Assembly (NCBI RefSeq): GCF_007993035.1
Contig: NZ_VOOS01000003.1
Span: 337,501 to 401,500, forward strand
Length of the DNA: 64,000 bases
Source: Vicingus serpentipes
GTDB lineage: Bacteria; Bacteroidota; Bacteroidia; Flavobacteriales_E; Vicingaceae
Direction: 5' to 3'
Each line of letters opens with the position of its first letter. Position 1 is the stretch's first letter. The notes beneath the pieces are model-generated. The model did no database searches, had not been told where the DNA came from, and was given only the letters and a program-made list of their open reading frames with translations. A program made the translations under genes and the position numbers. Positions 1-64,000 of the stretch are shown here, piece by piece.

Positions 1-1185
1 AAATTAATTTTCAAGATTTTAAATAGTGGCGATTATTTATCTAAAGCAGATGGAAAAGCTTTAGAAGAAAAAAACTCAACGGGATTAACAAAATCAATTG
101 CTGAAAAAGCCCTTCACTACGATCTAACCGTTCCTTTTGCTCGTTATGTGGTACAAAATCAAAATGAGATTACTTTCCCATTTCGTCGATTTCAAATTCA
201 GCCTGTTTGGCGTGCTGATAGACCTCAAAAAGGTCGCTACCGTGAGTTCTATCAATGCGATGCTGATATTATTGGTTCTGATTCGTTGTTAAATGAAGTT
301 GATTTAATTAAAATTATTGATGATGTTTTTACTGAACTTTTTCAAGGAAAATTAAACTATACGGTATCAATTAATAATAGAAAGGTTTTAGCGGGAATTG
401 CTGAAGCTATAGGAGAGACTGATAAATTAATTGATATTACTGTTGCAATTGATAAGTTAGATAAAATAGGGGTTGATAAAGTTTTGGAAGAATTGCAATT
501 TAAAGGTGTTGATATTAAAGCACTAACTAAACTAAGACCTCTATTTGAATTAAAAGATGATTTAAATGAAAATCTAAAATTTTTAGAAAATCTATTATCA
601 ACTTCAGAAATTGGTAAGAAAGGGATAGAAGAATTAAGAACAGTCTTTAATTATGTAAATCAATTAGGTTTAAAAACTTCAAACCTAAAACTTGATGTTA
701 CATTAGCTCGTGGTTTAGGGTATTATACAGGAACAATTATCGAAGTTAAAGTAGATAACTTCCCGAGTATAACCGGTGGTGGTCGTTATGATGATTTAAC
801 TGGTAAATTTGGATTAAAAGATGTTTCAGGTGTTGGTATTTCATTTGGAGCAGATAGAATCTATGATGTATTATTAGACAATAATTTATATCCAGAATTT
901 AAAGGAGATTCAACGCAAGTGTTGTTTATCAACTTTGGAGATAAAGAACAAGATTACTGCCTGCCATTATTATTTCAATTAAGAGATGCAGGCGTAAATG
1001 CAGAGATTTATCCAGAAGCAGCAAAGATGAAAAAGCAGATGACTTTTGCTAACAACAAGAATATAAAATATGTGGTGATGGTTGGTAGCGATGAAATGGA
1101 AGCTGGAAAATTAACAGTGAAGAATATGGAAAGTGGAGAACAAGAGAGTTTAACAATAGAAGAATTAATAACTTTATTTAAATAA
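1..1185 (+). CDS. hisS: Histidyl-tRNA synthetase, 5' end outside window
   Basis: Charges tRNA-His with histidine in the cytoplasm. The frame is already open at base 1, so only the C-terminal 394 residues are present. Visible: class II motif 2 (FRRFQIQPVWRADRPQKGR, about 180-236), the histidine-binding signature LARGLGYYTG (about 703-732), GGGRYDDL (about 775-798), the motif 3 region GVGISFGADR (about 832-861), and a C-terminal anticodon-binding domain from about 905. A GTG at 148 is in frame but is not the start: the codons before it read HYDLTVPFARYV, a conserved HisRS block. Nothing suggests frameshift or damage. Confidence 0.97.
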   Translation, partial: KLIFKILNSGDYLSKADGKALEEKNSTGLTKSIAEKALHYDLTVPFARYVVQNQNEITFPFRRFQIQPVWRADRPQKGRYREFYQCDADIIGSDSLLNEVDLIKIIDDVFTELFQGKLNYTVSINNRKVLAGIAEAIGETDKLIDITVAIDKLDKIGVDKVLEELQFKGVDIKALTKLRPLFELKDDLNENLKFLENLLSTSEIGKKGIEELRTVFNYVNQLGLKTSNLKLDVTLARGLGYYTGTIIEVKVDNFPSITGGGRYDDLTGKFGLKDVSGVGISFGADRIYDVLLDNNLYPEFKGDSTQVLFINFGDKEQDYCLPLLFQLRDAGVNAEIYPEAAKMKKQMTFANNKNIKYVVMVGSDEMEAGKLTVKNMESGEQESLTIEELITLFK

Positions 1186-1269
1186 TAACCACCATTGTGA
1201 ATTGATTGTCTTTTTTCTAAGGCAATTGATAAATTGATTCGTTCCTACAATGTTTTTAAAAGAATAACT

Positions 1270-2793
1270 ATGGACATTCATTACATCAACAAAAATTGGC
1301 TAACATTAGAAGCTATTGATGAAATTTTAAAAGGAAACAAACACATTGTATTATCGCAAGAAGCTGAAGAAGCAATTGTGAAATGTCGGGCTTATTTAGA
1401 TGAAAAATTAACACGACATGAAAAACCAATTTATGGTATAAATACTGGTTTTGGTTCGTTATGTAATACTGAAATATCTAAAGATGATTTAGAGGCTTTA
1501 CAGCGTAATCTAGTAATGTCTCACGCTTGTGGGTTGGGAAAGGAAGTTCCACAAGAAGTGGTTAAGTTAATGTTGTTATTAAAAATTCAAGGAATTTCTT
1601 ATGGTCATTCAGGAGTTCAGCTAGTAACTGTTCAACGATTAATCGATTTTTATAATAATGATGTTTTTCCTGTAGTTTATGAGCAAGGTTCGTTGGGTGC
1701 TTCTGGCGATTTGGCACCACTAGCACATTTATCTTTACCACTTTTAGGTTTGGGAGAAGTTAATTATCAAGGTAAAAAAATTACCTCAGAAGAATTAAAC
1801 AAAAAATTAGGGTGGAAACCAATTAGTTTACAATCTAAAGAAGGTTTAGCTTTATTAAATGGTACGCAGTTTATGAGTGCTTATGGTATTCATTCTCTAT
1901 TAAGAGCTAAAAAGCTGAGTAAATACCAAGACATAGTTACAGCAATATCTTTAGATGCTTACGATGGTAGAATAGAACCATTTAATGATTTAATCCATAA
2001 AATTCGTCCACATAACGGACAGTTTTTAACAGCAAGAAACATCAAACACGTTTTAAAAGGAAGTAAAATAATAGAGCAAGAAAAAGCTCATGTTCAAGAC
2101 CCTTATTCGTTTAGATGTTCACCTCAAGTACATGGAGCTTGTAAAGATGCCATTGCTCATGTTCAACAAGTTTTTGAAACAGAAATAAATTCTGTAACTG
2201 ACAATCCAACAGTTTTCGTAAATGAAGATGAGGTGATTTCTGCAGGTAATTTTCACGGACAACCTTTGGCTATGGCGTTAGATTATTTAGGAATTGCTTT
2301 AGCTGAAATTGGAAGTATTTCTGAGCGAAGAACATATAAATTAATTGGAGGGACAAGAAATTTACCACCATTTTTGGTGGCTAATCCGGGTTTAAATAGC
2401 GGGTTTATGATTCCTCAATATGCACAAGCATCAGTAGTGAGTCAGAATAAACAATTGGCAACACCTTGTTCTGTTGATACAATCGATTCATCAAACGGAC
2501 AAGAAGACCATGTAAGTATGGGAGCAAATGCAGCTACTAAAGTTTACAGGATGGTTGATAATGTAGAAAAAATTATTGGTGTTGAATTATTAAATGCAGT
2601 TCAGGCATTAGAATTCAGAAAACCATTAAAGTCATCTCCATTTATACAAAAAGTAGTTTCAGCTTATCGAAAAGAAATTTCTTTTGTTACTGATGACATT
2701 TATATGCATCCAGCAATGGAAAAAAGTATTGCTTTTGTAAAAGAGGAATCTTCAAAATTATCTGTGAAAGAATTTTTGGTAAGTGAATCATAA
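1270..2793 (+). CDS. hutH: Histidine ammonia-lyase
   Basis: Deaminates L-histidine to trans-urocanate, the first step of histidine degradation, in the cytoplasm. The 507-residue length fits the family. The MIO cofactor forms from Ala-Ser-Gly at residues 144-146 in GSLGASGDLAPLAH. Tyr55 lies in YGINTGFG, His85 in LVMSHACG, and Glu412 in NGQEDHVSMG; these favour histidine over phenylalanine or tyrosine as substrate. I start at ATG 1270 (MDIHYINKNW); an in-frame TTG at 1234 adds 12 poorly conserved-looking residues. The 3' end overlaps the next gene by 11 bases. No hutU, hutI or hutG is in the window, so the rest of the pathway must be elsewhere or absent. Confidence 0.95.
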   Translation: MDIHYINKNWLTLEAIDEILKGNKHIVLSQEAEEAIVKCRAYLDEKLTRHEKPIYGINTGFGSLCNTEISKDDLEALQRNLVMSHACGLGKEVPQEVVKLMLLLKIQGISYGHSGVQLVTVQRLIDFYNNDVFPVVYEQGSLGASGDLAPLAHLSLPLLGLGEVNYQGKKITSEELNKKLGWKPISLQSKEGLALLNGTQFMSAYGIHSLLRAKKLSKYQDIVTAISLDAYDGRIEPFNDLIHKIRPHNGQFLTARNIKHVLKGSKIIEQEKAHVQDPYSFRCSPQVHGACKDAIAHVQQVFETEINSVTDNPTVFVNEDEVISAGNFHGQPLAMALDYLGIALAEIGSISERRTYKLIGGTRNLPPFLVANPGLNSGFMIPQYAQASVVSQNKQLATPCSVDTIDSSNGQEDHVSMGANAATKVYRMVDNVEKIIGVELLNAVQALEFRKPLKSSPFIQKVVSAYRKEISFVTDDIYMHPAMEKSIAFVKEESSKLSVKEFLVSES

Positions 2794-3436
2794 AATTTAT
2801 AGAATACCTGGAATGGGTGCTGACAAAAGGTTGTATTCTGAAATAGAACCTATTGTTGGTTATGAATTTGTTGATTTAGAATGGCGGTTAAATTATAAAA
2901 ATATTAAAACGCTAAAAGATTATGCTCTTGAACTGAGTAAAGAAATTGACACTTCTCAGGCATTTTCTTTAATGGGTGTTTCAATGGGAGGGATGGTTTG
3001 TTCTGAATTGGCAGATATACTCAACCCTGAAAAAATTGTAATTATATCAAGTGCTAAAACGAGTAAAGAATTGCCAGCACATTTTAAACGATTAAAATTT
3101 CTGGGAATAACTCGTTTGTTAAATCAAGAAAAAATCAGGTATGTTTTAGGTAATTCATCTCGTTTTTTTGGGGCAATGAATAACGAGCAGCGAAAGTTAT
3201 TTTACGAAATGGCAGAAAGTGTTAATCTTGATTTTATAGCATGGAGTATTAAGGCAATTTTAAACTGGAATAAAAAAAAGAGTTCACCTAAAATCATTCA
3301 TATTCATGGAACAAGAGATTTTGTATTGCCATTTTCTTCAGTAAATCCTTCAATTATTATTGAAAAAGGTGACCATATGATGATTTGGAACAAATCAGCT
3401 ATAATAAATAAAAAGCTAAAAGAGATTTTTATTTAA
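2783..3436 (+). CDS. Alpha/beta hydrolase, small cytoplasmic
   Basis: A 217-residue alpha/beta-hydrolase fold protein of unknown substrate. The nucleophile elbow is GVSMGG with Ser67; the likely acid is Asp179 (HGTRDF) and the likely base His198 (KGDHMM), giving a complete Ser-Asp-His triad. There is no signal peptide or membrane segment. The start is GTG at 2783, inside the last codons of hutH; the 11-base overlap suggests translational coupling and co-transcription. That does not prove a role in histidine breakdown. Generic esterase or thioesterase activity is equally possible. Confidence 0.8.
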   Translation: MNHKIYRIPGMGADKRLYSEIEPIVGYEFVDLEWRLNYKNIKTLKDYALELSKEIDTSQAFSLMGVSMGGMVCSELADILNPEKIVIISSAKTSKELPAHFKRLKFLGITRLLNQEKIRYVLGNSSRFFGAMNNEQRKLFYEMAESVNLDFIAWSIKAILNWNKKKSSPKIIHIHGTRDFVLPFSSVNPSIIIEKGDHMMIWNKSAIINKKLKEIFI

Positions 3437-3471
3437 GCAACCAAAAAGGCTTAGTATCCGTTTCTCATATG

Positions 3472-3497
3472 TTAGTTTTTTTAATGTTGAAAACTAA
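3472..3497 (+). terminator. Possible weak terminator or hairpin
   Basis: TTAGTTTT (3472-3479) pairs with AAAACTAA (3490-3497) around a 10-base loop. It lies 35 bases after the hydrolase stop. The stem is AT-rich with no clear T-tract after it, so termination is uncertain. Confidence 0.25.
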
Positions 3498-3554
3498 TAT
3501 TTATAATTAATCATAAATTAATTAACTTCATAGCTTAACCTAATCACTTATCTC

Positions 3555-6470
3555 ATGAAAAAAATAATTCTATCATTTCTTGTATTATTCATTTTCTTAA
3601 TTCCTTCATTATCAAAAGCCCAGTGTGGATTTGATGTTGTTAGAGAGAAACAATTATTAGATCCTACATTTGTATTACAAGAACAGGCAAACGAGTTAAA
3701 AATTAAAAATTTTATACCACCTTCAAATGTTACGGGTAAAGCAGGTTCTGTATTAACAATTCCTGTTGTAGTTCATGTATTACATAAAGGTGAAGCGGTA
3801 GGTTCAGGAACAAATATATCTGATGCTCAAATTCAAAGCGCTATTGATAGATTGAATGAAGTTTATAGAGGATTAGATCCTAATAGTCCTCTAGATTTTG
3901 AGATTGAATTTGCATTGGCTCAAAGAGATCCTGATTGTAACGCAACAAATGGAATTAATAGGGTTTTAGCTACTGGAGTTGCCGGTTATTCTGCAAATGG
4001 AGTTTTTATGCAGTCAGTTGGTGCGGATGAAAATGAGTTAAAAGATTTAAGTAAATGGCCTGAAACAGACTATTGTAATATTTGGATTGTTTCTGAAATT
4101 GATAATAATGGAGGAGGAGCAGGTATTCAAGGGTATGCAAATTTTTTTAATGGAAATGCATATGAAGGATCTGTAATGATGGCATCTGTTTTTGGTTATG
4201 ATCCAGGAAATACTAATGGTTGGGGTTTAAATAGTAACGGTGATGGAGGAACAGTTGTACATGAATTTGGACATTATTTTCATTTGTATCATACTTTTCA
4301 AGGAGATGATGCAGATTCAGGGCCTGGTTATACAGCCCAGTGTCCAGGAGATGCTGTCGTTGGTACTGATAGTGATGGTTGCTCTGATACAGAAATACAC
4401 AAAAGACTTACAAGTACTTGTCCAACTGATAACGATTGTAATGGAGGTTCTGCTTATGGAATTAACACAAGAAATAACTACATGAGTTATTTTAGTTGTA
4501 CAGATAGACTAACAGCAGATCAAAAAACGAGAGTTACTGCAGCAATGACAGGAACTTCAATTGTTGCTTCAAAAGGAGCTTTAGCTCCAGATCCGGCTTA
4601 TTCAGCTCCGGTTGCTGTTTGTGCTACAAATTCGGTAAGCACAGGTTTTTCTGGGATAACTAATGTTGAACTTAATGGAACTAACTTTTCTTCATTTTCT
4701 TCTTCAAGTGACGGGGGCAATATTGATAATAGTGCAAGTTGTTCAGGTTATTTTGAAATTAATGCAGATATAGCTAATACAATAAATGCTACGGTTTTTC
4801 CATCTAATTTTCAGCAACTTGGGGTTTGGATAGATTGGAATGATGATGGTGATTTTAATGATGATGCTGAACAACAACACTTATCGGAAGACATAGCAGC
4901 TGGATCTATCGTACCTATTAATATTACATATCCTTCGACTATTCCATATGATGATTATGTTAGAATTAGATTTATAACGGATACTGATAACAGACATGGT
5001 TCAGGAACTATTAATAGTTCTTGCTATGCATCAATAAACCATGGTCAGTCTGAAGATTATGCTATTTATGTGCAACCAGCTTCTGGCTCAGCTCCAGTTG
5101 CAGATTTTTCTGCAAGTTCAACTTCAGTTTGCTTAAGTAATTCAATCACGTTTACAGATTCAAGCACCGAATCACCAACATCATGGTTATGGAATTTTGG
5201 AGATGGAAATTCAAGTACATTACAAAATCCTTCACATGTTTATGCTTCAGCAGGTACTTATACTGTTACCTTAACAGCAACAAATGCTTCTGGTAGTGAT
5301 GATGAAGTTAAAACAAATCACATAACTGTAAATGCTAATCCAGATTTAAGTTCAACAAGTTCTTCTGATGAAACTTGTACTGGAAATGATGGTACAGCAA
5401 CAGTTACTCCATCACCAGTAGGGTCTTATACTTACTCATGGAATACAGCTCCAGCCCAAACTAATGCTACAGCGACTGGGCTATCTGCTGCTACTTATAA
5501 TGTTACTGTCACAAATACAGTAACAACATGTTTTGCATCTACCGATGTTGTTGTTAATAATGGTTGTTTAGCTGGAGAACCAGGTCCTTATTTTTATAAT
5601 AAATATTGTAATAAAACTTTTCAATCTAATGAATATTCTGTGTGTACAGCTATAAGTGGGGCAACAAATTATGAATTTCAATTAGTAGATCAAAATACTG
5701 GCACTCCAGTTGCTTCCATTAATAGGTTAGGTAAAAACTATTTTACCTTAGCTATGATGTCAGATTGGGATTATAACACAACATATAATGTTAGAGTTCG
5801 AGCTTTTGTAAACTCAAATTGGACTGATTTCGGATCTACTTGTTCCATTACAACACCATCCTTTCCATTGCCTCAAATCTTTGGTAAGTATTGTAGCAAA
5901 ATAGTTACTTCTTCAGACTATATGGTTTGTACAACAGTTCCTAATGGCACCAAATATGAATTTCAATTAGTAGATCCAGTAACTAGTATTCCAATTAGTT
6001 CTTTAGAAAGAATAGGTAAAAACTTTTTTAAATTAGATCAAATGTCAGGTTGGGATTATAATACAACTTATAATATTAGAGTTCGTGCTTTTGTTGGTTC
6101 CTCATGGATGCAATATGGATTGGATTGTTCTATAACAACTTCGCCTGCTACAATCGTTTCTGGTGATGTAGTTGCTAGGTTAGCAAACATTAATGAAGTT
6201 GAAGAAGAAATAGTTCCTACTTCAATTACAATTTATCCTAACCCAAATCAAGGAGAGTATTTATATGTTGAGTTGAGTGATTTAGGTAAAGATGCGGAGT
6301 TGATAGTTGTGGATGTTTATGGTAAGCAAATTCACAAAGAGTTTTTGAATACTGAAGAAAGTAACTATAATACAACCGTTAGATTTGATCAAAAATTAAC
6401 TTCAGGTTTTTATTTGGTAACGATTATTTCAAATGGAAAATCAATTACTAAGAAATTGATTGTAAGATAA
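3555..6470 (+). CDS. Secreted M43-type metalloprotease with PKD and T9SS sorting domain
   Basis: A 971-residue exported zinc endopeptidase resembling cytophagalysin/pappalysin (MEROPS M43). Order: signal peptide (1-22, ...LSKA|QC); protease domain with HEFGHYFHLYH at 236-246 (zinc ligands His236, His240, His246; Glu237 catalytic) and a Met-turn NYMSY; a GEVED-type beta domain (about 400-507, WIDWNDDGDF...GQSEDYAIYV); a PKD domain (about 512-597, WNFGDG); a beta repeat; two about 92-residue Cys-containing tandem repeats (about 677-866); and a type A T9SS domain (about 888-971, IYPNPNQGE...). The usual Gly of HExxHxxGxxH is His243 here. It should be secreted through the Sec and type IX systems and act on external protein. 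It stands alone between hairpins. Confidence 0.93.
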   Translation: MKKIILSFLVLFIFLIPSLSKAQCGFDVVREKQLLDPTFVLQEQANELKIKNFIPPSNVTGKAGSVLTIPVVVHVLHKGEAVGSGTNISDAQIQSAIDRLNEVYRGLDPNSPLDFEIEFALAQRDPDCNATNGINRVLATGVAGYSANGVFMQSVGADENELKDLSKWPETDYCNIWIVSEIDNNGGGAGIQGYANFFNGNAYEGSVMMASVFGYDPGNTNGWGLNSNGDGGTVVHEFGHYFHLYHTFQGDDADSGPGYTAQCPGDAVVGTDSDGCSDTEIHKRLTSTCPTDNDCNGGSAYGINTRNNYMSYFSCTDRLTADQKTRVTAAMTGTSIVASKGALAPDPAYSAPVAVCATNSVSTGFSGITNVELNGTNFSSFSSSSDGGNIDNSASCSGYFEINADIANTINATVFPSNFQQLGVWIDWNDDGDFNDDAEQQHLSEDIAAGSIVPINITYPSTIPYDDYVRIRFITDTDNRHGSGTINSSCYASINHGQSEDYAIYVQPASGSAPVADFSASSTSVCLSNSITFTDSSTESPTSWLWNFGDGNSSTLQNPSHVYASAGTYTVTLTATNASGSDDEVKTNHITVNANPDLSSTSSSDETCTGNDGTATVTPSPVGSYTYSWNTAPAQTNATATGLSAATYNVTVTNTVTTCFASTDVVVNNGCLAGEPGPYFYNKYCNKTFQSNEYSVCTAISGATNYEFQLVDQNTGTPVASINRLGKNYFTLAMMSDWDYNTTYNVRVRAFVNSNWTDFGSTCSITTPSFPLPQIFGKYCSKIVTSSDYMVCTTVPNGTKYEFQLVDPVTSIPISSLERIGKNFFKLDQMSGWDYNTTYNIRVRAFVGSSWMQYGLDCSITTSPATIVSGDVVARLANINEVEEEIVPTSITIYPNPNQGEYLYVELSDLGKDAELIVVDVYGKQIHKEFLNTEESNYNTTVRFDQKLTSGFYLVTIISNGKSITKKLIVR
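5585..6140 (+). repeat. Tandem intragenic repeat in M43 protease
   Basis: Two adjacent copies encode about 92 residues each. Shared blocks include KYC.K, YEFQLVD, GKN(Y/F)F, WDYNTTYN(V/I)RVRAFV and the closing C.ITT. They look like duplicated fibronectin-type or adhesive beta modules, each with three conserved cysteines. Confidence 0.8.
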
Positions 6471-6491
6471 TTTTAATAAAAATTTATGCTT

Positions 6492-6520
6492 AAAAACCCA
6501 TGCTTTTGTATGGGTTTTTT
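6492..6520 (+). terminator. Rho-independent terminator after M43 protease
   Basis: AAAAACCCAT (6492-6501) pairs with ATGGGTTTTT (6510-6519), loop GCTTTTGT, ending in a T-run. It sits 21 bases after the protease stop and just before the next gene. Confidence 0.85.
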
Positions 6521-6531
6521 ACTTTTATAGG

Positions 6532-6951
6532 ATGAAGAAATTTAGTTTAATATTTTTAATAATTGTATCAATAATGGCGTGTAATCATGATGAAGATTCA
6601 TTAGAAATTAAAAAAGTAATGAGTTTGCAAGAAGAAGCATGGAATAACGGAGACATTGAGCAATTTATGGAGGGATATTGGAAATCTGATTCATTAATGT
6701 TTATTGGAAAGAATGGAATAAAGTATGGTTGGCAAACTACGCTAGATAATTATAAGGTTTCTTATCCTGATAAAACAGCAATGGGAAAGTTAAACTTTGA
6801 AATAATAAAACTTGAAGTAAATAGTTCTTCAGCTTATATGTTAGGTAAATGGAAGTTATTAAGAAAAGAAGATACTCCTAACGGATACTTTACTTTATAC
6901 TGGAAAAAAATAGAAGGCAAGTGGGTAATAACAATTGACCATACTAGTTGA
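6532..6951 (+). CDS. Small lipoprotein, DUF4440/SnoaL-like
   Basis: A 139-residue protein with a lipoprotein signal (hydrophobic 4-16, lipobox IMAC with Cys17). After the lipid anchor comes a cystatin-like/NTF2-like fold of the DUF4440 type: EEAWNNGDIEQFMEGYW near the start and GYFTLYWKKIEGKWVITIDHTS at the end fit this family. Such proteins bind small ligands or are ketosteroid-isomerase relatives; no catalytic role can be assigned. A terminator lies just upstream, so it needs its own promoter, which I could not define. It converges with the DUF423 gene, 2 bases apart. Confidence 0.75.
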   Translation: MKKFSLIFLIIVSIMACNHDEDSLEIKKVMSLQEEAWNNGDIEQFMEGYWKSDSLMFIGKNGIKYGWQTTLDNYKVSYPDKTAMGKLNFEIIKLEVNSSSAYMLGKWKLLRKEDTPNGYFTLYWKKIEGKWVITIDHTS

Positions 6952-6953
6952 AA

Positions 6954-7346
6954 TTATTTTTCTAATTTAATAGCTCCAATTAATAGATATAACCAACCGC
7001 CAATTAATAAAGTACCACCAATAGGAGTAATTGGTCCAGCAAATTTCAATAATTCAATGCCTAATATATTTTTTAGAGTTAGAATATAAATTGAACCAGA
7101 AAATAAAATGGTACCCCAGAAGATTAATTTAGAGGCTATTTCAAATTGCTTTGAGTTGTATTTTTCGGTTAACAAAAACATAAATAGTAGCACAATCGCA
7201 TGGCTTATTTGGTAACGAACACCAGTATTAAAACTAACCAATTGCTCAGAAGTTAAAACAGCTTTTAATGCATGAGCACCAAAAGCTCCTAAAACTATTC
7301 CAATACAACCTAAAACAGCTGCTTTTATCAATATGTTTTTAATCAT
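6954..7346 (-). CDS. DUF423 family membrane protein
   Basis: A 130-residue integral membrane protein with four predicted helices. The N-terminal GxxGIVLGAFGAHALK block and the LLFxGSIYILTL and PITPIGGTLLIGGW blocks are typical of the DUF423 (YgdD/YwdK) family, whose function is unknown. Length is normal for the family. ATG start at 7346. It is divergent from the saccharopine dehydrogenase gene across a 98-base gap and convergent with the lipoprotein gene. Confidence 0.88.
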   Translation of the reverse strand: MIKNILIKAAVLGCIGIVLGAFGAHALKAVLTSEQLVSFNTGVRYQISHAIVLLFMFLLTEKYNSKQFEIASKLIFWGTILFSGSIYILTLKNILGIELLKFAGPITPIGGTLLIGGWLYLLIGAIKLEK

Positions 7347-7444
7347 TTTATAAAAAGTTATTTGTTAGTAAATTTCACTAAAAAATATTAGGAAACCTTA
7401 AATAAATAGCGAAATTCGAGCTAATTCTTTCACAAAAAAATAAC

Positions 7445-8791
7445 ATGAAAAAAATATTAGTAATTGGAGCCGGTAGATCAACATCATCATTAATTCAATA
7501 TTTACTTTTTAATGCTGAGCAAGAAGGGTGGTTTTTAACAATAGCAGATCAATCTAAAGAATTAGCTTCTAAGTCGGCTAATAACCATGAACGAGCAAAA
7601 GCTATTGCTTTTGATGTTAATAATGAGGAAGAAAGAATGAGATTGATTGATGAATCTGATTTGGTGATTTCAATGTTACCAGCTCATATGCATATTTCTG
7701 TTGCTAAAGATTGTGTTAAATATAAAAAACACATGGTTACAGCATCTTATGTCTCAAAAGAGATGAAAGAATTAAACAATGATGCTGTAAATGCAGGTGT
7801 TGTTCTTATGAATGAAATTGGTGTTGATCCAGGTATCGACCATTTATCGGCAATGCGAGTTATTGATCATATTCGTGAGAGTGGTGGTAAGTTAGAAGCC
7901 TTTGAAACATTTACGGGCGGACTTATTGCTCCTGAAAGTGATAACAATCCATGGAATTATAAATTTACATGGAATCCAAGAAATGTTGTTTTAGCAGGAC
8001 AAGGAGTTTGTAAATTTATTCAGAACGGAAAATACAAGTATATTCCTTATCATAAATTATTTAGAAGAACTGAAATTATTGATATAGCTGGACATGGAAA
8101 ATTTGAAGGCTATGCAAACAGAGATTCATTACAATATAGAAGTATTTATGGATTAGATGATATCCCAACAATGTATAGAGGAACATTGCGTAAGCCAGGT
8201 TTTTGTAGAGCTTGGGATGTTTTTGTTCAATTAGGAGCTACAGATGATAGTTACATTATGGATGGTTCGGAAAGTATGACACATCGAGATTTTATAAATT
8301 CTTTTTTAGCATATAATGAAACAGACTCTGTAGAGTTAAAATTCAAACATTATTTAAATATTCGTCAAGACGATGTAGATATGTTTGATAAATTTGTTTG
8401 GTTAGGTATTTTTGATAATACTCCTGTTGGATTACCAAATTCTACTCCAGCTCAAATGTTACAATGTATATTAGAGAAAAAACTTTCGTTAGAAGAAGGG
8501 GATAAAGACATGATTGTAATGTGGCACCGATTTTTGTATGAACAAAATGGTGAACACAAGGAATTGCATTCGTCGATGGTGGTAAATGGAGATGACCCAA
8601 TTTACACAGCAATGGCAAAAACCGTTGGACTACCAGTAGCTATAGCAACTAAAATGATACTTAACGGAACTATAACAACTCCTGGAGTTCATATTCCTAT
8701 TTCTAAAGAAATATATGAACCAATATTAGATGAGTTAGAAAATTATGGTGTTCATTTTGAAGAAAAAGAAGTGTCCCCTTCATTTTATTAA
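7445..8791 (+). CDS. Saccharopine dehydrogenase-like oxidoreductase
   Basis: A 448-residue Rossmann oxidoreductase. The nucleotide-binding motif GAGRSTSS is at residues 8-15, and the saccharopine dehydrogenase signature GVDPGIDHLSAM is near residue 128. The C-terminal half matches the LYS9/AASS-type catalytic domain, which splits saccharopine into glutamate and aminoadipate semialdehyde with NAD(P). In Bacteroidota such enzymes probably serve lysine catabolism, but the partner lysine-ketoglutarate reductase is not in this window, so the direction is inferred. ATG start at 7445. The next gene follows after 24 bases on the same strand, so co-transcription is likely. Confidence 0.88.
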   Translation: MKKILVIGAGRSTSSLIQYLLFNAEQEGWFLTIADQSKELASKSANNHERAKAIAFDVNNEEERMRLIDESDLVISMLPAHMHISVAKDCVKYKKHMVTASYVSKEMKELNNDAVNAGVVLMNEIGVDPGIDHLSAMRVIDHIRESGGKLEAFETFTGGLIAPESDNNPWNYKFTWNPRNVVLAGQGVCKFIQNGKYKYIPYHKLFRRTEIIDIAGHGKFEGYANRDSLQYRSIYGLDDIPTMYRGTLRKPGFCRAWDVFVQLGATDDSYIMDGSESMTHRDFINSFLAYNETDSVELKFKHYLNIRQDDVDMFDKFVWLGIFDNTPVGLPNSTPAQMLQCILEKKLSLEEGDKDMIVMWHRFLYEQNGEHKELHSSMVVNGDDPIYTAMAKTVGLPVAIATKMILNGTITTPGVHIPISKEIYEPILDELENYGVHFEEKEVSPSFY

Positions 8792-8815
8792 AGCCTAAAA
8801 ACTAGATATAAATTC

Positions 8816-9496
8816 ATGAAAGTCCTAATCGTTTCAGCAACCTTTTTAGAAATAGAGCCACTATTAACTCATTTTAATTTTGTTGAACAAAGCAACCAAA
8901 AACTAAGAAAATATACATTTAATACACACCAAATAGATGTTTTAATACCTGGTGTAGGTATGACTTGTACGGCTTATTGGATGGGAAAAACTTTAAATAA
9001 TACTTTATACGATTTCGCAATTAATTTAGGCTTAGCAGGAAGTTTTAATGATGAAATTAAAATTGGAGAAGTAGTAAATGTTGTTTCTGACCGAATATCT
9101 GAGTTGGGTGCGCAAGATGGTGAAAAATTCTTATCCTTAATTGATATGGATTTAATTGAAGATGAAGACTTTACCTTGGTAAATGGAGAAATGATAAACT
9201 CTATACCATTAGAAAATACTACGATAAATAAATTAAGAAAAGTAAGAGCAATATCGGTAAACACAACTCATGGTGAAGAAAATGAAATTGAAAAGGTAAT
9301 AAAGTTGTTTAACCCAGATGTTGAGAGTATGGAAGGAGCAGCTTTTTATTATGCTTGTCTTTTAGAAGGTATTACTTGTGCTCAAATTAGAGCAATATCA
9401 AACAAAGTTGAGCCAAGAAATAAAGAGAATTGGGATATTAAGTTAGCAGTTAAAAATTTAACTAAAACAAGTTTACAGTTGCTAAAAGAATTGTAA
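8816..9496 (+). CDS. mqnB: Futalosine hydrolase
   Basis: Cleaves the base from futalosine in the alternative (futalosine) pathway to menaquinone, in the cytoplasm. The 226-residue protein has the nucleoside-phosphorylase/MTAN fold. Visible: N-terminal VSATFLEIEPL, the NLGLAGSF block (70-77), the purine- and ribose-binding ESMEGAAFYYA block (170-180), and IRAISNKVEPRNKENWDI (191-208), which is typical of MqnB and not of MTA/SAH nucleosidase. No other mqn gene is in the window. The next gene starts 14 bases downstream. Confidence 0.88.
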   Translation: MKVLIVSATFLEIEPLLTHFNFVEQSNQKLRKYTFNTHQIDVLIPGVGMTCTAYWMGKTLNNTLYDFAINLGLAGSFNDEIKIGEVVNVVSDRISELGAQDGEKFLSLIDMDLIEDEDFTLVNGEMINSIPLENTTINKLRKVRAISVNTTHGEENEIEKVIKLFNPDVESMEGAAFYYACLLEGITCAQIRAISNKVEPRNKENWDIKLAVKNLTKTSLQLLKEL

Positions 9497-9510
9497 ACTT
9501 TATAAATTAG

Positions 9511-10662
9511 ATGAGATATTTATTTTTTATATTTTCTGTATTAAGTTTCCTTTTTATAACTAGTGGAGTTTATTCTCAAGGATGTAGTGATGCAGGTGTC
9601 TGTTCAGTCGGTTCGTTAGGTTTAGCACAATATAAATATGAAAAGTTACCTTTTGACAAGGTAAAGTTAGAAATGATAGAAGCTGAGGATACTGAAATTT
9701 TTAGTAAAGATTTTAACCCAAGAAAAAAAAGTGATACAACAGAAGTTGTTAAGCAGCAAGAAGTTTTAATAGTAGATACTCCTGTTAAGCAATTTAAGAA
9801 TGAAGCTTTAACTACTTATAACATAGACTCAATAAAGGCAAATAGTAATTTTAGGAGAGATTTTTTATCTAAATCACCAAGGTTAATTTTGAATAATTTA
9901 CTTTCCTATGGAGTAGGAGATAATCAAACTTCGATTATTACAAATAACTTAGAAATAAATTATAGATTATTGAATAGAAAGTTATACGCTCAAATAAAAA
10001 TACCTTATATAGCCGTAAATGGAGATCTTGCAAACACGAAAGGTTTAGGTGATTTAACCCTAAGTTTAAGTTATACTGCTATCAATAAAAAGAAAAAGAA
10101 TTTAAGTTTTGTAGCAGGAGTTAAAATTCCTACAAACGAATCAAATCTTTCTGAGGATAATGATCCTTTGCCAATGGTTTATCAAACAAGTTTAGGGTCT
10201 AAAGATGCATTGATTGGATTTAATTATAGATATAGTAAGTGGGATGTAACTTTTGCTTATCAACATTCTTTTAACACAACCAATAATAAATATCTCCATA
10301 ACCCATTAAAAAATGATAACTATAATAGCTATTTTGAATCCAATCAATTGAAAAGAGCTGATGATGGTGTTTTTAGAATTAATAGAAGTTTTCTATTTAA
10401 AAAAGGTACAATAACATCAGGTTTATTATTTATATATCACCTGCAAAATGATACTTATGTTGATGCATTTGGAAATAGAAAAACTGCAGAAGGTTCAAAA
10501 GGTCTGACATTAAATCTAAATATTGCTGCTATTTACCCAATAGTTAAAAAAGTTGATTTCACCTTTATTTTTGCTAGACCTCTCATTATTCGTGATGCAA
10601 GACCTGACGGGTTGACACGTGATTATATTGTAATGGGAGGATTAAGGTATAGCATACCTTAA
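9511..10662 (+). CDS. Outer-membrane beta-barrel protein, porin-like
   Basis: A 383-residue exported protein. A signal peptide (1-22, ...GVYSQ) is followed by a short Cys motif GCSDAGVCSVGSLG, a variable Ser/Lys-rich linker (about 50-125), and then repeated amphipathic strands with alternating aromatic residues to the end, as in a 12-strand or larger outer-membrane barrel. The GDLTLSLSY and GVKIPTNESN blocks resemble phenol-meta-pathway/transporter-type barrels. Function unknown. It follows mqnB by 14 bases and may be co-transcribed; a link to quinone synthesis is not implied. Confidence 0.7.
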   Translation: MRYLFFIFSVLSFLFITSGVYSQGCSDAGVCSVGSLGLAQYKYEKLPFDKVKLEMIEAEDTEIFSKDFNPRKKSDTTEVVKQQEVLIVDTPVKQFKNEALTTYNIDSIKANSNFRRDFLSKSPRLILNNLLSYGVGDNQTSIITNNLEINYRLLNRKLYAQIKIPYIAVNGDLANTKGLGDLTLSLSYTAINKKKKNLSFVAGVKIPTNESNLSEDNDPLPMVYQTSLGSKDALIGFNYRYSKWDVTFAYQHSFNTTNNKYLHNPLKNDNYNSYFESNQLKRADDGVFRINRSFLFKKGTITSGLLFIYHLQNDTYVDAFGNRKTAEGSKGLTLNLNIAAIYPIVKKVDFTFIFARPLIIRDARPDGLTRDYIVMGGLRYSIP

Positions 10663-10692
10663 CTCTAATCAATAAAAATGGTTAGAGTTTTT
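10661..10692 (+). terminator. Terminator overlapping two converging stop codons
   Basis: AACTCTAATC (10661-10670) pairs with GGTTAGAGTT (10680-10689, one G-U pair), loop AATAAAAAT, followed by T residues to 10692. The stem begins inside the barrel gene's stop codon and covers the last codons of the convergent rhomboid gene. Confidence 0.55.
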
Positions 10693-11403
10693 CTGCCAAT
10701 ATTTAATTAACACAAAACCAAAGAGCATTCCACCTAAGTGAGCAAAGTGAGCAACATTGTCGCCTGCATTATTAGCCATTCCTGAGTATAGTTCAATAGC
10801 ACCATATATAATTACAAACCATTTTGCTTTAATTGGTATAGGAGGGAATAATAACATTAATTCTGTATTTGGAAACAACATACCAAAAGCTAATAAAATA
10901 CCAAAAACAGAACCAGAAGCTCCAACGGTGGTAACATTCATTAAAGCATTAAATTTACCTGCAATAGGGTCTGTAAAATTTTGTCCAGATTGTAGGATGT
11001 CGTAACCTTTATCCATTATAAAACTTAAATCTTCAGGGCTTAAAGCATCGTATAAAGGCATTAATCTTAAATGAATAACTAACAACTGTATAAGTCCGGC
11101 ACCAACGCCAGTAATCATGTAATAAATTAAAAAACGTTTACTTCCCCAAACACCTTCTAGCACTCTTCCAAACATCCATACTGCAAACATGTTAAATAAT
11201 AAGTGCGTAAATTGGAAACTATGCATAAACATATAAGTAACCAATTGGTGAGGATAAAAACCTTCGCTTCCCCAGTAATGTAATCCAAAAAATGCAGATA
11301 AATCAAAGCCTTGACCGCTAAGAGCAATCATAGCAACATACATTAATCCATTAATAATTAATAGATTTTTAACAACTGGAGGAATGCTTTTAAAATCGAA
11401 CAT
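10669..11403 (-). CDS. Rhomboid-family intramembrane serine protease
   Basis: A 244-residue, six-helix membrane protease that cuts substrates within or next to the membrane. The catalytic dyad is complete: Ser163 in GASGSVFG and His222 in AHFAHLGG. The oxyanion-region His67 and Asn71 are in HLLFNMFAVW. Other family marks are PHQLVTYMFMH and FGRVLEGVWGSKRF. Its ATG shares one base with the mutL stop (TAATG), so it is translationally coupled to mutL. A second, atypical rhomboid lies at 34997-35893. Confidence 0.93.
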   Translation of the reverse strand: MFDFKSIPPVVKNLLIINGLMYVAMIALSGQGFDLSAFFGLHYWGSEGFYPHQLVTYMFMHSFQFTHLLFNMFAVWMFGRVLEGVWGSKRFLIYYMITGVGAGLIQLLVIHLRLMPLYDALSPEDLSFIMDKGYDILQSGQNFTDPIAGKFNALMNVTTVGASGSVFGILLAFGMLFPNTELMLLFPPIPIKAKWFVIIYGAIELYSGMANNAGDNVAHFAHLGGMLFGFVLIKYWQKNSNHFY

Positions 11404-13265
11404 TAGTAGTTAAATTGTTTATTTAAATCGTCTAAATTCAATGATATTATTGTTGGTTTACCATTAGGTAAACTATATGGCATTTCGCAAGCAAATAAAT
11501 TATCAACTAAGTTGTTCATTTCTTCAATGTTTAAATATTGGCCAGCTTTAATTGAAGCGCTTCTTGCTAGCGAAGTAGCTAAATTTTCTTTTTTATCGAG
11601 TTTTAACTCACTATTATTTAACTTAAACTGTTCTAATAGTTTTTCAATAGTTTGCTTAATGTTTTGTTCTTTTATTTCTGAAGGAATGCCAGAAATAACA
11701 AAGCTACTTCTACCAACTTTATCCATTACAAATCCTAAGGCACTAATTTCTGGTTTAATTTCATTGAGTAATTCTCCATCTGCTGATGTGAATTCAATTG
11801 TTTCAGGAAACAATAATTGTTGACTACTCGATTTTTTTGTTTTTAATTGAGTATTAAACTTTTCATATAATACTCTTTCGTGTGCTCGTTGTTGGTCAAT
11901 AATTAAATAACCACTTTTAAGTTGAGTAAAAATATATTTTTTGTGCAGTTGTAATAATGTTCTGTTTCGTTCTGTTTCTTCATCCCAGTTACTAGAAATT
12001 ACTTGTTGTTCAACATTTTCTTGTGGTTGATGTTCAATAATTTCAGTTGTACTTTTTTCAAAATTATCATACAACGATTCCCAATTTTTAGATTCTTGTT
12101 TTGCAGCAGCTCTTATTGCTCCATTATTAGAAGATTTGTTAGAACTAGAAACATCGGTACTAAAAGGATTGTAATTAGGGTTTACTTTAATGGTTGGTGC
12201 TTTTATGGTGTCCATTCTTTTTGATAAAGGAATGTCAAAGCTAGTTTCTTGTTCAAAATCTAAAGTTGGAGAAATGTTATACTTGCCCAAAGCTTGCTTA
12301 ACTGACGTTCTGATAATTGCATAAATTGAGCGTTCATCTTCAAACTTAATTTCAGTTTTTGTAGGATGAATATTGATATCAATTTTAGAAGGATCTATCT
12401 TTAAATTAATAAAATAAGAAGGAAATTGATCTTTACTTAAAAGTTGGTCGTAAGCATTTTGAACAGCATGGTTGAGGTAGGCATTTTTAATAAATCTGTC
12501 GTTCACAAAAAAGTATTGCTCACCTCTAGTTTTTTTAGCAAATTCAGGTTTGCTTACAAAACCATCGATTGTTACAATATCTGTTGACTCAGCAACAGGG
12601 ACTAATTTCTGGTTGTATTTTTCACCAAACACGCCAACAATTCGTTGTCTAAAACTTCCTTTTTTCAAATTAAATACTTCATTTTCGGCATTATACATGC
12701 TAAAAGCGATGTTAGGATGAGCTAGTGCAACTCGCTGAAATTCATCAATAATGTGTTTAATTTCTATTGGGTTAGATTTTAAAAAGTTTCTTCTAGCAGG
12801 AACATTAAAAAATAAATTTTTAATCGAAAATGAAGTGCCTTTTGGAGCAGAGCATGGTTCTTGTTCTTTTACTTCACTTCCTTCAATTAGTATTTTTGAA
12901 CCTAAATCTAATCCTTCTTTTTTTGTTTTTAATTCAACTTGAGCTATGGCTGCAATCGAAGCTAGTGCTTCGCCTCTAAACCCTTTTGTGTTTAAATTAA
13001 ATAAATCGTCAGCACAACTAATTTTAGAGGTAGCATGTCTTTCAAAGCTTAATCTAGCATCAGTTTCAGACATCCCTGAGCCATTATCAATTACTTGTAT
13101 TAGGGCTTTTCCAGCATCTTTTATTACAAGTGTAATTGTGTCGCTTCCGGCATCAATAGCATTTTCTAGTAATTCTTTAACCGCAGATGCAGGTCTTTGA
13201 ATTACTTCTCCTGCAGCAATTTGATTTGCAACAGAGTCTGGAAGAAGATGAATGATGTCTGACAT
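11403..13265 (-). CDS. mutL: DNA mismatch repair protein MutL
   Basis: Mismatch-repair ATPase that links mismatch-bound MutS to strand removal. The 620-residue protein has the GHKL ATPase (1-330) with VANQIAAGEV, ELLENAIDAGS, DNGSGM and TKGFRGEAL; a long variable Ser/Asn linker (about 345-435); and a C-terminal dimerisation domain. The C-terminal endonuclease motif is degenerate: residues 457-468 read DQQRAHERVLYE where nicking MutL proteins have DQHA-x2-E-x4-E, and near residue 600 LPNGKPT replaces C-P-H-G-R-P. The nicking activity may therefore be lost or altered. It is the first gene of a mutL-rhomboid pair with a 1-base overlap. Confidence 0.97.
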   Translation of the reverse strand: MSDIIHLLPDSVANQIAAGEVIQRPASAVKELLENAIDAGSDTITLVIKDAGKALIQVIDNGSGMSETDARLSFERHATSKISCADDLFNLNTKGFRGEALASIAAIAQVELKTKKEGLDLGSKILIEGSEVKEQEPCSAPKGTSFSIKNLFFNVPARRNFLKSNPIEIKHIIDEFQRVALAHPNIAFSMYNAENEVFNLKKGSFRQRIVGVFGEKYNQKLVPVAESTDIVTIDGFVSKPEFAKKTRGEQYFFVNDRFIKNAYLNHAVQNAYDQLLSKDQFPSYFINLKIDPSKIDINIHPTKTEIKFEDERSIYAIIRTSVKQALGKYNISPTLDFEQETSFDIPLSKRMDTIKAPTIKVNPNYNPFSTDVSSSNKSSNNGAIRAAAKQESKNWESLYDNFEKSTTEIIEHQPQENVEQQVISSNWDEETERNRTLLQLHKKYIFTQLKSGYLIIDQQRAHERVLYEKFNTQLKTKKSSSQQLLFPETIEFTSADGELLNEIKPEISALGFVMDKVGRSSFVISGIPSEIKEQNIKQTIEKLLEQFKLNNSELKLDKKENLATSLARSASIKAGQYLNIEEMNNLVDNLFACEMPYSLPNGKPTIISLNLDDLNKQFNY

Positions 13266-13370
13266 TATGATTTTCTAAATATAAAAACCAAATTTACTAA
13301 GAACTTAAGAGTTACTATAGTTTCTTTATAAGTATTCTTCTTCATTTAAAAAGACTTGATTCTAAATAGC

Positions 13371-13378
13371 TAATTTTG
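13371..13378 (+). promoter_or_regulatory. Candidate -7 element of ASST-like gene
   Basis: TAATTTTG matches the Bacteroidota -7 consensus TAnnTTTG. It ends 19 bases before the ATG at 13398. No convincing TTTG at -33 is seen at the usual spacing. Confidence 0.35.
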
Positions 13379-13397
13379 TGTAAGTAAATATATTATA

Positions 13398-15011
13398 ATG
13401 AAAAAATCAATAATAATTTTATTTGTTTCGTTTGCTCTAAATTTTTCTTTAATAGCGCAATTAACTGTAGGAACTACTTTAACAACAAATAATGTAAGTA
13501 ATGGATATACTTTGTTTTCGCCAAATTTTTCATTTAACACTTATTTAATTGATAATTGTGGTAGAGTTGTAAATGAATGGAGCGCAAATTTTAGACCAGG
13601 ATTATCGGTTTACCTATTAGAAGATGGTACATTAATGAGAACAGGGAGAGGAGGAAATGGATTTTTTACTGCAGGAGGAGTTGGGGGTGTTATTGAACAT
13701 TATGATTGGGATAATAATTTATTATGGACCTATGAACATTCAAGTTCAACCTTTGTTCAGCATCATGATATAGAAGTGCTTCCAAATGGGAATGTATTAT
13801 TAATTTCTTTTGAAAAAAAGAATGCATTTGAAAGTATTGATGCGGGAAGAAACCCATCTTTATTAAATGATAATGAGTTATGGCCGGAAATGGTTTTAGA
13901 AATTCAGCCTCTTGGTATTGATAGTGGAGTAATTGTTTGGGAATGGCATATGTGGGATCATCTAATTCAAGATTATGATAATACAAAATCTAACTATGGT
14001 GTCGTTAAAGATCATCCTGAGTTATTTGATATTAATTATACACCTAATGGTAATGATGACTGGGCTCATGTTAACTCTATAGATTATAACCCTGAACGAG
14101 ATGAAATAATATTGAGCTCAAGAAGTTTTAATGAGTTTTGGATAATTGATCATAGCACTAGTTCAATAGAATCAGCTAGTCATTCAGGAGGTAATAGAGG
14201 TAAAGGAGGTGATATACTTTATCGTTGGGGAAATAATAATACTTTTAAAGGTAATGTTTCAGACGCATTATTAGATGGTCAACATGATGTTGAATGGATA
14301 CCTCAAGGGCTAAAAGATGCAGGATCAATAATGGTGTTTGATAACGGTAACTTAAGAGGTTATTCCTCTATTAAAATCATAAATCCTTTAATTGATTTGT
14401 CTAATAATTATATACTTCAATCAGACACAACTTATGGGCCTAATGTGGCTGACTGGGAATATATAGCGCCAAATCCAACTGATTTTTATTCAGGAACATT
14501 ATCTGGTGCAAATCGATTACAAAATGGCAATATTATGGTGTGTGAAGGGACTTCAGGTAAATTTACAGAAATTGATACATTAAAAAATATTGTATGGCAA
14601 TATATAAACCCAATGACAAATTCAGGAATAACATCTCAAGGTGATCCAATTTTGGGTGTAAATACAGTTTTTAGAAGTATAAAGTATGATGCTTCATATT
14701 CTGGTTTTGATGGAAAAGATTTAACGCCTGGGTTACCAATCGAATCTAATCCTGATTTAAGTAGTTGTCTTTCCACAAATATTCAAGCTGAAAATGTTGA
14801 TCCATTTAATTTAATATATCCAAATCCATTTATTGGAAAAGTTATTTTAGATGAGAGAATTATTGGAAAAGAAATTATTATCTACGACGTTTATGGGAGA
14901 ATAATTTATTCTAGTTTAATTACAAATAAACAAATTGACTTGAGTTATTTTGACAAAGGAGTTTACTGGATAAAAGTTGAAAACAACATTCAAAAGGTAT
15001 TAAAAAAATAG
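13398..15011 (+). CDS. Secreted arylsulfotransferase-like protein with T9SS domain
   Basis: A 537-residue exported protein. A signal peptide (1-20, ...SLIAQ) precedes a propeller-like domain resembling arylsulfotransferase (ASST/ArylsulfotransN families): DNCGRVVNEWSA, HHDIEVLPNGNVLL, WAHVNSIDYNP and GQHDVEWIP fit, with repeated histidine-containing blades. The C-terminal 65 residues (LIYPNPFIGK...GVYWIKVENN) are a type A T9SS sorting domain. True sulfotransferase activity is unproven; in this lineage such propellers may simply bind extracellular aromatic or glycan ligands. The next gene begins directly after the stop codon. Confidence 0.8.
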   Translation: MKKSIIILFVSFALNFSLIAQLTVGTTLTTNNVSNGYTLFSPNFSFNTYLIDNCGRVVNEWSANFRPGLSVYLLEDGTLMRTGRGGNGFFTAGGVGGVIEHYDWDNNLLWTYEHSSSTFVQHHDIEVLPNGNVLLISFEKKNAFESIDAGRNPSLLNDNELWPEMVLEIQPLGIDSGVIVWEWHMWDHLIQDYDNTKSNYGVVKDHPELFDINYTPNGNDDWAHVNSIDYNPERDEIILSSRSFNEFWIIDHSTSSIESASHSGGNRGKGGDILYRWGNNNTFKGNVSDALLDGQHDVEWIPQGLKDAGSIMVFDNGNLRGYSSIKIINPLIDLSNNYILQSDTTYGPNVADWEYIAPNPTDFYSGTLSGANRLQNGNIMVCEGTSGKFTEIDTLKNIVWQYINPMTNSGITSQGDPILGVNTVFRSIKYDASYSGFDGKDLTPGLPIESNPDLSSCLSTNIQAENVDPFNLIYPNPFIGKVILDERIIGKEIIIYDVYGRIIYSSLITNKQIDLSYFDKGVYWIKVENNIQKVLKK

Positions 15012-15920
15012 ATGAAAAAAATAGCTAAACTAAGACTGAGCACCTTTGATGTTGCTGAACCAAAAGAGTTAATGACTTTTTTGCTTGAAACAATTAAAGA
15101 CAAGAATAGAACTAAAATTAAGTCGATGCTTACTCATCGTCAATTTAAGGTTGGAAATGATGTTATTACTCAATACAATCATCCTTTAAAAGTAGGAGAT
15201 AAAGTAACGGTAAGTTGGGATAAAGGGTTTAAAAAAGTGTCTTTTCAAGGTTTAACTATTGTTTTTGAAGATGATGATATTATTGTTATTAATAAAAGAA
15301 GTGGATTACTATCTATAGGATCGGCTAAAGAAAAGAAATTAACTGCCTATAGCATCTTAAAAAATCATGTTCAATTAGATAATCCATCGAATAGTGTTTT
15401 TGTTGTTCATCGTTTAGATAGAGATGCTTCTGGGTTAATGGTTTTTGCAAAAAACAGAAAAGCTCAGTTAGAAATGCAGTCTACATGGGATAAAACAGCT
15501 TTAAAAAGAAAGTATTTAGTTGTTGCAGAAGGTACATTTGAAAATGATGAAGATACAATTACTACTTATTTGAAAGAAAGTAAAGCGTTAATTGTTTATT
15601 CTTATTTACATGATTCAAAAGATTTCAAAAAAGCAGTATCAAGCTATACTGTTATTAAAAAGAATGAATATTTTACTTTACTTGAAGCAACATTAGAAAC
15701 AGAAAGAAAACATCAACTAAGAGCTCAGTTAAAGGCAATGGAACACCCAATTTTAGGTGATAAAAAATACGATTCAACTCAAAATCCAATTGATAGAATG
15801 GCTTTTCATGCAAAAGTTTTGACATTTATTCATCCTACCACGCATAAAGAAGTAACTTTTGAAACCAAGGTTCCAGATGATTTCTTAATGTTGTTTCGAA
15901 TTAAATATTATGAGAAATAA
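15012..15920 (+). CDS. RluA-family pseudouridine synthase with S4 domain
   Basis: Converts specific uridines in rRNA or tRNA to pseudouridine. The 302-residue protein has an N-terminal S4 RNA-binding domain (about 20-70, RTKIKSMLTHRQFKVGN) and an RluA catalytic domain with HRLDRDASGLMVF, where Asp136 is the expected nucleophile. The C-terminal block ERKHQLRAQLKAMEHPILGDKKY is characteristic. The target site cannot be read from sequence. The ATG follows the stop of the ASST-like gene with no gap, although the two functions look unrelated. Confidence 0.92.
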   Translation: MKKIAKLRLSTFDVAEPKELMTFLLETIKDKNRTKIKSMLTHRQFKVGNDVITQYNHPLKVGDKVTVSWDKGFKKVSFQGLTIVFEDDDIIVINKRSGLLSIGSAKEKKLTAYSILKNHVQLDNPSNSVFVVHRLDRDASGLMVFAKNRKAQLEMQSTWDKTALKRKYLVVAEGTFENDEDTITTYLKESKALIVYSYLHDSKDFKKAVSSYTVIKKNEYFTLLEATLETERKHQLRAQLKAMEHPILGDKKYDSTQNPIDRMAFHAKVLTFIHPTTHKEVTFETKVPDDFLMLFRIKYYEK

Positions 15921-15965
15921 GAAATTATTGATATTTTAGGATTCTTTCTAATTTTAAAAAAGTAA

Positions 15966-17930
15966 ATGTCAAAACATCTTAAATATTTCTATTTTACTTT
16001 TTTTATACTTTTTAGTCAGTTTAGTCTTGCTGAAAATCTTGATTCTTTAAATCAATTATTGCAAATATCTGAATCGGATAGCATTAAAATTGAGTTGTTA
16101 AATACTCTATCAGCTGTAAGTAAAAATGATGCAGACTCTAGGCTAAATTATGCTTCTCGAGCTTTAGAGTTAAGTAAAAACAATGGTACACAAATACAAA
16201 TTGTTAATAGTTACTTATCTCTATCAAATGTATATCAGGATATAGGGGATTTCAATAATTCATTAGATGTTTTATTTAAAGCGTTATCAATTTCAGATTC
16301 TATTAAAGATCATGAGTTATTAGGTAAGACGAATAATAATTTAGGGAATGCATACCGAGGAATGGGGGACGTTAAAAAATCTGAAGATTTTTATAATGAA
16401 TCTATTGAATCATATGAGTTATCAGGGAGTACACAGGAATTAGGAAGAACTTATAATAATTTAGGTCTTGTATATATAAAACAAGAAAAATTAGAAGATG
16501 CTATTTATGCTTATGAAAAATCTATTTCAGTTGCTAAAAAATTCAATGATCAAAAAGCTCTGGCTAATGTATTAAGTAATTTAGGCGTAGCTTATTATTT
16601 CAAAGGAGAAATAGATAAGACTATTTCTTATTTTGAAGAATCTTTAGAGATTGAAAAGCTTATAGATAATAAGTTAGGAGTTGCAATCAGTTTAAGTAAT
16701 ATTGGTGAGTTATATCTAGAAAAAAACAATGTAAATTTAGCCTTAGAGAATTTAATGAGGAGTATTAGATATGCTAAAGAAGTAAATGCTCAGGATTTGT
16801 TGCAGCACACTTACCTAATTGCTTCACAGATTTACGAAAAGAAAAAGGATTATAAATTAGCACTAGATTATTATCAATATCATTCAAATTTAAAAGATAG
16901 TTTAGTAGGGTTGGAAAAATCTAAATATGCTTTAGAACTAGAAACCCGATATGAATCATCTGAGAAGGAAAAGAAAATTTTAGAACTAGAAAAGCTGAAA
17001 GCTAATCAAGAACTTGAATTAACAGAAAAAAAATTAACACAAAACGTATTGATAGCTAGTGTATTGATTTTCATTTTATTACTGGTTATTTTTATTAATA
17101 GGTATAATGCAAAGAAAAAAGCAAATGAAACCTTAAGTATTTATACCAGTGAGATTGAAGAAAAAAATGCAGAAATTACCGACAGTATTATTTATGCAAA
17201 GCGAATTCAAGCTGCCATTTTACCTCCTGATAAATTAATAAAAAAGCACTTAAGAGAATCGTTTGTTATATACATACCAAAGGATATTGTTGCAGGAGAT
17301 TTTTACTGGTTAGAGCAAAAAGATGATTGTGTTTTATTTGCTGTAGCTGATTGTACTGGCCATGGAGTTCCAGGAGCTATGGTAAGTGTTATATGTAATA
17401 ATGCTCTTAATAGATCAGTGAGAGAGTATGGACTTACCGATCCAGGATTAATTTTAGATAAATCAAGAGAAATTGTTATTCAAGAGTTTGAAAAATCTGA
17501 TGAAGATGTAAGTGATGGAATGGATATAGCTCTATGTTCAATTGTGGATAATAAATTGAGTTATGCCGGAGCTAACAATCCATTGTGGGTTATTAGAGGA
17601 AACCAAATTATAGAATTTAAAGCGACTAAACAACCTATTGGGAAATATGAAAATTCTCAAAATTATTTAACCAATACTATTGATATTATTGAAAATGATA
17701 TTATTTATCTTTTTTCAGATGGTTTCGTAGATCAGTTTGGTGGAGATAAGGGTAAAAAGTTTAAAACATCACAATTTAAGCAAATGTTATTGTCAATTAA
17801 ACACGAGACAATGATTAATCAACAAAAGCTAATACTTGATACTTTTAATAATTGGAAGGGTAGTTTGGATCAAATAGATGATGTGTGTATCTTAGTTGTT
17901 AAGATACAGAATCAATCGATTTCCTCATAA
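15966..17930 (+). CDS. TPR-transmembrane SpoIIE-type protein phosphatase
   Basis: A 654-residue signalling protein anchored in the inner membrane. A signal sequence (1-22) leads to periplasmic TPR repeats (about 40-320, with NLGNAYRGMGD, NLGLVYIKQEK, NLGVAYYFKGE and NIGELYLEKNN). A coiled coil follows (about 320-357), then a membrane helix (about 358-378), a short coiled linker, and a cytoplasmic PP2C/SpoIIE phosphatase (about 400-650). Metal-binding motifs are GDFYWLE, ADCTGHGVPGAM and SDGFVDQFGG. By family it dephosphorylates an anti-sigma-factor-antagonist type protein, but no STAS or anti-sigma gene is nearby. The 3' end overlaps DUF4834 on the other strand by 19 bases. Confidence 0.88.
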   Translation: MSKHLKYFYFTFFILFSQFSLAENLDSLNQLLQISESDSIKIELLNTLSAVSKNDADSRLNYASRALELSKNNGTQIQIVNSYLSLSNVYQDIGDFNNSLDVLFKALSISDSIKDHELLGKTNNNLGNAYRGMGDVKKSEDFYNESIESYELSGSTQELGRTYNNLGLVYIKQEKLEDAIYAYEKSISVAKKFNDQKALANVLSNLGVAYYFKGEIDKTISYFEESLEIEKLIDNKLGVAISLSNIGELYLEKNNVNLALENLMRSIRYAKEVNAQDLLQHTYLIASQIYEKKKDYKLALDYYQYHSNLKDSLVGLEKSKYALELETRYESSEKEKKILELEKLKANQELELTEKKLTQNVLIASVLIFILLLVIFINRYNAKKKANETLSIYTSEIEEKNAEITDSIIYAKRIQAAILPPDKLIKKHLRESFVIYIPKDIVAGDFYWLEQKDDCVLFAVADCTGHGVPGAMVSVICNNALNRSVREYGLTDPGLILDKSREIVIQEFEKSDEDVSDGMDIALCSIVDNKLSYAGANNPLWVIRGNQIIEFKATKQPIGKYENSQNYLTNTIDIIENDIIYLFSDGFVDQFGGDKGKKFKTSQFKQMLLSIKHETMINQQKLILDTFNNWKGSLDQIDDVCILVVKIQNQSISS

Positions 17931-18184
17931 TCTACAAACTCACCATCATTGATGGTTGATGAGTTTGTTTTTTTGCTTGTTTTTATTTTAACCTCACCTT
18001 CGTGTTCTTTAGCAAATTGTTTTGCTTGCTCAGCATCTCTATATTGTTGTTGAGATTGATTTTGAAACTGTCCCATTTTTTTATTTACCCATCTAGTTAA
18101 AAGGAAAGGGAAAACATAACGAGCTAAAAGTTTAAAACCATAGTACACTATTACTATTATTGCTATTGTTCTTAAAAGTTGCAA
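17912..18184 (-). CDS. DUF4834 family small membrane protein
   Basis: A 90-residue Bacteroidota-specific protein with one N-terminal membrane helix (about 4-22), a basic RWVNKKMGQ region, a Gln-rich stretch, and the family's closing motif GEFVDYEEID. Function unknown. The start is TTG at 18184 (MQLLRTIAIIV); no ATG is available before the helix. Its coding sequence contains a strong hairpin that reads as a terminator for the convergent phosphatase gene (17935-17974). Confidence 0.8.
   Translation of the reverse strand: MQLLRTIAIIVIVYYGFKLLARYVFPFLLTRWVNKKMGQFQNQSQQQYRDAEQAKQFAKEHEGEVKIKTSKKTNSSTINDGEFVDYEEID
17935..17974 (+). terminator. Terminator of SpoIIE gene, inside DUF4834 coding sequence
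   Basis: CAAACTCA (17935-17942) pairs with TGAGTTTG (17960-17967), and inside it CCATCA (17943-17948) pairs with TGATGG (17950-17955), with a 4-base bulge. Seven T residues follow (17968-17974). It begins 5 bases after the phosphatase stop codon. Confidence 0.75.
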
Positions 18185-18260
18185 TTTAAATTCTTTTTTA
18201 AATTATAATCTAAATTATTTCAATAACCTTTCCATTTTAAAGAAATAGACAAAATGTCAT

Positions 18261-21077
18261 TTATCTACTTAAATAAAGATTTCTTTCAGCATAAATATCT
18301 CTAAAAAATTTGTCTTTAAGAGAATCTATAAATTGAATTGCTTCACCAGTAGATTTCATTTCTGGACCTAATTCTTTGTCAACATTAGGGAACTTACTAA
18401 AAGAGAAAACTGGTATTTTAATTGCATAGCCTTCCTTGTGAGGGTTAAAGTTGAAGTCTTTAACTTTTTTATCTCCAAGCATTACTTTTGTTGCATATTT
18501 AACGTAAGGCTCCCTATAAGCTTTCGCAATAAAAGGAACTGTTCTAGATGCTCTTGGGTTTGCTTCAATTACATAAACTACATCATCCTTAATGGCGAAT
18601 TGTATGTTTATTAAACCAACAGTTTTTAAAGCAACTGCTATCTTTTTAGTAATTTCTTCAATTTGAGTGATAATTAAGTCACCTAAGTTGTATGGAGGTA
18701 AAACTGCATAAGAATCACCAGAATGAATACCTGCTGGCTCAATGTGTTGCATTATACCAATTATATATGTGTCAGTTCCATCACAAATAGCATCAGCTTC
18801 AGCTTCGATAGCTCCACCTAAAAAGTGGTCTAATAATATTTGGTTATTTGGCATTGCTTTTAAAATGTCAACTACATGATGTTCTAGCTCATCTTCATTA
18901 ATTACGATTTTCATTTTTTGCCCACCTAAAACATAAGAAGGTCTAACTAATAATGGAAATCCTAAATCTTTTGATAATTCAATGGCTTGTTCAGCACTTT
19001 CAACAATGCCATATTTAGGGAATGGTATTTTAAGCTCTTCTAAAACTTTAGAAAAACGACCTCTATCTTCAGCAATATCAAGGGCTTCAAATGAAGTTCC
19101 TAAAACTTTTATTCCGTACTTTTCTAACTTTTCTGCAAGTTTTAATGCAGTTTGACCACCCAATTGGACAATTACTCCAACAGGATTTTCAAGTTTAATA
19201 ATGTCGTAAATATGTTCCCAAAAAACAGGTTCAAAATATAATTTATCCGCAGTTTCAGAATCAGTAGATACCGTTTCTGGGTTACAATTAATCATTATGG
19301 TTTCATACCCTGCTTCTTTTGCAGCCATTATACCATGAACACAACTGTAATCAAACTCAATTCCTTGTCCAATTCTATTTGGTCCAGAACCAAGCACTAC
19401 TATTGATTTTTTATCTGAAACAATAGATTCATTTTCATCTTCAAAAGTAGAGTAGTAGTATGGTGTTTGAGCAGGAAATTCAGCAGCACAAGTGTCAACT
19501 AATTTATATACTCTATTGATGTTCATTTCGGCTCTCTTAGTGTAAACCTCACTCTCTAAGCATTTTAATAAATGAGCTACTTGTCTATCAGCATAACCTT
19601 TCTGTTTTGCTTCGTACATTAGCTCTCTTGGTAAGGTGTCTAGCGTGTATTTTTCGATTTTTCGCTCTAGTTTTACAAAGTCTTCTATTTGTCTTAAAAA
19701 CCAGTGGTCAATTTTAGTTTTTTCAAAAATAGTTTTGAAAGGGATTCCCATTTTTATTGCATCATAAATATGGAATAACCTATCCCAACTAGGGTTTTCT
19801 AAACTATGTAATATTTGGTCTTGATTAGTTAATTCTTTACCGTCAGCACCTAATCCATTACGGTTAATTTCTAAACTTTGACAAGCTTTTTGTAATGCTT
19901 CTTGAAAAGAACGTCCTATGCCCATTGCTTCTCCTACAGATTTCATTTGAAAGCCTAATCTTCTGTCAGCTCCTTTAAATTTATCGAAGTTAAAACGTGG
20001 AATTTTAACAATAACATAATCTAATGTTGGTTCAAATAGAGCAGATGTTCCAGTTATAGGATTCTTTAATTCATCTAATGAATAACCAATAGCAAGTTTA
20101 GCCGCTATCTTAGCAATAGGATAACCCGTTGCTTTTGATGCTAGAGCAGAAGACCTAGAAACTCTAGGGTTAATTTCAATTGCAATAATATCTTCATTTT
20201 CGTCATTACTTACAGAAAACTGGACATTACATCCTCCTGCAAAATTTCCAATCGAACGCATCATATGGATTGACATATCACGCATTTTTTGAAAAGTTGT
20301 ATCAGATAATGTCATAGCAGGAGCTACTGTAATTGAATCTCCTGTATGAATACCCATTGGGTCAAAATTTTCTATAGAACAAATTATAATAACATTGTCA
20401 TTTCTATCTCTAAGTAACTCTAATTCATATTCTTTCCAACCAATCACAGCTTTGTCAATCATTACCTCATGTATAGGTGATGCTTTTAAGCCGCGGTGTA
20501 GAGCTTCTTCATATTCTGCTGGGTCGTATATAACTGCGCCACCAGTTCCTCCTAAAGTAAATGATGGACGGATTACTAATGGGAAACCAATTTTTTGAGC
20601 AATTTCTTTTCCTTCTAAATATGATTTTGCAGTTTCAGATGGAGCCATTGGAACACCAATTTCCTCCATTTTTTGTCTAAATAATTCTCTATCTTCTGTT
20701 ATATCAATTGCTTTCGTATCAACACCAATCATTTTAACATCGTGCTCTTCCCACAATCCCATCTTTTCACATTCTATAGCCAAGTTAAGAGCAGTTTGTC
20801 CACCAACAGAAGGTAATACAGCGTCTATGTCTGGATGATTTTCTAATATTTTAATAATGGAAGTAGTGTCTAAAGGTAATAAGTAAACGTTATCAGCAGT
20901 AACATCATCCGTCATAATTGTTGCCGGATTTGAGTTGATTAACGATACAATAATTCCTTCCTCTCTTAATGATCGAGACGCTTGAGACCCTGAGTAATCA
21001 AATTCACAAGCTTGACCAATAACAATGGGTCCACTTCCAATTATAAGTACATGTTTGATGCTATTATCTTTTGGCAT
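18261..21077 (-). CDS. carB: Carbamoyl-phosphate synthase large subunit, no allosteric domain
   Basis: Makes carbamoyl phosphate from bicarbonate, two ATP and glutamine-derived ammonia, for pyrimidine and arginine synthesis; it partners with CarA. The 938-residue protein has two homologous ATP-grasp halves (carboxyphosphate about 1-400; carbamoyl-phosphate about 549-930) around an oligomerisation domain. It opens with [22 protein letters not shown], and the second half repeats this as [19 protein letters not shown]. It ends at about the point where the roughly 135-residue MGS-like regulatory domain would begin, compared with about 1070 residues in Escherichia coli. The small subunit is not in the window. 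ATG at 21077, downstream of rpmH's terminator. Confidence 0.96.
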
Positions 21078-21175
21078 AATTTAAGAATATTTGATGCAAA
21101 ATTGTTTGTGCGAAATTACTTCAATTAGATTGATTTCTTATTGCTTATTTTTCAACAGTTATTAAAAAAATGTTC

Positions 21176-21206
21176 AAAAAAAAAGGAAGCTTAATGCTTC
21201 CTTTTT
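21176..21206 (-). terminator. Terminator of rpmH
   Basis: GGAAGC (21185-21190) pairs with GCTTCC (21196-21201) around TTAAT, extended by A/T pairs on both sides. On the minus strand a run of nine T follows. It separates rpmH from carB. Confidence 0.87.
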
Positions 21207-21223
21207 CTTATCTACCTATATAA

Positions 21224-21382
21224 TTATCTCTTGTGTCTAGCTTCGTCAGACACAGTCAATTTCTTTCTTCCTTTAGCTCTTCTTCTAGCAATAACTTTTC
21301 TACCATTAGCAGATTCCATTCTACTCATGAATCCATGCTTATTTCTTCTTTTTCTTCTCGATGGTTGGAATGTTCTTTTCAT
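21224..21382 (-). CDS. rpmH: 50S ribosomal protein L34
   Basis: A 52-residue basic ribosomal protein of the large subunit. The translation begins [18 protein letters not shown], continues [20 protein letters not shown] and ends [14 protein letters not shown], which is the complete L34 pattern with the usual Flavobacteriales C-terminal tail. ATG at 21382, TAA at 21224-21226. A consensus promoter lies 42 bases upstream and a strong terminator 18 bases downstream, so it is a single-gene transcript. No rnpA or dnaA is next to it, unlike the classic origin-linked arrangement. Confidence 0.97.
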
Positions 21383-21423
21383 TTCTTTCTGTTTTTAATC
21401 TTCCGATGTTAAATTTCGGTCTG

Positions 21424-21454
21424 CAAAAATAGATTTTTTTTATATAATGGCAAA
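21424..21454 (-). promoter_or_regulatory. Bacteroidota housekeeping promoter of rpmH
   Basis: On the minus strand TTTG (21454-21451), 19 bases, then TATTTTTG (21431-21424). This matches TTTG-N19-21-TAnnTTTG exactly. Transcription should start near 21417, giving a leader of about 35 bases. Confidence 0.82.
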
Positions 21455-21577
21455 TATATTTATTTATTTTTTTGATTTTTATTTAATGTTTTTAAAACTA
21501 ATAGTTAGCTTATGACAAATATCAGTAATAGTTATCAGTGAGCTCACTAATTTTAACATCAAAATATAAAAGTATAA

Positions 21578-22603
21578 ATGTTAATTGGTTTAAGAGATTT
21601 TTTTGTTAGGAACCTTAAAAAAGGTACATTTTTATGGAAGGTTCTTGAGTTTTTTCAAGGGTTATTTTATGTTAAAAATTATCTTTTTTATTATAAGTGG
21701 AAATTCATTACTAAAGGAAGTTCTATAAGAGAAGTTAATATAGAGTTCAACAGTTTTTGTAATTTAAGATGTTCTTTTTGTTCGTTAGATCACGAAAAAC
21801 CAAAAGTTAAAATGACACCAGAATTGTTGGATAAGTTTTTTGATAACTTGGTAAATGATGGGCGTTTTAAAAAAGTAGAAGTTATCCATTTGCATAATGG
21901 AGGAGAAACACTTTTAAATCCACAGATTAAAGAATTACTAGCTGTAATAAAAAAATATAAAGACGTTGTTTTAAATAAGGGGCTTAAGTTTCCGACCGTT
22001 TATTTATTAACCAACGGAACTCCACTTACAGAGAAAAAGACAATAGAAATTATAACAAGTGGAGCAGTTGATATAATGGAGTTTAGTATGGATGGAGGAA
22101 GTCCTCAGCGATTCGAAGAAATGCGGATTAAGGCAAAATGGGAATTGTTTTATAAAAACATAAAATATTTTTGTAACGAAAATAAACTAGCAGGTAATCC
22201 GATTAAAACCAATATTATTTCAGTAATCGATGCGAAATATCCTTTAAATACTAATTGGATGGATAAAGAATTTGTTGAAGTTTTAAGTATGGTTGATAAA
22301 TATGAATTAAGACATCCTCATACTTGGGCAGGAGAAGTTGATATTGAAGGAGATTCATCAAATAGTAAAAATAAACCTCACAAAATAGGCTGTGGATTAT
22401 TAATGAATCAGTTAGTTTTTTTACCAGATGGTAATATTACAGTTTGTTGTGTTGACTTAAATGGTAAAGGGATTGTTGGAAATATAAAGGATAATAATTT
22501 GTTTGATATTTATTATTCTCCCAAAAGAATAAAGTGGTTGGAATTAATGTTTAAAGGTCGAAAAGAAGAAATAGAATTGTGTAAAAACTGTGATACGTTT
22601 TAG
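21578..22603 (+). CDS. Radical SAM protein with SPASM domain
   Basis: A 341-residue radical S-adenosylmethionine enzyme. The iron-sulfur motif is Cys61-x3-Cys65-x2-Cys68 (FCNLRCSFC), followed by the GGE-type block HNGGETLLNP. The C-terminus is a SPASM domain with auxiliary-cluster cysteines (IGCGLL, VCCVDL, LCKNC). The first 45 residues are basic and aromatic, suggesting membrane association. Such enzymes modify peptides, sugars or lipids; no precursor peptide or maturation partner is nearby, so the substrate is unknown. Its stop is 3 bases from the stop of the convergent sulfatase gene. It stands alone, 195 bases from rpmH on the other side. Confidence 0.88.
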   Translation: MLIGLRDFFVRNLKKGTFLWKVLEFFQGLFYVKNYLFYYKWKFITKGSSIREVNIEFNSFCNLRCSFCSLDHEKPKVKMTPELLDKFFDNLVNDGRFKKVEVIHLHNGGETLLNPQIKELLAVIKKYKDVVLNKGLKFPTVYLLTNGTPLTEKKTIEIITSGAVDIMEFSMDGGSPQRFEEMRIKAKWELFYKNIKYFCNENKLAGNPIKTNIISVIDAKYPLNTNWMDKEFVEVLSMVDKYELRHPHTWAGEVDIEGDSSNSKNKPHKIGCGLLMNQLVFLPDGNITVCCVDLNGKGIVGNIKDNNLFDIYYSPKRIKWLELMFKGRKEEIELCKNCDTF

Positions 22604-22606
22604 TTG

Positions 22607-24568
22607 CTATTCTTCTCCAACTTTATTTTTACTCATTAAATAATAAGCTGCTTGCATGTTAGAAAATGCATAGTTTTTCATTGCTTCAGCTTTTTCTTTA
22701 TTGTTATTAATACAATTATTTACAGATTTGTTTTGATACAAATGCATAGATTCTGGACCTTCTTTTCTTATAATAAGTAGATGTTCTTCATCTATAACTC
22801 CAATTTTATCATCAGCATTAAAGTAAATGTATGGTCTTGATTCGGTAAATAAATCAACGCCTAATGTGTTGTTTGTATATGGTAATTTCAATAAATTCAT
22901 TAAAGTTGGAAATACATCTAATTGTCCGCCAATTTTTGAAAATGCTCTTGGTGTTTTAATTAAATTAGGAGCATATATAATAAATGGAATATGATTATAA
23001 TTTAAAGAGATGTCATATCTGACATCTATAGCCCATCCATGGTCAGCTACAAAAGCAAAAATAGTATTGTCGAACCAAGGTTCTTTTTTAGCGTCATTAA
23101 TAAATTTATTTAGTGACCAATCTGCATATTCACATGCGGCAAGACCATCAATTTTATGTTTAGATTTAAAATGACTAGGTATTTTGTATGGCCCATGATT
23201 ACTTGTAGTCATAAAAACGGACAAAAATGGAGTTTCTTTTTTTGCCATTTTATTAATGATTGGTATAGAAAAGTCAAACATAAAATCATCAGCAACCCCA
23301 AGTGTGCTTAAAATTTTATCTTTTGGGTAATCTTTATCGCAAATAATTTTGTCAATCCCGTTCTCTGTTAAAAAACCTCCAACATTATCAAACTCAACAT
23401 CATGATTTGTAAAGTAGGTTGTTGAATAGCCATTTTTCTTTAAATTACTTACAAGGTTGTTATACTTTAAGATTGGAACTTGATTCATTGCATGTCTATC
23501 GTAAAGAGCAGGAAAAGAACAAAGCGTACTAAAAATTCCATTGTGGGTGTGAATTCCTGCACTATACAAGTTTTTAAAAAAATATCCTTCATTACTAATA
23601 CTATCCAAAAAAGGAGTGATATTAAATGGATTCCCATAAGTTTCCATTCTTGCAGTACTCATTCCTTCCATTAAAATTAAAACTAGATTGGGCTGTTTTG
23701 TATAATTAGAATCAGGAATTATTTTTTTTGAAATTGGAGAAGAGGGCGTACCTTCTCTGGTTAAAAAATGTTTTACATTATTAATAGCCAGTTCGTTATC
23801 CATTAAATGTAATTCCTGATTACTTGATTTTTTGGTGTCTAAATAACTCTTTAGAAAAGTAAAAACAGGGTTTAATGATATCTGATTTGCAATAGAATAA
23901 TCACTAAAATAAGCATCGGTTGGCCCAAGTGGAGCAATATTTAAGTTCGCTCTACCTCTTAATCCGATAATTAATAATAGTGAAACAGAAATAAACCAAA
24001 GTATTTTTTTTAGAAAAAATGTATGGTTTGAATATTTAGTATTAAAACAAATTTTACCTATTTTTTTTATGGAAAACTGATATGCAAATACAATAACAAC
24101 TAACGGAACTAATATTCCCCAATAACTAGGTTCTTGAAAAATCATTTTTAATACAAAAACGGGGTTTTCAATCCATTGAAAAACGGCAGTAGTTAACCTG
24201 TAATTAAAATGAGAAAAATAAGGAACATCAATGCTGCTTATAAGAAATGAAAATAAATAGGAAACAGTGATTAAAGTGCTTACAATTTTTACTAAAACAA
24301 TTTTTTTAGTTGAAATAAAATCAGAAATAGAAAGTATTAAAAAAGGAATAATTAATAGATAGCTACTTATCACACTATCAAAGCGAAATCCTAATATGAA
24401 TGATTTGCTAATAATATCAGTTCTAATGTTATTAGGGATATTTTCTATTTGTCCATAATTAACAAAAAAAGCAATTAACCTAAATATAAAAAAGATGCAA
24501 ATACCGATTGTATAGCTAACAAACAGAAATTTTATATAAGGAGGTATTTTTTGTATAAGATTTTTCAA
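22607..24568 (-). CDS. LTA-synthase-like membrane sulfatase/phosphoglycerol transferase
   Basis: A 653-residue inner-membrane enzyme: five N-terminal membrane helices (about 12-205) and a periplasmic alkaline-phosphatase-fold domain (about 290-620). Active-site features fit the LtaS/OpgB group: Glu301 (LILMEGMS) for metal, Thr341 (GIHTHNG) as nucleophile, SNHGPYKIP, and VADHGWAI for the second metal pair. LtaS builds lipoteichoic acid in Gram-positives; in a Gram-negative cell it more plausibly transfers phosphoglycerol or phosphoethanolamine to a glycan or lipid. The start is TTG at 24568 (MKNLIQKIPPY), since no ATG precedes the first helix. It is divergent from the SDR operon across 96 bases. 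Confidence 0.85.
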   Translation of the reverse strand: MKNLIQKIPPYIKFLFVSYTIGICIFFIFRLIAFFVNYGQIENIPNNIRTDIISKSFILGFRFDSVISSYLLIIPFLILSISDFISTKKIVLVKIVSTLITVSYLFSFLISSIDVPYFSHFNYRLTTAVFQWIENPVFVLKMIFQEPSYWGILVPLVVIVFAYQFSIKKIGKICFNTKYSNHTFFLKKILWFISVSLLLIIGLRGRANLNIAPLGPTDAYFSDYSIANQISLNPVFTFLKSYLDTKKSSNQELHLMDNELAINNVKHFLTREGTPSSPISKKIIPDSNYTKQPNLVLILMEGMSTARMETYGNPFNITPFLDSISNEGYFFKNLYSAGIHTHNGIFSTLCSFPALYDRHAMNQVPILKYNNLVSNLKKNGYSTTYFTNHDVEFDNVGGFLTENGIDKIICDKDYPKDKILSTLGVADDFMFDFSIPIINKMAKKETPFLSVFMTTSNHGPYKIPSHFKSKHKIDGLAACEYADWSLNKFINDAKKEPWFDNTIFAFVADHGWAIDVRYDISLNYNHIPFIIYAPNLIKTPRAFSKIGGQLDVFPTLMNLLKLPYTNNTLGVDLFTESRPYIYFNADDKIGVIDEEHLLIIRKEGPESMHLYQNKSVNNCINNNKEKAEAMKNYAFSNMQAAYYLMSKNKVGEE

Positions 24569-24599
24569 ATTCTAACTCAAAAGAGATGTTCAAAAATAA

Positions 24600-24618
24600 G
24601 ATAAACTTTAAGTTTATC
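24600..24618. promoter_or_regulatory. Palindrome between divergent genes
   Basis: GATAAACTT-T-AAGTTTATC is a perfect 9-base dyad with a single central base, lying 32 bases from the sulfatase start and 47 from the SDR start. It has no T-tract, so an operator is more likely than a terminator; no regulator is known. Confidence 0.3.
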
Positions 24619-24664
24619 AATTCGCATACTTTTTTTATAACACTTTAAAATTTAATTTAGCCAA

Positions 24665-25462
24665 ATGGACTTAACAAACAAAATAGTATGGGTTACAGGA
24701 GCTTCTTCGGGAATAGGAGAAGCAATTTGCCATGAATTGATGAAATACAATTGTAAAATTGTATTGTCATCCAGACGAGAAAGTGAATTGTTGAGAGTTA
24801 AAAATGAATTGAAAATTAAAGATGAGAATGTGTTGATTTTACCTATTGACTTAGAGAAAAGTAATGAGGCTGAAAATTGGGTGGAAAAAGTGATTGTTAA
24901 GTTTGGGAGGATTGATTTTTTAATTAATAATGGTGGAATTAGTCAGAAGAGCTTGGTAGAAGAAACTACTGAAGCTGTTGAACGAAAAGTGATGGAGATA
25001 AATTATTTTGGGAATGTGGCCTTAGCTAAAGCAGTTTCAAAATATATGATAAAACAAAAATCGGGGAAAATAATAGTTACAACAAGTATTTTAGGAAAGT
25101 TTGGATTACCATTTCATTCAACTTATGCTGCATCTAAACATGCTTTATATGGTTTTTATGATTCGTTTCGATTAGAACTTAAAAAAGATAATGTATCTGT
25201 ATTATTAGTGTCTCCGGGTTTTATAAATACAAATGTGGCCGTTAATTCTATTACTGGTGATGGATCAACTCTAAATGAAGATAGTCCTGCTCAAATTAAT
25301 GGGATGAAAACTAATGTTTTTGCTCGCAAATTAGTTGGAGCTATCAAATCGGATAAGAATCATATTTTTATTGGAAGTAAAGAGTTGCTGTCTATTCCTT
25401 TTAAAACTTTTTCGCCAAATTTGTTTTATTCAATTATGTTAAAACTGAGTAAGGGAAAATAG
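24665..25462 (+). CDS. Short-chain dehydrogenase/reductase
   Basis: A 265-residue classical SDR. The nucleotide-binding motif TGASSGIG is at 11-18, NNG at 88-90, and the catalytic Ser141, Tyr154 and Lys158 are in YAASK. The sequence resembles the DHRS7-like branch of SDRs, which act on alcohols and ketones of lipids or steroids; the substrate cannot be assigned. It is the first gene of a five-gene plus-strand operon, and the next ATG follows its stop codon without a gap. Confidence 0.9.
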   Translation: MDLTNKIVWVTGASSGIGEAICHELMKYNCKIVLSSRRESELLRVKNELKIKDENVLILPIDLEKSNEAENWVEKVIVKFGRIDFLINNGGISQKSLVEETTEAVERKVMEINYFGNVALAKAVSKYMIKQKSGKIIVTTSILGKFGLPFHSTYAASKHALYGFYDSFRLELKKDNVSVLLVSPGFINTNVAVNSITGDGSTLNEDSPAQINGMKTNVFARKLVGAIKSDKNHIFIGSKELLSIPFKTFSPNLFYSIMLKLSKGK

Positions 25463-26161
25463 ATGAGATTGATCAATTGCATGAAAATAATTGCAACAAT
25501 TGTTGTAGTAATCTTGATGTTTTCTTGTAAAACTATCCCAACAGTTAAATCACCTAGTTTAGTTGGTCAACCACCAGAAGATACTACTGTTTTTGTTGTT
25601 GATAATGAACCTTCTAATGAATCAATAGCAACTTTTTTAACTGAATATTTAAAGATAAAATATAAGGATAGAGATTTTAGTAAGTTTATCTATGTATCTA
25701 TTAAACACCAAAAATTATACTTAATTGAAAAAGATAGTGTGCGTTTTAAATTCCCAATATCTTCTGCAAAATTAGGAGTAGGAAACGTACAAAATAGTAT
25801 GAAAACGCCAATTGGGTTACATACTATAAAACATAAGTATGGAGATGATGTTCCGTTGGCAGGACTATTTAAATCAAGAGTTTACACCGGAAATGTTTCA
25901 CCAATTTATGCCCAAAAAATTAAGTCGCCAACAGATGATGTTACAACAAGAATTATGTGGTTGCAAGGTGAAGAACCAGGGATTAACAAAGGGCGAAACA
26001 TAGATTCATACAAAAGATATATTTATATACACGGAACATCTGAAGAAGGATATATTGGAGAGCCTGCTTCTCATGGATGTATTCGTATGAAAAATACAGA
26101 TGTATTAAATCTTTATGAAGTTGTTGATGAAGGTACTCCTGTTCTCATTTTAAAATATTAA
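25463..26161 (+). CDS. L,D-transpeptidase (YkuD) lipoprotein
   Basis: A 232-residue lipoprotein: hydrophobic segment 8-19, lipobox MFSC with Cys22. The YkuD catalytic domain follows, with His190 (YIHGTSEE), His204 and Cys206 in SHGCIRM as the catalytic set. It should form 3-3 cross-links in peptidoglycan or attach proteins to it in the periplasm. A second in-frame ATG at 25481 would shorten the signal to a more usual length and is a plausible alternative start. The gene abuts the SDR gene and precedes rmuC by 45 bases. Confidence 0.9.
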   Translation: MRLINCMKIIATIVVVILMFSCKTIPTVKSPSLVGQPPEDTTVFVVDNEPSNESIATFLTEYLKIKYKDRDFSKFIYVSIKHQKLYLIEKDSVRFKFPISSAKLGVGNVQNSMKTPIGLHTIKHKYGDDVPLAGLFKSRVYTGNVSPIYAQKIKSPTDDVTTRIMWLQGEEPGINKGRNIDSYKRYIYIHGTSEEGYIGEPASHGCIRMKNTDVLNLYEVVDEGTPVLILKY

Positions 26162-26206
26162 AGGATTACTTAAAATATCTTAACTTTAAGGTCTCAAAAA
26201 CAGACT

Positions 26207-27547
26207 ATGGATTTTACTGCTATCTTTTTATTAATTATTGGCCTAGGAATAGGTTTTGTCTTAGGGTGGCTTTTTAAAAAAAGTAAAGAAACTGAGGTTG
26301 AAAATATTAATGATACAGAAGCTTTAAATCAAGAAATAGCTGTTTTGAAAAGTAGGATAGAAGCTGCTGCAGAAAATTATAAAGAGCAAAGGCAAAAAAT
26401 AGAAGATTTATCGTCCCAAAAGGATGAATTATTATCTACTAATGCTCAGTTGGCAGCAAATAATCAAAACGTTGAAGAGAAACTAAGTGAACAGAAAAAA
26501 GAAATTGAGAAGTTGCAAGAAAAATTCACATTAGAATTTGAAAATGTAGCTAATAAGTTACTAAAACAAAACTCTAGTGAATTTGCTGAATCGAATCAAA
26601 AAAGATTAGATGAAATTTTAAAACCTCTAAGAGAAAATATTAAAAACTTTGAGCAAAAAGTAGATGACAAATACGAGAAGGAATTAAAAGAACGAACTTC
26701 TTTAATGGAGCAAGTAAAAACCTTGTCGGATTTAAACCAACAAATGCGAACAGATGCACAAAATTTAACCAAAGCATTGAAAGGAGATTCGAAAGCACAA
26801 GGTAATTGGGGAGAATTTATTCTTGAAAAAGTACTTGAGAGTTCTGGTTTAGTTAAAGATCAAGAATATGTTACTCAGCATCATACAACTAATGATGAAG
26901 GGGGTAGAATTTACCCTGATGTTGTTATTAATTTACCAGATGATAAACACATTGTAGTTGACTCTAAGGTTTCGATTACGGCTTATACTAATTATCTAGA
27001 AGCAGAAACTGAAGAGGAGCAATTAAGTTTGATTAAAGCTCATATTGTATCTGTTAAAAGTCATATTGTTGGATTGAGTGAAAAGAATTATTCGAATGCA
27101 GTAGGTATTAATTCTCCTGATTTTGTATTGATGTTTATGCCATCAGAACCTTCGTTTAGCTTTACCTTACAAGCAGATGCATCTTTATATAATTATGCTT
27201 GGGATAGAAAAATTGTAATAGTTAGTCCAACAACTTTGTTAGCTACCTTAAAGACAATTGCTTCAGTTTGGAAACAAGAAAAACAAACCAAAAATGCGCT
27301 TGATATAGCAAAACAGAGTGGTGCTTTGTATGATAAATTTGTTGGGTTTTTAGAAGATTTAGAAAAAATTGAAAGAGGCTTATCAACTGCGAAAGTGGCT
27401 TATGATGGTGCTGTAAATAAGCTTAAAACAGGTTCGGGTAATATAATTCGTAGGGTAGAAGGGATTAAGAAGTTAGGAGCAAAAGCTACAAAAAATATAC
27501 CTTCAAGTTTTAATGATGATGATGATATTGAGTTATTAGAGGATTAA
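26207..27547 (+). CDS. rmuC: DNA recombination protein RmuC
   Basis: A 446-residue protein with an N-terminal membrane helix (about 4-23), a long coiled coil (about 35-190), and the RmuC domain (about 195-400) marked by KGDSKAQGNWGEFILEKVLE and PDDKHIVVDSKVS. RmuC limits inversions at short inverted repeats and has a nuclease-like core; its exact role is unsettled. The C-terminus ends in an acidic run (FNDDDDIELLED). Its stop and the next gene's start share one base (TAATG), so the two are probably translationally coupled. Confidence 0.93.
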   Translation: MDFTAIFLLIIGLGIGFVLGWLFKKSKETEVENINDTEALNQEIAVLKSRIEAAAENYKEQRQKIEDLSSQKDELLSTNAQLAANNQNVEEKLSEQKKEIEKLQEKFTLEFENVANKLLKQNSSEFAESNQKRLDEILKPLRENIKNFEQKVDDKYEKELKERTSLMEQVKTLSDLNQQMRTDAQNLTKALKGDSKAQGNWGEFILEKVLESSGLVKDQEYVTQHHTTNDEGGRIYPDVVINLPDDKHIVVDSKVSITAYTNYLEAETEEEQLSLIKAHIVSVKSHIVGLSEKNYSNAVGINSPDFVLMFMPSEPSFSFTLQADASLYNYAWDRKIVIVSPTTLLATLKTIASVWKQEKQTKNALDIAKQSGALYDKFVGFLEDLEKIERGLSTAKVAYDGAVNKLKTGSGNIIRRVEGIKKLGAKATKNIPSSFNDDDDIELLED

Positions 27548-28842
27548 TGAATTTTAAGACACAAAATATAAAAACGAATACACCACTGAATTTATTAATA
27601 ATTCTGGTTGTTTTTGTTTTTTTACATTCATGTAAATCTGGTCAAAATGCATCAAACAGAAATGTAGCAGGAATTTATATGCCTGGAATTAATTTAATTG
27701 ACCCTTCTTTTAAAGTGTTTAATAAAAATGACTCGCTTACCCAATTTTATTTTCGATTAAATGCTGAAAATTTACTTTACACTAAAAAACGTAGTGATTC
27801 TACTTATACTGCTAATGTTGAAGTTACATATCAGTTAACAGAAAAAGATCAGAAAGAAATAATTGATAGTGCTACTTTAAAATTTGTAGATTTTGGAAAA
27901 AATAATCAATTAAAATATTTAGATGGAACACTTGAGTTAGCAACCCAACCAAATAAAGAGTATGATTTAATTATAATGTTTAATGATATTAATAGAGATA
28001 ATTATTTAAAGAAAAGAATATACATTAATCGTTTAAATCAATTTAATTCTCAGAATTTCTTACCAACTGATACTTTAGGAAATGTAATTTTTAAAAACTA
28101 TTTTAATATTGGAGATGTTGTTGAATTGAAAAAGAATGAAACCAATTCGAATAATACGATTGCATTAAAAATATATAACATTGTTCATGGTATAGCTAAA
28201 CCTCCTTTTTCAGAAAGTGATACTGAAAAAAAGCAAGATTTTTTACCAGACTCTATTCAAGTTTTAACTTTTGATGAAAACAGTAAAGTTCGTTTGTCTA
28301 TTTTGAGTAAGGGATTGTATCATTTTCAATCTTCAGAAATAAATAAAGAAGGACCAACATTTTATAGTTTTCAAGATAATTTTCCATCGGTAAAATCGAT
28401 TGAAAACATGATTGCACCAATGCGTTATATCTCAACAAAAGATGAATACAATAAATTATTAGAAGCTGAAAACCAAAAAGTTGCAATGGATGAGTTTTGG
28501 TTAGATATTGCAGGAAGTACAGAAAGAGCAAGAACTTTAATTAAAGAATATTTTAATAGAGTTGAAAATGCAAACGAGTTCTTTACTTCTTATTTAGAAG
28601 GTTGGAAAACGGATAGGGGATTAATCTATTTAATTTATGGAACACCTACGGTTGTTTACAAACATAAAGATTATGAAAACTGGATTTATGGAGAAGAAAA
28701 TAATGTAATGTCTTTAAATTTTGTTTTTTATAAAGTTAAAAATCCAATTACAAATAACGATTATAGTTTAAGTCGTTCATCAATTTATAAGACTACGTGG
28801 TATAGAGCAGTTGATACATGGCGAAGTGGAAGAATTTATTAA
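27547..28842 (+). CDS. GWxTD domain lipoprotein
   Basis: A 431-residue exported lipoprotein: hydrophobic 16-27, lipobox LHSC near residue 29. The body is beta-rich. The C-terminal third carries the GWxTD signature as GWKTDRGLIYLIYGTP, with WIYG(E)EN shortly after, which defines this Bacteroidota/Chlorobi family of unknown role. It is coupled to rmuC by a 1-base overlap, and rlmB follows after 6 bases, so all three are likely on one transcript. I have no basis for a biochemical function. Confidence 0.87.
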   Translation: MNFKTQNIKTNTPLNLLIILVVFVFLHSCKSGQNASNRNVAGIYMPGINLIDPSFKVFNKNDSLTQFYFRLNAENLLYTKKRSDSTYTANVEVTYQLTEKDQKEIIDSATLKFVDFGKNNQLKYLDGTLELATQPNKEYDLIIMFNDINRDNYLKKRIYINRLNQFNSQNFLPTDTLGNVIFKNYFNIGDVVELKKNETNSNNTIALKIYNIVHGIAKPPFSESDTEKKQDFLPDSIQVLTFDENSKVRLSILSKGLYHFQSSEINKEGPTFYSFQDNFPSVKSIENMIAPMRYISTKDEYNKLLEAENQKVAMDEFWLDIAGSTERARTLIKEYFNRVENANEFFTSYLEGWKTDRGLIYLIYGTPTVVYKHKDYENWIYGEENNVMSLNFVFYKVKNPITNNDYSLSRSSIYKTTWYRAVDTWRSGRIY

Positions 28843-28848
28843 AATTAA

Positions 28849-29592
28849 ATGAGAGAAAAAGAAAATATCATTTTTGGAGTTCATCCAATTATAGAAGCAA
28901 TAAACTCGGGAAAAGAAATTGATAAAATTTATATTCAAAGTGATATAAGTGGCCCTGGTTTAACTGAGCTTAGAAAAGCAATAAAAAAAGGGAAGGTACC
29001 ATATAGTCATGTGCCTGTTCAAAAATTAAATAGACATACGAGTGGTAATCATCAAGGGGTTATTGGGTTTATTTCTCCTATAGAAACCCAAGATATAGAA
29101 GATATATTACCACAATTGTTTGATCAAGGTAAAGTTCCATTTTTATTAATATTAGATAGAATTACTGATGTTAGAAATTTTGGAGCAATTGTTAGAACAG
29201 CAGAATGTGCTGGGGTTGATGCTATTATTATCCCCAAGAGAGAATCTGCCCAGATAAATGAAGATGCTATAAAAACTTCTACAGGAGCAATTTTTAGAGT
29301 ACCAATTTGCAAGGTTGATAATCTTACCGATACTGTTTATTTACTTAAAGACAGTGGATTGACAATTGTTGGATGTACCGAAAAAACAAACACAACTGTT
29401 TATGAGTGCAATTACACAGAACCAGTTGCTGTAATTATGGGTAATGAAGAAAAGGGAATTGCGAACCAATTACTTAAAAATTGTGATAGTTTAGCTAAAA
29501 TACCAATGGCTGGTGAAATAGCTTCCTTAAATGTATCAGTTGCAGCTGCAATTATTTTATATGAAGCAGTAAAACAAAGATTAGGAAACTAA
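28849..29592 (+). CDS. rlmB: 23S rRNA 2'-O-ribose methyltransferase, RlmB/TrmH family
   Basis: A SPOUT methyltransferase of 247 residues. It has an N-terminal L30e-like RNA-binding domain (FGVHPIIEAINSGKEIDKIYI) and a C-terminal knotted SAM domain with NFGAIVRTAECAGVDAIIIP, IMGNEEKGI and IPMAGEIASLNVSVAAAI. RlmB methylates the ribose of G2251 in 23S rRNA; close relatives modify other sites, so the exact target is inferred. It is the last gene of the operon, and its end overlaps the convergent repeat protein by 12 bases. Confidence 0.9.
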   Translation: MREKENIIFGVHPIIEAINSGKEIDKIYIQSDISGPGLTELRKAIKKGKVPYSHVPVQKLNRHTSGNHQGVIGFISPIETQDIEDILPQLFDQGKVPFLLILDRITDVRNFGAIVRTAECAGVDAIIIPKRESAQINEDAIKTSTGAIFRVPICKVDNLTDTVYLLKDSGLTIVGCTEKTNTTVYECNYTEPVAVIMGNEEKGIANQLLKNCDSLAKIPMAGEIASLNVSVAAAIILYEAVKQRLGN

Positions 29593-31122
29593 ATGATTTT
29601 TTCCTTGAATTAATTCAGAATAGGTCTTTTTTAATAATTTAGTATCTAACCAAGCAATAAAATCAAAGTATTTAAGAGCTACTTTTTGATAAGGGTCTTG
29701 TGTAACTTTGTTTAATTCTTTTCTAAAATTTTCTATTGTTTTAGTTAAATCATCAGGATTTTTAACCTTGATTAATTTACTCATATTTTTTAAGAAAACT
29801 GTTTCAAATTGGTGATCTGTTTCTTTCTTAGTTATAAATCGTTTTACAGATTTTATAGTATATTCTAAAAGGTCAATGTTGCCTAATTCGTAATGTATAA
29901 TTAAATTTATTAATTGAGCAAAAGTAAAAATATCTTGGCGAAGCATGTTTTCATTACTATTCAATACTTTGTTAATGTACTTTAAGGCATTTTTATAATC
30001 TTCATTTCCAAAATATGCTCTTGATATGTTATAGTAAAACAATATTTCATCCTCAATGCTTAATTTACCTTGGTAAAGCTCAATTCCGTCTAAAATTTTA
30101 GGTAAAACATCATTAACTGCTGTATCGTAATTACCTAAATTTAGGTTGGTAATTAGTTCGGCATTATAGGGTAATGTAAATAAACTTAACTGGCTATCAA
30201 TACTTTCGAAGCCAGTTGCAGTTTTTAAAGATTTAATTTTATTGATAGTTTCGAAACAAGTATCATAATCATTAGTGTCTAAATTATAATACATTAAACT
30301 ATTTAAAGCTTTTATATATCTTTTTGGTAATTCCTTCATAATTGAAGGATTGTCTTCCATAATTTTAATTACTTTTTTAAAGTTGTTATTTGTTTCTTCA
30401 AAGTTGCCATTCGTGCTAGCACACATTCCTTTAATTGAATAACATGCTGTTGCAGCTTTAGTTGATAGAGCAGTTTTCTTACCTTTAATTAAAGGATGAT
30501 TTGTAATTTCTTCAATTATTTCTTCTTCTTCAACAGTACGGGTAAATCCTTTATTTCTAATTGCGTAATTAATTTTTGAATATAACTTTTGGTACTCAGC
30601 TAGGTTGTTTAATTTTTCAATACATTCTCCTTCTTCTTTAACCAGTTCTGTTAGATTAGAATTAAAAACACCACGAGAATAGCTTTCTTCTATAAGTTTC
30701 TTTTCCCAATCAATTAAATCAAGTAAAAAGTAAAATTTTTCATATTGATAAGCGATAGATTTTGCTTTTTTTATGTATTTAGTACATTCTTTATACAAAG
30801 CTTTGTTGTATAGCAATTCAATATTTCTTAGCTGCTCTTGAAGTATTGATGCAGCAGAATTATCAGCATAAAACCCTCTTAGGCTTTTAAGAATAAGGTT
30901 GTATAGGTGATTTTTTTCAGAAGGTAAATGCTTAATAAATGTTTCTGTTTTGAATTTATTTTTAATAGCATCTTCATCATATTCAGTTTGTTCTTCAATA
31001 GCGTCAAATAGTTTCATGTAGTTTTTTTCTCCAGATTGAAGTGAAGAAGTTAACTTGAAATATCTCTTTTCAGATTTAGATAAGGATTTAATTAGCTGAA
31101 ATAACTCTGTAGAAGGTTTCAT
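29581..31122 (-). CDS. Helical-repeat (TPR-like) cytoplasmic protein, unknown
   Basis: A 513-residue, charged, largely helical protein without signal peptide or membrane segment. After a conserved-looking N-terminal module (MKPSTELFQLIKSLSKSEKRYFK, about 1-95) it consists of irregular TPR-like hairpins, clearest at EILFYYNISRAYFGNEDYKNALKYI and GNFEETNNNFKKVIKIM. I do not recognise a named family. It resembles in layout, but only weakly in sequence, the protein at 37918-39363 upstream of uvrB. It is probably a scaffold; no catalytic motif is visible. ATG at 31122. Confidence 0.75.
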   Translation of the reverse strand: MKPSTELFQLIKSLSKSEKRYFKLTSSLQSGEKNYMKLFDAIEEQTEYDEDAIKNKFKTETFIKHLPSEKNHLYNLILKSLRGFYADNSAASILQEQLRNIELLYNKALYKECTKYIKKAKSIAYQYEKFYFLLDLIDWEKKLIEESYSRGVFNSNLTELVKEEGECIEKLNNLAEYQKLYSKINYAIRNKGFTRTVEEEEIIEEITNHPLIKGKKTALSTKAATACYSIKGMCASTNGNFEETNNNFKKVIKIMEDNPSIMKELPKRYIKALNSLMYYNLDTNDYDTCFETINKIKSLKTATGFESIDSQLSLFTLPYNAELITNLNLGNYDTAVNDVLPKILDGIELYQGKLSIEDEILFYYNISRAYFGNEDYKNALKYINKVLNSNENMLRQDIFTFAQLINLIIHYELGNIDLLEYTIKSVKRFITKKETDHQFETVFLKNMSKLIKVKNPDDLTKTIENFRKELNKVTQDPYQKVALKYFDFIAWLDTKLLKKTYSELIQGKNHLVS

Positions 31123-31294
31123 AGCAATTCAATAATAAGCTTGGTTTAGTTGTACACAAAATACGTTATATTATCTCAGATGGTTGCATGGTATTTTGTA
31201 ATAGGATTGCAATAATGGAGTTTTGAGAGCTATCATTTAATTAACGGTATAGATAAATCTATTTTCGGTAAATTTATTGTCTAAATTGTGCATT

Positions 31295-33625
31295 ATGAAA
31301 ATTTTATTTCTCACCTTTTTTTCCTTTTTTCTTGTGCTATTTACATATGCTCAAAATTCTAGAAGTGATACTGTTAATATATTAAAATATGAAATTAACC
31401 TTGACTTTACCGATATGGATAATCAACAAATAAAAGGTAATTGTAAGGTTAATTTTACTCCAAAGATAAATGGAGTTTCTCAGTTAAAATTAGATTTATT
31501 GGAATTGATTGTTGATTCAGTAGTTAGTATATCGGGTCCTCTAAGTTATACTTATAACGATACTCTATTAAATATAGATTTAGGATTAAGTTTAACTACT
31601 AATGATTCTTCATACGTTACTGTTTATTATCATGGCTCTCCACAACAAGATGCTACTGGTTGGGGAGGGTTTTATTTTCAGGGTAACTATGCTTTTAATT
31701 TAGGGGTGGGATTTGATGCAAATCCTCATAATTATGGAAGAGTTTGGTTTCCATGTTTCGATAATTTTGTTGAGCGTTCAGCTTATGAATTTAACATGAT
31801 TACTTCAGCTGGAAAAAAAGCACATTGTAATGGGGTTTTAATTAGTGAAAATGTAATTAGTGGTGATACTATTATTAGAAAATGGGTAATGAATGAAGAG
31901 ATACCTAGTTATTTAGTTTGTGTTGCAGTTGCAGATTATACAACTGTTCATCAATCTCATAATGGATTGTTGGGTAGTATTCCTATTGAATTAGTAGCCA
32001 GACCAAGTGATACAACTAATATGAAGAATTCATTTATCCATTTACCAAATGCGATTGATATTTATGAAACTGGTTATGGTCCATACCGATGGAATAAAGT
32101 TGGTTTTTCTTTAGTTCCTTTTGGTTCTGGAGCAATGGAGCATGCAACAAATATTGCTTATCCATTATCTGCTGCAAATGGTACTTTTGGTAGTGAAACA
32201 TTAATGGCTCATGAGTTTGCTCACCATTGGTGGGGAGATTTGGTTACTTGCGAAACAGCAGGTGATATGTGGATAAATGAAGGGATGGCAACTTACTCTG
32301 AATATTTGTTTACAGAAAAGGTTTATGATTATGAAACTGCATTAGAGGAAATAAAGAACTCAAATAAATCCATTATACAATATTTAAATTTAAATGAAGG
32401 AGGCTATATGCCTATATCTGGAGTACCTCATGAGTATACTTACGGGGATAGAGTATATAAAAAGGGTGCTTTAATGGCTCATAATATGAGAGCTTATTTA
32501 GGTGATTCGTTGTTTTTTTATGGATTGAATGAAGTAACCAACACATTTAAGTTTAAGTCTATGAATTCCGAGCAGTTTAGAGATGAATTAACTCTTAAAA
32601 CAGGTGTTGACATGACACCATTTTTTAACGATTGGATTTTCTCTCCAGGCTATGCTCATTATGAAATTGATTCTACCATAATAGCTCCTAACGGAGCTAA
32701 TTATGATGTAGAGATTTTTATAGAACAAAAACTTAGAGGAAACTCAGTATTTCATACTCAAACACCAATAGAGATTACTTTTTATGATAATAATTGGAAT
32801 AGAGTAAAAAGACGAGTGATAACTAATGGTCAGTTTTCTTCTGCTACAGTAACAATTCCTTTTCAACCAGTTTTAACGTTGTTAAATGAAGATAACAAAT
32901 TGAATCAAGCAAGAACAGATGATAGATTGGTAATTAAATCTGCTGGAACAAAAACACTAAATAGATCGTTGTTTAACATAACAACTACATCAATTACTGA
33001 TTCAGCATTATTGCATATTGAACACCATTGGGTAAAACCAGATGCCATTCAAAACAATCCAAATAATTATAGAATTTCTGAAAGTAGGTATTGGAGTGTG
33101 AAAGGTATTTTGCCTGCTGATATTGACGCTACAGCTAAAATCTATTTTGACGGCCGTTATAATTCTGGATATTTAGATGTTGATTTAGTTCCAGTAAATG
33201 GTGATAGTTTAATATTATTATATAGAGAAAACGCAACGCAAGATTGGACACTTTATCTTTATTATACTAAAACAACATTGTCGGCAACTATAGCATATGG
33301 GTGGATGACTATTGACAGTTTATTGTTGGGTGATTATGCTTTTGCAAATGGTGATTTAACAATTGGAACAACCGAAATAGCATTAAATAAAAAAGAAGTA
33401 AAAGTTTATCCAAACCCGAGTGATAGTTTTGTTACGGTTCAATTGGCAAAATCAATTAAAAATTCAACAGTACAAGTTTATGATTTAACAGGTAAATTAA
33501 TTATTGAGCAGCCTATTTTTGATACACTAAAAATAAATACAAGTGACTTAGATCCTCAAACTTACATATTGCTCGTAATAAAAGAGGGTAAATCAATTTA
33601 CAATCAAAAACTAGTGATTCAATAG
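31295..33625 (+). CDS. Secreted M1 family aminopeptidase with T9SS domain
   Basis: A 776-residue exported zinc aminopeptidase. A signal peptide (1-20, ...FTYAQ) precedes the N-terminal beta domain and a thermolysin-like domain with HEFAH at 306-310 and the third zinc ligand Glu329 (WINEG). The exopeptidase motif reads GAMEH (279-283) instead of GAMEN. The C-terminal 75 residues (VYPNPSDSF...IYNQKLVIQ) are a type A T9SS sorting domain, so it should act at the cell surface or outside. I use ATG 31295; an in-frame TTG at 31277 would add six residues before the signal. Its end overlaps bioA by 7 bases, tail to tail. Confidence 0.93.
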   Translation: MKILFLTFFSFFLVLFTYAQNSRSDTVNILKYEINLDFTDMDNQQIKGNCKVNFTPKINGVSQLKLDLLELIVDSVVSISGPLSYTYNDTLLNIDLGLSLTTNDSSYVTVYYHGSPQQDATGWGGFYFQGNYAFNLGVGFDANPHNYGRVWFPCFDNFVERSAYEFNMITSAGKKAHCNGVLISENVISGDTIIRKWVMNEEIPSYLVCVAVADYTTVHQSHNGLLGSIPIELVARPSDTTNMKNSFIHLPNAIDIYETGYGPYRWNKVGFSLVPFGSGAMEHATNIAYPLSAANGTFGSETLMAHEFAHHWWGDLVTCETAGDMWINEGMATYSEYLFTEKVYDYETALEEIKNSNKSIIQYLNLNEGGYMPISGVPHEYTYGDRVYKKGALMAHNMRAYLGDSLFFYGLNEVTNTFKFKSMNSEQFRDELTLKTGVDMTPFFNDWIFSPGYAHYEIDSTIIAPNGANYDVEIFIEQKLRGNSVFHTQTPIEITFYDNNWNRVKRRVITNGQFSSATVTIPFQPVLTLLNEDNKLNQARTDDRLVIKSAGTKTLNRSLFNITTTSITDSALLHIEHHWVKPDAIQNNPNNYRISESRYWSVKGILPADIDATAKIYFDGRYNSGYLDVDLVPVNGDSLILLYRENATQDWTLYLYYTKTTLSATIAYGWMTIDSLLLGDYAFANGDLTIGTTEIALNKKEVKVYPNPSDSFVTVQLAKSIKNSTVQVYDLTGKLIIEQPIFDTLKINTSDLDPQTYILLVIKEGKSIYNQKLVIQ

Positions 33626-34887
33626 TTAATTAAAAACTCTTCAATTGCATCATAAATTGTATTTAGTTCATCTTTTGTAATACAATAAGGGGGTAAAATA
33701 TATAAGATGTTTCCAAGAGGTCTTAAGAGTATATTTTTTTCTAAGAAATAATTATAAAGAACATCTCTTAAATTATTGAAGTAAGAAGTATTAGTACCTG
33801 TATCAAATTCAATAGCTATAATAGTACCTCTTTGAGTTACGTTTTTAATCAATGAATAACTTTCTAATTTTTTTCCAAATTGCTGATGTTCTGCGATTAT
33901 CATTTCTATTTGTTGCCAAGTTTCTGGTTTTTCCATTAAATCCATACTAGCACAGGATGCAGCACAAGCCAAAGGATGTCCGGTAAAAGAATGACCATGA
34001 AAAAATGTTTTAGAATGATCGTCAGATAGAAATTCATTATATATTTTATCAGAACAAACTGTTAATCCTAAAGGCATAGTTCCTCCAGTTAAGCCTTTTG
34101 ATAAAGAAACAATATCTGGTTTGTTTTCAATGTAATCTGTCGCAAAGAATTTTCCAGTTCTACCAAAACCTGTCATTACTTCGTCAGCAATACAAAGCAC
34201 TTCGTGTTGTTTGCAAATGACGATTAACTCATTTAAAATTTCAGAAGCATACATTACCATACCTGCAGAACCTTGAACAAGTGGTTCAAAAATAAAAGCA
34301 GCAACATCATTGTTTTTTACTTTTTCATTTAATTGTTGAATAACAATATTCTCATTTCCAGGAGTTGGTACATCTATAAATTCAACATCAAACAAAAAGG
34401 GATTAAAAGGATTATTGAAAGTATCTCTACCACCAACACTCATTGCTCCAAAAGTATCTCCGTGGTAAGCATGGTTAAAAGCAATTATTTTAGTTTTAGT
34501 TTCTTTTTTATTGTACCAATATTGAAAAGCCATTTTAATAGCGACTTCAACAGCAGTACTTCCGTTATCAGAAAAGAAAACTTTGTTTAAATAAGGTAAT
34601 TTACCAATAATGCGTTCAGAAAGTTCTATAGCCTTAGGATGTGTAAACCCTGCAAAAATAACATGCTCTAAAGTGTTAAATTGTTCGCATACAGCTTCAG
34701 CAATATATGGGTGAGAGTGTCCATGTATGTTAGTCCACCAAGATGAAACTGCATCTAAAATTTTTGTGCCATTTTCAGTATAAATGTAAACACCCTCTCC
34801 TTTTACTATAGGAATGTTTAAAGGTGCTGTTTTCATTTGTGTAAACGGATGCCAGATGTATTTTTTGTCTTTTTCTTGTAAGTTCAT
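33619..34887 (-). CDS. bioA: Adenosylmethionine-8-amino-7-oxononanoate aminotransferase
   Basis: A PLP aminotransferase of biotin synthesis: it converts KAPA to DAPA with SAM as amino donor. The 422-residue protein begins with the BioA-typical IWHPFTQM block (11-18) and SSWWTNIHGH (48-57). Asp235 (ADEVMTGFGRTG) contacts the pyridine nitrogen, and Lys264 (SLSKGLTGG) forms the Schiff base. No other bio gene is adjacent, so the pathway is dispersed or incomplete here. ATG at 34887, divergent from the second rhomboid gene. Confidence 0.95.
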   Translation of the reverse strand: MNLQEKDKKYIWHPFTQMKTAPLNIPIVKGEGVYIYTENGTKILDAVSSWWTNIHGHSHPYIAEAVCEQFNTLEHVIFAGFTHPKAIELSERIIGKLPYLNKVFFSDNGSTAVEVAIKMAFQYWYNKKETKTKIIAFNHAYHGDTFGAMSVGGRDTFNNPFNPFLFDVEFIDVPTPGNENIVIQQLNEKVKNNDVAAFIFEPLVQGSAGMVMYASEILNELIVICKQHEVLCIADEVMTGFGRTGKFFATDYIENKPDIVSLSKGLTGGTMPLGLTVCSDKIYNEFLSDDHSKTFFHGHSFTGHPLACAASCASMDLMEKPETWQQIEMIIAEHQQFGKKLESYSLIKNVTQRGTIIAIEFDTGTNTSYFNNLRDVLYNYFLEKNILLRPLGNILYILPPYCITKDELNTIYDAIEEFLINY

Positions 34888-34969
34888 GACTACAAAGATG
34901 AGAATAAATATGCTTCTTCTATTTTTGAAATATTAACTTTTAACAATTCACCTAAACACTATTAATGTT

Positions 34970-34977
34970 TAACTTTG
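34970..34977 (+). promoter_or_regulatory. Candidate -7 element of second rhomboid gene
   Basis: TAACTTTG matches TAnnTTTG and ends 19 bases before the ATG at 34997. No clear TTTG box at -33. Confidence 0.35.
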
Positions 34978-34996
34978 TTGTAGAATTTTATTCATT

Positions 34997-35893
34997 ATGA
35001 AAAACCCATTTATAGAAGATATCAAACGACAATATAAAAGTGGCTCAGCATTAATAAAGCTAATTTTTATTAATGTGGCTATGTTTTTATTAGTTCATAT
35101 TGTTGGTTTGTTTTTGTGGTTTTTTGGTATTAGTAATGGTTCTGAGTTAATGGTTTATTGGTTAGCATTACCTGCCGATTTTAGCAACTTAATTACTAAA
35201 CCTTGGTCGTTGATTAGTTATATGTTTTTGCACGAAAGTTTGATGCATATCTTAATGAACATGTTAGTACTGTATTTTGGAGGTCAAATATTTCTTCAAT
35301 TTTTAAATCAAAACAAATTAGTTGGGGTATACTTGTTAGGTGGTTTAGCAGGTGGGCTGTTGTATATTTTAGCATTTAATATTTTTCCTGTTTTCGAAAA
35401 TGTGTTAATGGGTAGTTTGGCATTAGGTGCTTCGGCATCTGTTATGGCAGTTTTAGTTGCCGCTGCTACTCATGTGCCTAATTTTGTAGTTCGCTTAGTG
35501 TTTTTAGGTAATGTAAAATTAAAATATGTTGCCTTAGTTTATGTAGTACTCGATATAATTAGTATTCGTCAAGGAAACTCTGGCGGGCATATTGCACACA
35601 TTGGAGGGGCTTTGTTAGGATTTTTATTTGCTAAGCAATTACAGACAGGTAAAGATATTACCCTTTTTATAAATCAATTATTAGCATATTTTAAAACAAT
35701 GTTTTCTACTAAACGTAAAATGAAAGTAGTTTATAAAAATCCGGGAAAAACAAAAACAGATTACGACTATAATGCACAAAAGAAAGCAAATCAACAAAAA
35801 GTTGATGCTATTTTGGATAAGATTGCAAAATCTGGTTACGATAGTTTAACAGGAGAGGAGAAAGCAATTTTGTTTGATGCGAGTAATAAATAA
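34997..35893 (+). CDS. Rhomboid-family membrane protein, variant active site
   Basis: A 298-residue rhomboid with about six membrane helices (20-215) and a soluble C-terminal tail. The dyad residues are present: Ser146 in LGASASVMA and His201 in GHIAHIGG, with His84 and Asn88 in HILMNMLVLYF. The residue after the nucleophile is Ala rather than the usual Gly (GxSG becomes GASA), which may change activity. The C-terminal VDAILDKIAKSGYDSLTGEE block looks like the tail domain attached to many Bacteroidota rhomboids. It stands apart from the mutL-linked rhomboid gene. Its stop faces the uvrB stop 5 bases away. Confidence 0.9.
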   Translation: MKNPFIEDIKRQYKSGSALIKLIFINVAMFLLVHIVGLFLWFFGISNGSELMVYWLALPADFSNLITKPWSLISYMFLHESLMHILMNMLVLYFGGQIFLQFLNQNKLVGVYLLGGLAGGLLYILAFNIFPVFENVLMGSLALGASASVMAVLVAAATHVPNFVVRLVFLGNVKLKYVALVYVVLDIISIRQGNSGGHIAHIGGALLGFLFAKQLQTGKDITLFINQLLAYFKTMFSTKRKMKVVYKNPGKTKTDYDYNAQKKANQQKVDAILDKIAKSGYDSLTGEEKAILFDASNK

Positions 35894-35898
35894 TAGTT

Positions 35899-37908
35899 CT
35901 ATTTTTTAATCATTTTTCCTATTTCCATCATTTCATCTCTTAATCGGGCCGCCTCCATAAAGTCTTCTTCTTTAGCCGCTTTTTTCATTCTGCTTTGTGT
36001 TTCTTCTAATAGCTTTTGTAATTGATCTTTATTCATGTATTGAACAACTGGATCGGCAGCTAGACTAAGTTTGTCATCATAATTAATAATATCATAAGCA
36101 TCATCAATAACTTTTGATTGTCCTAAAATTTCAGCTTTAGATTTGTTTAAAGCCATTGGAACTAAATTATTATCGTTATTGTATTTAACTTGCTTTTCCC
36201 TTCTACGGTCTGTCTCATCAATTGTTTTTTGCATCGATTTAGTAACCTTATCTGCATACATTATCACCATCCCATTAATATTACGTGCGGCTCTACCTGC
36301 AGTTTGTGTTAACGAACGTTCCGAACGAAGAAAACCTTCTTTGTCGGCATCTAAAATTGCAACTAAAGATACTTCAGGTAAATCTAAACCTTCTCTTAAT
36401 AGGTTAACACCAATTAATACATCAAATAAACCTAAACGTAAATCGCGTAAAATTTCTACTCGTTCAATTGTATCTACATCAGAATGAATGTAACGGCATC
36501 GTATTCCATTGTTATCGAAGTATTTATCCAATTCTTCAGCCATACGCTTAGTAAGTGTTGTTACTAAAGTACGCTCATCTTTTTCAGATCTAATGGTAAT
36601 TTCCTCCATTAAATCATCAATCTGATTTAAACTTGGTCGAATTTCTATAATTGGTTCTAATAAACCAGTAGGACGAATTACTTGCTCTACAAAAATACCT
36701 TCACTTTCGTTTAGTTCGAAATCAGCAGGAGTTGCACTAACATAAATGGTTTGGTTCATTAAGCTGTGAAACTCATCAAACTTTAATGGTCTATTATCCA
36801 TTGCTGAAGGTAATCTAAAACCATATTCCACTAAGTTTTGCTTACGAGAACGGTCTCCACCGTACATTGCTCCAACTTGAGATACAGTAACGTGACTTTC
36901 ATCAATTACCATCATAAAATCTTTAGGGAAATAATCTAACAAACAGAATGGACGAGAACCAGGTTCACGTCTATCAAAATAACGAGAATAATTTTCAATA
37001 CCTGAACAATAGCCCAATTCTCTCATCATTTCCATATCGTAAGTCACTCTATCTTCTAGTCGTTTTGCTTCTAAATGTTTTCCAATTTCTTTATAATATT
37101 CTACTTGCTTTCCTAAATCCAATTGTATTTCATGGATAGCACTCTGCATGCTTTCCTTTGTTGTGTTAAAAATATTTGCGGGGTATATGTTGAGGTAAGT
37201 AAACTCTTCTAAAGTATTGCCTGTAATAGGGTCGAATGATTCTATTTCTTCAATTTCATCACCAAAAAAGTAAATTCGATAAGCAATTTCTGCATAAGCA
37301 GGATAAACATCAACAGTATCGCCTTTTACTCTAAAATTACCTCGTTGAAAATCATTTTCAGTTCTAGAGTAAAGACTCTGAACTAGTTGAAGTAAAAATT
37401 TATTCCGACTAATAACCTCACCACATTTTATTTTTATAATATTCTTTTGAAAATCGGCCGGATTACCAATACCATAAATACATGAAACAGAAGCAATAAC
37501 TATTACATCTTGTCTTCCAGAAAGTAGTGAGGTTGTTGTACTTAATCTCAATTTTTCTATCTCATCGTTAATCGACATGTCTTTCTCGATGTATGTATCA
37601 GTAACCGGTAAGTATGCTTCAGGTTGGTAATAATCGTAATAAGAAACAAAATACTCAACTGCATTATTTGGGAAAAATTGCTTGAATTCTCCATACAATT
37701 GAGCAGCTAAAGTTTTGTTGTGGCTTAAAATTAAAGTAGGCTTCTGAACTTGCTCAATCACATTGGCTACGGTAAAAGTTTTTCCAGAACCCGTTACTCC
37801 AAGAAGTGTTTGAGCTTTGGTACCATTATTTATCCCTTCAACTAATTGTTTTATTGCTTCTGGCTGATCGCCAGTAGGTTTAAAGTCAGATACTATTTCG
37901 AATGCCAT
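35899..37908 (-). CDS. uvrB: UvrABC system protein B
   Basis: Damage-verifying helicase of nucleotide excision repair; it is loaded by UvrA and recruits UvrC. The 669-residue protein has Walker A GVTGSGKTFT near residue 40, the damage-probing beta-hairpin (FVSYYDYYQPEAYLP), Walker B DESHVT, helicase motifs VSATP and QTAGRAARN, and a C-terminal UVR domain (about 630-665, EDFMEAARLRDEMMEIG) for UvrC. All parts are complete. The ATG at 37908 lies 9 bases after the stop of the helical-repeat gene, so the two are likely on one transcript. Confidence 0.97.
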   Translation of the reverse strand: MAFEIVSDFKPTGDQPEAIKQLVEGINNGTKAQTLLGVTGSGKTFTVANVIEQVQKPTLILSHNKTLAAQLYGEFKQFFPNNAVEYFVSYYDYYQPEAYLPVTDTYIEKDMSINDEIEKLRLSTTTSLLSGRQDVIVIASVSCIYGIGNPADFQKNIIKIKCGEVISRNKFLLQLVQSLYSRTENDFQRGNFRVKGDTVDVYPAYAEIAYRIYFFGDEIEEIESFDPITGNTLEEFTYLNIYPANIFNTTKESMQSAIHEIQLDLGKQVEYYKEIGKHLEAKRLEDRVTYDMEMMRELGYCSGIENYSRYFDRREPGSRPFCLLDYFPKDFMMVIDESHVTVSQVGAMYGGDRSRKQNLVEYGFRLPSAMDNRPLKFDEFHSLMNQTIYVSATPADFELNESEGIFVEQVIRPTGLLEPIIEIRPSLNQIDDLMEEITIRSEKDERTLVTTLTKRMAEELDKYFDNNGIRCRYIHSDVDTIERVEILRDLRLGLFDVLIGVNLLREGLDLPEVSLVAILDADKEGFLRSERSLTQTAGRAARNINGMVIMYADKVTKSMQKTIDETDRRREKQVKYNNDNNLVPMALNKSKAEILGQSKVIDDAYDIINYDDKLSLAADPVVQYMNKDQLQKLLEETQSRMKKAAKEEDFMEAARLRDEMMEIGKMIKK

Positions 37909-37917
37909 ACTGTAAAA

Positions 37918-39363
37918 TTACAGAATTGCTGCTTGAACACGTTCAATAAGTTTTAGGTTATTTTCCATCAATTTATTTTCACTTAGTTCTTTTATAATTA
38001 AGGAAAGTTTGTCAGAATATTGTTTGCTTTTTTTAAGTTTTAACTGAGCTATATAGTATAAAGCTCTTATTATTAAGTCGTTCTCTTTTACTGAAACTTC
38101 ACCTTTAGTAACTTTTTTGTATCGATTAAAAGTATCCACTGTATCTTCATATTTTTCATCTTGAAAATAGGCCATAATAAGTACTACAAATATTCCATCA
38201 TATAGCTTGTTGAATTGTTTTTGTTGGTATTCATGTAATATTTTTTCAATTAAGTTTGAAGCTTTATTGGCTTTTTTATTTAAGATAAGATAGAGTGCAT
38301 GTACGTTACATATGTTTATGTATTTTAGGTGACCTTCAGTTTTCCAATCTGTATTTTTAATTAATTGATTAGTAAAATCAGACACATCTGAAATTTCTAG
38401 TTTTAATTTTTTTGGAATAGTATTAAAATAATAATTTGTAATATAATAAGAGCCTTTTATACTTATCGCCATTGTTAATCCAATGTCTAACTTACTGTCT
38501 GTAGGAAAATAATTTTGCCATTTTTTTATGATTAAAGAACAAGCTTTATTCATTTCTTTTTCATCAAGAGTTAATCGAGTATGTTTTACCAACATATAAT
38601 CTAAACTCATTAATTTTTCTGTGTATTGAGCTATAATTAAATAGCCATATTTTTCAGTTTCTTTAATGGTATGATTAATTAGTTCAAGAGTATTTTTGTT
38701 ATAGAAATCAGAATGATTGCAAGTACTCAAAACATTTAAATAAGATTGTTTCGCTAATATTTCAACTGATTTTGATGTTGAATTAAACAAACTTGTAAAT
38801 TGTTTCAATTCGCTTGAGGTAACTCCTTTTTTTGATGAGGTATTTTCTTTTATAATTTTATTTTGGAGATAAAGTAAATGTTCAATTTCATTTAAATATT
38901 TTAGATAATCATTTTTTAGGATTGAATTTGCAAACGATTTTTCTATACCTACTTGTTGTTTAATAATTCGAGTTAATTGAATGAGTAATTGATAATTCTC
39001 GAATTTATCAGCCACCTCTTTTACATATTTAATTTTATCATTTAGTGTCTTTTTGTTATTTTTAAAAATAAGCCATTCAATTTCTTGAATATTATGCCAT
39101 AAAAAAGAGGGGAAGTTTTGACTAATAAAAGAAAAAAGTTTTAATGTATGATGTGCTAATTGATTTAGCTTTTTGATTGATTCTTTACTATTGTTGTTAT
39201 AAATTTTATCAGAATAAAATTGGATGTTTTCATAAGGGTTGGTTTGTATAGTTTTTATAAGTGTAGCAGATAGTTCATGATTGTTTTGAATTAAAAAATC
39301 ATGAAATAAGCCTAGTAATTCTGTCTGGCAGCTATTACATACTTTTTGAATGAGTAGTTCCAT
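37918..39363 (-). CDS. Helical-repeat protein upstream of uvrB, unknown
   Basis: A 481-residue, Lys/Asn/Leu-rich, all-helical soluble protein with no signal peptide, membrane helix or catalytic motif. Near the start is a Cys pair (CNSC, residues 9-12). Its architecture, an N-terminal helical module of about 100 residues followed by degenerate TPR-like hairpins such as DGIFVVLIMAYFQDEKYEDTVDTF, mirrors the protein at 29581-31122. It ends 9 bases before uvrB and shares its strand, so co-expression with excision repair is likely, though a shared function is only a guess. ATG at 39363. Confidence 0.75.
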   Translation of the reverse strand: MELLIQKVCNSCQTELLGLFHDFLIQNNHELSATLIKTIQTNPYENIQFYSDKIYNNNSKESIKKLNQLAHHTLKLFSFISQNFPSFLWHNIQEIEWLIFKNNKKTLNDKIKYVKEVADKFENYQLLIQLTRIIKQQVGIEKSFANSILKNDYLKYLNEIEHLLYLQNKIIKENTSSKKGVTSSELKQFTSLFNSTSKSVEILAKQSYLNVLSTCNHSDFYNKNTLELINHTIKETEKYGYLIIAQYTEKLMSLDYMLVKHTRLTLDEKEMNKACSLIIKKWQNYFPTDSKLDIGLTMAISIKGSYYITNYYFNTIPKKLKLEISDVSDFTNQLIKNTDWKTEGHLKYINICNVHALYLILNKKANKASNLIEKILHEYQQKQFNKLYDGIFVVLIMAYFQDEKYEDTVDTFNRYKKVTKGEVSVKENDLIIRALYYIAQLKLKKSKQYSDKLSLIIKELSENKLMENNLKLIERVQAAIL

Positions 39364-39450
39364 TTTTTCATCTGATTTTTATAAAAATACGAGGATTTTT
39401 TTAAAGTTAATGTTAAATTACTTTTATAAGTGTTAAAAAATTAAATAGCT

Positions 39451-40848
39451 ATGGAAAGAAAAATAATAAGAAATACGCAAGAAATTTTAGTTATAATATT
39501 ATTGTTTGGCTTAATGTTTATTGCCTCAGAAATGTTTGCTCAGCATCAAGTTGGACATACACAAATAACTTTTCAAGATGCAAGCAGAGGAAACAGAGCA
39601 ATACAAACGGAAATATATTATCCAGCATCTACATCTGGCGATGATGTTTCTATAGTTGCTGGTCAATATCCAGTAATTGTATTTGGGCATGGTTTTGTGA
39701 TGGCATGGAGTGCTTATGAAAACCTATGGCAATCTTATGTTCCAAGAGGTTACATTATGATGTTTCCTAGAACAGAAGGAAGTTTAACAGGAACAGATCA
39801 CCAACAATTTGGATGGGATTTACAATTTTTAGTTACAGAAATGCAAAATGAAGGAGCAACTCCTGGATCAATATTTTTTAATGGGGTAGCTCCAGAAACT
39901 GCTTTAATGGGACATTCTATGGGTGGTGGAGCTTCTTTTCTGGCAGCAGATTCGTTAGTAGCAAATGGAAATATCAATCTTAAAACATTGGTGGGGTATG
40001 CTCCCGCCGAATCATCAACTAATGGAGTTTCCTCAATAAATTCAGCACTTAATATAACTGTTCCATCTGTTGTTTTCTCAGGAAGTAACGATGGAGTTAC
40101 ACCAGCAGCAGATCACCACACACCAATGTATGATAACTTGGCCAGCAATTGTAAAACATTTATAAATGTATTGGGTGGTGGACATTGTTATTTTGCAAAC
40201 ACCAATACGAATTGCGATTTTGGAGAAAGTACATCATCTACAGGAATTTCAATTACTAGAGAAGAACAACAAGATATTGCTCAAGATTTAACAAACCTTT
40301 GGTTGGATTATATGCTAAAAGGAGACTGTGATGCTTTCGATTACTTCCAAGATTCATTAGCTAATTCTACTCGAATTTCTCATTTACAAGAATGTGCGGT
40401 AAACCCAACACCTATAATTGCTGATAATTCTGGAGATTTAACTTCTTCTACAACAGGTGTGAGTTATCAATGGTATCTGGATGGAAACCCGATACCAGCA
40501 AGTAATAGTCAAACAATTACGGCAACTCAAGACGGTGATTATACTGTTGAGGTAACTTATGCTAATAGTTGTCCTGAAACTTCAGCACCTTATACAGTTA
40601 CAACAACTAGTCTAGCAGAATATGCTTTAAAAGATTTTACAATTTATCCAAATCCGACAAAAGGCTTAATCACTATTAAAGGCGTTGGTTTAAAAAATGT
40701 TGAAGTACAGTTATATAATTTAGTAGGAAAGTTAATAACTAACTTTTCAGTAGATAATAATGAAACAATAAACTTAAGTAATTTACCAGAAGGTGTTTAT
40801 TTATTGAAAGTAAACGGAACTACCAATCGAATTATTTTATCAAAATAA
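39451..40848 (+). CDS. Secreted polyesterase/cutinase-like alpha/beta hydrolase with T9SS domain
   Basis: A 465-residue exported hydrolase: signal segment to about residue 31 (...MFAQ), catalytic domain (about 32-310), an Ig-like domain (about 318-385, VSYQWYLDGNPI) and a T9SS sorting domain (about 395-465, IYPNPTKGL). The triad is Ser156 in GHSMGGGA, Asp214 in SGSNDGVTP and His245 in GGGHCYFAN. The elbow and the spacing of ND...P..YD...K.F...GG.H..AN resemble cutinase/PETase-type polyester hydrolases; the region before the elbow is less similar, so lipase, acetylesterase or chlorophyllase-like activity is also possible. It probably acts outside the cell. ATG at 39451. Confidence 0.82.
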   Translation: MERKIIRNTQEILVIILLFGLMFIASEMFAQHQVGHTQITFQDASRGNRAIQTEIYYPASTSGDDVSIVAGQYPVIVFGHGFVMAWSAYENLWQSYVPRGYIMMFPRTEGSLTGTDHQQFGWDLQFLVTEMQNEGATPGSIFFNGVAPETALMGHSMGGGASFLAADSLVANGNINLKTLVGYAPAESSTNGVSSINSALNITVPSVVFSGSNDGVTPAADHHTPMYDNLASNCKTFINVLGGGHCYFANTNTNCDFGESTSSTGISITREEQQDIAQDLTNLWLDYMLKGDCDAFDYFQDSLANSTRISHLQECAVNPTPIIADNSGDLTSSTTGVSYQWYLDGNPIPASNSQTITATQDGDYTVEVTYANSCPETSAPYTVTTTSLAEYALKDFTIYPNPTKGLITIKGVGLKNVEVQLYNLVGKLITNFSVDNNETINLSNLPEGVYLLKVNGTTNRIILSK

Positions 40849-40887
40849 GAGTGAAATAATCTACCTATCTAAAAGGTTTTTCACAAT

Positions 40888-40920
40888 AAAAAGTCCTCCC
40901 AATTTGGGAGGACTTTTTTT
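40888..40920. terminator. Bidirectional terminator between convergent genes
   Basis: AAGTCCTCCC (40891-40900) pairs with GGGAGGACTT (40906-40915) around AATTT, with flanking A-run and T-run. It can end both the hydrolase transcript and the DUF5723-OmpA transcript, whose stop codon touches the stem. Confidence 0.9.
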
Positions 40921-43498
40921 AATTTTGAATAACTGTCATTTCAACTCTTCTGTTTTTTTGTCTACCTTCTTTAGTTTTATTGTCAGCAATTGGTTTTGTT
41001 TCTCCAAACCATTTCACCTCAAATCTTGAGGAATCGACTCCAGATTTAGTTAAAAATTCTGCTACAGCTTGAGCTCTACCTTTAGATAGTCTTAAATTAG
41101 AACTTGCTGCTCCTTGACTATCTGTATGTCCAGCGATGCTAAGTGCCCAATCTGGTTTTTTCTTTAATAATAAAGCTAAATCAATTAATGAAGGAAGTGA
41201 AGTTTCTTTAATTTTTGTTTTACCTGTTTCAAATTCTAAATTAGCGAAAGCAGTATTTAAGATTTCTTCTTCTTCTTTTGTTAATTCAAGAGCAGCTCCT
41301 TTTTTAATAAAAGTATAAGCGTAGTGAGTGCTATCTTTTTTGAACGCTCTAATCTGTGAAATACTATCACTATTTTGTAAAGCAATATCTATATATGGAG
41401 GGTATTCTCCATCAGAAACTTCTAGTTCAAATAAATAACTTTTATCTGGAGATAAATTGTTGAAAATAAATTTTTCCTTACCAATCAATAAAGTATCAGA
41501 TGCTAATATTTGATTCATACTATCAACTGAATGGAGTAGTTTTAACGGGCATCCTTTGTTGGAAGTAGGTCCCGGAAGTTGAGGACATCCATCTTCTTTA
41601 TCCATTAATCCATCACCATCTGTATCTGGGCAACCATTAAATGTTGGGATTCCAGGAGTATCCGGACAATCATCTTCTTTATCCATAATATCGTCACCAT
41701 CTCTATCTGGGCAACCATTAAATTTAACCAAACCAGAATCTGTTACACAACTATCTAGTTTGTCCATAATTCCATCATTATCTGTATCAGGACAGCCATT
41801 AAATTCTACAATACCAGAATCTAGCGGGCAATCATCTTCAGCATCTTGAATACCATCATTATCTGTATCAGGACATCCTTTAAAAGCCCACACTCCAGGT
41901 ACATCTATACAGACATCAAGCTTATCAGAAACTTTGTCTTTATCTCTATCTTTAGGTCTTCCATAAGGAATAGGTAATTTTAAAGCAACATAAAAATCAC
42001 CACCTCTTATTTTTGTATCTTTTCCAGGGGCAAAAAATGGTTTAATATCTCCTGTTCCAACAACAACAGGACCTGCTCTTAAACCAACACCATACCTAAA
42101 ACCTGCAACAGTATTATAAGATAAAGGAAGAGAAACTCCCCACCATCTTTTCTCCCATCTTGGGGTAATAGCAAAATTATTTGGATAGTGCACTGCATTT
42201 CTGTCTTTAAGAAATAATAAGTTTAAACGCATATAATAGTTTGCGTATATATTTTTCCCAATATGATAATCAACATCAATATTTGCATGGGTTGGTAAAT
42301 TCATAAAGTATTTTCCGTCATCATTTCTAAAAACAATATCTCCACTATCAGCTAGATTTAATAAAGTTGAGTCAAGAGTCCTAAAACCTTCTACGCCATC
42401 AAAAGTTTGTAAATCAAAGTTGCTGGTATTAAAAGAAAAGTTTCTACTTAAGGAACCCTTTTTATAGGTCATACCACCAATGTCATTAATTGCGGCACCA
42501 ACTCTTACTTTGTATTTATTTTGGTCTCTTCGCCATAAATCGGTTTTATTATCCATGTCGTATTTAAAGTCTCTGTAATTTGGTCTCCATTCGTATACAA
42601 TTCCAACATCTAAACCTAGCCCAAAATTTGAAGCACTTTTAAGAAATTCTCCTGCACTGAACTCTTCTCCGCTATTATCTTCAGGTTCAATATAGCCACC
42701 AAGGTTATCAGAATATCCATAGTCAAAATCACCTTGTATAAAGTTTGCTGTTGAATCGTTTTGAATGTTATAGTCAACATTATCAGAATAGAAATAAAAT
42801 GAGCCAATTCCTTGCAAGAATTTTAATTTACCTCCAATTTTCCAAAAATGTTCGTTATCATCTTTTAATACTTGAGCATAAGCAAAGTTGTATTCGTTCC
42901 AGGAGTTCATCGATAAATTGAGATTGGCATCTTCAAGATTTAAGTTAAAGAGTTGTTGATAATCAAACTCTCTTCCAACTAACCTTATCAGCTCAGGAGA
43001 AACTTTATCTAGATTAAATAAAGTTCTATTTTTAATTTGAAACCCTATAGATATTTTTTGGTTTATTGAAATCATAATATTGAAAATATCTATTTCAGTA
43101 TTTACAAAAGCAGAACGATCTTTATTTCCATTATTGAATTCAACATATTGATCGACGCCTTTATTTTTATAAAAATCAATAGAATCAGCAGAAACTAATT
43201 GATTTAAATCTTCATTATTCATCCAAGCATCAGATTTTGGATCGTCTGCATCAAATGATTTTATCCAACCGTAAGGCATGTGTTTTGGATTAAAATAAGC
43301 GTGATTATTATATCCATAAACAGAGGCGCCGAAAATAACCATATCCATTTTCATCCTATTATCAGCAATTGAAGCAGGGTTAAGATCTAAACCCATTACT
43401 CCCGAATAGTTACTTTGACGGATGCCTAGAAATTCTTGAGCATTTGCATTTGTGATGAAAATGCATATCGAAATTATTAGAGTTATTTTTTTAAACAT
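40919..43498 (-). CDS. DUF5723-OmpA outer-membrane protein with thrombospondin type 3 repeats
   Basis: An 859-residue exported protein. Signal peptide 1-20 (...ANAQ); a large beta-barrel of the DUF5723 type (about 21-520, SGVMGLDLNPASIADNR); five Asp-rich thrombospondin type 3 calcium repeats (about 520-650, GCPDTDNDGI units); and a C-terminal OmpA peptidoglycan-binding domain (about 750-859, ELSIAGHTDSQG-like block with GRAQAVAEFL and NRRVEM). It should anchor the outer membrane to peptidoglycan; related fusions occur near gliding and T9SS machinery, but nothing here proves such a role. ATG at 43498. Confidence 0.88.
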   Translation of the reverse strand: MFKKITLIISICIFITNANAQEFLGIRQSNYSGVMGLDLNPASIADNRMKMDMVIFGASVYGYNNHAYFNPKHMPYGWIKSFDADDPKSDAWMNNEDLNQLVSADSIDFYKNKGVDQYVEFNNGNKDRSAFVNTEIDIFNIMISINQKISIGFQIKNRTLFNLDKVSPELIRLVGREFDYQQLFNLNLEDANLNLSMNSWNEYNFAYAQVLKDDNEHFWKIGGKLKFLQGIGSFYFYSDNVDYNIQNDSTANFIQGDFDYGYSDNLGGYIEPEDNSGEEFSAGEFLKSASNFGLGLDVGIVYEWRPNYRDFKYDMDNKTDLWRRDQNKYKVRVGAAINDIGGMTYKKGSLSRNFSFNTSNFDLQTFDGVEGFRTLDSTLLNLADSGDIVFRNDDGKYFMNLPTHANIDVDYHIGKNIYANYYMRLNLLFLKDRNAVHYPNNFAITPRWEKRWWGVSLPLSYNTVAGFRYGVGLRAGPVVVGTGDIKPFFAPGKDTKIRGGDFYVALKLPIPYGRPKDRDKDKVSDKLDVCIDVPGVWAFKGCPDTDNDGIQDAEDDCPLDSGIVEFNGCPDTDNDGIMDKLDSCVTDSGLVKFNGCPDRDGDDIMDKEDDCPDTPGIPTFNGCPDTDGDGLMDKEDGCPQLPGPTSNKGCPLKLLHSVDSMNQILASDTLLIGKEKFIFNNLSPDKSYLFELEVSDGEYPPYIDIALQNSDSISQIRAFKKDSTHYAYTFIKKGAALELTKEEEEILNTAFANLEFETGKTKIKETSLPSLIDLALLLKKKPDWALSIAGHTDSQGAASSNLRLSKGRAQAVAEFLTKSGVDSSRFEVKWFGETKPIADNKTKEGRQKNRRVEMTVIQN
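41545..41945 (-). repeat. Thrombospondin type 3 repeat array in OmpA-family gene
   Basis: Five in-frame units with the pattern GCPD(T/R)D(N/G)DGI.D..D.C encode calcium-binding loops between the barrel and the OmpA domain. Each unit is about 28 residues. Confidence 0.85.
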
Positions 43499-43584
43499 AA
43501 TTGTATTCTTGACCTGTTTAGACGAGATTTTAACATAAAACCATCGTTAAAACATCTATTTTGTTATAATTTTTGGCAATATAC

Positions 43585-43616
43585 TAAGTTGATGTTAGTT
43601 AACAAACATCAACTTA
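43585..43616 (-). terminator. Long hairpin downstream of trkH
   Basis: TAAGTTGATGTT (43585-43596) pairs perfectly with AACATCAACTTA (43605-43616), loop AGTTAACA. It lies 22 bases past the trkH stop. No long T-run follows directly on the minus strand, so it may stabilise the mRNA end rather than terminate. Confidence 0.45.
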
Positions 43617-43638
43617 ATTGAATTACAAGAAAGCTAAT

Positions 43639-45114
43639 TTAATTTCTTCTCCAGAAGTAGGGAGTGAACAAGATTGCAATGGTAAATAATTCTAAACGAC
43701 CCATTAACATTAAAATAGATAGTACCCATTTACTAGAATCTGGAAGATGGTAAAAGTTGCCCGAAGGACCAATACTTGCAATGCCAGGCCCAACATTACC
43801 TACGCTTGTGGCTACAGCACTAACAGCTTCCATAAAATCTACCCCTAAAAATGTTACGATAATAGAGCCTACAACAAAAGTTGAAAGGTAAAAGAAAACA
43901 AACGCTAATAAGTTATAAATAATATGAGGAGGAACACCTTGACCATTTAAATGTACTGGAATTACAGCATTTGGATGTAGTTTTCGTTTAAATTCTAAAA
44001 ATCCATTTTTCATTAATAATACGATTCGTACCAATTTCATACCCCCACTAGTTGATCCAGCACTTGCTCCTGTAAACAATAGTAAGAAAAACAAGAAAGT
44101 TACAAATGCACCCCAAGTTGTAAAATCGGCACTTGCAAAACCAGTTGTTGTAATAATACTAACTACTTGAAATAGTACATCTCTAAATGATTTTTCGAAA
44201 CCTAAATTAGCACCAACGATTCCATAAACTGTAGGAATGATAATAAATGTTAAACCAATAACTGTTCCTATATACCATTTAAATTCATCGTTTTCCCAAA
44301 ACTTTTTTAATTTAAGTTTAGCTCCAAAATACAATAATGTAAAATTGGTTCCTGCAATAAACATAAAGACTATGATAATATAGTCTACTATTGCTGAATC
44401 AAAATGAGCAACACTTGCTTGTTTAGTAGAAAAACCACCAGTTGACATTGTTGTAAGTGAATGGTTTATAGCATCATAAAAATTCATTCCACCCGGAAAC
44501 ATTAATAGAATGGTTTGAATTAGTGTTAAAGAGAAATAAATTAGCCAAAGTCTTTTTGCTGTTTCTTTAATTCTTGGATGAATTTTATCTTTTGTTGGTC
44601 CTGGTGCTTCTGATGCAAATAGCTCCATACCACCAACACCAAGTAATGGTAGTATAGCAATTGTTAAAACAATAATTCCCATACCTCCAATCCATTGTGT
44701 CATACTTCGCCAAAAAAGAACTCCTTTAGGCACAGCTTCTATATCATTTAATATTGAAGCTCCTGTGGTTGTTAGCCCAGATATTGTTTCAAAAAAAGCG
44801 TTGGAGTAGTTAGGTATTGCGTTTGATAATACATAAGGTAAAGAACCAAAAATAGTCATGGAAATCCAGCCTAAAGCAACAATTAAATAACCTTCTCTTT
44901 TTTTAATTTCATCGTTAGAATGGCTTTTAGTAGATAACTTTAATACTAAGCCACTAATTAAGGTAATAGCCGAAGATAAAATTAGCGGAATTAAATCTCC
45001 CTCATTATAGTAAATAGAAAATGGAATGGACAACGCCATTAAAGCTCCACAAATAATGACTAAGCTACCCACAAGGTGGATAATTACTTTTATGTTTATT
45101 AGACTTTTAGGCAT
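43639..45114 (-). CDS. trkH: Trk-type potassium uptake channel subunit
   Basis: A 491-residue inner-membrane protein of the TrkH/KtrB superfamily that imports K+ with TrkA. About ten membrane helices are visible, and the four half-pore P-loops are TTTGAS, STGGFST, TTTGFAS and SVGNVGPG, each with the selectivity-filter Gly. WRSMTQWIGGMGIIV is a strongly conserved TrkH block. Its ATG shares one base with the trkA stop (TAATG), so the two subunits are made together. No kinase or kdp gene is near. Confidence 0.95.
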   Translation of the reverse strand: MPKSLINIKVIIHLVGSLVIICGALMALSIPFSIYYNEGDLIPLILSSAITLISGLVLKLSTKSHSNDEIKKREGYLIVALGWISMTIFGSLPYVLSNAIPNYSNAFFETISGLTTTGASILNDIEAVPKGVLFWRSMTQWIGGMGIIVLTIAILPLLGVGGMELFASEAPGPTKDKIHPRIKETAKRLWLIYFSLTLIQTILLMFPGGMNFYDAINHSLTTMSTGGFSTKQASVAHFDSAIVDYIIIVFMFIAGTNFTLLYFGAKLKLKKFWENDEFKWYIGTVIGLTFIIIPTVYGIVGANLGFEKSFRDVLFQVVSIITTTGFASADFTTWGAFVTFLFFLLLFTGASAGSTSGGMKLVRIVLLMKNGFLEFKRKLHPNAVIPVHLNGQGVPPHIIYNLLAFVFFYLSTFVVGSIIVTFLGVDFMEAVSAVATSVGNVGPGIASIGPSGNFYHLPDSSKWVLSILMLMGRLELFTIAILFTPYFWRRN

Positions 45115-46457
45115 TAGTTTTGGAAAAATTCTTCAACTTCATGAATAGATTTAGAAGAACAAAAAACAACAACTTTATCGCCATCTTTTAATTGAAAACC
45201 TCCAAAAGGAATTACCCCCTTGTTATCTCTAATAACACCAGCAACATTTGCACTTTCAGGAAATTTAATTTCTCTAAGAGTTTTGGTTGTTATTTTAGTA
45301 TCTGCTTTAACATTAAACTCAATAATTTCTGCATCTACACCATGTAAATTAGCAATTGCCTCAACTTCTCCTTTTCTAATAAATTTAAAAATTTCGTTAG
45401 CGGCAATAATTTTTTTATTAATCAAAGTGTCTATACCAATGTTTTGAGAAAGATTAATGTAATCCATATTTTCAACACGAGCAATGGTTTTTCTCACACC
45501 ATGAGATTTAGCAACTAAAGAAGAAATTATGTTCGTTTCAGAATCAGCAGTTAATGCAATAAAAGCATCCATATCGCCAATATTTTCTTCTTCTAAAATT
45601 GAAACATCTCTTCCATCAGCATTAATTACAAGTGTTTTCTTTAAACGTTCAGCAACTTCTGTTGCTTTCTCTTTATCTTCTTCTATTAAAGTAATGTTGT
45701 ACTTTTTCTCTAAAATTTCGGCGGCTAAAATACCTATACGGCTAGCTCCTAAAATCATTATATTTTTAATCTGGAAACAATCTTGACCACAAATTTTAGT
45801 TACTTCTGAAATGCCCTCAGGGGTAGAAATAAAATAAACAATATCATTTTCTAGTATAACTGTATTTGCCTCTATCATTATAGTTTCTCCTTGGCGAAGA
45901 ATAGCTAATGGTTTAAATGATAGGTTAGGGTTGAGGTAAGAAGTATCTACTATTGAATTAGCTTTTAAAGGTGATTTTTCATTAATAGCTATTCCAAATA
46001 CAGTAAGTTTACCGTTTTCAAACTCATAATCATCTGTAAAAGCTGATTGAGTAATTAATCTTTTAATCTCTTTGGATGCTAATTCTACAGGGGAAATTAT
46101 CGTGTCAACACCAAGTTCTTTATAAAATGATTGTAATTCACCTAAAGAAGTTTCGTAGTTGTTAATTCGAGCTATCGTTTTTTTAGCACCTAATTTTTTT
46201 CCTGTAATACATATCAACATGTTGGTTTCTTCAGATGAAGTTGCGGCAATTAATAAGTCGCAAGAACTGATTTTTATTTCTTTAAGAAGTTGAATGTTGG
46301 TAGCATCTCCTTTAACCGGGAAAACGTCAATATGTGATTGCACATAATTTAATCGTTTTTCATTACCATCAATTAAATAAAGGTCTTGAGCTTCACTTGC
46401 CATCATTTTTGCGATGTGAAAACCAACTTCTCCTGCTCCTGCAATTATTATCCTCAT
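45114..46457 (-). CDS. trkA: Trk potassium channel regulator, NAD-binding
   Basis: A 447-residue cytoplasmic gating subunit with two tandem RCK units. The first Rossmann domain starts IIIAGAGEVGFHIAK (2-16), the second IMILGASRIGILAAEILE near residue 233; each is followed by an RCK-C ligand domain. It binds NAD(H) or ATP and opens TrkH. ATG at 46457. A candidate -7 box lies about 25 bases upstream. It is the first gene of the trkA-trkH pair. Confidence 0.95.
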   Translation of the reverse strand: MRIIIAGAGEVGFHIAKMMASEAQDLYLIDGNEKRLNYVQSHIDVFPVKGDATNIQLLKEIKISSCDLLIAATSSEETNMLICITGKKLGAKKTIARINNYETSLGELQSFYKELGVDTIISPVELASKEIKRLITQSAFTDDYEFENGKLTVFGIAINEKSPLKANSIVDTSYLNPNLSFKPLAILRQGETIMIEANTVILENDIVYFISTPEGISEVTKICGQDCFQIKNIMILGASRIGILAAEILEKKYNITLIEEDKEKATEVAERLKKTLVINADGRDVSILEEENIGDMDAFIALTADSETNIISSLVAKSHGVRKTIARVENMDYINLSQNIGIDTLINKKIIAANEIFKFIRKGEVEAIANLHGVDAEIIEFNVKADTKITTKTLREIKFPESANVAGVIRDNKGVIPFGGFQLKDGDKVVVFCSSKSIHEVEEFFQN

Positions 46458-46482
46458 TCTAAAATAAGATTTGTATCGGGCA

Positions 46483-46490
46483 CAAAATTA
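46483..46490 (-). promoter_or_regulatory. Candidate -7 element of trkA
   Basis: On the minus strand TAATTTTG, matching TAnnTTTG, 25 bases upstream of the trkA ATG. The -33 TTTG is not evident. Confidence 0.3.
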
Positions 46491-46582
46491 CGCAATGATT
46501 GGTATTAATTATTGATTTTAGTCATGATAATAAGTAGTAATTAAATGGCTTTTAATTTTAAGGTTATGATTAACTTCGTGGT

Positions 46583-47368
46583 GTGAACAAGCTCAATTAT
46601 CTTCAAAAATATATTAGTTACAAAGCAAAGGCTACCAATGCGCATGGCATTCACCCACCTTTTTTGTTCGAATTGTATAATAATGTTATTGTAGACCAAA
46701 CTCCTTTTTATGCTTTTAGCAATATAGAATCGATACGAGCAAAGTTGTTGTTATCTAATTTAGAAATTGAGATTAACGATTTTGGAGCTGGTTCTTCAGT
46801 TAATAAATCGAAAAAAAGAGCAATAAATGATATTGCTAAAAATACCTTGAAAGCTCCAAAATACGGACAATTACTGTTTCGTTTGGTTAACCGATTTAAA
46901 CCTACAACTGTTTTAGAATTGGGAACATCATTAGGTATTTCTAGTATGTATTTGGCAACAGCTAACAGTAAAACAAAAGTAACTACGGTTGAAGGGTGCC
47001 CAAATGTAACTAAGGTTGCCAAAGTAAATTTTGACAAAATTGGGTTAAAAAATATTGAATTGGTAAATGCACAATTTGATGTTTTTTTACCTGAATATTT
47101 AAAAAGAACAGGCGAACTTGATTTTGTTTTTTTTGATGGTAACCATACCAAAGAAGCTACTTTAAATTACTTTAACTTATGCTTACCTAAAGCTAACAAA
47201 AATACAGTGTTTGTTTTTGATGATATATACTGGAGCAAAGGTATGAATGAAGCTTGGGATGAAATTAAAAAACACCCAAAAATTACCTTAACGGTAGATT
47301 TATTTGCTTTAGGTATAGTATTTTTTAATACCGATTTAAGTAAAGAAGATTTTGTGTTGAGGTACTAG
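46583..47368 (+). CDS. Class I SAM-dependent methyltransferase, O-methyltransferase-like
   Basis: A 261-residue cytoplasmic protein. A helical N-terminal part (1-95) is followed by a Rossmann methyltransferase core: motif I VLELGTSLGISSMYLA near residue 111, then DFVFFDGNHT and VFVFDDIYWSKG, as in catechol-type O-methyltransferases. The substrate is unknown. The start is GTG at 46583; the leading MNKLNYLQKYISYKAKATN fits the domain. Its stop is 3 bases from the left arm of the inverted repeat that bounds the 47372-48131 segment. Confidence 0.85.
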   Translation: MNKLNYLQKYISYKAKATNAHGIHPPFLFELYNNVIVDQTPFYAFSNIESIRAKLLLSNLEIEINDFGAGSSVNKSKKRAINDIAKNTLKAPKYGQLLFRLVNRFKPTTVLELGTSLGISSMYLATANSKTKVTTVEGCPNVTKVAKVNFDKIGLKNIELVNAQFDVFLPEYLKRTGELDFVFFDGNHTKEATLNYFNLCLPKANKNTVFVFDDIYWSKGMNEAWDEIKKHPKITLTVDLFALGIVFFNTDLSKEDFVLRY

Positions 47369-47371
47369 TGT

Positions 47372-47383
47372 TTCGTTTAACAC
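47372..47383 (+). repeat. Outer inverted repeat, left arm
   Basis: TTCGTTTAACAC, exact reverse complement of 48120-48131; it begins 3 bases after the methyltransferase stop codon. Confidence 0.7.
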
Positions 47384-47431
47384 TCAATCTATGTTTTTGT
47401 AGGGAAATTGAAAGTACTAAATTTTCGTTTA

Positions 47432-47452
47432 GCTAATTAGCCAAAGCTTTGG
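47432..47452. repeat. Two adjoining perfect palindromes
   Basis: GCTAATTAGC (47432-47441) and CCAAAGCTTTGG (47441-47452) share one base. They are 10- and 12-base perfect dyads, possibly a protein-binding or recombination site. They lie in the left non-coding arm of the candidate cassette. Confidence 0.4.
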
Positions 47453-47558
47453 ACTTTAACTTTTCACCCGATAAAACGTCAAAACAAATTTTTGGCGGAG
47501 TTTATTATTTGTTTTTCTGTTTCAAATTACTACCAACTGCCCTATAAAATATAGATGA

Positions 47559-47568
47559 TGTTACCTGT
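47559..47568 (+). repeat. Inner inverted repeat, left arm
   Basis: TGTTACCTGT, exact reverse complement of 48053-48062; 13 bases beyond the stop codon of the enclosed gene. Confidence 0.6.
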
Positions 47569-47581
47569 TGGTTATTTTTCA

Positions 47582-48034
47582 TTACCAATAGCCATAACCT
47601 GTGGATTTTGAAGAATTGGAGTAGTACATTCCAGACTTATCATTTTCCCAAAGTTCGACGACATATTTTGCTTCTGAAATTATTTTCTGCCAGTCACTAG
47701 TTTTTAGAATGTCTTTTTCTTTAATTGTAACATTATAAGGCAGACTACCCAATAGGTAGCGTAGTTGGCGGAGTCTATCAATCAGTTCTTTTCCAAAGCC
47801 TAATGCAATAGAATCGTGATAGATGAAGTAAGTAAAGCAATCATCGAGTAATTCCTCCCTCATTTCAAGTAATGAAGTTTTAACGTCTGGAATACTGTTT
47901 TCTATCCATACTTTCCATTGAAAATCCTCATCTGCAAACGTCTTTAGAGTGTCGTAGTATTCTCGTATAACGTGATCCTGATTATCTTTTGGTAATTTAA
48001 AAATTGATGCAGGATGCAGGTTATAGTTGTCCAT
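47582..48034 (-). CDS. Orphan protein of 150 residues, unknown
   Basis: No family is recognised. The protein is acidic and helical, without signal peptide or membrane segment; it contains a Trp-rich start region (FQWKVWIENSIPDV), a DDCFTYFIYH stretch and a Ser/Tyr/Gly-rich tail (YYSNSSKSTGYGYW). By hand count its G+C is about 35 percent, slightly above what I see in neighbouring genes. ATG at 48034. It is the only gene inside the inverted-repeat-bounded segment, so it may be cargo of a mobile cassette. The frame is long and clean, which supports a real gene; immunity, antitoxin or toxin roles are possible but have no direct evidence. Confidence 0.6.
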   Translation of the reverse strand: MDNYNLHPASIFKLPKDNQDHVIREYYDTLKTFADEDFQWKVWIENSIPDVKTSLLEMREELLDDCFTYFIYHDSIALGFGKELIDRLRQLRYLLGSLPYNVTIKEKDILKTSDWQKIISEAKYVVELWENDKSGMYYSNSSKSTGYGYW

Positions 48035-48052
48035 ATATTATTTTTTCTACTT

Positions 48053-48062
48053 ACAGGTAACA
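48053..48062 (+). repeat. Inner inverted repeat, right arm
   Basis: ACAGGTAACA, matching 47559-47568 in inverted orientation; 18 bases upstream of the enclosed gene's ATG. Confidence 0.6.
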
Positions 48063-48083
48063 CCTTTGTTGGGAACGTTTTAA

Positions 48084-48101
48084 CCCTTCGGCAAGCTCAG
48101 G
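48084..48101. repeat. REP-like motif
   Basis: CCCTTCGGCAAGCTCAGG resembles the CTTCGACAAGCTCAG element that recurs between genes of many bacteria. It is more GC-rich than its surroundings, and I noticed only this copy here. Confidence 0.45.
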
Positions 48102-48119
48102 ATAAATTCATTTTACATT

Positions 48120-48131
48120 GTGTTAAACGAA
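48120..48131 (+). repeat. Outer inverted repeat, right arm
   Basis: GTGTTAAACGAA, exact reverse complement of 47372-47383. It lies 31 bases from the stop of the downstream methyltransferase gene. Confidence 0.7.
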
Positions 48132-48162
48132 GTTAGCGTTTATTTATCACAAAGTCAAGTAG

Positions 48163-48774
48163 TTATTTTCTACCCGTTAATAAGAAAACAGAATAAGTAC
48201 CAGTTTCTTTGTCAATAGTGTTAGCAGTTTCAATTTTTAAGTCTTTAAAACCAGCAATTTCTGCAATTTTCATGAATTCATTTCTATCAAATCCAAAATG
48301 AAAAACGCCTGTATCTTCAGTATGAAATGAACCATTTTCTTTATCAAGGTCGGCAATTGCTATGGTTCCGTTATCTTTCAATAAGGCATAAAATTTATTA
48401 AACAACTCTTGTACATTATTGATGTGGTGTATTGTCATGGATGAGATGATTCCATCAAATTTTGTATCTAAGGTTTCTTTGGTTAAATCTAATTCAGCTA
48501 TTTCTAGTTTGCAGGCTATCTGGTCTATTTTCGATTTTAAAACATCAGTCATTGCTTTAGAAACATCAATAGCAGTAATTTTACCAGCATAGGGTGCAAT
48601 ATTTGAGGTTAGCAGCCCAGTACCAGAGCCAAAATCCATGATGTGCATTTCTTTAGTAAAGGAAACTTCTTTTAATATTGTTTTCGCAATATTATCTACA
48701 TTTTCAGTTCTAGACTTTTTGTCATCATAGTCTCCTGCTTTTTCTGCAAAAAAATCTCTTTGTTCAGCTTTCAT
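48163..48774 (-). CDS. Class I SAM-dependent methyltransferase in kynurenine operon
   Basis: A 203-residue UbiE/Methyltransf-type enzyme: motif I IMDFGSGTGLLTSNIAP (near residue 45), ITAIDVSKAM, then the post-motif SSMTIHHINNVQELF and IAIADLDKENGSFH. It starts MKAEQRDFFAEKAGDYDDKK, as small-molecule methyltransferases of this group do. ATG at 48774, 2 bases after the preceding stop, so it is the last gene of the kynU-kmo operon. Methylation of a kynurenine-pathway aromatic is an attractive but untested idea; a general metabolite methyltransferase is equally possible. Confidence 0.85.
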   Translation of the reverse strand: MKAEQRDFFAEKAGDYDDKKSRTENVDNIAKTILKEVSFTKEMHIMDFGSGTGLLTSNIAPYAGKITAIDVSKAMTDVLKSKIDQIACKLEIAELDLTKETLDTKFDGIISSMTIHHINNVQELFNKFYALLKDNGTIAIADLDKENGSFHTEDTGVFHFGFDRNEFMKIAEIAGFKDLKIETANTIDKETGTYSVFLLTGRK

Positions 48775-48776
48775 TT

Positions 48777-49613
48777 TTATTCCGATTGAAAATTATCAGG
48801 ATCAATTCCCATTGGGTTATAAACTTTAGGACAAGATGTAGAGCCTTTTTTCAAAAACATAAATCGTATCTTAAAAATTAGTGGGCGAGAGCGCGTATTA
48901 AAATAATCGTGCGTAGATTTTATGTGGTTAAACTCATACAAAGCAAATATTGGAGTTTCTATCATTGGCATAATAATTAAACGTTTGCCAGTTTTAAATC
49001 CTACCCCAAAAAAGTAATGTATTTCTCCAACAAAATCAGAAACAAATTTTTGGTCTTGCCCTAAAATGGTACCGCCACCACTTCGGCTTTTTATGATGAA
49101 ATAATCAGCATTTAAGCCTAAACCATTTACAATAAATGTTTTTTCAGAAGCATCATAACTATGCCCAATATTAAAATTTAAGGATAAAGCATGGTCACTA
49201 TAACTTCCAGTAGTTTCAGTTTGAGAATAGAGTAAATTATTAAAAGTAGTAGTTTGTGCAAAATTTTCACCACCCCTAAACCATTTATAGCTTAACCCAT
49301 AATCTTGGTAGTTAAAAATACGTTTACCGTTTATTTTAAACTTCCCTATTTCTAAAAACAGTCCAAATTTACCAGTTGGTTTTGCCGTATAATCTTGAGT
49401 AAATGTTTGGTTTAGTGTGTCTGTAAAATCAATCGTTTCACTTTGTTTTAGGTAAGGAAGCATATATGTTCCACCTATTCCAAAAAACCAACCTTTATCC
49501 AATTTATCTGCACCTGTACGGTATAAACCACCACCTTTTTTTCCTGGTCCATAAGTTTGACTAAATAAAGATATACTTAGAATGAGTAAAAAAGGTAGGA
49601 GTAGTTTTTTCAT
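48777..49613 (-). CDS. Outer-membrane beta-barrel protein in kynurenine operon, unknown
   Basis: A 278-residue exported protein with signal peptide (1-19, ...ISLFSQ) and amphipathic strands typical of an outer-membrane barrel (WFFGIGGTYMLPYL, KFGLFLEIGKFKI, HALSLNFNIGHSY, YFFGVGFKTGKR). The family is not recognised; it contains a Gly-rich loop (SRSGGGTILG) and a late Cys (STSCPKVYN). It sits between kmo (5-base gap) and the methyltransferase (2-base gap), so it is co-transcribed with tryptophan catabolism. It might be a transport or surface component, or simply a hitch-hiker in the operon. Confidence 0.75.
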   Translation of the reverse strand: MKKLLLPFLLILSISLFSQTYGPGKKGGGLYRTGADKLDKGWFFGIGGTYMLPYLKQSETIDFTDTLNQTFTQDYTAKPTGKFGLFLEIGKFKINGKRIFNYQDYGLSYKWFRGGENFAQTTTFNNLLYSQTETTGSYSDHALSLNFNIGHSYDASEKTFIVNGLGLNADYFIIKSRSGGGTILGQDQKFVSDFVGEIHYFFGVGFKTGKRLIIMPMIETPIFALYEFNHIKSTHDYFNTRSRPLIFKIRFMFLKKGSTSCPKVYNPMGIDPDNFQSE

Positions 49614-49618
49614 GGTGT

Positions 49619-50959
49619 TTAATTCAATTCAGCTAAAATAGCATTTTCAACAGCTTCACTATTCCAAACGTTTTCAATGTCTTCAAATTGTGCCATTACG
49701 TTTTTCATAATTGCATCTTGCTTTTGGCCAGTTTTCCATGCTTCAGAATAGCGAATGTGGCTAAACGTAACTTGGCTATATAATGGTAACCATTTTTCTG
49801 GATGTTTCTCTGAGAAATGGGCTTCTATTTTTTTCTGTAATAGAAACTTAGGGTCACCAACATAATCACGCATTACATAATAATTGTGTAAAGATAAATC
49901 TTGAACACCATCACCATCTGGTTTTCTTAATTGTTGATATTCTTCAAAAACCTTAGGCCAATCTTCATTATGTTTTTGCATTAATTCCCACATTACAGAA
50001 CAATCTTCAAAACCACAATTCATTCCTTGTCCGTAAAACGGAACAGTAGCATGAGCTGCATCTCCCATTAAAGCAGTTTTTCCATGTGTCCATGGGTAGC
50101 ATCTAACAATTGCTAGTGATGATAAAGGGTGATCTTCCCAAGCATCAGCAATATTTGGCATCATTGTATAAAAATCAGGGAAAGTAGATTGGAAAAAGTT
50201 ATCTACAGCTTCTTTTGATGTTAAAGTTTTAAATGAATTTGGGCCATTAAATGGCATAAACAATGTACATGTAAAAGAACCATCTTCGTTAGGCAACGCA
50301 ATTAACATAAACCTGCCTCTAGGCCATATGTGTAAAGCATTTTTGTCTAACTTATATGAGCCATCTTCGTTGGCTGGTAATAATATTTCACGGTAGCCAT
50401 CTTCAATGTAATTTTGACTATAATTAAATCGATCCAGTTTTTGCATCGCATTATAACGAACAGCAGAAAAAGCCCCATCAGAAGCAAAAACAACATCAGA
50501 TTTAACTTCCCATTTTTTACCTGTTTCAGAATTTTCTAGAAAAACAATTCCGTTTTCTAAATCAGTTCCTACACATTTTTCGTTGTAAAAAATTTCAGCT
50601 TGTCCAGTAGCTTCAGCAATATCCATCATTCGAGCATTAACTCCTCCTCTTGATACTGAATAAATAGCTTGTCCTTCTTTCCCGTAGGGTTGGTAAGTTA
50701 AGTTACTTTCTAAATCGTGCATTATTCTTCCCGACATTGGAATAGCAATCTCTCTTACAGCATCACCAACACCAACAGTATCTAATGCTTTCCAACCTCT
50801 AGTAGATAGAGCCAAATTAATTGACTTACCAGCAGAAATTTCTGCTTTTCTAATGTCTGGTCTTCTTTCAAATAACTGAACTTTATAACCAGCTTTTGTT
50901 AAATATACTGCCCATAATGAGCCAACTAAACCTGCACCTACAATACTTGCTGTTTTCAT
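49619..50959 (-). CDS. kmo: Kynurenine 3-monooxygenase
   Basis: Flavoprotein hydroxylase that converts L-kynurenine to 3-hydroxykynurenine with NADPH and O2. The 446-residue protein shows the FAD fold SIVGAGLVGSLWAVYL (4-19), the ribose-binding DG motif FASDGAFSAVRY, and the second FAD motif LMGDAAHATVPFYGQGMNCG with FEDC after it. ISAGKSINLALSTRG is a KMO-specific block. The C-terminus ends without a long membrane helix, as expected for bacterial KMO. It begins 2 bases after kynU. Confidence 0.96.
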   Translation of the reverse strand: MKTASIVGAGLVGSLWAVYLTKAGYKVQLFERRPDIRKAEISAGKSINLALSTRGWKALDTVGVGDAVREIAIPMSGRIMHDLESNLTYQPYGKEGQAIYSVSRGGVNARMMDIAEATGQAEIFYNEKCVGTDLENGIVFLENSETGKKWEVKSDVVFASDGAFSAVRYNAMQKLDRFNYSQNYIEDGYREILLPANEDGSYKLDKNALHIWPRGRFMLIALPNEDGSFTCTLFMPFNGPNSFKTLTSKEAVDNFFQSTFPDFYTMMPNIADAWEDHPLSSLAIVRCYPWTHGKTALMGDAAHATVPFYGQGMNCGFEDCSVMWELMQKHNEDWPKVFEEYQQLRKPDGDGVQDLSLHNYYVMRDYVGDPKFLLQKKIEAHFSEKHPEKWLPLYSQVTFSHIRYSEAWKTGQKQDAIMKNVMAQFEDIENVWNSEAVENAILAELN

Positions 50960-50961
50960 AA

Positions 50962-52245
50962 TTACTTTTTTAATGCGTTTGATAAAATTTGTCCAAAGCG
51001 ATAAACATCTTCGAATGAATTATATAATGGAACCGGAGCCATTCTTATAGCATTCGGTTCTCTCCAATCAGAAATTACACCTTCGTTAGTTAATTCATTA
51101 AATAAATCTTTTCCATAGCCATGAGCTATTACAGAAACTTGACATCCACGTTCTTTCCAATTACGTGGAGTAATTATTTCTAATGATTTATCAGTACCAG
51201 AAAGTGAAGCATTTATATTATCAACTATAAATTCTAAATAGCCAGATAATGCTTTTTGTTTTTTTAATAGTTTCTCCATTCCTACTTCTTCAAAAATATC
51301 TATCGATGCTTTATGAGCAGCCATAGTTAAAATTGGAGCATTACTCATTTGCCAGGCTTCAGCCGATTTCATAGGTTGAAAACCTTTCTCCATCAAAAAT
51401 CTTGAATCCTTATCGTGCCCCCACCATCCAGCAAAACGAGGTAAATCAGTATTGTTGCAATGACGTTCGTGAACAAAAGCTCCAGAAACTCCACCAGGAC
51501 CTGAGTTTAAATATTTGTATGAACACCAACAAGCAAAATCAACATTCCATTCGTGTAATTTTAATTCGATATTACCGGCACCATGAGCTAAATCGAAACC
51601 ACAATTTGCACCAACTTTATGAGCCGCTTCAGTAATTGCTTTCATATCAAAAACTTGCCCAGTAAAGTAATTTACTCCACCAATCATTACACAAGCTAAA
51701 GTATCACCAGCTTCTTCAATTGCAGAAATAATATCTTCATGTCTTATTGTTCGTTCTCCTTCTCTTGGAGCAATTTCAATGATTGCTTCATCAGGATTTA
51801 ATCCAGCAGATTTCACTTGCATTTCTAAAGCATATTGATCTGATGGGAAAGCTTTTGCTTCGCAAAGAATTTTATAACGTTGAGGAGTAGGGCGGTAAAA
51901 GGAAACTAAAAGTAAATTTAAGTTTACTGTAAGGTTATTCATTACCACAACTTCTTTTGGTAAAGCTCCAACAATTTTAGCAACAGGTGCAGCAAACATT
52001 TCATGGTAAGCAAACCAAGGGTTTCTTCCATGAAAATGACCTTCAACTCCCCATTTTGCCCAATCTTCTAATTCTATATTGATGTAATCTTTGGTAGATT
52101 TAGGCTGTAATCCTAATGAGTTTCCAGTAAAATAAATGGTTTCTTTTCCATCAATAACTGGTATGTAAAATTTATTTCTGTAATCTTTTAACTCATCTTG
52201 CTCGTCTTGTTGGCGTGCAAATTCTAAACTATTTTGGTAGTTCAT
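50962..52245 (-). CDS. kynU: Kynureninase
   Basis: PLP enzyme that cleaves 3-hydroxykynurenine to 3-hydroxyanthranilate plus alanine (or kynurenine to anthranilate). The 427-residue protein has TGNSLGLQPKS (40-50), VMNNLTVNLNLL, DLAHGAGN with Asp218, and Lys244 in WCSYKYLNSGPGG as the PLP anchor. It is the first gene of a four-gene operon (kynU, kmo, outer-membrane protein, methyltransferase). Tryptophan dioxygenase, formamidase and 3-hydroxyanthranilate dioxygenase are not in the window. Confidence 0.96.
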   Translation of the reverse strand: MNYQNSLEFARQQDEQDELKDYRNKFYIPVIDGKETIYFTGNSLGLQPKSTKDYINIELEDWAKWGVEGHFHGRNPWFAYHEMFAAPVAKIVGALPKEVVVMNNLTVNLNLLLVSFYRPTPQRYKILCEAKAFPSDQYALEMQVKSAGLNPDEAIIEIAPREGERTIRHEDIISAIEEAGDTLACVMIGGVNYFTGQVFDMKAITEAAHKVGANCGFDLAHGAGNIELKLHEWNVDFACWCSYKYLNSGPGGVSGAFVHERHCNNTDLPRFAGWWGHDKDSRFLMEKGFQPMKSAEAWQMSNAPILTMAAHKASIDIFEEVGMEKLLKKQKALSGYLEFIVDNINASLSGTDKSLEIITPRNWKERGCQVSVIAHGYGKDLFNELTNEGVISDWREPNAIRMAPVPLYNSFEDVYRFGQILSNALKK

Positions 52246-52334
52246 TTAGTACTGTTTTGAATGAACCGTAAATATACATAACTAACTTTGAAAGTAAAAT
52301 ATTGGAGGGGGCTAAAATTCTAGAATTTAAAAAG

Positions 52335-52934
52335 TCAAAGGTCTAGTTCTAACTGTTCAGGTAATAATCGAAAAGTTATGCGATGTAAATTTGTTGTCCC
52401 TACTTTTTTAATCGCTTCACGGTGTGCTTTTGTTGGATAACCTTTGTTTTTATTCCAAGCGTAATCGGGGTATTTTTCGTGAGCATTAAACATAAACTCA
52501 TCTCGGTATGTTTTTGCTAAAACAGATGCCGCTGCAATAGACAAAAATTTACCATCACCTTTAATAATACACTCATGAGGAATGTCTTTATAAGCTTTAA
52601 ATCGATTCCCGTCAATCAATAAAAGTTCTGGCGTTTTTTTGAGTTGTTCAACCGCTCGATGCATAGCTAGAAAAGAAGCATTTAAAATATTGATTTTATC
52701 AATTTCATGATTATCAACTATTCCAACGCCGAAGGCAATAGCATCTCTTTCAATTTCAATTCGCAACAAGTCTCTTTTCTTTTCAGATAATTGTTTAGAA
52801 TCGTTAAGAAGTTTGTTTTTGTAGTTTTTTGGGAGAATTACAGCAGCAGCATAGACTGGGCCTGCTAAACAACCTCTCCCAGCTTCATCACAACCTGCTT
52901 CAATAAGTTTATTTTGAAATTTACTTTTAAGCAT
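52335..52934 (-). CDS. rnhB: Ribonuclease HII
   Basis: Removes ribonucleotides and RNA primers from DNA-RNA hybrids. The 199-residue protein carries [21 protein letters not shown] near the start, with Asp16 and Glu17 as metal ligands, LLIDGNRF (third acid), and [18 protein letters not shown] start at ATG 52934; a TTG just before it (52937) is also in frame. The ATG overlaps the end of the glycosyltransferase gene by 8 bases, so the pair are coupled. Confidence 0.95.
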
Positions 52935-54054
52935 CAATTGTTTTTAATATTGATTCCCATAATTCATCTCCAGTCTTATCCCAATTGAACTTTTCTCCTT
53001 GTATCAAACTTTTTTGAGCAAGTTTAGCATGTAGTTTTTTATCAGTTACAATTCTAGTCATTGCATTAGCAATATCATCAACAGAAAAAGGGTTAACCAA
53101 AATTCCTGCATCTTGAACCACTTCTGGCATAGAGGTAACATTAGAAGTAATAACTGGCACTCCACTTTTCATAGCCTCAACTAAAGGAATTCCGAAACCT
53201 TCAAAAATTGGAACATAGGTTAAAGCATAAGCTGAAGCTGTTATTTTATATAAATCTTTTCGTTCAACTCTTCCACTAAAAATAATATCATTTTTATATT
53301 CTAGCTGATTAAAATGTTCTTCAATTTCTTTAGGCCACCACATCTTTTTTCCGACAATAAGAAGTTTTAAATCGGAATTGTTTTTTTGTTTAAATTGATT
53401 AAAAGCTTCAAATAATCGAACTAAATTTTTTCTTGGATGCAGAGAGCCAATAAACAGAAAAAAATCGTTTGCTTCGCTATATTTAGCTTTTATAGTTTCT
53501 TTTTCGATTTCATTTAGTGGTTTAAACTCTTTGTTCACACCGTTGTAAACGACATCAATTTTAGAAGGCTTTATTTGGTAAGTTTTTACAATATCTTGTT
53601 TCGTAAATTCAGAAACAGCAGCTATTCTTGTTGATTTTTTTGCGAAAAGTGGAAAATATTTTCGGTAATAATTTCTGTAGGCTTTTGGCAATTGTTCAGG
53701 GTGATGTTCAAAATTTAAATCATGAATAATTGCTAAAGTTTTGGTTTCAGAATTTAAAGGTATCATACCATCGGTGCCTATAAAAATATCTGGTTTTACT
53801 TTTTTAAGCCAACGTTTTAATGAGAATTGATACCAAACAATGTAGAGTAGAGGATGCCTAGCTTGTGGCTTTAAAATAACAGGTTCAATGTTATCAGCAA
53901 AAATATAATCAGAATGAGGAGGTCTGTCAAAAATAAAATAAAATGTTACTTGAGGATGAGTAAGAACAATTCTTTTAAATGATTCGTAGGTTACTAAACC
54001 AATACCATCAATCTTATTTTTAAGTAATAACCTTGTATTTACTGCAACCTTCAA
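52927..54054 (-). CDS. Glycosyltransferase family 4
   Basis: A 375-residue GT-B fold enzyme that transfers a sugar from a nucleotide donor to a surface-glycan precursor. The N-terminal half is the acceptor domain. In the donor domain, [17 protein letters not shown] and [19 protein letters not shown] followed by [12 protein letters not shown] are the standard GT4 signatures, with the catalytic-type E-x7-E. The start is TTG at 54054 ([11 protein letters not shown]), the only codon that gives the expected N-terminus. It is divergent from the flippase gene and overlaps rnhB. Confidence 0.9.
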
Positions 54055-54122
54055 GAGCTAATTTTTTAGCGAAAATAATAATATTGAATAAGATAAGTTA
54101 CTTTTGTTTAAAATCAATTTTT

Positions 54123-55574
54123 GTGCAACGGAAGTTTATTATTAATCTCGGCTTATTGCTTTTGCTTAATTTTTTAATTAAGCCTTTCTGGATTTTTGGT
54201 ATAGACCGAACTGTTCAAAATACGATTGCAGCAGAAGAATATGGGATTTATTTTACATTATTTAATTTCTCAATTCTCTTTAATATTTTATTGGATTTTG
54301 GAATAACTAATTTTAATAACCGAAATATTGCTCAACACAAGCAATTGCTAGCAAAATATTTCTCAGGTATAGTTGTTTTCAAATTTCTACTTGCAATTTT
54401 ATATTTTGCAATTACTTTTATAGTTGGGTTTATTATTGGTTACGATTCTAGCCGATTTCAAATTTTATTATTTCTCTCTATCAATCAATTTCTAATTTCT
54501 TTTTTACAGTATTTAAGGTCAAATATTGCTGGTTTACAGTTGTTTGTGTTAGATAGCTTGTTCTCAGTGTTAGATAAAACCTTAATGATTGGATTATGTG
54601 CTATTTTAATTTGGGGACATCTTTTTGAAGGAGAATTTACATTGATGCAATTTATTTATGCTCAAACTTTAGCTTATTTATTAGCAGTTATTATTGTTTT
54701 TATCACAGTATTATTAAAAGCTAAAAAATTTAAATTTCGTTTAAATATTCCTTTTCTTATTTTAATAATAAAACAGACTGCACCTTATGCTTTATTGGTT
54801 TTAACGATGACTATTTATTATCGATTGGATGTAATAATGATTGATTACATGTTGGAAGATGGGGAATATCAATCATCTGTTTATGCACAAGCTTATCGAT
54901 TAATGGATGCTTCTAATCAAGTTGGAGTTTTGTTTGCAGGATTATTGTTGCCAATGTTTGCTTTTATGATTCAGAAAAGAGAAAAATTAGACGACTTGAT
55001 AAAGTTATCATTTGGCTTATTATTTATACCTGCTATTGTTTTAGCTTTTGTTTCTTTTTCATATGCCAATGATATAATGACTTTACTTTATCATACTAAT
55101 ATAGATGATGCAGTTAGAGTGTTACCAGTATTAATGTTTTGTTTTGTTGCAATTGCATCCACTTATATTTTTGGCACATTACTAACTGCTAATGGGAATT
55201 TAAAGCAGCTCAACTTTTTAGCCATAAGTGGAATGATTTTAAATGTTATTCTAAATCTTATTCTTATTCCAGAATATAAAGCTTTGGGATCTGCAATTGC
55301 TAGTTTAATTACTCAATTTGTAGTTTTATTTGCACAAATATTTCTTGTGAAAATCATTTTTAAATTAAAATTAAACTACAAACTTTTATTGAGTTTAATT
55401 AGTTTCATTTCATTATTGTTTATTACAATTTGGGTATTCCAAAAAGTAGAACTTTACTTTATTTATAAAGTGATTTTTATTAGTCTATTTGCTCTAATTT
55501 TCGCTATTTCGTTGAGAATAATAAATCTTAAGCAAATGCTTCAATTAATGCTGAACAGAGGCTCAACTGAATAG
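54123..55574 (+). CDS. Polysaccharide flippase, Wzx/MurJ-like
   Basis: A 483-residue inner-membrane protein with about 12-14 helices of the polysaccharide-biosynthesis (MOP) superfamily, which flips undecaprenyl-linked sugars. The N-terminus MQRKFIINLGLLLLLNFLIK and IFGIDRTVQNT is typical. I set the start at GTG 54123: upstream in-frame codons exist to 54033 but read through the divergent glycosyltransferase start and do not look conserved. It leads the glycan-export genes (two Wzz-like, one polymerase or ligase). Confidence 0.86.
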   Translation: MQRKFIINLGLLLLLNFLIKPFWIFGIDRTVQNTIAAEEYGIYFTLFNFSILFNILLDFGITNFNNRNIAQHKQLLAKYFSGIVVFKFLLAILYFAITFIVGFIIGYDSSRFQILLFLSINQFLISFLQYLRSNIAGLQLFVLDSLFSVLDKTLMIGLCAILIWGHLFEGEFTLMQFIYAQTLAYLLAVIIVFITVLLKAKKFKFRLNIPFLILIIKQTAPYALLVLTMTIYYRLDVIMIDYMLEDGEYQSSVYAQAYRLMDASNQVGVLFAGLLLPMFAFMIQKREKLDDLIKLSFGLLFIPAIVLAFVSFSYANDIMTLLYHTNIDDAVRVLPVLMFCFVAIASTYIFGTLLTANGNLKQLNFLAISGMILNVILNLILIPEYKALGSAIASLITQFVVLFAQIFLVKIIFKLKLNYKLLLSLISFISLLFITIWVFQKVELYFIYKVIFISLFALIFAISLRIINLKQMLQLMLNRGSTE

Positions 55575-55634
55575 AATAAAAATAGTACTTTTACGGCTCT
55601 TTAAAATAATCTAATGAGCATTTGCTTTTAGCTG

Positions 55635-56633
55635 ATGAGTACTGAAGACAGAAATTTATATCAATTTAATAAGCAAAGCTTTTATTCTCAGATTATGTTG
55701 TGGAAAAAGCAATTGTTGTTTGTCGCTTTATTCTCAATCATTTGCTCTTCAATTTTCTCATTTTTCATTAAAGATAAATACCAATCTTCTGTTATTTTAT
55801 ATCCCACAACTACAAGTTCTATTTCTAAGGCTTTAATAACAGAAAATTTTGGAGGTAAAGATGATATTCTTGAATTTGGAGATATTGAACAAGCAGAACA
55901 ATTAATTCAGATTTTAAATTCGGATGAAATTAAAGATAGAATAGTTGAAAAGTATGATTTAATGAATCACTATTGTGTTGATGAAAATGATGACTACAAA
56001 AGAACTAAGTTAGATAGATTGTATAAAGACAATATTTCTTTTAAGCTAACAAAATATATGGCTGTAGAGATTAAAGTTTTAGATTGCAGTAGTGATACAG
56101 CAGCATTGATTGCAAATGATATTTCTATGTTTTTAGATACTGTAAAAAATAGAATGCGTAGGGAAATTGCGATAGAAGCTTTTAAAATTGTTGAAAATGA
56201 ATATAATTATCAAAATAATTATGTTGTTAAATTAGAAGATTCACTTACCACACTTCGTCAATTAGGAGTTATCGACTATGAATCGCAAGCAGAACGAATT
56301 ACTGAACAAATGTCAATTGCAATTTTACAAGGAAAACAAAATGCTGTAAAAGCTTTAGAAGATAAATTGTCAGTTTTATCAAAGTATGGAGGGGCTTATG
56401 TATCTATTCGAGATCAGTTGGAGTACGAGAAAAAACAATTAACTTTTATTCATTCAAAATACCAATCGGCAAAAGTAGATGCTGAAAGTAATTTACAACA
56501 TAAATTTATTGTAAATAAAGCAGTACCAGCAGAAAAACCAGTTTATCCAATTCGTTGGTTAATAGTATTAATTTCTACAATTTCAGTATTATTGCTTTCA
56601 ATTTTTTTAATATTACTTTTTAATAAAAAATAA
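55635..56633 (+). CDS. Wzz-like polysaccharide chain-length protein, copy 1
   Basis: A 332-residue inner-membrane protein of the Wzz/polysaccharide co-polymerase type: a helix near residues 27-46, a large periplasmic helical region (about 50-300, with YQSSVILYPTT and a coiled coil) and a second helix at about 308-329, preceded by PAEKPVYPIRW. It should set glycan chain length. It lacks an attached tyrosine-kinase domain, and no separate kinase is seen. It lies 60 bases after the flippase and 6 bases before its paralogue. Confidence 0.82.
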   Translation: MSTEDRNLYQFNKQSFYSQIMLWKKQLLFVALFSIICSSIFSFFIKDKYQSSVILYPTTTSSISKALITENFGGKDDILEFGDIEQAEQLIQILNSDEIKDRIVEKYDLMNHYCVDENDDYKRTKLDRLYKDNISFKLTKYMAVEIKVLDCSSDTAALIANDISMFLDTVKNRMRREIAIEAFKIVENEYNYQNNYVVKLEDSLTTLRQLGVIDYESQAERITEQMSIAILQGKQNAVKALEDKLSVLSKYGGAYVSIRDQLEYEKKQLTFIHSKYQSAKVDAESNLQHKFIVNKAVPAEKPVYPIRWLIVLISTISVLLLSIFLILLFNKK

Positions 56634-56639
56634 CAACAC

Positions 56640-57593
56640 ATGTTTGATTTAAAAAATATGAATCACAGCCTTCTTGAAATGTTTTTGAAAAATTTCAAGT
56701 TATTAATTATTGTAGGAATTGTTGCAGCAATTCTGTCTATTGTATTTTCATCACCAACGTTTATAGACCCTAAGTTTCAGTCACAAGCAGTTGTTTATCC
56801 TTCAAATCTAGGTGAATATTCAGAGGAAAGTCCTATTGAACAAATGATGCAATGGTTTGAATCAAGAACTATTAAAGAAAATGTAATTAAAGAGTTAGGT
56901 TTAGCTGAACATTATGATATTGATACAAAAAAAGACAGTTTAGGTCATTATTACTTATTACTAGAATATGACGAGAATGTAAGTATTAATGAAACCAAAT
57001 ATGAATCAGCAGAAATTACAGTTACAGATGTTGAACCAGAAATGGCATATAAAATGGTAAATAAAATTATTGAAAACCTAAACAAAGTAATAAGAGCAGA
57101 ACATAAAAAAAGAGCTATTGAGGATTTTAAAACCATTGAAAATCAATTCAATAAAGTTAAAGTTGAGTTAGATTCTGTTTCAAATGAATTAAAGAAAATA
57201 AGAAAAGATTATAGTATTATTAATTACGGTGTTCAATCGATAGAAGTAATGAAAGGATATTTGAAAACTGTAGAAGGTTCTAGTAAATCGAATATTAATA
57301 ATGCTGAGATTTTAAGATTAAAAGAAAATTTAGAAAATAAAGGTGGTGATTATATTGTTTTAGATCAACGAGTTTATCAACTGCTTGATTCATATAGAGC
57401 TTGGGAAAAAGAATACAACAATGCTTTAAAAATAGTTAATCGTGAAATGACATACACGAATATAGTTACACCTCCATTTATTTCTTATAAAAAGGTTTAT
57501 CCGGTTAGATGGTTGATTGTTATTATTTCTACATTCTCAGCTGTATTTTTTGCATTTGTTGTTTTATTATTTTTAGGTAAAGCGAAAAAATAA
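56640..57593 (+). CDS. Wzz-like polysaccharide chain-length protein, copy 2
   Basis: A 317-residue paralogue of the previous gene with the same layout: N-terminal helix (20-38), periplasmic region with FQSQAVVYPSN near its start, coiled coil (about 155-200) and C-terminal helix (about 292-312) after ISYKKVYPVRW. Sequence identity between the two is low, so the duplication is old or one was acquired. Both could form a mixed oligomer that tunes chain length. The polymerase or ligase gene starts 3 bases later. Confidence 0.82.
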   Translation: MFDLKNMNHSLLEMFLKNFKLLIIVGIVAAILSIVFSSPTFIDPKFQSQAVVYPSNLGEYSEESPIEQMMQWFESRTIKENVIKELGLAEHYDIDTKKDSLGHYYLLLEYDENVSINETKYESAEITVTDVEPEMAYKMVNKIIENLNKVIRAEHKKRAIEDFKTIENQFNKVKVELDSVSNELKKIRKDYSIINYGVQSIEVMKGYLKTVEGSSKSNINNAEILRLKENLENKGGDYIVLDQRVYQLLDSYRAWEKEYNNALKIVNREMTYTNIVTPPFISYKKVYPVRWLIVIISTFSAVFFAFVVLLFLGKAKK

Positions 57594-57596
57594 TCA

Positions 57597-59042
57597 GTGT
57601 TAAAAACACTAAAGCCATATTACATTTATCTTTTTAGTTTCTTATTTATAGTACTAAACAGTATTCTAATTGCCAATGAATTTTACTATTTAGCATTAGT
57701 CCCATTTGTATTAGCAATTGTTTATATAGCATTTTATGATGTTGAAAAACTCATGTGGTTTATTGTTTTTACAACTCCCATTTCAATGAATTTAGAAGAA
57801 TTGTCTATTGGTGGAATAGGGATGTATTTGCCAACAGAACCATTAATGTTTGGTGTTATGATTCTGTTTTTTCTAAAGTTGATTGCGGATAAAAAATTCG
57901 ATTCTAAAATAGTTAAACATCCGGTAACTGTTATTATTTTACTTCAATTAGGATGGATATTATTTACATCTATAACTAGTGAAATGCCTATAGTTTCATT
58001 AAAATTTTTGTTGTCAAGATTATGGTTTGTTGTTTGTTTCTATTTTATTGGAACTCAATTATTCAAAAAAATAAGTAACTATAAAATATTTTATTGGTGT
58101 TATTTAATTCCTTTAGCTGGCGTTGTAATATATGCAGTAGTTCGATTAGCAACTTATAGTTTTAATGAAAAGGCAGCTCATTGGGTAATGGAACCTTTTT
58201 TTAAAGACCACACTTCTTATGGTGCAATATTAGCAATGTTTGTGCCTATACCTTTTATCTTTTTAGCTAAAGCAGAGAAGTATTCAATTAGAGTGATAGC
58301 TGGAATTTTTTTAGCAATCCTAGTTATAGGAACTATTTTCTCTTACACTAGAGCTGCATGGGTGAGTTTGGTTGTTGCTATTGTTCTTTACTTTATATAT
58401 AAATACAAAATAAAGTTTAAATATTTAGCAACAATAGGAGCGGTCGGATTAATTGTTTTAGCATTTAACTGGACTAGCTTGATGATGGATTTGGAGCGAA
58501 ACAATCAAGATTCATCAGCTAATTTATCTGAGCACGTTCAATCAATTTCAAATGTATCTACTGATGCATCAAATTTAGAACGTATAAACAGATGGACATC
58601 TGCTTGGTTAATGTTTTTAGAAAGACCTGTTTTTGGATGGGGACCTGGTACTTATGTTTTTCAGTATGCTCCTTTTCAATTGTCTAAAAATAAAACAATA
58701 ATAAGTACTAATGTTGGTAACAATGGAAATGCTCATAGTGAGTATATTGGTCCATTAGCTGAACAGGGATTGATTGGAACTATCATGGTAGTTTTGTTAA
58801 TTAGTATGGTTTTTTATAAGGGGTCAGCTTTATATCATCGATTACCTAAAGGAGAATTAAAATCCGTTGTTCTTTTTACTTTGTTAGGATTGTTTACTTA
58901 TGTAATTCATGGCTTTTTAAATAATTACTTAGATACTGATAAAGCTTCAGTTCCTTTTTGGGGGTTTATAGCTTTAATTGTTGCGATAGATGTTTATCAT
59001 TCTGATAATGATTCGGAACTACTTGAAACGAAGGCCAAGTAA
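57597..59042 (+). CDS. O-antigen ligase/polymerase family membrane protein
   Basis: A 481-residue polytopic inner-membrane protein with about 11-12 helices and a large periplasmic loop, carrying the Wzy_C/WaaL domain: SYTRAAWVSLVVAI, then the loop with RINRWTSAWLMF, RPVFGWGPGTYV and NAHSEYIGPLAEQGLIG. It either polymerises repeat units or ligates polymer to an acceptor; sequence alone does not decide. The start is GTG at 57597 (MLKTLKPYY). It ends the glycan-export operon and overlaps the convergent phosphatase by 24 bases. Confidence 0.85.
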   Translation: MLKTLKPYYIYLFSFLFIVLNSILIANEFYYLALVPFVLAIVYIAFYDVEKLMWFIVFTTPISMNLEELSIGGIGMYLPTEPLMFGVMILFFLKLIADKKFDSKIVKHPVTVIILLQLGWILFTSITSEMPIVSLKFLLSRLWFVVCFYFIGTQLFKKISNYKIFYWCYLIPLAGVVIYAVVRLATYSFNEKAAHWVMEPFFKDHTSYGAILAMFVPIPFIFLAKAEKYSIRVIAGIFLAILVIGTIFSYTRAAWVSLVVAIVLYFIYKYKIKFKYLATIGAVGLIVLAFNWTSLMMDLERNNQDSSANLSEHVQSISNVSTDASNLERINRWTSAWLMFLERPVFGWGPGTYVFQYAPFQLSKNKTIISTNVGNNGNAHSEYIGPLAEQGLIGTIMVVLLISMVFYKGSALYHRLPKGELKSVVLFTLLGLFTYVIHGFLNNYLDTDKASVPFWGFIALIVAIDVYHSDNDSELLETKAK

Positions 59043-60242
59043 AGCAACATCATCACTAAACTCATTTCTAGCTTTAAACTCATTCAATTCGTAGATAATG
59101 TGGTCTATAATATTAACTATAGCTTCACTTTTGTTACTCAAGATTATTTTCTCAATAGATTGAGTACTAAATTCTTCATTATTAACATCGATTTCTTCTG
59201 TTACACCATCTGTAAAACACATTAGGACTCCATTTTTAGGGATTTTAATGTTTTTTTCTGTGATTGAAGGAAGTTGTTCGAACATACCCAAGATAGTACA
59301 ACCTTCTGTTAATTCTTTAAATTGATGACCAATTAGTAAAAGAGGAGGGTTGTGTCCTGCGTTAATGAATTGTAAATTTCTAGTTGTACAATTGTATTTA
59401 CCTATAAAAGCAGTAATAAATTTTTCTCGTTTAGCACTAGAAATTAAATTACAGTTAAGTTCAGTAACTAATTCAGTAAGTGAAGAAGTTCTTTTTATTA
59501 AAGAACGCAAACTTGCTTGGAAATTAGACATGATTAAAGCAGCAGAAACTCCTTTACCAGATACGTCAGCAATACAAAAAGCAATTTCATCTCTATTTAA
59601 TTGAATGAAATCATAATAATCTCCTCCAACCATGTGATGAGGAATATATTTTGCAGCCACTTCAATTTCATTATTGTTAGGAAGCTTGTCTGGAAAAAGC
59701 ATGGTTTGCATTTCTGATGCTAGCTCCATTTCCTTTTCAATGGCTATTTGTTTCAGGTTTTTCTTGTATAATCTTTTATTTTCAATAGCCACTACTATTA
59801 AATTAGTGAATGTTTGAATAAAAGTAAGGTGTTTTATTATTGGGCTTACCTCAATTTTTTCTCCAATCAAATCTCCAATTAAAACGTAGGCTAGGGGGTG
59901 AGATTTATGAAAGACAGGGATAATTACATCAAATTCTTGAAGATTAGGATTGTTAATAGATTGTGAACTTACAATTTCAGATATACCTAATAAATCTTTT
60001 TCAGCATTTATGATGTTACACTCAGTTCCAAAACATAATTCTTGATTCCATTTTTCTCCATCATAATTGTAAAGCAAAATTTTACCAATGTTTAAATCAT
60101 CAACTAATACTTCCTTATAAATTTTAAATAAATCATCTTGAGGTAAATTATTATTGATGGCTTTAGTTAATTCTAAAAGCTTGCTAAGTTTTAATTTTCC
60201 TAGTTGTAATCGTTTCTTTATATTTTGATTTGATTTATTCAC
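59019..60242 (-). CDS. GAF-SpoIIE serine phosphatase
   Basis: A 407-residue cytoplasmic RsbU-like phosphatase: a GAF sensor (about 20-165), a short coiled coil (about 165-185) and a PP2C/SpoIIE domain (about 190-405). Metal motifs are [29 protein letters not shown] and FTDGVTEE. It should dephosphorylate a STAS-domain protein in response to a ligand of GAF; no STAS or anti-sigma gene is nearby. The start is GTG at 60242, within the last codons of lpxD (8-base overlap), so the gene is coupled to lpxD. Confidence 0.87.
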
Positions 60243-61167
60243 CTTTTAATTTTTCGATGATTGAAGGAATTTGTCTAATTGAAGCCATTTCTCTCATCTT
60301 TTCTCTGAATTCACCAGCTGGACTACCAAAATATGATTTGCCTGCCTCTAATGATTTAGAAACACCTGATTGAGCCATTACAGTTACATTGTCTTCAATT
60401 TTAATGTCACTAGGAATACCCGCTTGTCCCCATAAGGTAACATTATTTCCAATTACTGAACATCCTGCCACTCCAACTTGTGAAGCAATAATGCACATCT
60501 CACCAACTAAAGTGTCATGACCAATTTGAACATGATTGTCAATTTTCGTGTGTTTACCTATAATGGTATCACCTGTTACTCCTTTATCCACAGTTGAGCA
60601 TGCTCCAATTTCAACATAATCCTGAATTATTGTTCTTCCTCCAGAATTCAATCTTTCTCTATGATCACCTCTATTTTTATAGTAGAATGCCATACCTCCA
60701 ATAACACAATTTGATTGAATAATAACGTTGTCACCAATTATACAATTGTCATGTATTACTACATTTGGAAATAAAATAGTGTTGTTTCCAATTTTAACAT
60801 TATTACCAAGTGTTACTGTAGAGTGTATTTGGCAGTTTGTACCAATTTGAGCTGAGCTAGCAACTTTCGAAGTGTTGAATTCAAAAGGGCGAAAAAATTT
60901 TATTAAGGAATTAAAATCTCTAAAAGGGTCTTCTGAGAAAATTAAACCTTTACCTTCTGGACAATCAACTTTTTGATTAATAATAACAATAGTTGCTTTA
61001 GAATTTAAAGCTTTATCATAATATTTTGGATGGTCAACAAATACAACATCCCCATTTTCAACAACATGAATTTCATTAACACCTGTAACAGGTAATTCTG
61101 GATTTCCATCAAAATCACACCCAAGTAATTGAGCAATGTTTTTGAGTGTGTTTTGAGCAATTTTCAT
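60235..61167 (-). CDS. lpxD: UDP-3-O-acylglucosamine N-acyltransferase, LpxD family
   Basis: Adds the second acyl chain to UDP-3-O-acyl-glucosamine in lipid A synthesis. The 310-residue protein has an LpxD N-terminal uridine-binding domain (1-100, [16 protein letters not shown]) and a left-handed beta-helix of hexapeptide repeats (about 105-265), with HVQIGHD near residue 217 carrying the candidate catalytic His. It is shorter than the roughly 340 residues of Escherichia coli LpxD, and Bacteroidota often hold a second LpxD-like copy, so it might be the auxiliary paralogue. It shares an operon with the GAF-SpoIIE gene. Confidence 0.85.
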
Positions 61168-61223
61168 GATTTTAATTTTTAATAAAGATAATAATACAAG
61201 GATAGAAATTAATATTATGGTAT

Positions 61224-61260
61224 AAAAAAACCCTCACTAAATTTTAGTGAGGGTTTTTTT
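61224..61260 (-). terminator. Terminator of secDF
   Basis: CCCTCACTAA (61231-61240) pairs with TTAGTGAGGG (61244-61253), loop ATT, with seven A on one side and seven T on the other. It lies 16 bases past the secDF stop and upstream of lpxD; its symmetry would allow it to work in both directions. Confidence 0.9.
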
Positions 61261-61276
61261 TATTTAATAAGTTGTT

Positions 61277-64000
61277 TTATTTTTTATCAATCTTTTTTGT
61301 AAAATCATACATAATTGGAGAAGCAATAAATAAAGAAGAGTATGTACCCACAATCACACCAATTAATAATGCAAACGAGAATCCTCTAATTACTTCACCA
61401 CCAAAAACAAATATCATTAACAATACGAAGATTGTACTTAAAGAAGTATTAACAGTTCTACTTAATGTGCTGTTAAGAGCTTCATTAATAACGTCTTCAT
61501 TGTCTCTCTTTTTAAATGATCCTAAGTATTCTCTAATTCTATCAAATACAACCACGGTATCATTTATAGAGTACCCAACTACTGTTAAGATTGCAGCAAT
61601 AAAAGCTTGGTCAACTTCTAGTGAGAAAGGTAAAATACCGTAGAAAATAGAGAAAATAGCAAGTGTAATTAATACATCATGGAATAATGCGAAGATTGCA
61701 CCAACACCAAATTGCCATTTTTTAAATCTAAAGACTATGTATATAAATATAATTATTAAAGAGAATAAGATAGACCAGAAAGATGATGTTTTAATGTCAT
61801 CAGCAATAGTAGGACCTACTTTTTGAGAACTCATTACCTCATATTTTGAACTTAATGAAGCTAGACCTTCATTTAATTTCCCTTCAACTACATCATCAGC
61901 ATTTTCATCTTCACTATCAATCATGAAAGTAGTTGTAATTTTTACTTGATTGTCATCACCAAAAGTTTTTGTTTCTGGTGAAGTTTCAAATAAACTTTCT
62001 AAGCTTTTAGAAATATCAACTGTTGATACAGGATTATCGAAACGAACAACGTAAGTTCTACCACCTTTAAAATCAATACCATATTGTAAACCTTTAGTTA
62101 ATAAAGAACCAAGGCCTATAACTATTATAATTCCTGAAAGGATGTAGAATTTTTTACGGTTAGTTAAAAAGTTAATGTTAGTGTTTTTAAACGCACCATC
62201 AGTTAATTTTGTAGAGAAGCTTAAAACTTTGTTTTTATTTAAGTTAAATTCAAATATTAAACGAGTAATAAAAATTGCAGTAAATAATGAGGTACCAATA
62301 CCTATTACTAATGTTTTAGCAAAACCTTCAACTGGTCCAGTTCCAAAGAACCATAATACAGCGCCAGTTAACAAAGTAGTAACGTTGGCATCAATAATAG
62401 ATGAGTATGCAAACTTATATCCATCAGCAACAGCAAGTCTAGTTCCTTTACCAGCAGCGATTTCCTCTCGGATACGTTCGAAAATAAGAACGTTTGCATC
62501 AACAGACATACCAATTGTTAAGATAATACCAGCTATACCAGGTAATGTAAGAGCAATTAATTGTGGCATTGAAGCTAATACACCAAATATGAAGAACATA
62601 TTTGCTAATAATGCAATAACAGATGCTATACCAGCTTTAGAGTAGTAAAATACCATATAAGCAAGTACAACTAATAAAGCAACAATGAATGAAAGCATTC
62701 CTTTGTTAATTGATTCTTGACCTAAAGTAGGACCAACAACATTTTCTTCTATAATTCTAGCAGGAGCAGGCAACTTACCAGCTTTTAAAATGTTTGCAAT
62801 TAATTTTGCTTCCTCAATATCAAAGTTTCCAGTAATGTTTGATTGACCACCAGAGATTTCACCTTGAACAGTTGGGAAAGAGTAAACTAAGTTATCTAAT
62901 GCAATTACAACAGATTTCCCGATGTTATCTGCTGTGATATGCTTCCATTTGTTAGCACCTTCACCGTTCATTGCCATATCAATTCTTGGAGAACCAGAAA
63001 ATTGATCGAATTGTTGAGAAGCATCAATAATTACATCACCTTCTAATACAGCTTTACCTTCTCTATTATCAACTTTAATTGCTAATAATTGTAAAAATTT
63101 ACCTTCGTCATCATAAGGTTTAGCAGTCCATAAAAACTTAATTCTTGGAGGGAATAAAGCTCTTACTTCTTTCATTGCCATGTAAGAATTTACTTTAGCA
63201 GTGTCTTTAATTGCTACATAACCTACTATTGGTCCTTGACCAGGGAAGTATTGTCCTTGCTCATCTTGGAAGATAGCTGGACGCATAATTGCAAATAAAG
63301 GATGGTCTTTAGCATAATCTTCAAAAGATTGCTCGGGAGTCGCTACAGCATTTGAATCAGAAGATTCACCTTCAGCACCTTCAATTTTATCTAATAAAGA
63401 AGCTGTTCCTTCTTCAGCAGAATTTACAGTAGAGTCAACTAAAGTTTCTATTGCATCAGCAACTTCTTCAGCAGTTCCTTCTGATAAAACTTCGTCAGTA
63501 ACAGTTGTATCAATAACACTAGCTTTAGCTTTATTTGCAGCACCTAATAATTCGTCAGCCTGAGCTAACATTGGATAAATTTCTTGATTTTCGTAAGTTA
63601 ACCAAAACTCTAATTTAGCAGTACCTTGTAATAATTGACGAACTCTAACTTTATCCTTAACACCAGGTAATTCAACTAAAATACGGTCAGAACCAGTTAA
63701 TTTTTGAATATTAGGTTGAGCTGCACCAAATAAACTAATTCTAGTTCTTAATACATTAAAAGAACGCTCAATAGCATCATCAGCTTCCTCTTTAATAAAA
63801 GCTAAAACTTCTTCGTTAGTTGCATTTGGAGATAATTTATCTTTGTTATCTAGTGTATAGAATATTGAAGATAATTTTCCGTTAGGATTTTTTTCTTGAT
63901 AAACTTGACCAAATAAAGTAACAAAATCAGCATTTGTAGCTTTTTGAGCAGTTTTAGCATCAATAATTGCTTGGTTAAAAGCATTGTCTTTGCTAAAAGA
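61277..64000 (-). CDS. secDF: SecD-SecF fusion translocase, 5' end outside window
   Basis: Membrane component of the Sec pathway that uses the proton gradient to pull secreted proteins out of the membrane. About 907 codons are visible and the frame stays open to base 64000 with no stop, so the N-terminus lies beyond the window; a Met at 63571 is internal. Visible: part of the first periplasmic domain (SDRILVELPG, RQLLQGTAKLEF), an acidic Ala/Glu/Ser-rich insertion (about 63305-63530), the SecD core with ISGGQSNITGNF and MSVDANVLIFERIREE, then the SecF half (from about 62185) with GIDFKGGRTYVV and NDTVVVFDRIREYL. SecD and SecF are joined in one chain, common in Bacteroidota. Confidence 0.96.
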   Translation of the reverse strand, partial: SFSKDNAFNQAIIDAKTAQKATNADFVTLFGQVYQEKNPNGKLSSIFYTLDNKDKLSPNATNEEVLAFIKEEADDAIERSFNVLRTRISLFGAAQPNIQKLTGSDRILVELPGVKDKVRVRQLLQGTAKLEFWLTYENQEIYPMLAQADELLGAANKAKASVIDTTVTDEVLSEGTAEEVADAIETLVDSTVNSAEEGTASLLDKIEGAEGESSDSNAVATPEQSFEDYAKDHPLFAIMRPAIFQDEQGQYFPGQGPIVGYVAIKDTAKVNSYMAMKEVRALFPPRIKFLWTAKPYDDEGKFLQLLAIKVDNREGKAVLEGDVIIDASQQFDQFSGSPRIDMAMNGEGANKWKHITADNIGKSVVIALDNLVYSFPTVQGEISGGQSNITGNFDIEEAKLIANILKAGKLPAPARIIEENVVGPTLGQESINKGMLSFIVALLVVLAYMVFYYSKAGIASVIALLANMFFIFGVLASMPQLIALTLPGIAGIILTIGMSVDANVLIFERIREEIAAGKGTRLAVADGYKFAYSSIIDANVTTLLTGAVLWFFGTGPVEGFAKTLVIGIGTSLFTAIFITRLIFEFNLNKNKVLSFSTKLTDGAFKNTNINFLTNRKKFYILSGIIIVIGLGSLLTKGLQYGIDFKGGRTYVVRFDNPVSTVDISKSLESLFETSPETKTFGDDNQVKITTTFMIDSEDENADDVVEGKLNEGLASLSSKYEVMSSQKVGPTIADDIKTSSFWSILFSLIIIFIYIVFRFKKWQFGVGAIFALFHDVLITLAIFSIFYGILPFSLEVDQAFIAAILTVVGYSINDTVVVFDRIREYLGSFKKRDNEDVINEALNSTLSRTVNTSLSTIFVLLMIFVFGGEVIRGFSFALLIGVIVGTYSSLFIASPIMYDFTKKIDKK

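Follow-up and report, generated by a model that had tools for sequence, protein, structure and literature searches.

A T9SS-exported PETase-fold hydrolase of Vicingus serpentipes belongs to a clade without the clamp tryptophan and probably acts on natural esters

Introduction

PETase-profile matches in Bacteroidota are read as plastic degraders. Among the described enzymes, PET27 and Kaistella jeonii PET30 (structure 7PZJ) combine a PETase fold and catalytic triad with a T9SS tail and have Phe and Met in the binding motif. The third residue of the aromatic clamp is Trp in PET27 and Tyr in PET30. On its own, this residue does not settle whether an enzyme acts on PET, because PET28 and PET29 retain Trp yet are inactive on PET, whereas PET30 acts on PET with a Tyr (PMC8767016). 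PET30 mutants with IsPETase-type residues lost activity (PMC8767016), and for IsPETase a review table lists about 5% residual activity for W185A (PMC8669999). PETases have also been delimited by the signatures M2 (GGGG after Ser-Met), M4 ([PG]-G-[YF]) and M5 (DxDxRxxFxC) (PMC12224614).

A further candidate, PET38 from the freshwater bacterium Fluviicola taffensis, is listed as low in expression and inactive on pNP-C6/C10, tributyrin, PCL, BHET and PET (PMC8767016, Table 1), with Impranil not determined. It was one of four candidates dropped over expression trouble, and its expression hosts included T7-Shuffle cells (PMC8767016). In PMC9772341 it serves as an inactive homologue.

In this study, we analyzed a gene in a window of 64,000 nucleotides of Vicingus serpentipes DNA, whose product (P0001) had been predicted from sequence to be a secreted, polyesterase-like hydrolase. 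We propose, with a rough probability of 0.68, that P0001 is a stand-alone, T9SS-exported carboxylesterase for natural esters rather than a PETase: its fold is modeled, its triad, clamp, tail and clade are read from sequence, and its catalysis and substrate are deduced from these.

Results and discussion

Gene and protein organization

The gene runs from ATG to stop at exactly 39451..40848 of the forward strand, on which all protein features below also lie, and encodes a 465-aa protein that the ORF, Pfam and the model together describe as a T9SS-exported PETase-fold hydrolase; the reverse strand opposite contains many stops. The putative signal peptide (residues 1-30; 39451..39540) has a hydrophobic helix at residues 9-28 in the model and an Ala-Gln cleavage site judged by eye. 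It is followed by a catalytic alpha/beta-hydrolase domain (residues 31-317; 39541..40401), which is delimited by its structural match to IsPETase chains and contains the Pfam match at residues 54-254. Next comes a predicted Ig-like domain (residues 320-384; 40408..40602). This domain, also named in the original prediction, is supported by beta strands in the AlphaFold2 model and by its recurrence in relatives, but the profile scores near residues 326-384 stay below their curated cut-offs (PKD 19.6 against 23.5, Ig_2 18 against 27).

The T9SS tail that had been claimed is firmly recovered: the type A sorting domain (residues 396-465; 40636..40845) scores 52.7 bits with PF18962 (residues 398-462) and 49.6 bits with TIGR04183 (cut-off 23), both above cut-off. 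The same genome encodes the T9SS translocon SprA (2634.5 bits), and with both elements present P0001 classifies as type A cargo. The protein would leave by Sec export and then T9SS passage, and is presumably located at the surface. The esterase is present in a single copy in the genome; 28 other matches are confined to the C-terminal part of the query, from residue 317 onward.

Genome context

Both neighbours of the gene lie on the opposite strand. Upstream is a divergent gene for a 481-aa protein without Pfam match (37918-39363, reverse strand), followed by a gene which, from its sequence, we take to be uvrB. Downstream lie genes for a DUF5723-OmpA protein, TrkH and TrkA. An intrinsic terminator with a 14-pair stem (40888..40918) is predicted between the esterase gene and the convergent gene at 40919-43498; the 51 nt around it fold at -22.3 kcal/mol (z -6.65). 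Because of the opposite-strand neighbours and this strong terminator, the esterase gene is monocistronic by layout. An operon that would reveal the substrate is ruled out by the orientation of the neighbours, and no functional partner is evident at the locus. The uvrB gene and the divergent 481-aa gene adjoin the esterase in loci L001-L009 (9 of 21 loci searched), at 44-49% identity, and are absent beside it in L010-L021, where flanks are sometimes short; we read this company as local synteny of one order. As a sign of a PET catabolic context, the tannase/MHETase family PF07519 was sought in the genome and gave no match, but it gave none in the controls either, so that this negative carries no weight.

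Fold and family assignment

Pfam ranks PF12740 PETase first for P0001 (58.9 bits against a cut-off of 28; 6.7e-16), and 29/29 aligned relatives also match this family at E 0.001. IsPETase chains are the best matches in a PDB sequence search (1e-13), and profile-profile comparison with PETases gives an E-value of 5.8e-30. An AlphaFold2 model built from 22 sequences (the window plus L001-L021; mean pLDDT 84.7) shows the PETase fold. Among the 50 matches listed by Foldseek, all are IsPETase or its variants, and the 50 listed by VIA-align have Z 28.2-30.0 and rmsd 2.1-2.2 Å over 237-243 residues at 18-22% identity; the PET30 structure 7PZJ is not among the 50 listed by either program, an absence that counts neither for nor against. 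Individually, IsPETase superposes at Z about 28 and rmsd 2.2 Å over 238 residues with about 22% identity. Pfam, PDB and profile-profile matches thus agree with the earlier reading as a PETase-fold serine hydrolase. P0001 falls outside the BHET hydrolase BdeA (NF051441), with 29.4 bits against an equivalog cut-off of 520.

Phylogenetic position

The family was defined as 81 distinct sequences, from the loci fetched, that score at least 130 bits with an HMM of the catalytic domain; the next match has 69.3 bits. Since these loci had been selected for matching P0001 or PF12740, the sample leans to close relatives, with members at 25% identity included. A tree of 86 rows was made from these 81, PET30, two PET30-like sequences (L199, L200), IsPETase and LCC, with PET27 left out. 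A 100/100 branch, 2.04 changes per column long, separates the 81 family rows from the other five, a split to be read with caution as long branches meet there. PET30 groups with L199 and L200 (100/95), and PET38 lies inside the 81-row clade.

P0001 thus belongs with PET38, with which it shares 41% identity over 442 aa and an Ala at the position of the clamp Trp; we refer to this group by its clamp residues as the F-M-A clade. PET38 also has the HGF loop, His117/Asp123, the Cys loop after the catalytic His and the T9SS tail, but comes from a freshwater Fluviicola and from another sub-branch. It is the sole published clade-mate found, and titles and abstract openings of open-licence PMC papers yielded no description of the clade. 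The suggestion that P0001 may represent a distinct secreted esterase branch therefore holds. Membership in the PET27/PET30 subcluster is ruled out by the tree and by an identity of about 25% to the PET30-like L199 in the catalytic part; with PF12740, PET30 scores 190.8 bits versus 58.9 for P0001. At 366 aa, PET30 is also the smaller protein, in which neither an Ig-like domain nor a Cys loop after the catalytic His is seen. The supposed closeness to PET27 and PET30 as a polyesterase is not supported, given this identity, the lack of a clamp Trp/Tyr throughout the family and the recorded inactivity, at low expression, of clade-mate PET38.

PET38 (WP_083800582.1) was recognized here by ORF length and motif as the L197 homologue, which, translated from an internal Met, yields 447 aa, has Ser as residue 7 and carries F-M-A, fitting the entry in PMC8767016. 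At L197:1176-2516, the published 447-aa protein begins at this internal Met, and the 459-aa frame beginning MKTKLLLLILVF supplies a full signal peptide and the 19-20 cleavage site quoted in PMC8767016. PET30 corresponds to L198 (366 aa), in which F80, W152, M154, Y178, G195, T200, H230, V232, C262 and C285 are all present and which by eye resembles the printed 7PZJ chain.

Active site and clade hallmarks

The triad, homologous to that of PETases, consists of Ser156, Asp214 (40090..40092) and His245; S156, M157, D214 and H245 are invariant in 81/81 members. The nucleophile elbow G154-H-S156-M157-G-G-G160 (39910..39930) is part of GHSMGGGA (154-161), followed by ND...P..YD (213-228) and GGGHCYFAN (242-250). 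The order of these motifs is that of polyester hydrolases, as had been claimed; as to spacing, the claim stands for Asp-to-His (31 residues both here and in IsPETase) and fails for Ser-to-Asp (58 versus 46).

The aromatic clamp, left unconfirmed in the original prediction, is settled by alignment as Phe82-Met157-Ala186, without Trp or Tyr. In the joint alignment, Phe82 pairs with IsPETase Tyr87, Met157 with Met161 and Ala186 with Trp185. In an independent profile-profile alignment, in which the family was set against PET30, its two relatives, IsPETase and LCC, the family Pro-Ala likewise stands opposite the Pro-Tyr of PET30. Ala occupies the Trp position in 81/81 members, while the PETases compared carry W or Y; the complete motif is F-M-A in 80/81 and Y-M-A in the remaining one. 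P0001 therefore has the triad and the Met after Ser of PETases and lacks their (Tyr/Phe)-Met-(Trp/Tyr) clamp. IsPETase and LCC share its fold and its Ser-Asp-His residues and differ from it in their Tyr-Met-Trp clamp, four-Gly elbow and disulfide of the C273-C289 type. Compared by reading with the definitions of PMC12224614, P0001 shows GGGA, HGF and KGDCDAFDYF at the M2, M4 and M5 sites and matches none of the three signatures; by those definitions it would count as a pseudo-PETase.

Besides the triad, His80, Tyr89, His117, Asp123 and His155 are invariant in 81/81. His80 opens the first oxyanion/clamp loop H80-G81-F82 (39688..39696), in which it takes the place of IsPETase P85, so that the PGY/PGF of the PETases compared (PGF in PET30) is HGF in the F-M-A clade. 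H117 and D123 (39799..39819) correspond to IsPETase S122 and Q126. Glu187, adjacent to Ala186 (40006..40011), is present in 68/81 members and aligns with D186. In PMC10546322, engineers coupled IsPETase S121 to D186 (S121E/D186H), and by analogy the polar pair His117 and Glu187 may lie near each other beside the cleft. H117 is not the engineered position itself: the alignment places it at S122, next to S121.

Two cysteine pairs covary. Cys246 and Cys255, which bound a loop directly after the catalytic His (H245 and loop: 40183..40215), are both present in 78/81 members and both absent in 3/81; Cys234 and the C-terminal Cys (315 in P0001) occur together in 72/81 and are jointly missing from 8, with the two disagreeing in 1. 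The losses sit in about three lineages of the tree, and Cys293 varies independently. Disulfides C246-C255 and C234-C315 are hence probable from this pattern. That the family conserves several cysteines may be part of the reason why PET38 expressed poorly, even though T7-Shuffle cells were among its hosts.

Function and possible substrates

As a carboxylesterase, P0001 would use Ser156, activated by His245/Asp214, to attack the carbonyl of an ester, with the backbone amides of Phe82 and Met157 holding this carbonyl as likely oxyanion contacts. With Ala in place of the clamp Trp and an additional loop, presumably disulfide-pinned, behind the catalytic His, its acyl site is expected to differ from that of PETases. 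Judged by IsPETase W185A and by PET28, PET29 and PET30, the missing Trp would lower PET activity without precluding it. Since the branch always lacks one of the two aromatics that grip PET, plastic is probably not what it naturally acts on; aliphatic or small soluble natural esters, or else a polyester of natural origin, are the most likely substrates rather than PET. Catalysis in the clade is something we can only infer, because PET38, poorly expressed as it was, showed no activity even on tributyrin and pNP esters. The F-M-A clade thus combines scores above the Pfam PETase cut-off with an invariable lack of the clamp aromatic and a published inactive candidate, and it points to an unexplored natural ester substrate. 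The clamp-site Ala, the HGF loop and the Cys loop after the catalytic His provide a filter that separates F-M-A enzymes from those resembling PET27 and PET30.

More tentatively, the F-M-A clade might be a large family of natural esterases in aquatic Bacteroidota, in which the scaffold of PETases is put to use on another substrate, a polar one. Here, the space left by the Trp would form a dedicated recognition pocket together with the invariant His80, Tyr89, His117 and Asp123 and the nearly invariant Glu187. We hold this for possible rather than likely; if true, PETase-profile searches systematically mislabel F-M-A enzymes as plastic degraders.

It is unlikely that P0001 is a real but weak polyesterase, acting on PCL or other aliphatic polyesters and perhaps slowly on PET, in which the lost Trp is compensated elsewhere. 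PETase as best Pfam family, the retained Phe-Met and a T9SS tail as in PET27/PET30 (PMC8767016) are in line with such an activity, and Porphyromonas enzymes with other clamp residues are active on PCL (PMC8767016, Tables 1 and 3). Against this stand the invariant Ala, the long branch away from PET30, IsPETase and LCC, the failed GGGG and [PG]-G-[YF] signatures and the negative PCL result for PET38, the last obtained at low expression.

We consider it improbable that P0001 hydrolyzes lipid or acyl esters and is closer in function to chlorophyllase or PAF-acetylhydrolase, which are likewise alpha/beta hydrolases. Their profiles do reach the family: at E 0.001, chlorophyllase PF07224 matches 29/29 relatives and PAF-AH II PF03403 14/29, and one relative, L018, exceeds the PAF-AH cut-off (21.8 bits). 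For P0001, however, PF07224 gives 40.1 bits (cut-off 26) over residues 69-194 only and PF03403 12.9 bits (cut-off 20), so that on scores neither is the best family and the PETase profile leads over more of the domain. Among PDB sequences, the 60 that score best by profile carry the names PET hydrolase, cutinase, lipase, DLH-domain protein or PBS(A) depolymerase. The original prediction had called for a PF12740 search and named, as the outcome against it, a best hit to either of these families in a clade without polyesterase. The outcome is mixed: the search came out in favour of PETase, but the clade contains no proven polyesterase. An exported, catalytically silent binding protein, as the inactivity of PET38 on every substrate assayed might suggest, is very hard to reconcile with a full triad in 81/81 members, and low expression can account for that inactivity.

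Distribution and further relatives

Matches occur in 15/46 genomes of the order at E 1e-30 and in 138/395 of the class at 1e-20, the latter an upper bound because some of the rows listed are hits to the Ig and tail region alone. Within the family to which L063 belongs (a locus titled as from a Crocinitomicaceae bacterium), 49/120 genomes match at 1e-30, and the phylum, searched with the catalytic domain only, gives 10/395 at 1e-15. In the family of a Chryseobacterium genome, PF12740 is found in 11/296 genomes at 1e-12, three of which score at least 165 bits. No relative was found in viral contigs, and plasmids gave one match only, to the tail alone.

A Neomarinimicrobiota MAG (L018:4395-5486) also encodes this catalytic domain, in a sequence that the tree nests among those of Bacteroidota. 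There, a dockerin type I domain (26.5 bits against a cut-off of 22.9) replaces the Ig-like domain and T9SS tail; a transfer with tail swap is likely. This MAG (G1088) has further PETase-family genes of up to 145.8 bits, including one with PGF and Trp at the clamp (L212), and these are candidates for true PETase-like enzymes in Marinimicrobia. We dropped the idea that published Marinimicrobia homologues of PET27/PET30 are F-M-A members, as G1088 has both an F-M-A gene and a higher-scoring PGF/Trp copy. Two adjacent esterase gene copies are found at L169 (genome G718). In some relatives (L155, L167, L183, L013) the frame is interrupted by a TAA stop or is shortened, which suggests occasional gene loss or assembly errors.
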